The translations under genes and the position numbers were made by a program. From assembly GCA_947174735.1 (NCBI GenBank), contig CAMWKC010000009.1:1-20153 (forward strand): a stretch of 20,153 nt of DNA, in the 5' to 3' direction. Shown in pieces: positions 1 to 20,153 of the stretch; within the stretch, counting starts at the first letter, position 1; each line of letters opens with the position of its first letter. This stretch comes from an uncultured Porphyromonadaceae bacterium (GTDB lineage: Bacteria; Bacteroidota; Bacteroidia; Bacteroidales; Muribaculaceae). The notes beneath the pieces were generated by a model. It saw only the letters and a list, made by a program, of their open reading frames with translations, was not told the DNA's origin and did no database searches.

Positions 1-54
1 AAATCTTATAAATCTTATAAATCTTATAAATCTTATAAATCTTATAAATCTTAT
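1..54. repeat. 9-bp tandem repeat, six perfect copies, open at left edge
   Basis: The unit AAATCTTAT is repeated six times without a mismatch at 1-9, 10-18, 19-27, 28-36, 37-45 and 46-54. The array probably continues beyond the window. The last copy contains the stop codon (TTA on the plus strand, 51-53) of the minus-strand glycosyltransferase gene, so the repeat begins exactly where that protein ends. Read on past the stop in the glycosyltransferase frame, every unit gives another TAA, so a change in copy number would not alter the protein. Confidence 0.97.
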
Positions 55-1193
55 TCTATCAGAGAAGGAAAAAGGCGTGCGTAAGTGGCGAGTATGCCGT
101 CGGCGACATTATCGTTACTGAAGCGGGCTGCATGACGCAATCCGGCCTCGACACGACCTTCGGGAATGCCTTCATGTAACAGTCCGGAGATTACCGCAGC
201 CATACCCCTGACATCATTAGGATCTACGTAGTAGGCAGCTTCGCCGCCGGCTTCCTCCAGACAGCTGCCGGTTGCAGCCACGACAGGACGACGACTTTCA
301 AGGCCTTCGAGTACCGGTATGCCGAAACCTTCGTAGCGTGAAGGGTAACATATCACCTCGGCCATCTGTCCGAGAGTAGGGAGGTCAACAAAATCGAGAG
401 CTTCCAGCCATACGATACGTTCCGCTATCCTTAATTGTTCGGCAAGATGTGTGCAGTATGCTTTATAGCCATTATTATCATGTCCTACAACCACAAGATG
501 TACATCTTCGGGCAGTAATGACAGGGCACGTATAGTGAGTTCAAGATTCTTGCGCCGTTCGATGGTACCTACCTGCAGCAGAAAGCGGTCAGGCAGTTTC
601 AGGCGGTGCGCAGTTTCACGTTTTTCTATGTCGGTACGCATACGCCGGAATGCGGCATCACAGCCTTGATAAACGACATCCACACGGTCCGGGTCAACTC
701 CGTAAAGTTCGATTACATCGTCTTTGGTACGCTGACTAACGGCTATAATGCGGTCAGCTATCCTGCATGAACGTCCGTATTTGAAATCGTATATTTTACG
801 GTCCACAGAATTATAGCACTCAGGCAGGCGTCTGTATATAACATCGTGCATCGTCAGTACAGTCCGTATGCCGGAAGAAGCTATATTCAGCGGTAGCTCA
901 TTGCTCAGACCGTGGTACAGGGTAACACCGTCGAGTTTCAGCTGCTTTGTGATACCCCAGCTGCGCCACAGACTACCCCGCGAGAAGTTGCCGGTCGGAA
1001 GTCCGTAAACGACATTAGGCAGCATATTGATGTGGTGCAGACGGGTATTTTCGTGCATTCGCGGAGTGTAGAGGCGTAGATGTATATCAGGGCGACGCTC
1101 AGCAAGAGCCTCAATGACGAAACGCGAGTAATTGCCAAGCCCTGTCATATTGGCCACGGCTCTTTTTGCATCAAATCCTATGGTGATACTCAT
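51..1193 (-). CDS. GT4-family glycosyltransferase
   Basis: The 380-residue product is a GT-B fold, retaining glycosyltransferase of family GT4, the usual length for this group. It would transfer a sugar from a nucleotide donor onto a growing glycan at the cytoplasmic side of the inner membrane. The N-terminal half starts with a GFDAKRA...GLGNYSR segment (residues 6-24), typical of mannosyltransferase-like GT4 enzymes of O-antigen or capsule pathways. The C-terminal half has the GTIERRKN donor-site segment (209-216) and the EX7E motif EGFGIPVLE (288-296), whose two glutamates handle the donor nucleotide-sugar. No membrane segment or signal peptide is seen. Start ATG is at 1193 on the minus strand, after a long leader with a good promoter. 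Donor and acceptor cannot be told from sequence, and no other polysaccharide synthesis genes are visible because the window ends just downstream. Confidence 0.93.
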   Translation of the reverse strand: MSITIGFDAKRAVANMTGLGNYSRFVIEALAERRPDIHLRLYTPRMHENTRLHHINMLPNVVYGLPTGNFSRGSLWRSWGITKQLKLDGVTLYHGLSNELPLNIASSGIRTVLTMHDVIYRRLPECYNSVDRKIYDFKYGRSCRIADRIIAVSQRTKDDVIELYGVDPDRVDVVYQGCDAAFRRMRTDIEKRETAHRLKLPDRFLLQVGTIERRKNLELTIRALSLLPEDVHLVVVGHDNNGYKAYCTHLAEQLRIAERIVWLEALDFVDLPTLGQMAEVICYPSRYEGFGIPVLEGLESRRPVVAATGSCLEEAGGEAAYYVDPNDVRGMAAVISGLLHEGIPEGRVEAGLRHAARFSNDNVADGILATYARLFPSLIE

Positions 1194-1224
1194 GGTAAAT
1201 AATCGTTTATATCAGAAATCATAT

Positions 1225-1270
1225 AGGCCGAAACGTTAACTTCAGCATCTGTACATGAGACTATCGGCCT
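1225..1270. other. Small inverted repeat in glycosyltransferase leader
   Basis: AGGCCGA (1225-1231) and TCGGCCT (1264-1270) are complementary across 32 bases, inside the predicted 5' leader of the glycosyltransferase gene. Seven pairs are few, and the pairing may be chance. The rest of the gap from 1194 to 1425 is AT-rich with no gene seen. Confidence 0.3.
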
Positions 1271-1425
1271 TATGAAAGGCTTTTATACTGATGTTCTCAA
1301 GACTTGTATATGGGTAATATCTGTGAAAAATCATTTTCTGTGTTCAGAAAAAATATGAATTACTGATTATGAAATTTTGAAGTATCACCTAAAAAAGAAC
1401 TTAAGCAATATTTCAAATATTCTGC

Positions 1426-1456
1426 CAAAATTAACTAATTCTAATTCTATAACAAA
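1426..1456 (-). promoter_or_regulatory. Bacteroides-type promoter, reading toward the glycosyltransferase gene
   Basis: On the minus strand TTTG (1456-1453) is followed after exactly 19 bases by TAATTTTG (1433-1426). This fits the Bacteroidetes primary sigma factor consensus of a -33 TTTG and a -7 TAnnTTTG. Transcription would start near 1418-1420 and leave a leader of about 225 nt before the ATG at 1193, long enough for RNA-level regulation. Confidence 0.65.
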
Positions 1457-1494
1457 CATAGATATATTTTTTGTTGACATTCAGTTATACAAAA

Positions 1495-1522
1495 CTTACT
1501 GTTCTATTTTAAGAACAGTAAG
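1495..1522 (-). terminator. Hairpin with T-run, second of two in tandem
   Basis: CTTACTGTTCT (1495-1505) and AGAACAGTAAG (1512-1522) form a perfect 11-bp stem with a 6-base loop. On the minus strand the stem is followed by TTTTGTAT, a short T-run. It lies about 115 bases past the end of the Ala-rich protein gene and just upstream of the glycosyltransferase promoter, so it could stop read-through between the two units. A structured small RNA end is the alternative. Confidence 0.5.
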
Positions 1523-1555
1523 AACTGATACGGAGTCTGATTTAACAGATAATAA

Positions 1556-1594
1556 AAATGGAGATATACCGAAATTTCCGATATATCTCCATTT
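1556..1594 (-). terminator. Intrinsic terminator of the Ala-rich protein gene
   Basis: AAATGGAGATATA (1556-1568) and its exact complement (1582-1594) make a 13-bp stem around a short interior. On the minus strand it is followed by TTTTTATT. It lies 42 bases after the stop codon of the gene at 1637-1984, the expected place for a rho-independent terminator. Confidence 0.75.
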
Positions 1595-1636
1595 AAGTAA
1601 AAGATATCAAAAGTGTGATTTATATAAACGCACTGA

Positions 1637-1984
1637 TTATTTAAGTTTGTCTGAAAGGTCGCTTGCTTTATCGGCGATAAAGTCAAGTCCTTCGGCAGCT
1701 TTTTCTTTTAGCTTATCCAAGAATCCTTCAGCTTTGGGAGCGAGCTGTTCTTTGGCAGCAGCAGCTTTGGCAGCTAACTGGTCTTTAGCGGCAGCAGCTT
1801 TATCAAGCAAATCATCCTTTACCTGAGCAGCTTTACCGGCAGCCTGGGCCGCCATATTCAGAGCCTGTTCTTTCAGATTAGCGGCTTCATCCTGAGCAGC
1901 CTGTTGTGCAGCTTCAGCACTAAGTTGAGCAGCTTCCTGTGAAATTTGTGCGGCCTCCTGGGCCTTCTCTTGTAGATTATCCAT
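1637..1984 (-). CDS. Ala-rich amphipathic repeat protein (7-mer then 11-mer repeats)
   Basis: This 115-residue hypothetical protein has no signal peptide and no membrane segment. Residues 11 to about 56 follow a seven-residue pattern (AAQISQE, AAQLSAE, AAQQAAQ, DEAANLK, EQALNMA). Residues 57-111 are five 11-residue units of the form D/E-x-L/I-x-x-K-A-x4, for example DQLAAKAAAAK (68-78) and DKLKEKAAEGL (90-100), ending DKLK. Such 11-mers are known from LEA group 3 proteins, apolipoproteins and synuclein, where they form long amphipathic helices. No cysteine is present. It is a single-gene unit: terminator hairpins follow, and a 477-bp gap separates it from the divergent ybeY. I do not recognise a named family, and a function in stress protection or membrane-surface binding would be inference only. 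Start ATG at 1984; composition and terminator both support a real gene. Confidence 0.8.
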   Translation of the reverse strand: MDNLQEKAQEAAQISQEAAQLSAEAAQQAAQDEAANLKEQALNMAAQAAGKAAQVKDDLLDKAAAAKDQLAAKAAAAKEQLAPKAEGFLDKLKEKAAEGLDFIADKASDLSDKLK

Positions 1985-2384
1985 AGTAAAAAATTGGTTT
2001 CAGTTAAACTTCTTTTCTTGTATCGGTTGTATCTGAAAAACCAACTTACAGGCAGAATAGTTTTCTAAAAGCCAAAAAAATTCCAATTAACTGATTTTAC
2101 TACTTGTTTATAACACATTATTTGTAACGTACATAAACAGTTTTTATGTTCTCCTTTTAGAAATTATTACAGTTAATTCTCATAGCATAGGCTTAAACTA
2201 TTTCTGCAATTGAGATAAGTATACTCTAATCAATTATATAAGTTCTATTGACAAAGTGTTGTAAAAATATTCAGAAAAATCCTGAAATCACTCTTTATCA
2301 TATTTTCACACTTCTGTGGCTATGTTATGACCCTCAAATAGGGAAAAAGCTGTGATATGTTTAAAAGCGGTATGAGATAAAGAT
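1985..2384. other. AT-rich divergent intergenic region, no gene seen
   Basis: This stretch separates the minus-strand Ala-rich protein gene from plus-strand ybeY. It is strongly AT-rich with no convincing reading frame. I could not find a TTTG/TAnnTTTG promoter for the minus-strand gene, so its control remains unexplained. TCTTTATC near 2293 and GATAAAGA near 2376 are complementary but about 80 bases apart, and I give them no weight. Confidence 0.6.
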
Positions 2385-2415
2385 TTTGGCAAGTAGAGAG
2401 AATTGACTAAATTTG
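2385..2415 (+). promoter_or_regulatory. Bacteroides-type promoter of ybeY-mnmG
   Basis: TTTG (2385-2388), a 19-base spacer and TAAATTTG (2408-2415) match the Bacteroidetes -33/-7 consensus exactly. Transcription would start around 2421-2423, giving a leader of about 40 nt before the ybeY ATG at 2462. Confidence 0.75.
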
Positions 2416-2427
2416 TGAGTTAAACCT

Positions 2428-2455
2428 TTTGAAATAAGAAATTTGAAATAGGAAA
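2428..2455 (+). repeat. 14-bp tandem duplication just before ybeY
   Basis: TTTGAAATAAGAAA (2428-2441) is followed at once by TTTGAAATAGGAAA (2442-2455), with 13 of 14 bases identical. It ends six bases before the ybeY start codon and so fills the predicted leader. A nearly identical TTTGAAATAGAAAA occurs upstream of apt (5207-5220). A-rich start regions are usual in Bacteroidetes, so it may aid translation. Confidence 0.6.
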
Positions 2456-2461
2456 GAAGAT

Positions 2462-2881
2462 ATGTTGGATTTTGAAAGCCAGAATGTCGTGCATCCTGAT
2501 TTCGATACTGCGAAGATGTTTCGTTGGATTACTGCTGTAGCCGGTGAGCACAATCGTCGTATCGGGTCGGTCAGTTATCGTTTCTGCAGTGATGACGATA
2601 TACTTGATGCCAACCGTAAATTTCTCGGCCACGACTATTATACAGATATAATCACCTTCGATTATTCGCGTGGTGACAGGATAGGTGGTGATATACTGAT
2701 TTCGCTTGATACCGTTGCGTCGAATGCAGCTGAGTTAGGAGTGTCATACGAAGAAGAACTCCGCCGTGTAATTATACATGGTATACTTCATCTTTGCGGT
2801 ATCGACGACAAAGGACCTGGAGAGCGTGAGATAATGGAAGCCGAGGAGAACAAGGCTCTCGCTATGTGGGACACTATCTGA
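2462..2881 (+). CDS. ybeY: Endoribonuclease YbeY, 16S rRNA maturation and ribosome quality control
   Basis: YbeY is a metal-dependent single-strand endoribonuclease that helps mature the 16S rRNA 3' end and clear defective ribosomes in the cytoplasm. The product has 139 residues, typical for the compact Bacteroidetes form. Family signatures are LGHDYYTDIITFDY (55-68), GGDILISLDTV (75-85) and the metal site HGILHLCGIDDK (106-117). Two zinc-binding histidines are present (H106, H110), but the third, in the HGxLHxxGxDH pattern of E. coli, is replaced by aspartate (D116). As I recall, Bacteroidetes members generally deviate here, so this is probably lineage-specific rather than loss of function. 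The gene has its own promoter and lies 9 bases before mnmG, so the two are surely co-transcribed. Confidence 0.95.
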   Translation: MLDFESQNVVHPDFDTAKMFRWITAVAGEHNRRIGSVSYRFCSDDDILDANRKFLGHDYYTDIITFDYSRGDRIGGDILISLDTVASNAAELGVSYEEELRRVIIHGILHLCGIDDKGPGEREIMEAEENKALAMWDTI

Positions 2882-2890
2882 ACCGACCCG

Positions 2891-4831
2891 ATGCGTTTTG
2901 AATATGATGTCATAGTAGTCGGAGCCGGTCATGCCGGCTGTGAGGCAGCTGTGGCTTCTGCCCGTCTCGGAGCACGTACATTATTGGTGACAGCTGATCT
3001 TGAACGTGTGGCACAGATGTCGTGTAATCCTGCTGTCGGCGGTATTGCAAAAGGGCAGATTGTACGTGAGATTGACGCACTCGGCGGTCAGAGCGGTATT
3101 ATAGCTGACAGGACTGCAATACAGTTCAGAATGCTTAACCGTTCAAAAGGACCGGCCATGTGGTCACCGCGTGTCCAGAGTGACCGTCGCCGCTATTCGG
3201 CTATGTGGCGTGACGTGCTTGAGCATACAGACAATCTTGAATTGTTTCAGGATATGGTTACTCGTTTGGACTTAGAGGAGACTGACGACGGGCAACCGAG
3301 AGTAACCGGTATTCATACCGCTCTCGGCTTTCGTTTCAAGGCTCAGTGTGTAATACTGACTAACGGTACTTTTCTGAATGGTCTGATGCACTTCGGCAGT
3401 ACTATGATTGAAGGCGGCCGTATCGCTGAAAGCGCCTCGCACGGACTTACCGAACAGTTAGTGTCACTTGGTTTCGTAGCCGGACGTATGAAGACCGGTA
3501 CACCGGCACGTGTATCGGCACGCAGTATCGACTTCTCTATGTCCGAGCCTCAGGCCGGTGACGATAGGGTAATAGAGAATGCCAATAGTGAGATAACGGA
3601 AGTTATACGTGACTTCCACAAATTCTCTTTCCTGCCTGAAGTCCGTCGTGAACTGATGCCGCGTCTGTGCCACATAGTACATACCAATCCGGAAAGCCAT
3701 CGTATATTGCATGATAATCTTGCCGACTCTCCTCTTTATAACGGACAGATACAAAGTGTGGGTCCGCGCTATTGTCCGAGTATAGAAACAAAGATTGTAA
3801 CCTTTGCCGATAAGGAAAGTCACCAGTTGTTTCTTGAACCGGAAGGCGAGACTACTGATGAGTATTATATCAACGGCTTTTCAAGTTCTCTGCCATGGGC
3901 TGTTCAGCTTGAGGCCTTACAGAAAATACCTGCCTTACGCGATGTGCATTTCTACCGTCCCGGCTATGCTATAGAATATGATTATTTCGATCCTACTCAG
4001 CTAATGCATACGCTGGAGACAAAACAGATAAGAGGATTATATTTTGCCGGACAGATAAACGGTACGACAGGTTACGAGGAAGCGGCTTCCCAGGGTCTTA
4101 TGGCCGGTATCAATGCAGCTCGTGCTACACAGAATAAAACAGGCATTGTACTCGGACGTGACCGTGCATATATAGGAGTGCTTATTGATGACCTTGTCAC
4201 GAAAGGTGTAGACGAACCTTACCGTATGTTTACCTCACGTGCCGAATATCGTATATTGCTTCGTCAAGATGATGCCGACATGCGTCTCACATCGCTCGGT
4301 TACGAAATAGGTCTCGCCGATGAACATCGTTATCATCTTATGGAGACCAAACGCAGAGAGCGCGACAGTCTGATGGAGTGGTGCGCTAATTATACCGTAC
4401 GTTCTTCTGATGAATTAAATCGGCAGTTAACAGATTTAGGTACGACACCTCTGACGGGCGGCGTCCGTCTTACAGAGTTGCTCAAACGTCCGCAACTGGA
4501 CTTCCGAAAGCTCGCTGTATTATTGCCGAAGCTTTCCCGACGACTCAAAGATATAGAACCGTTACGTTGTGCGGAAATTATAGAAGCAGCAGAAATTCTG
4601 ATTAAGTATAGCGGTTATATTGACCGGGAAAGAGACCTCGCTGAGAAGGCTGCCCGTCTTGAAGGAGTGCGCTTATCGGATACGCTTGATTATATGTCTC
4701 TGCTTAGTCTATCGACTGAGGCTCGACAGAAGCTGACCCGTATTCGTCCGTCTACACTTGGACAAGCTTCACGTATACCCGGAGTGTCACCTGCTGATGT
4801 CAATATCCTCATGATGCTGGTGAGAAAATAA
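2891..4831 (+). CDS. mnmG: tRNA uridine-5-carboxymethylaminomethyl modification enzyme MnmG (GidA)
   Basis: MnmG works with MnmE in the cytoplasm to place the cmnm5 group on wobble uridine 34 of certain tRNAs, using FAD, NADH and methylenetetrahydrofolate. The 646-residue product starts with the FAD-binding Rossmann segment VVGAGHAGCEAA (9-20). The two family cysteines are present: C45 in SCNPAVGGIAKG and C295 in GPRYCPSIETK. The FAD-binding segment GLYFAGQINGTTGYEEAASQG and the C-terminal helical domain follow, so the protein is full length. The start 9 bases after ybeY suits the family start MxFxYDVIVVGAG. A parS site begins five bases after the stop codon. In many bacteria mnmG (gidA) lies beside the origin and the partition genes, which agrees with the parS cluster downstream. 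Confidence 0.98.
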   Translation: MRFEYDVIVVGAGHAGCEAAVASARLGARTLLVTADLERVAQMSCNPAVGGIAKGQIVREIDALGGQSGIIADRTAIQFRMLNRSKGPAMWSPRVQSDRRRYSAMWRDVLEHTDNLELFQDMVTRLDLEETDDGQPRVTGIHTALGFRFKAQCVILTNGTFLNGLMHFGSTMIEGGRIAESASHGLTEQLVSLGFVAGRMKTGTPARVSARSIDFSMSEPQAGDDRVIENANSEITEVIRDFHKFSFLPEVRRELMPRLCHIVHTNPESHRILHDNLADSPLYNGQIQSVGPRYCPSIETKIVTFADKESHQLFLEPEGETTDEYYINGFSSSLPWAVQLEALQKIPALRDVHFYRPGYAIEYDYFDPTQLMHTLETKQIRGLYFAGQINGTTGYEEAASQGLMAGINAARATQNKTGIVLGRDRAYIGVLIDDLVTKGVDEPYRMFTSRAEYRILLRQDDADMRLTSLGYEIGLADEHRYHLMETKRRERDSLMEWCANYTVRSSDELNRQLTDLGTTPLTGGVRLTELLKRPQLDFRKLAVLLPKLSRRLKDIEPLRCAEIIEAAEILIKYSGYIDRERDLAEKAARLEGVRLSDTLDYMSLLSLSTEARQKLTRIRPSTLGQASRIPGVSPADVNILMMLVRK

Positions 4832-4836
4832 TCTGG

Positions 4837-4852
4837 TGTTTCACGTGAAACA
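4837..4852. promoter_or_regulatory. parS: parS site 1 (ParB-binding centromere)
   Basis: TGTTTCACGTGAAACA is a perfect 16-bp palindrome identical to the canonical chromosomal parS bound by ParB/Spo0J. It begins five bases after the mnmG stop codon. Confidence 0.93.
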
Positions 4853-4867
4853 TTTAAATTGTGCGGG

Positions 4868-4883
4868 CGTTTCACGTGAAACG
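4868..4883. promoter_or_regulatory. parS: parS site 2
   Basis: CGTTTCACGTGAAACG is a perfect palindrome with the 14-bp parS core and a C/G outer pair in place of T/A. Its centre lies 31 bp from that of site 1, about three helical turns. Confidence 0.9.
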
Positions 4884-4989
4884 TTCGGAGTTTATTATAG
4901 GAAACAGGATTTGTAAGATAATTTATCATTGTTTTTGGATTGTGCTCTTCTTGGCTATTTTTAAAACGACATGATAAAATAGTAATGGG

Positions 4990-5005
4990 TGTTTCACGTG
5001 AAACG
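4990..5005. promoter_or_regulatory. parS: parS site 3
   Basis: TGTTTCACGTGAAACG has the full 14-bp parS core and differs from the canonical site only in the last base. It is centred 122 bp after site 2. Confidence 0.9.
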
Positions 5006-5060
5006 TCGAAGATGTGAAAGTGGGGTAGAGGTGATGTTTGAAAGAATATCATGAAAGATG

Positions 5061-5076
5061 TGTTTCACGTGAAACA
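5061..5076. promoter_or_regulatory. parS: parS site 4
   Basis: TGTTTCACGTGAAACA is a second perfect copy of the canonical site. The flanks AAAGATG (5054-5060) and CATCTTT (5075-5081) are also complementary, extending the dyad apart from a two-base TG insertion in the left arm. Confidence 0.93.
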
Positions 5077-5126
5077 TCTTTGATAAGAATTATAATCTGC
5101 ATAAATGAAAAATGTCTACCGAATAT

Positions 5127-5143
5127 TTTGTGTGAAATATTGG
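5127..5143 (+). repeat. 17-bp shared upstream element, copy A (before apt)
   Basis: TTTGTGTGAAATATTGG is identical to bases 5937-5953 upstream of uvrC. This copy ends 106 bases before the apt ATG and the other 105 bases before the uvrC ATG. The following bases here are AACAATC, running into parS site 5. The equal distance suggests a common promoter or regulator element. Confidence 0.6.
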
Positions 5144-5154
5144 AACAATCTATT

Positions 5155-5170
5155 CGTTCCACGTGGAACA
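5155..5170. promoter_or_regulatory. parS: parS site 5, GGAAC-type variant
   Basis: CGTTCCACGTGGAACA has the palindromic core GTTCCACGTGGAAC, the parS version known from Pseudomonas, with the same CACGTG centre as the other four. It starts 12 bases after the 17-bp element shared with uvrC and lies 78 bases before the apt start, so bound ParB could influence apt transcription. Confidence 0.85.
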
Positions 5171-5248
5171 TTAAAAATATTTTAGCGTTTATTCGGTGCT
5201 CTTTTTTTTGAAATAGAAAATCATCAACTGACTAAAATAAATAATACA

Positions 5249-5773
5249 ATGGAATTGGAATCATTAAAGAAACTGATACGTGATGTGCCTGATTTCCCCA
5301 GCAAGGGCATCATGTTTCGTGATTTGACAACTCTGATTAAAGACGGTCATGCCTTGCAGGTAATGAGCCGTGAGTTAGCTGACCTCTATCGTGACAAAGG
5401 TGTGACAAAGGTTGTGGGTATTGAGTCGCGTGGATTTATCGGAGGGTCTATTCTGGCTTATGAGTTGGGATGTGGATTTGTACCGGCTCGTAAACCTGGC
5501 AAGCTGCCTTCCGTGACAGTGAAAAAATCATACGCTAAGGAGTATGGTGTAGATACTATCGAAATCCATAATGATGCCATAGATGAGAACGACGTGGTTG
5601 TACTTCATGATGACCTGTTAGCTACAGGTGGAACTATGGAAGCCTGCTATGAATTGGTGAAAAGTATGAACCCAAAGAAAATTTATATCAACTTCATTGT
5701 AGAACTGACTGCTCTGCATGGCCGTGAGAACCTGCCTCAGGATTGTGAAGTGACAGCTCTTCTGAAGTATTGA
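5249..5773 (+). CDS. apt: Adenine phosphoribosyltransferase
   Basis: Apt salvages adenine by joining it to PRPP to give AMP and pyrophosphate in the cytoplasm. The 174-residue product has the usual length. Visible signatures are IRDVPDFPSKGIMFRDLT (10-27), ESRGFIGG (59-66), RKPGKLP (81-87), the flexible-loop segment KSYAKEYG (93-100) and the PRPP-binding motif VVVLHDDLLATGGT (116-129). Start ATG is the only one that gives the full N-terminal segment. The gene stands alone between the parS cluster and a 284-bp gap, although it may also be read from mnmG. A TTTGAAATAGAAAA tract 29 bases upstream resembles the ybeY leader. Confidence 0.97.
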   Translation: MELESLKKLIRDVPDFPSKGIMFRDLTTLIKDGHALQVMSRELADLYRDKGVTKVVGIESRGFIGGSILAYELGCGFVPARKPGKLPSVTVKKSYAKEYGVDTIEIHNDAIDENDVVVLHDDLLATGGTMEACYELVKSMNPKKIYINFIVELTALHGRENLPQDCEVTALLKY

Positions 5774-5840
5774 ACCAAAACATTTGTGACGCGAAGAAAT
5801 TGGCTTTTGATAAAAAGTACAAAATCTTTATAGCTCCTTT

Positions 5841-5886
5841 TTAGTCCGGAAAATTCCGATTTTTTATCGTGAATTTTCCGGACTAA
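5841..5886. terminator. Long hairpin after apt, possible terminator
   Basis: TTAGTCCGGAAAATTC (5841-5856) pairs perfectly with GAATTTTCCGGACTAA (5871-5886). After a one-base bulge four further pairs (CGAT/ATCG) close on a loop of five T, giving about 20 bp of stem. It starts 68 bases after the apt stop. Neither strand has a clear T-run after the stem, so terminator is likely but unproven; a protein-binding palindrome is the alternative. Confidence 0.6.
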
Positions 5887-5936
5887 GTTCTATCTATAAT
5901 AATTGGGAATAGGCTATGTGAAGATAAAAAATAAGG

Positions 5937-5966
5937 TTTGTGTGAAATATTGGCACGCTTTTTGAG
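5937..5966 (+). promoter_or_regulatory. 17-bp shared upstream element, copy B, with sigma-54-like sequence before uvrC
   Basis: Bases 5937-5953 repeat exactly the TTTGTGTGAAATATTGG found before apt. Here it continues as TTGGCACGCTTTTTGAG (5950-5966). This resembles the sigma-54 consensus (TGGCAC, five bases, TTGCA/T) with an exact -24 half but TTGAG in place of TTGCW in the -12 half. Transcription would leave a leader of about 80-90 nt before the uvrC ATG at 6058. Because the -12 half is imperfect and the apt copy diverges there, sigma-54 use is only a possibility. Confidence 0.4.
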
Positions 5967-6057
5967 TTTTATTTATAGTAGCCGCTGTGACTTTTTATAA
6001 GGTTATGACAGGGAAGGGGTGTATTAGCTAAAGCTGTTATGGGGAAAGGTCAATAAT

Positions 6058-8070
6058 ATGAATATGTCAGATAATCTCGAATCCATACAGGCCGCCTTCG
6101 GAGCTGCCAATCAAAAGAACGATACAGACAGTGTAGGCAACATAGCCGATACCCGTCCTGTGGCCGATATTTTGTCGGACTTCGGCCGTAGTATTGATGA
6201 AACAGGTGGCTTTCCGCTGGAGATAAAACCTGATCGTACTACCGAAGATATTCACCATAACCGGCCGGGTGCACAGTTACGTGCCAAGATACTTGGTTTG
6301 CCTGAGTCTCCGGGGGTATATATGTATATCGACCGTCACGGGCGGGTCATATATGTCGGAAAAGCCAAAAGACTCAAACGTCGTGTAAGCTCATACTTCA
6401 ACCGTATCCATGATTCAGTGCGTACAAATCTCATGGTGCGCAACATTGTCGATATGCGTTTCATTGTGGTGCATACCGAAGAGGACGCTCTGCATCTTGA
6501 GAATGCCATGATAAAGGAATATCAGCCGAGATATAATGTATTACTCAAAGATGATAAGTCTTATCCGTGGATAGTCGTAACTAAAGAACCTTATCCGCGT
6601 GTATTCATGACACGCGAAAGGGGATTGGATGCGAAATATTACGGTCCGTACAGTAATACTGCCTCGGCACGGGTGGTGCTGGAACTGATACGTGAGATAT
6701 ATCCGCTTCGCAGTTGTCGTCATGCTCTTGACCAAAAGAGCATAGCCCGTGGAAAGTATCGTCTTTGTCTCGATTATCATCTCGGTAAATGCGGAGGGCC
6801 CTGTCGTGGCCTTATACACATCGACGATTATAATGAAGCTGTAAGCCGGGTCCGTCAGATACTCAACGGAGACACGGTTGAACTTGAACAGCACCTGCGT
6901 GACGAAATGAACCGGCTGGCCGGAGAGTGGAAATTCGAGCAGGCAAATCAGGTCAAGGAAAAATACCTTGCCGTACAGCGTTACAATACCAAGGCTATAA
7001 TCTCCGCAGCCGATAAACCTGATACCGATATGTTCGCCTACGTCGAGGAGGGTGATACGGCATACGTTAACTTTATGCATCTTCACCGAGGTGCCGTGAT
7101 ACAGAGTCTCAATATGGAGTTCCGCAGGCGTCTCGCCGAATCGAAAGAGTCAATACTGTCGTATGCCATAAGTGAGATAGCACGGCGTTTTGACCGTAAG
7201 TTCAGAGAAGTGATAGTACCTTTTGAACCGGATGTCGAATTTGAGGGAGTTCGTTTTACGGTGCCTCGACGTGGTGAAATGCGCAAGCTTCTTGAAGTGG
7301 GAGAGAAGAACGCCCGGCAATATATGGCCGACAAACAGAAGCAGGCCGAGGTTCTCGATCCGGAACATGGGGTGAACCGGCTAATGGAGCAAATGAAAAC
7401 AGACTTTCGCCTCAGCGTTGAACCGCGCCATATAGAATGTTTCGATAACTCCAACATTCAAGGTACGAATCCCGTGGCAAGTTGTGTGGTGTTCCGTAAC
7501 GGCAAGCCCAGTAAACGTGATTACCGTCACTTTATAATAAAGACTGTCGAAGGACCCGATGATTTTGCTTCGATGAAGGAAGTCCTGCATCGACGTTATA
7601 CACGCATGATGGCCGAAGGACAGCCGTTGCCGCAGCTTGTGGTAGTTGACGGTGGCAAGGGACAACTCAGTGCTGCCGTTGAGGCTTTCGACGAGATGGG
7701 TATACGTGGAGAGGTGGCTTTGGTAGGTATTGCCAAGCGTCTTGAAGAGATTTATTTTCCCGGAGATACGCTACCGCTCTATATTGATAAAAAGAGTCCG
7801 AGTCTGCGGGTCATACAGGCTTTGCGTGACGAAGCGCACCGGTTTGGTATCACACATCACCGTCTGCGCCGTTCCAAAGGACAGATAAGTAGTCAGCTTG
7901 ACGATATCAAAGGAATAGGACCGGCCACAGCACAGACGCTCATGAAACACTTCAGAAGCGTAAAGCGTATGAAAGAGGCTTCACTTGATGAACTTTCCGC
8001 TGTAGTCGGAAAAGCTAAAGGAAGTATAATCTACACTCATTTTCACAGTCCGGAAGATGAGCTACAATAA
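6058..8070 (+). CDS. uvrC: Excinuclease ABC subunit UvrC with N-terminal extension
   Basis: UvrC makes both incisions around a DNA lesion after UvrA2B loading in nucleotide excision repair. In order the 670-residue product shows a GIY-YIG nuclease domain for the 3' cut (GVY 86-88, YVG 99-101, about 78-165), four cysteines spaced like the known UvrC Fe-S ligands (C220, C237, C245, C249), a UVR motif that contacts UvrB (about 275-312), an RNase H-like domain for the 5' cut (catalytic D463, D531 and H594) and tandem helix-hairpin-helix motifs (about 611-655). Relatives usually begin close to the GIY-YIG domain, whereas this frame has about 72 extra acidic, probably disordered residues. The only in-frame Met codons before the domain are M1 and M3, so the extension appears real. 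rnr follows after 65 bases, probably in one transcript. Confidence 0.97.
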   Translation: MNMSDNLESIQAAFGAANQKNDTDSVGNIADTRPVADILSDFGRSIDETGGFPLEIKPDRTTEDIHHNRPGAQLRAKILGLPESPGVYMYIDRHGRVIYVGKAKRLKRRVSSYFNRIHDSVRTNLMVRNIVDMRFIVVHTEEDALHLENAMIKEYQPRYNVLLKDDKSYPWIVVTKEPYPRVFMTRERGLDAKYYGPYSNTASARVVLELIREIYPLRSCRHALDQKSIARGKYRLCLDYHLGKCGGPCRGLIHIDDYNEAVSRVRQILNGDTVELEQHLRDEMNRLAGEWKFEQANQVKEKYLAVQRYNTKAIISAADKPDTDMFAYVEEGDTAYVNFMHLHRGAVIQSLNMEFRRRLAESKESILSYAISEIARRFDRKFREVIVPFEPDVEFEGVRFTVPRRGEMRKLLEVGEKNARQYMADKQKQAEVLDPEHGVNRLMEQMKTDFRLSVEPRHIECFDNSNIQGTNPVASCVVFRNGKPSKRDYRHFIIKTVEGPDDFASMKEVLHRRYTRMMAEGQPLPQLVVVDGGKGQLSAAVEAFDEMGIRGEVALVGIAKRLEEIYFPGDTLPLYIDKKSPSLRVIQALRDEAHRFGITHHRLRRSKGQISSQLDDIKGIGPATAQTLMKHFRSVKRMKEASLDELSAVVGKAKGSIIYTHFHSPEDELQ

Positions 8071-8135
8071 AAAGATACATCATAATTAATAAAACAGCGC
8101 CGTAAGAGCGTTTTAATAAATAAAACATAACCCAA

Positions 8136-10409
8136 ATGAGAAATACAGACAATCAAAGCACGGAAGCTCCCGTGCGTATGCGCAAAAAGGAGCTCCTTGG
8201 CAAGATACTGGCCTTCCTCCAGAAGGAGAATAAACAGGCCTTTAACTACAAACAGATCGCTTTTGCTATCGACGCCGTACATCCGGCTAACCGTAACGAT
8301 GTTATAAATATCCTCGACGAGCTTGCCGCTGCCGATGAGATAACCGAAGTGAGTCTCGGACGCTATAAGGCAAAAGCTAACCGAGGCACCGAGAATGAAG
8401 GAATCTTCGTACGCCGTAGTAACGGCCGTAATGCTGTTATAATCGACGATGAACAGATAGCTGTAGCTGAACGTGATTCGATGCACGCTCTTAACGGAGA
8501 CCGTGTCCGAGTTATGGTGTCGGCCAGTCGTAAGGGTCAGGAACCTATGGCCCGTGTCACGGAGATAATCGAGGCCAAAGACCAGGTCTTTATCGGCACT
8601 TTGCAGGTTGATAAAAATTATTCGGCTCTTGTGACCGATTCGAAGTTTCTTGCAGCCGATATTATCATACCGCGTTCCAAACTTAAGGGCGGTAAGACCG
8701 GCGATAAAGCTATAGCACGTATCACCTATTGGGGCGATGACGAAATGAATCCCAAAGGTGAGATAATAGATATTCTGGGACGCAAAGGGGAGAATACAGC
8801 CGAGATGCATGCTATACTCGCTGAATTCGGTTTGCCGTATAAATATCCCGAGAATGTAGAGAAAGCCGCCAATCGTATTGATGCCGGTATTACTCCCGAA
8901 GAAATCGCACGTCGTGAGGACTTCCGTGGTGTTACTACATTTACTATAGACCCCCGTGATGCAAAAGACTTTGACGATGCGCTTTCCATCCGTCAGCTTG
9001 CCAACGGCAACTGGGAAGTAGGTGTGCATATCGCCGATGTTACTCATTATGTACATCCCGGCAGTGTAATTGATCGCGAAGCCCAGCAGCGTGCTACGAG
9101 TGTATATCTTGTGGACCGTACTATTCCCATGCTGCCTGAACACCTCTCGAACGGAATCTGCTCACTACGTCCTAATGAAGAAAAACTGACGTTCTCAGCT
9201 ATATTCGAACTTGACTCCAAGGCCAATGTTCTCAATTACCGTATAGGCCGTACTGTCATAAAGAGCGACCGCCGCTTCACATACGAAGAAGCACAGGAAA
9301 TCATAGAGACCGGAAAAGGGGACTTTGCCCGTGAGGTGCTGACTCTTGACAGTCTTGCCAAACATCTGCGTCGCCGTCGTTACGAAGCCGGTGCACTTGA
9401 GTTTGACCGTGCTGAAGTACGTTTCGATATTGATAAAGATGGTAAGCCTGTCAGCGTCTATTTTAAAGAGTCAAAAGATGCCAACAAGCTTATCGAGGAA
9501 TTCATGCTTCTCGCCAATCTTACCGTGGCCGAGGCCATAGGCAAGGTGCCTAAGGGGAAAAAGGCAAAGGCATTTGTCTATCGTGTGCATGATAATCCGG
9601 ACCCTGAAAAGATTTCCAACTTCTCGATGATTGCGTCGCGTTTCGGTTACAAAATCAATGTTGACGCCAAAGCGAGTGAAGTCAACAAGAGTCTTAACCG
9701 TATGCTGAAAGATGTCAAAGGACGCGGTGAGGAGAATATGTTGTCGATGCTTGCCATACGTTCTATGGCAAAGGCTGAATATACTACAGACAATGTCGGC
9801 CACTATGGTCTGGCTCTCGATTACTATACACACTTCACATCGCCGATACGTCGTTATCCCGACATGATGGTGCATCGTCTGCTGGCTAAATATGCCGAAG
9901 GTTCGCGTAGCGCGGACAAACTCAAACTGCAGGAGCAGTGTGTACACTCAAGCGATATGGAACAGCTTGCCGCCAACGCCGAGCGTGCCTCGATACGTTA
10001 CAAGCAGGTTGAATTCATGCGTGACCGTCTCGGACAGATATACGAGGGTGTCATTTCGGGTGTGACCGAATGGGGCTTTTATGTCGAGCTTGATGAGAAT
10101 ATGTGTGAGGGTCTGGTACCCGTGCGCGACCTTGCAGATGATTACTATGAACTCGACGAAAAGAATTATTGTCTGGTAGGCCGCAAACATCATAACATGT
10201 ATACACTCGGTGACAGAGTAAAGGTACAGGTAGCTCGTGCCGACCTTGACCGGAAGCAGCTTGATTTCGCACTTATAACTGATGAGGGTAATCCTAACAA
10301 ACCTCTGAAGCCACAGTCTGCCAATCCGCGTGCTTCGAAAGAAAAGAAGCATCAGAAGAATTCCCGTAAGGGTAGTTCACATCGTGGTGACCGTAAAAAT
10401 AAAGACTGA
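8136..10409 (+). CDS. rnr: Ribonuclease R
   Basis: RNase R is a processive 3'-to-5' exoribonuclease that degrades structured RNA and takes part in rRNA and mRNA quality control. The 757-residue product has an N-terminal winged-helix-like segment (about 15-80), cold-shock domains (about 85-215), the RNB catalytic domain with the metal-binding motif FTIDPRDAKDFDDA (269-282), and an S1 RNA-binding domain (about 640-717, GQIYEGVISGVTEWGFYVEL). The tail of about 34 residues is rich in Lys, Arg and Ser, as is common in RNase R and useful for RNA contact. Length is normal and no frame break is seen. No promoter was found in the 65-base gap after uvrC, so read-through from uvrC is likely. Confidence 0.97.
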   Translation: MRNTDNQSTEAPVRMRKKELLGKILAFLQKENKQAFNYKQIAFAIDAVHPANRNDVINILDELAAADEITEVSLGRYKAKANRGTENEGIFVRRSNGRNAVIIDDEQIAVAERDSMHALNGDRVRVMVSASRKGQEPMARVTEIIEAKDQVFIGTLQVDKNYSALVTDSKFLAADIIIPRSKLKGGKTGDKAIARITYWGDDEMNPKGEIIDILGRKGENTAEMHAILAEFGLPYKYPENVEKAANRIDAGITPEEIARREDFRGVTTFTIDPRDAKDFDDALSIRQLANGNWEVGVHIADVTHYVHPGSVIDREAQQRATSVYLVDRTIPMLPEHLSNGICSLRPNEEKLTFSAIFELDSKANVLNYRIGRTVIKSDRRFTYEEAQEIIETGKGDFAREVLTLDSLAKHLRRRRYEAGALEFDRAEVRFDIDKDGKPVSVYFKESKDANKLIEEFMLLANLTVAEAIGKVPKGKKAKAFVYRVHDNPDPEKISNFSMIASRFGYKINVDAKASEVNKSLNRMLKDVKGRGEENMLSMLAIRSMAKAEYTTDNVGHYGLALDYYTHFTSPIRRYPDMMVHRLLAKYAEGSRSADKLKLQEQCVHSSDMEQLAANAERASIRYKQVEFMRDRLGQIYEGVISGVTEWGFYVELDENMCEGLVPVRDLADDYYELDEKNYCLVGRKHHNMYTLGDRVKVQVARADLDRKQLDFALITDEGNPNKPLKPQSANPRASKEKKHQKNSRKGSSHRGDRKNKD

Positions 10410-10413
10410 CTCT

Positions 10414-10443
10414 CATGAATTGTGTCATGTGACACAATTCATG
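10414..10443. terminator. Palindromic hairpin between rnr and the glycosidase gene
   Basis: CATGAATTGTGTCA (10414-10427) and TGACACAATTCATG (10430-10443) are exact complements separated by two bases, giving 14 bp of symmetry. It begins four bases after the rnr stop codon, where a terminator is expected, but no T-run follows on either strand. It could equally be an operator for the glycosidase gene 37 bases downstream. Confidence 0.55.
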
Positions 10444-10479
10444 GCAATACATGATTTTCAAGTTTTCTATAATTAAGCT

Positions 10480-12780
10480 ATGAACAAGAAATTCCTCCTG
10501 TCCGCTGCCGTAGCCGGTGTCATGCTTCCCGCTGTGGCTTCTGCCGACAATGTGATTGTAGCTACCGACGCTTATCGATGGGTAGGCGATTCGATAGTAC
10601 AGGGTGAGTATAAAGCATGGGCCGAGAGTCCTGTCGAAATACGGTCAACCTATCATGCTCGTCCACATTATTTCATGCCTGTGGAGCAATCATGGCGTCT
10701 GAAAAATGACATCAGTGCTTATCCACGTCTGCACAGCACCAACCGTCTGCACGAGGCTATTTACAACATGGGCCTTGACGAAATGATCAATGCTGTCGAG
10801 CCCGATACGACGTTGCGTACCGGTAAGGAATGGGCAGGTGTCTGGACCCGCGACGTGAGCTATTCTATTATTCTCTCTATGGCCGCTCTGCAGCCGGAGG
10901 CTTCGATGATTTCGCTCATGAAGAAAGTCAATGCCGAGGGTCAGATTATTCAGGATACCGGTTCGGGCGGTGCATGGCCTATAAGTACCGACCGTATGAT
11001 ATGGGTTGTGGCTGCCTGGGAAGTGTACAAAGTGACTGGTGATATGGACTGGCTACGTAAGGTCTATCCCATAGCAGTGCGGAGCCTTGCCAAAGATGCC
11101 GCCACAGTGATGAGTGCCGACGGTCTGGTAAAGGGTGAGACATCATTCATCGACTGGCGTGAACAGAGTTATCCGCGCTGGATGCAGACTGCCGATATAG
11201 CACAGAGCGAAGCTATGGGCACCAATGTCCTTTATGCCGCCGCTCTGCAGGCAACTTCTGATATGGCGTCTATTCTTGGTCATAAGAAGGAAGCTGCGCA
11301 ATATGCAGCCGAGGCAAAGCGGTTAGGTGAAGCTATTGATCATGCGTTCCGTATGGACGATAAAGGTTACTGGGGTATGTACCGTTACGGTCGAGACTCG
11401 ATGTTGCTTAATCCGCGTGCCGAGAGCCTTGGACTTGCATTGGCAGTACTCTATGATGTGGCTTCGCCCGAACTTCAGCGTTCCATATCGGAAAATGCTC
11501 CGGTGACGCCTTACGGACCTCCGGTATTCTGGCCGCAGATTTCCGATATGCCAAACTATCATAATAATGCTCTTTGGCCGTTTGTGGCTTCCTATTGGAC
11601 TCTTGCGCAGGCTAAGGCCGGTAACGAGCAAGGTGTTCTCGAGGGTATAGGTTCTGTTTACCGTCCTGCCGCGCTCTTCGCTACCAACAAAGAAAATCTC
11701 AATCTTGACAACGGCGATATATTCACTGAGCTGAATTCATCGAATATGCTGTGGTCTCTGTCGGGCAATCTTGCCTTGACGCAGCAGATTCTTTTCGGTA
11801 TACATTTCGAGCCGAACGGACTTCGTATCGCACCTTTTGTACCTAAGGCACTGGCTGGCGACCGGACCCTTGAGAATTTCCCGTATCGTGGAGCGAGTCT
11901 TGATATAACGGTAAGCGGCTATGGTGACAATGTAGCTTCGCTTACACTCAATGGTAAGAAGCTAAAGCCCGGTGAAGTTATACCGGCTTCGCAACTGAAA
12001 GGACATTGCAATATCAAGGTAGTTATGGATAACGAACCTATCCGTCCTATGTCGCTGTCACGTACTCCCAACGTTAAAGCTCCGCTTACACCGATAACAT
12101 GGCTGTCTCACGATCCGGAACTCTCCGGTGCCGATGTACCTGTCGAGAATCGTCTGCAGTGGAATCCTATAGAGTATATAGCCGGTTATATCGTCCTGCG
12201 TGACGGTGAAGAAGTAGGGCGCACACGTCAGACAACTTGGGCCGCTGTTGAGCCGGGAGAGTGGCAGGTAATCGGTATAGATGGTAACGGCGTGCAGTCG
12301 TTTGCTTCCGAACCGCGTAGCAATCGTCCGCATTTGGTAGCCGAAATGCCTGGAGAGAGTACAGCTTTGCGTTCATCTGAAATCAGCTATCGGCCAGAAA
12401 CTCCTGTTGACGGTTTCAGCGGTGCGGGCTTCGTTGAGGTTGACCATGCTTCCGCACCTGTAAATATTGCGGTCGATATTCCGGCGGACGGTATATATAC
12501 TTTCGCTCTGCGTTATGCCAATGGCAATGGTCCGGTCAATACCGAAAACAAAGCAGCTATACGTACTCTCGCTGTTGACGGTACCAATGCCGGTACTGTC
12601 GTGATGCCGACACGCGGTGTAGCCAACTGGAATGACTGGGGGCTTAGCAACACAGTACGTGTGCCGCTGAAAGCCGGACGCCATACCGTCACCGTCGAAT
12701 ACCTCCCCGAAGACGAGAACATGAACCTCTCTACCAACCACGCTCTCCTTGACCGTCTCGTCATCGAGCGTGCCCGATAA
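10480..12780 (+). CDS. Secreted (alpha/alpha)6-barrel glycoside hydrolase with C-terminal beta domains
   Basis: The 766-residue product starts with a clear Sec signal peptide (KKFLLSAAVAGVMLPAVASA, cleavage near residue 22). Residues about 75-440 look like a six-hairpin (alpha/alpha)6 glycosidase of the clan that includes GH63, GH78 and bacterial glycogen-debranching-like proteins. Marks are GVWTRDVSYSI (120-130), GSGGAWP (161-167), a DWRE segment (225-228) and NNALWPF (362-368). In related barrels an acidic residue in a DWxE-type segment is the general acid, so E228 or D225 is a candidate. A small beta domain follows (about 445-520), then a fibronectin-III-like segment (about 535-615) and a carbohydrate-binding-module-like beta sandwich (about 640-766). 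The CAZy family and substrate cannot be assigned by eye. It converges with the SusC/D operon, so it may act on the same or a related glycan. Confidence 0.75.
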   Translation: MNKKFLLSAAVAGVMLPAVASADNVIVATDAYRWVGDSIVQGEYKAWAESPVEIRSTYHARPHYFMPVEQSWRLKNDISAYPRLHSTNRLHEAIYNMGLDEMINAVEPDTTLRTGKEWAGVWTRDVSYSIILSMAALQPEASMISLMKKVNAEGQIIQDTGSGGAWPISTDRMIWVVAAWEVYKVTGDMDWLRKVYPIAVRSLAKDAATVMSADGLVKGETSFIDWREQSYPRWMQTADIAQSEAMGTNVLYAAALQATSDMASILGHKKEAAQYAAEAKRLGEAIDHAFRMDDKGYWGMYRYGRDSMLLNPRAESLGLALAVLYDVASPELQRSISENAPVTPYGPPVFWPQISDMPNYHNNALWPFVASYWTLAQAKAGNEQGVLEGIGSVYRPAALFATNKENLNLDNGDIFTELNSSNMLWSLSGNLALTQQILFGIHFEPNGLRIAPFVPKALAGDRTLENFPYRGASLDITVSGYGDNVASLTLNGKKLKPGEVIPASQLKGHCNIKVVMDNEPIRPMSLSRTPNVKAPLTPITWLSHDPELSGADVPVENRLQWNPIEYIAGYIVLRDGEEVGRTRQTTWAAVEPGEWQVIGIDGNGVQSFASEPRSNRPHLVAEMPGESTALRSSEISYRPETPVDGFSGAGFVEVDHASAPVNIAVDIPADGIYTFALRYANGNGPVNTENKAAIRTLAVDGTNAGTVVMPTRGVANWNDWGLSNTVRVPLKAGRHTVTVEYLPEDENMNLSTNHALLDRLVIERAR

Positions 12781-12816
12781 GAAAGTTTCTGCTATTGGCG
12801 TATGAACAATAAAGAA

Positions 12817-12857
12817 AGAAGGAGACAGGCACACGGAAGCAGTGTCTGTCTCCTTTT
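12817..12857. terminator. Bidirectional terminator between convergent glycosidase and GH97 genes
   Basis: AAGGAGACAG (12819-12828) pairs with CTGTCTCCTT (12846-12855), and four more inner pairs including one G-T follow. On the plus strand the stem runs into TTTTGGATTT; on the minus strand it runs into TTCTTTCTTTATTG. It lies between the stop codons of two converging genes (12780 and 12943), the usual place for a shared terminator. Nothing else was found in this 162-base gap. Confidence 0.75.
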
Positions 12858-12942
12858 GGATTTGCAGTTATACCGGATTGCTATTGATAACTGCACATCA
12901 TTTCACCTTTTCGTTACTTATCTTTACTAATTCTCACCTTCT

Positions 12943-14949
12943 TCATTTCGCAGCGAGTTTTGTGAGCTTGATAGCGCAACCGCCGCTACGGCCCTGTGGA
13001 ATGGTAAGAGACATATCGGACGTTACATCTTTCTGCTCTATTATCACAGGATAAGGGTCGGTATCATAATTAGCGTTTTCACCGTCACGGTAGATAGTGG
13101 CGCGATAAGTACACTCGGGGTCGAGGAAAGAAAGATTGATATTGGCTGTACGAGCTTCGTCACCTGTGGCACTGCCAACAAACCAGCTGTCTCCGCCTTT
13201 CTCTTTACGGGCGGTGGTAATATATTTTCCTATCTCAGCTTCAGGAAATACTGTTTTATCCCAGTCGGTCGGACAATCGCAGACAAACTGAAAAGGACCG
13301 GGATTTGACTCATAGTTTTCTATTTCATCTGATGCCATCTGCAAAGGCGAGTAAAGAATTACGAACAGAGCAAGCTGTTTGGCAAGTGTGGTGTTGACAT
13401 GGGTTTGAGGCATAACGGGATTCTCAAACCTGAAAGTAACGGGTGTAAAGTCCATCGGGCCGGCCAGACCACGTGTGAAGGGAAGAGTTACAGTATGCGA
13501 CGGAGGATTACCACCTTCTGGACACCATGCATCCCATTCCTGACCACGTACACCTTCCTGAGTCATAAGATTAGGATAGGTACGCTGCAGACCTGTGGGC
13601 ATTACCGGCTCGTGATTATCTATTGCGAGACGGTGACGTGCCGCAGTCTCTATGACTTTACGGTAATGGCGTACACCGAACTGACTGCTGTGCAGCTCTT
13701 TATTATCAAGCATATCACCTACATAACCGGTTTTTACATAGTGCATACCGTTATCTGCATAGAGTTTCATGCCATCCTCCATCTGACGCTCATAATTGGC
13801 TATTTTGCCGCCTGTCTCATGATGACCTATGAGTGCCACACCCTTCTCACGTCCGTAGCGGTTTAGTTCGGCGATATCAAAATCCTCGTATGGACGTGTG
13901 AAAGAAAAGTCCCATGTAACCCAGTCATGGTTCCAGCCTTCTACAAGTACACCGCCGAAATTATGGCGGGCTGCAAAGTCCATATAGCGTTTTACGTTTT
14001 CGGTTGTTGCTCCATGTTTTTCGCCGGCTTCCCATGTGGCGGTTTTCATGTGATAGCACCACCATACTCCGAGGTAACGTTGCGGCACACAGAATTCTTC
14101 AGCATTCTCAATAGCACATGGTTCATTGAGGTTTAACATTATACGGCTAAGAGCCATATCGCCGGCGTTATCAGCTATTATAAGTGTACGCCAGGGAGAT
14201 ACACGTACATCGGTTACAAATACCTTTTCACCTGATTGCCACGGAGTGAGTTCGGCCTTCAATACAGTTGAGCCGGGAGTTGACTGAAGATTCATAGCGG
14301 CATAATCGGTAAGATTAGCTTCGTGCAGGGCTAAATGTGTACCGTCAGCACAACGCATAGTGACAGGTGTGGATACTTTACCCATACGGTCAAGAGGCAG
14401 TTCACGGAACAGTGCTTCATAGAAACGGTAGCCTTCAGCCGGAATACTCCAGGTGTCAGGACATTCGTCAAAGGCGAACTCAGTAAGTTCATCCATTATG
14501 ACAAAGTCCTGAAGCGACTGCTGACGAGGAAACTCGTACCGGAAACCTATACCGTCGTTAAAGACACGGAATACGATAGCTATGTTACGTCCGGGAGCGA
14601 TCTTCTTTTGCTGGAGATTGACACGTAGCTCGTTGTAATTGTTATCTATTAACGACTCTTCGCCCCATACAGGTTGCCATGTTTCTGAATGGGAATCCCT
14701 GTCGGCTGATTTAACCGAAATGCCCTCAGCAAAATCGGGCTGTTCCTTCAGTTTCAATCCCAGACGTGACTCATTGAGTAGCGGATGCCCCTTGTGTGTG
14801 ACGGAATAATACGGTACTCCTTTCTTTGTATCGAACTCAAGATTAATTGAGCCGTCGGGGGATGTCACCGCCAGCGGCTTGGCAGTACCACATAGTGTAC
14901 TGCAAGCCATAACGGTAATGGATATAATGTATTTTTTAAGGCTTATCAT
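12943..14949 (-). CDS. susB: GH97 alpha-glucosidase, inverting SusB-type
   Basis: GH97 enzymes hydrolyse alpha-linked glucosides or galactosides with calcium. The 668-residue product has an N-terminal beta-sandwich (about 25-285), a catalytic TIM barrel (about 290-565) and a C-terminal beta domain. Acidic residues line up with SusB of Bacteroides thetaiotaomicron: E210 (LALHEAN), E337 (VEGWN), E378 (HHETGG), E447 (DNHEP) and E471 (GQEWD), with spacings of 69 and 24 between the last three as in SusB E439, E508 and E532. The YVKTGYVG segment (404-411) has Gly where retaining members carry the nucleophilic Asp. This predicts an inverting alpha-glucosidase. The N-terminus is a secretion signal; a VMAC (13-16) lipobox is possible, so a lipoprotein is not excluded. 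Only one base separates it from the upstream lipoprotein gene, so it ends the operon. The symbol is by analogy. Confidence 0.92.
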   Translation of the reverse strand: MISLKKYIISITVMACSTLCGTAKPLAVTSPDGSINLEFDTKKGVPYYSVTHKGHPLLNESRLGLKLKEQPDFAEGISVKSADRDSHSETWQPVWGEESLIDNNYNELRVNLQQKKIAPGRNIAIVFRVFNDGIGFRYEFPRQQSLQDFVIMDELTEFAFDECPDTWSIPAEGYRFYEALFRELPLDRMGKVSTPVTMRCADGTHLALHEANLTDYAAMNLQSTPGSTVLKAELTPWQSGEKVFVTDVRVSPWRTLIIADNAGDMALSRIMLNLNEPCAIENAEEFCVPQRYLGVWWCYHMKTATWEAGEKHGATTENVKRYMDFAARHNFGGVLVEGWNHDWVTWDFSFTRPYEDFDIAELNRYGREKGVALIGHHETGGKIANYERQMEDGMKLYADNGMHYVKTGYVGDMLDNKELHSSQFGVRHYRKVIETAARHRLAIDNHEPVMPTGLQRTYPNLMTQEGVRGQEWDAWCPEGGNPPSHTVTLPFTRGLAGPMDFTPVTFRFENPVMPQTHVNTTLAKQLALFVILYSPLQMASDEIENYESNPGPFQFVCDCPTDWDKTVFPEAEIGKYITTARKEKGGDSWFVGSATGDEARTANINLSFLDPECTYRATIYRDGENANYDTDPYPVIIEQKDVTSDMSLTIPQGRSGGCAIKLTKLAAK

Positions 14950-14950
14950 A

Positions 14951-15400
14951 TCAGTTGAGATAAGTTACATGAATTTTATGCTTATTGCCGTCTATGATCA
15001 CCTGATAGGTACCGCTTTCTGTTACTACCCATTTATTATCCGGGTTACCGTCCGGCATAAGCGATATTTCTTCCGATACCACGCCTGTATGACTTATAGT
15101 AACTCCGTTGACAGCAGGCATTATGAACGGGCCGCCCCAGTTGCCCGGTTCCATCGGACATTTGAATTCCCCTTCATTCAGTGTGCCTTCATAACGGAAT
15201 ATGTTGGCATCGGTTTTCTCCATTTGTACAGGATTATCTATATTCCAGTCGGCAGGTGTGGCATTACCAACCATCCAGAGATTCTCTATTTCGTAAGGTG
15301 TGACAGGTATTTCCACAACGTTGAGGTCTTTATCTGAGTCGCAACCTGTCAGAGGGAAAAGCGACAGGAGTATAATGGGAGCTATAAAGTATAGTTTCAT
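14951..15400 (-). CDS. Short SusE/SusF-like surface lipoprotein, single glycan-binding module
   Basis: This 149-residue product begins with a lipoprotein signal ending in LTGC (lipidated C20). The next residues, DSDKD, are acidic, as in Bacteroidetes export signals for surface lipoproteins. Residues about 38-147 match one module of the SusE/SusF outer-membrane starch-binding proteins: NLWMVGNATPADWNID (40-55), GEFKCPMEPGNWGGPFI (77-93) and a C-terminal strand GTYQVIIDGNKHKIHV. Candidate sugar-stacking aromatics are W52, W88 and W124. SusE and SusF themselves are about 390-490 residues with several modules, so this is a minimal version. It lies between susD (13-base gap) and GH97 (1-base gap), the position of susE/susF in starch loci, so its task is presumably to bind alpha-glucan at the cell surface. 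Confidence 0.8.
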   Translation of the reverse strand: MKLYFIAPIILLSLFPLTGCDSDKDLNVVEIPVTPYEIENLWMVGNATPADWNIDNPVQMEKTDANIFRYEGTLNEGEFKCPMEPGNWGGPFIMPAVNGVTISHTGVVSEEISLMPDGNPDNKWVVTESGTYQVIIDGNKHKIHVTYLN

Positions 15401-15413
15401 GAGTACTGATATA

Positions 15414-17132
15414 TTAATAACCGGGATTCTGAATCAGATTGTGGTTTGTGTCGATAGCCTTTCTCGGCACAGGGAAAATAGTGGTATGTGCATCGGTATC
15501 GGCCTGTTTATCCCACCATATACCTGAGTTGAACATACGGAAACGTATGAGATCTGTGCGACGGCGACTCTCTGCAAAGAATTCGCGTCCCCATTCATCG
15601 AGTAGTTCCTGTTCGCTAAGGTCTACATTGCCTTCAGGTGCGTAGAGATTGGATTGCCATGACTCCGTTGGGTAATTACGTTTACGTACACTGTTGAGTA
15701 ACTTTGCCGCCTCATCGGTACGACCGCTGCGGAATTTGCATTCAGCCAGAGAATATATCACTTCGGCGAGACGTATTTCTACAAAATCGGATTCTATCTG
15801 ACCGGCATCTTCGTCGCTATAGAAAGGATATTTGGCAAAGTGATAACCTGAGTTGTGATCTCCGCTTTGGAGATTACTGGTCTTATCCTGCGGCCACTCA
15901 TCTTCGGCAAGGCCGCTGAAATGTCCGACTGCATCGCGTATATTTAACTCATAATTGCCGTATGGATCGGTGATATATTCTTCGCCTTCCTTGATTGAAG
16001 GAAGTTTACCGAATATAAACAGTCCTTCACGAGTACTGTTGCCAAGATTACGGTACAGTTTCAGACGTACATCTTCCGGATAGTTACGGAATTTCTGTAC
16101 CGTGTTACCTAATGTATAGGAATACAGATTACCGCTAAGGTCATAACTCGGTGTGCAGGCATATTTGCAGTTATGGTCGCCTGCCTCGGCTTTGGTATCA
16201 CCGACGTAGTAGCGGAACTGAGACGGGGTGCTCCACCAGTATGTATCGCCTTGATAATGCCAGAATGTATAACCTTGCGAAGCGGGAAAGGCAAATATAA
16301 CCTCAGGACAGTTTTCATTGTTCCAGTCGAACGGAGCATCCCAGCGGTCAGCTAAGGAATATGAGCCGAATTCACCGTCGAGTATCCGTTGGGCCCATTC
16401 CGTACACTTATCGAAGCGGGCGGTTCCGGTCCATATTTCTGAGTTGAGGTAGATACGTACAAGGAGAGCTGCGGCTCCGGCTTTGTTCCATTGTGCCTGA
16501 TATATTTCGTTACCGCCGTTACCTGTTTTGACTGACAGGAGATCGACACACTCGATCAGTTCAGCTTCTATGAAGTCAAAGAGTTCCTGCGGCGACACCT
16601 GACCTTTGGAGTTAAGGCTGACGTCTTTGCTTATGGCAAGCGGTACATTACGGAAACTGTCGAGAAGACGGATATAAAACCATGCGCGAAGTACGCGGCT
16701 CTGGGCCTTAAGATTGTTGAATTCCTCTTCAGTAAATCCGAATCTGTCAGCCGAAAGCGTCTGGAGGTCATCGAGGACATAGTTAGCCTGCATGATACCC
16801 TGAAAACAACCGTTCCATTCTGTTTCGATTGTGCCTTCTTCAACGGTCCATGTGTGATAGTGATAACGGCGCCATAAGCCTCCGTCATCCCACCAGCCGT
16901 CACGCGACGGGGTTATAAGCTGGTCAGCGCTGAGTTCATTGAGCACGTGGCGACTCTGAATACTCCAAAATCCGTGCTCGAACGGACGAAATACCGCACG
17001 TATTACGTCGTTGCGTGTGTTATAGTAGTTACCGGAAGAAACCTGGTCGTATACGGTTTCATCAAGATCTGTGCAGCTTGTCAGCGAGAGAGCACCTAAA
17101 GCCAGAGCTGCTATATATGAACGTAGTTTCAT
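15414..17132 (-). CDS. susD: SusD/RagB-family outer membrane glycan-binding lipoprotein
   Basis: SusD-like lipoproteins sit on the cell surface as a lid over the SusC transporter and capture oligosaccharides. The 572-residue product has a lipobox LTSC (lipidated C20) followed by TDLDE, the start typical of the family. Helical TPR-like segments carry ANYVLDDL and LNSVRKRNYP, and the family hallmark EWGREFFAESRRRTDLIR lies at 513-530. The protein ends NPGY, as SusD members commonly do. Length is normal and no break is seen. It is rich in surface-type aromatic stretches (for example WWDDGGLWRRYHYHTW near 80-95) that may contact sugar. It follows susC after 22 bases. The true ligand is unknown; the GH97 neighbour points to alpha-glucan. 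The symbol names the family. Confidence 0.96.
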   Translation of the reverse strand: MKLRSYIAALALGALSLTSCTDLDETVYDQVSSGNYYNTRNDVIRAVFRPFEHGFWSIQSRHVLNELSADQLITPSRDGWWDDGGLWRRYHYHTWTVEEGTIETEWNGCFQGIMQANYVLDDLQTLSADRFGFTEEEFNNLKAQSRVLRAWFYIRLLDSFRNVPLAISKDVSLNSKGQVSPQELFDFIEAELIECVDLLSVKTGNGGNEIYQAQWNKAGAAALLVRIYLNSEIWTGTARFDKCTEWAQRILDGEFGSYSLADRWDAPFDWNNENCPEVIFAFPASQGYTFWHYQGDTYWWSTPSQFRYYVGDTKAEAGDHNCKYACTPSYDLSGNLYSYTLGNTVQKFRNYPEDVRLKLYRNLGNSTREGLFIFGKLPSIKEGEEYITDPYGNYELNIRDAVGHFSGLAEDEWPQDKTSNLQSGDHNSGYHFAKYPFYSDEDAGQIESDFVEIRLAEVIYSLAECKFRSGRTDEAAKLLNSVRKRNYPTESWQSNLYAPEGNVDLSEQELLDEWGREFFAESRRRTDLIRFRMFNSGIWWDKQADTDAHTTIFPVPRKAIDTNHNLIQNPGY

Positions 17133-17154
17133 TGTGGTCGTTATTGGTCAGGTA

Positions 17155-20136
17155 TCAGAAATCAAGTTGTACGCCGAAAATGAACTGACGGCATGAGGGA
17201 TAATATGTACGTGAGCCTGTGGCACCGGGAGTAAGACCGTTGGTCTGGAATGATGACGGGTCCACACCGCTGTATGAAGTGATTGTAAACAGATTTTTAG
17301 CTGTGAATGTCAAACGCAGACTGTCAAGGAAACGTTTGTTTATGTTGAAAGTGTATCCGAGAGTAAGAGCATCAAGTTTCACATAGTCGCCTTTTTCCAG
17401 ATAATAATCGGTGACTTCCTGGCTTCCTTTCAAGACATCATACTTGGTGTAAGCTTTCTCCATAACGTTGCCCATAAACGACTGATGACCATAGTAGAAA
17501 TCATGAATATTGAAGATATCGTAACCGAAAGCTCCGCGGAAAAACAGTGAGAGGTCAAAATTCCTGTAACGGAATGTGTGAGTCATAGAAGCTGTGAACT
17601 TAGGAAGACCGTTACCTACAATTGTTCTATCCTCTTCTGTACCTTCTGAAGCAAGCTTGATATTGCCGTCTTTATCATAGATTGCCCAGTTGCCGTTCTC
17701 ATCAATACCGGCGTAGCGGTACATGTAGAAGTTACCGAGGCGTTTGCCCTGTTCAATGCGCTGAAGGTTATGGAAGGGGTATGGATCTTCGGTACCTACC
17801 ATATCATAATAGTCCTGACCTACATACTCGGAATTGCTGAAATTGACAAACTTATTGTCCATCGTAGCACCAACGAAGTCGATGGTGTAGTTGAAATCGT
17901 GCGTGGTTACTGCATTCCAACGTATGTCGAATTCAAAACCGGAGTTGCGCATTGTGCCTACATTCACAAAAGTTGAGCTGAACAGATAGGGTGGTACCGA
18001 TACATCATAGTCACCGAGCAGGTCCTGCTGATTACGTGTATAATAGTTGAGAGACCCGTAAACCTTATTTCCAAATAGACCGAAATCAATACCTATGTTC
18101 CAGTTCTTGGCCTTCTCCCAGCGCAGATCGGGGTTGACGTTCTTACCGGGACCCCATACCTGATAATACTTACCTTGATAATAGTAATATCCGAAACCGC
18201 TCATTGTATTCAGAGACATATAGCTGCTGAAGTCCTGATTACCTGTCTCGCCATAGTCACCGCGTACTTTCAGTTCGTTCAGCCATTCAAAGTCGCGCAT
18301 GAACGGTTCTTCTGATAATCTCCAGCCTAAAGAGAAAGCTGGGAAATTACCCCATTTATGGTTGGCACCGAATTTTGACGAGCCTTCGTGTCTTAGTGAG
18401 GCGGTGGCAATATAACGTCCCTGCCAGTCATAGCTTACACGGCCGAAGAAGGCTATGAGCTTGCAGTCGTTCTTATAAGACCCTATACCTACATGGCCTT
18501 CTTCAACGGCCCACTGTCCGGAACCGAGATTGTTGGCACCCAGACCGTCGTTAGGAAAGTCCTTGTTGTCTGCATTCACACCTGAATACTGGCTGTATTG
18601 GTATGAATAACCTACCATAGCCTTTATATTGTGATTATTGAATGAACCGGTATAGTTTCCTAACCATTCCAGACTGCGCTGGAATCCTTTTGAGTAACTA
18701 CGTGAGCCTTCTCCGTCGTAGCCGTTGTTCTGTGAAAGAGTGGAAGTCGAAGGACGAAACCAGTAGTTGAAATTGGAGTCCTCATGATCAGCTACAGTCA
18801 CCTGCGTATTAAGTGTCTGTGAAGGCCAGCTTTCTTTGGCGAACAGTGGTAATAGATTTAATTTGACGGTTGCATCGGTTTCAAGAAGCTTTGTAGTAGC
18901 CGAGTTGTCTTCGAGAGCCATCATTTCGACAGGATTATAACCTGCTGTCTGACCTGTAAAGTTGGTATACTGAGCTGTTTCTGTGTCCCATATAGGAGTA
19001 GTGGGATTTGCTTCCAGTGCGTTGCGGAACACATCCCATGAAGCTATTTTACGTTCTATAATGCGGGGAGCGACATTGAGGTTGAAGGTAAGCAGACCGC
19101 CCTTTGTAGTATGATTGACTGAAGCACGGCCGCCGAATTCCTCACGGTTTGAGTAGCGATCCACACCGTTCTGATTACGGTAATCGACTGTGGCGCGGTA
19201 ATTGGTCTTTTCGTTACCACCGCTGATACTTACGGTATGTGATGTTCCCCAGCCTGTACGTGTGACAGCGTCAATCCAGTCGTCATTACCGCCGAGGTCC
19301 ACACCGTTTACCGCATCAGCCCTGAGGGTACGGTAAGATTCGGCATCGAGCATTTTCAGTTCATGGTTGGCTACATTGGCGGTAACAGAACCTATATAGG
19401 AAGTATGCACAGCGCCGTCACGCGAACCTTTTTTAGTAGTGACTACTATCACACCGTTTGAACCTCTGGTGCCGTATATAGCTGCCGCCGCACCGTCTTT
19501 AAGAATATCGAAACTGGCAATGTCATTAGGATTGAGGTTTGTGAGGTTGCCGCCGGGCACTCCGTCTATTACAATCAACGGACCAAGACCTGCCGAACGC
19601 GATGAAACGCCGCGTATCTGAATCGAAGCCTGATTATTCGGGTCGCCTACACCTGTATTGGTAATTGAGACACCGGGAACTTTACCCTGAATCATCATGG
19701 TAGGGTCAAGTGAACTTGACGCAAGAAAATCTTCTGAGCCTATGTGTGCTACTGTTGAAGTAACCTCTTTTTTATCCATTGTGCCGTAGCCTACCACAAC
19801 GACTTCGTCAAGAAGGCTGGCATCTTCAGTCATACGTATCTCTATTACACTACGGCCTCCGAGTTTTACCTCCTGTGTCTTGTATCCGACATAACTGGCG
19901 ATAAGAGTAGCCTTCTCACTGACTCCTTTCAGAGTAAATTCACCATCAATATTGGTGGCATCTGCGATAGTGGAGTCTTTTACTCTCACCGTGGCCCCGA
20001 TCAGCGGTTCCTCAGTCGAGGCGTCTATTACCACGCCTTTGACTTCTATGTTCTGTGCTATAGCCGGGATATTGTGGCCGGCGATAGTAAGCAGAAGAAG
20101 CATGAAAAATAACTTAATGTGCATTACGGTTTTCAT
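17155..20136 (-). CDS. susC: SusC/RagA-family TonB-dependent outer membrane transporter
   Basis: SusC-like proteins import glycan fragments through the outer membrane using TonB energy, paired with SusD. The 993-residue product has a signal peptide (cleavage after AIA, about residue 27), a carboxypeptidase-regulatory-like domain (about 30-105, GVVIDASTEEPLIGATVRV), the SusC hallmark and TonB-box region LDEVVVVGYG (109-118), a plug domain (about 120-235 with IQIRG and PLIVIDGVPGG) and a 22-strand-type barrel ending in Phe (FGVQLDF), the usual outer-membrane assembly signal. There is no N-terminal STN domain, so anti-sigma signalling by this protein is not expected. ATG at 20136 was chosen because it gives a full signal peptide; Met5 is an alternative. 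It is first in the operon with susD, the SusE/F-like gene and GH97. Its promoter lies outside the window (only 17 bases remain). Confidence 0.97.
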   Translation of the reverse strand: MKTVMHIKLFFMLLLLTIAGHNIPAIAQNIEVKGVVIDASTEEPLIGATVRVKDSTIADATNIDGEFTLKGVSEKATLIASYVGYKTQEVKLGGRSVIEIRMTEDASLLDEVVVVGYGTMDKKEVTSTVAHIGSEDFLASSSLDPTMMIQGKVPGVSITNTGVGDPNNQASIQIRGVSSRSAGLGPLIVIDGVPGGNLTNLNPNDIASFDILKDGAAAAIYGTRGSNGVIVVTTKKGSRDGAVHTSYIGSVTANVANHELKMLDAESYRTLRADAVNGVDLGGNDDWIDAVTRTGWGTSHTVSISGGNEKTNYRATVDYRNQNGVDRYSNREEFGGRASVNHTTKGGLLTFNLNVAPRIIERKIASWDVFRNALEANPTTPIWDTETAQYTNFTGQTAGYNPVEMMALEDNSATTKLLETDATVKLNLLPLFAKESWPSQTLNTQVTVADHEDSNFNYWFRPSTSTLSQNNGYDGEGSRSYSKGFQRSLEWLGNYTGSFNNHNIKAMVGYSYQYSQYSGVNADNKDFPNDGLGANNLGSGQWAVEEGHVGIGSYKNDCKLIAFFGRVSYDWQGRYIATASLRHEGSSKFGANHKWGNFPAFSLGWRLSEEPFMRDFEWLNELKVRGDYGETGNQDFSSYMSLNTMSGFGYYYYQGKYYQVWGPGKNVNPDLRWEKAKNWNIGIDFGLFGNKVYGSLNYYTRNQQDLLGDYDVSVPPYLFSSTFVNVGTMRNSGFEFDIRWNAVTTHDFNYTIDFVGATMDNKFVNFSNSEYVGQDYYDMVGTEDPYPFHNLQRIEQGKRLGNFYMYRYAGIDENGNWAIYDKDGNIKLASEGTEEDRTIVGNGLPKFTASMTHTFRYRNFDLSLFFRGAFGYDIFNIHDFYYGHQSFMGNVMEKAYTKYDVLKGSQEVTDYYLEKGDYVKLDALTLGYTFNINKRFLDSLRLTFTAKNLFTITSYSGVDPSSFQTNGLTPGATGSRTYYPSCRQFIFGVQLDF

Positions 20137-20153
20137 GTTGATTCTGTTTGTTT

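What the first reader, a model, noticed from the sequence alone, without database searches (positions are those of the whole stretch)
4837..5170. Cluster of five parS centromere sites between mnmG and apt
Five 16-bp palindromes centred on CACGTG occur in 334 bases: four with core GTTTCACGTGAAAC (two of them the full canonical site) and one with core GTTCCACGTGGAAC. I found no further copy elsewhere in the window. All lie in non-coding DNA. Known: this is the ParB/Spo0J-binding sequence across many phyla, and mnmG/gidA often lies near the origin. Inferred: this gap is the chromosomal centromere of the organism and the replication origin is probably within tens of kilobases, although parA, parB and dnaA are not in view.
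Basis: partly seen in the sequence, partly recalled or inferred. Interest (0 to 1): 0.72.

Follow-up and report, generated by a model that had tools for sequence, protein, structure and literature searches.

The report
Five-site chromosomal centromere beside mnmG
This is very probably the DNA landing pad for the ParB chromosome-segregation protein in a gut Bacteroidales bacterium; it is an ordinary kind of centromere, unusual only in having five copies of the site where most of its close relatives have one.

Summary
Five exact GTTNCACGTGNAAC sites lie in the 417-bp mnmG-apt gap; they are the only exact sites in the 2.49 Mb, 72% complete draft. The draft encodes adjacent ParA and ParB; ParB has the Arg and Gly that mark parS rather than Noc-site reading. 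The place is conserved: of 52 genus genomes examined, all chosen for having an exact site, 51 have one 10-157 bp after the aligned end of mnmG. Copy number is the peculiarity: 80 of 111 genus genomes have one exact site, three have five or six, and those three are one clade. Between the two closest, site bases are 68/70 identical against 237/390 outside. In three complete chromosomes of the order, the best-fitting origin-type GC-skew switch lies 61-140 kb from parS at 165-265 kb sampling; dnaA is 0.7-2.3 Mb from it. ParABS is known, phylum members carry up to ten exact sites, and origins unlinked to dnaA are published (PMC10197239, passages). Ordinary, with a modest clade-specific twist.

The parts
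4837..4852 (.). parS site 1, TGTTTCACGTGAAACA, full canonical, 16-bp palindrome
   Evidence: a site at the same aligned place in G121 and G061
4868..4883 (.). parS site 2, CGTTTCACGTGAAACG, 16-bp palindrome; 31 bp after site 1, the same spacing in all three multi-site species
4990..5005 (.). parS site 3, TGTTTCACGTGAAACG, 14-bp palindrome plus unpaired outer bases
5061..5076 (.). parS site 4, TGTTTCACGTGAAACA, full canonical
5155..5170 (.). parS site 5, CGTTCCACGTGGAACA, with the GTTCCACGTGGAAC core that prevails among the listed single-site relatives
4832..5248 (.). AT-rich gap (32% GC against 46% for the window) that holds the cluster
2891..4831 (+). mnmG (gidA), the constant neighbour of the sites
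   Evidence: NCBIfam TIGR00136, 787.9 bits against cut-off 524.85
5249..5773 (+). apt, adenine phosphoribosyltransferase, downstream neighbour in most examined genus genomes
   Evidence: NCBIfam TIGR01090, 197 bits against 185.85
2462..2881 (+). ybeY, upstream of mnmG
   Evidence: NCBIfam TIGR00043, 97.8 bits against 45
6058..8070 (+). uvrC, downstream of apt
   Evidence: NCBIfam TIGR00194, 523 bits against 285.45

Best explanation
The gap is the chromosomal centromere (parS cluster) of a ParABS system. The genome's own ParB dimers load at each palindrome, close as CTP-bound clamps and spread over the neighbouring DNA, and ParA moves the resulting complex to segregate newly copied origins. Five sites close together act as several loading points for one ParB domain. 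Shown here: the sites, their exclusivity in the draft, the ParA-ParB pair, the recognition residues, conservation of place and of sites, and nearness to the skew switch in three relatives. Inferred from the known family: binding, clamp formation, spreading and segregation.
For: Exact sites only here in the draft. ParA-like ATPase (L046 11347-12117; Pfam AAA_31 240.4 bits, best PDB matches ParA and Soj proteins) next to ParB (L046 12181-13074). ParB has all three Pfam ParB domains, passes TIGR00180 (186.7 bits against 58.45) and misses the Noc cut-off (239.4 against 315). Residues equivalent to Caulobacter R173 and G201 present. Site 10-157 bp past the aligned end of mnmG in 51 of 52 genus genomes examined, all chosen for having an exact site, and 3' of mnmG in 22 of 23 named Bacteroidota-type loci, several of which are the same contigs as genus genomes. 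Sites kept while the rest of the gap diverges: 68/70 against 237/390, Fisher p 3e-11. Skew switch near parS in 3 complete chromosomes. Published: parS detected in all 12 mouse-consortium genomes, which include Muribaculum intestinale and Bacteroides caecimuris, with origins placed by parS and skew and supported by coverage (PMC10197239, passages).
Against: No binding data. The draft is 72% complete and its best ParA matches in NCBIfam are under their cut-offs (117.1 bits against 180). dnaA was not found in it. G011 shows no clear skew switch, and G036 has further sign changes at 440 and 940 kb. In G276 a two-arc skew pattern is only weakly supported (permutation p 0.07), and next-best splits put the switch up to 541 kb (G228) or 227 kb (G276) from parS. 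Two of the 14 complete genomes and 7 of 111 genus genomes have no exact site. G121 and G061 were found by a search for paired sites, so their keeping of sites is partly by choice.
Confidence: 0.95

Rival explanations
1. The palindromes act in RNA, as hairpins that end mnmG transcription or control apt, and the match to parS is incidental.
For: The gap folds better than shuffles as RNA (z -4.57), and one terminator-like hairpin overlaps site 2 (1 found, 0.4 expected). The sites follow mnmG closely.
Against: Repeated copies of one palindrome pair with each other and give strong folds by themselves. Only 1 of 5 sites has a T-run of the kind scanned for. No Rfam match in the window. parS-type sites also lie on the 5' side of mnmG in loci L072 and L073. 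The genome carries a ParB with parS-reading residues.
Confidence: 0.03
2. The cluster is a repeat from a mobile element or plasmid that happened to land here.
For: Copies lie close together and the four GTTTCACGTGAAAC cores are identical.
Against: No exact copy elsewhere in the draft, no match of the gap in 72,556 plasmid records, and the place is shared by three species and, as a single site, by most genus genomes examined. The likeness of the five copies fades outside the palindrome (69-83% over 29 bases).
Confidence: 0.01
3. The sites are parS, but the replication origin lies elsewhere, so this is a centromere displaced from the origin.
For: The origin was not located in this organism; G011 shows no clear switch; dnaA is far from parS in the order.
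Against: The best skew switch lies 61-140 kb from parS in the 3 sampled complete chromosomes and about 40-95 kb from it on G036:C3; origins do not always go with dnaA in gut bacteria (PMC10197239, passages).
Confidence: 0.1

Closest known systems
Chromosomal ParABS with parS sites (Bacillus subtilis Spo0J, Caulobacter ParB)
   Same: Same 16-bp site family, adjacent ParA and ParB genes, parS-type ParB residues.
   Different: The parB gene is not beside parS: in 15 of the 16 genomes where both were located they are on different contigs, and in G082 on one contig 88 kb apart. dnaA is far away in the order. No protein over the NCBIfam SMC cut-off in the 16 genomes scanned.
parS of the two Bacteroidetes in the mouse OMM12 consortium (Muribaculum intestinale, Bacteroides caecimuris; PMC10197239, passages)
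   Same: Same consensus; origins placed with parS and skew; origin not always with dnaA; no known condensin found in these two.
   Different: The text does not contain 'mnmG' or 'gidA'; I saw no description of this clade or of a five-site array beside mnmG.
parS-rich genomes elsewhere in Bacteroidota (for example unnamed G568, G584)
   Same: Many exact sites, in G568 eight within 440 bases.
   Different: Outside this order, where high counts recur in several genera (g149, g189, g242); in the 32 order genomes outside the genus that I counted, none has more than three.
Noc-NBS nucleoid occlusion
   Same: Related protein family and palindromic sites.
   Different: Residues are parS-type and the protein is under the Noc cut-off.

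Membership tests
Chromosomal parS / ParABS | Palindrome matching TGTTNCACGTGNAACA | tested here: met
   2 of 5 match all 16 bases, 5 of 5 the inner 14
Chromosomal parS / ParABS | ParA and ParB genes in the same genome | tested here: met
   Adjacent on contig C22; the ParA matches in NCBIfam are below their cut-offs
Chromosomal parS / ParABS | ParB residues that read parS (R173, G201 in Caulobacter numbering) | tested here: met
   R and G in G000 and in all 16 chromosomal-type ParBs aligned (rule from PMC7383237 passages)
Chromosomal parS / ParABS | Sites concentrated near the replication origin | tested here: inconclusive
   Concentrated in one gap; origin not locatable in the draft; best skew switch 61-140 kb away in 3 complete relatives at 165-265 kb sampling; not clear in G011
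Chromosomal parS / ParABS | ParB binds the sites in vivo and spreads | not testable with these tools
   Needs ChIP-seq or a gel shift
SMC loading at parS | Canonical SMC-ScpAB present | tested here: not met
   0 of 16 genomes with a TIGR02168 match over cut-off (all have weaker ones, best 43.3 bits against 567.35); 13 of the 16 are at least 90% complete, G000 is not; at most 23 candidates a genome were scored. ScpAB was not searched.
Noc binding site (NBS) | Noc-type residues (Q173, R201) and Noc family score | tested here: not met
   R and G instead; 239.4 bits against cut-off 315

The most novel reading that the evidence does not exclude
In one small clade the ancestral single parS next to mnmG was amplified to five or six sites together with a change in the ParB recognition helix (Thr at the base-contacting position 172 and Val at 174, where 10 of 13 other ParBs aligned have Lys at 172). 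The array would then compensate for weaker single-site loading on a chromosome that lacks a canonical SMC.
Probability: 0.12. Interest if true: 0.5.

Novelty: new member of a known kind. Interest (0 to 1): 0.27.

Why it matters
It suggests a simple landmark: in Bacteroidales the parS next to mnmG, not dnaA, may mark the origin region, which would help to orient draft genomes and growth-rate estimates. The rise from one to five or six sites in one clade is a natural test of why bacteria keep different numbers of parS sites.

Tried and rejected
The window's own skew profile is too short to place an origin. G011:C11 was tiled over the contig (36 stretches) and gave no clear switch. A search for the DnaA-box-like TTATNCACA (motif recalled) found one match in the window, at 6812, as expected by chance (0.74). 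Rfam gave nothing. The plasmid search gave nothing.

Literature: searches with terms for parS in Bacteroidetes, Bacteroides, Bacteroidota or Flavobacterium, parS with mnmG, the number of parS sites, and origin with gidA in Bacteroides listed no paper whose title or abstract start speaks of the mnmG-parS link. Passages were seen of PMC10197239, PMC8653839 (no mention of mnmG or gidA) and PMC7383237; the rest only as listings. The 2007 survey by Livny et al., cited in PMC10197239, is not held, so it may already list such sites.

Extra exact sites away from mnmG in relatives: in the 52 genomes there are 11 in 10 genomes, besides the one site of G013 that was not tied to mnmG. Five (G044, G058, G066, G067, G076) lie within about 2.5 kb of the mnmG site and may be real. 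Six lie on other contigs, near the control rate (10 of 111 genomes have one reversed-pattern match). None was followed.

Full report
What is there. The gap between mnmG (2891-4831) and apt (5249-5773) holds five sites with the inner 14 bases GTTNCACGTGNAAC, at 4837, 4868, 4990, 5061 and 5155. Two are the full canonical TGTTTCACGTGAAACA. Three are perfect 16-bp palindromes; the sites at 4990 and 5155 are palindromic over 14 bases. None of 100 shuffles of the window gave an exact match. In the whole draft (G000, 2,491,881 bases, 388 contigs, 72% complete) these five are the only exact sites; the control, the pattern read backwards, has none. With two mismatches allowed the draft is not enriched (61 against 75). 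Base composition alone predicts about 0.14 exact sites in a genome of this size.

The partner proteins. Contig C22 of the same draft carries a ParA-like ATPase (L046 11347-12117) directly followed by ParB (L046 12181-13074). The ATPase matches Pfam AAA_31 and CbiA, and its best solved relatives are ParA and Soj proteins; its NCBIfam matches shown are under their cut-offs. ParB has the N-terminal, HTH and dimerisation domains of Pfam, passes the TIGR00180 cut-off and misses the Noc cut-off; its closest solved relatives by sequence are ParB, Noc and Spo0J structures. Jalal et al. (PMC7383237, passages) report R173 and G201 as conserved in ParB orthologues and Q173 and R201 as the Noc state. The draft's ParB has R and G at these places, and so do all 16 chromosomal-type ParBs that I aligned; three further ParB-like proteins were not extracted and are not counted.

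Conservation of place. Of 111 genus genomes, 7 have no exact site, 80 have one, 20 have two, one has three, two have five and one has six (counted from the table). I examined the surroundings in 52 of the 104 that have an exact site: in 51 a site lies 10 to 157 bp after the last aligned mnmG codon (median 47). The exception, G013, has its only site on a fetched stretch without mnmG. The exception, L089, has TGTTCCACGTGGAAAC, one extra base in the right arm. apt follows in the genus loci but no apt match was seen in the Alistipes-type, Tidjanibacter-type and Flavobacteriales-type loci, so mnmG is the constant neighbour. In five complete genomes of the order for which mnmG was in the capped list (G192, G228, G247, G276, G327), a site again directly follows mnmG. 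The pattern search fixes twelve bases, so it cannot itself show how strictly they are kept; that rests on the comparison below.

The expansion. G000, G121 and G061 have five, five and six sites, all in the mnmG-apt gap; one of the six in G061 contains an undetermined base. They form one fully supported clade in a tree of MnmG plus Apt from 51 genomes (100/100); the other 60 genus genomes were not placed, so a member of the clade without the array is not excluded. The first two sites are 31 bp apart in all three. Between G000 and G121, 68 of 70 site bases are identical against 237 of 390 others in the aligned stretch, which includes about 40 coding bases at its ends; with G061 it is 64 of 70 against 150 of 390. 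G121 and G061 were first noticed by a search for paired sites, which favours keeping of sites to some degree. With that limit, the sites are kept while the DNA between them drifts.

The origin. In three complete chromosomes of the order (of 14 listed) I took 20 tiles of 20 kb each. The best-fitting negative-to-positive skew switch falls about 61, 140 and 62 kb from parS (G228, G327, G276), within the tile spacing of 240, 265 and 165 kb. Among the five best splits the distance ranges over 61-541, 125-140 and 62-227 kb. dnaA is about 2.28, 1.92 and 0.72 Mb from the best switch. Permutation of the tiles gives p 0.001, 0.0055 and 0.07 for a two-arc pattern at all. On long contigs, G036 turns from mostly negative to mostly positive around 330-380 kb with parS at 423 kb, with further sign changes at 440 and 940 kb; G011 shows nothing clear. 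In the 12 complete genomes with an exact site, dnaA and parS are at least about 0.55 Mb apart (genome lengths partly rounded). This agrees with PMC10197239 (passages), which used parS to choose the origin-type skew switch, found coverage support, and warned that dnaA does not always mark it. For the window's organism the distance to the origin is inferred, not measured.

How it most likely works. ParB loads at each palindrome, closes as a CTP-dependent clamp and spreads; ParA then moves the complex. These steps are taken from the known family. What the complex hands over to is open: no match over the SMC cut-off was found in the 16 genomes scanned, in line with the report that two Bacteroidetes of a mouse consortium lack known condensins (PMC10197239, passages). 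MukBEF, MksBEF and ScpAB were not searched.

Comparison. This is a member of a well-known kind. In 296 phylum genomes, 22 including G000 have five or more exact sites, up to ten (counted), so five sites are not new in the phylum. In the 32 genomes of the order outside the genus that I counted, none has more than three (16, 14, 2). What is particular is that the array is found in one clade inside a genus where one site is the rule. The ParB of this clade carries Thr at position 172, which contacts parS in Caulobacter; of the 13 other ParBs aligned, 10 have Lys, two Asn and one Ser. A link between that change and the array is a guess: it is one event in one clade.

Noticed in passing
complete genomes G192, G228, G247, G262, G271, G276, G281, G312, G325, G327, G335, G336: dnaA lies at least about 0.55 Mb from parS in these 12, and in three sampled chromosomes it is 0.7-2.3 Mb from the best skew switch; dnaA looks like a poor origin marker in this order.
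   Followed up: partly
16 genomes: No match over the NCBIfam SMC cut-off in any; which complex, if any, ParB loads in Bacteroidales is open.
   Followed up: partly
L072 9980 and 11900, L073 9961 and 11867; genomes G465, G469, G480, G652: Pairs of parS-type sites about 1.9 kb apart; in L072 and L073 they flank mnmG on both sides. L072 has a third at 11492, inside mnmG.
   Followed up: no
L089, gap after 11950: Relative whose only parS-like site in the gap has one extra base in the right arm (GTTCCACGTGGAAAC).
   Followed up: no
L016, L192, L193: ParB recognition-helix residues (Thr172, Val174) shared by the three multi-site species.
   Followed up: partly
G012:C10:61523-62002, G012:C72:2730-3203, G042:C55:25166-25660: Extra ParB-like genes (open frames of 658, 654 and 305 aa), perhaps of mobile elements.
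   Followed up: no
window 10480-20136: The rest of the window looks like a polysaccharide-use locus (SusC/SusD-like pair and glycoside hydrolase-like genes; names recalled from the translations, not searched).
   Followed up: no
window 1637-1984, - strand: Open frame for a small Ala/Glu/Lys-rich protein of repeated segments, function not examined.
   Followed up: no
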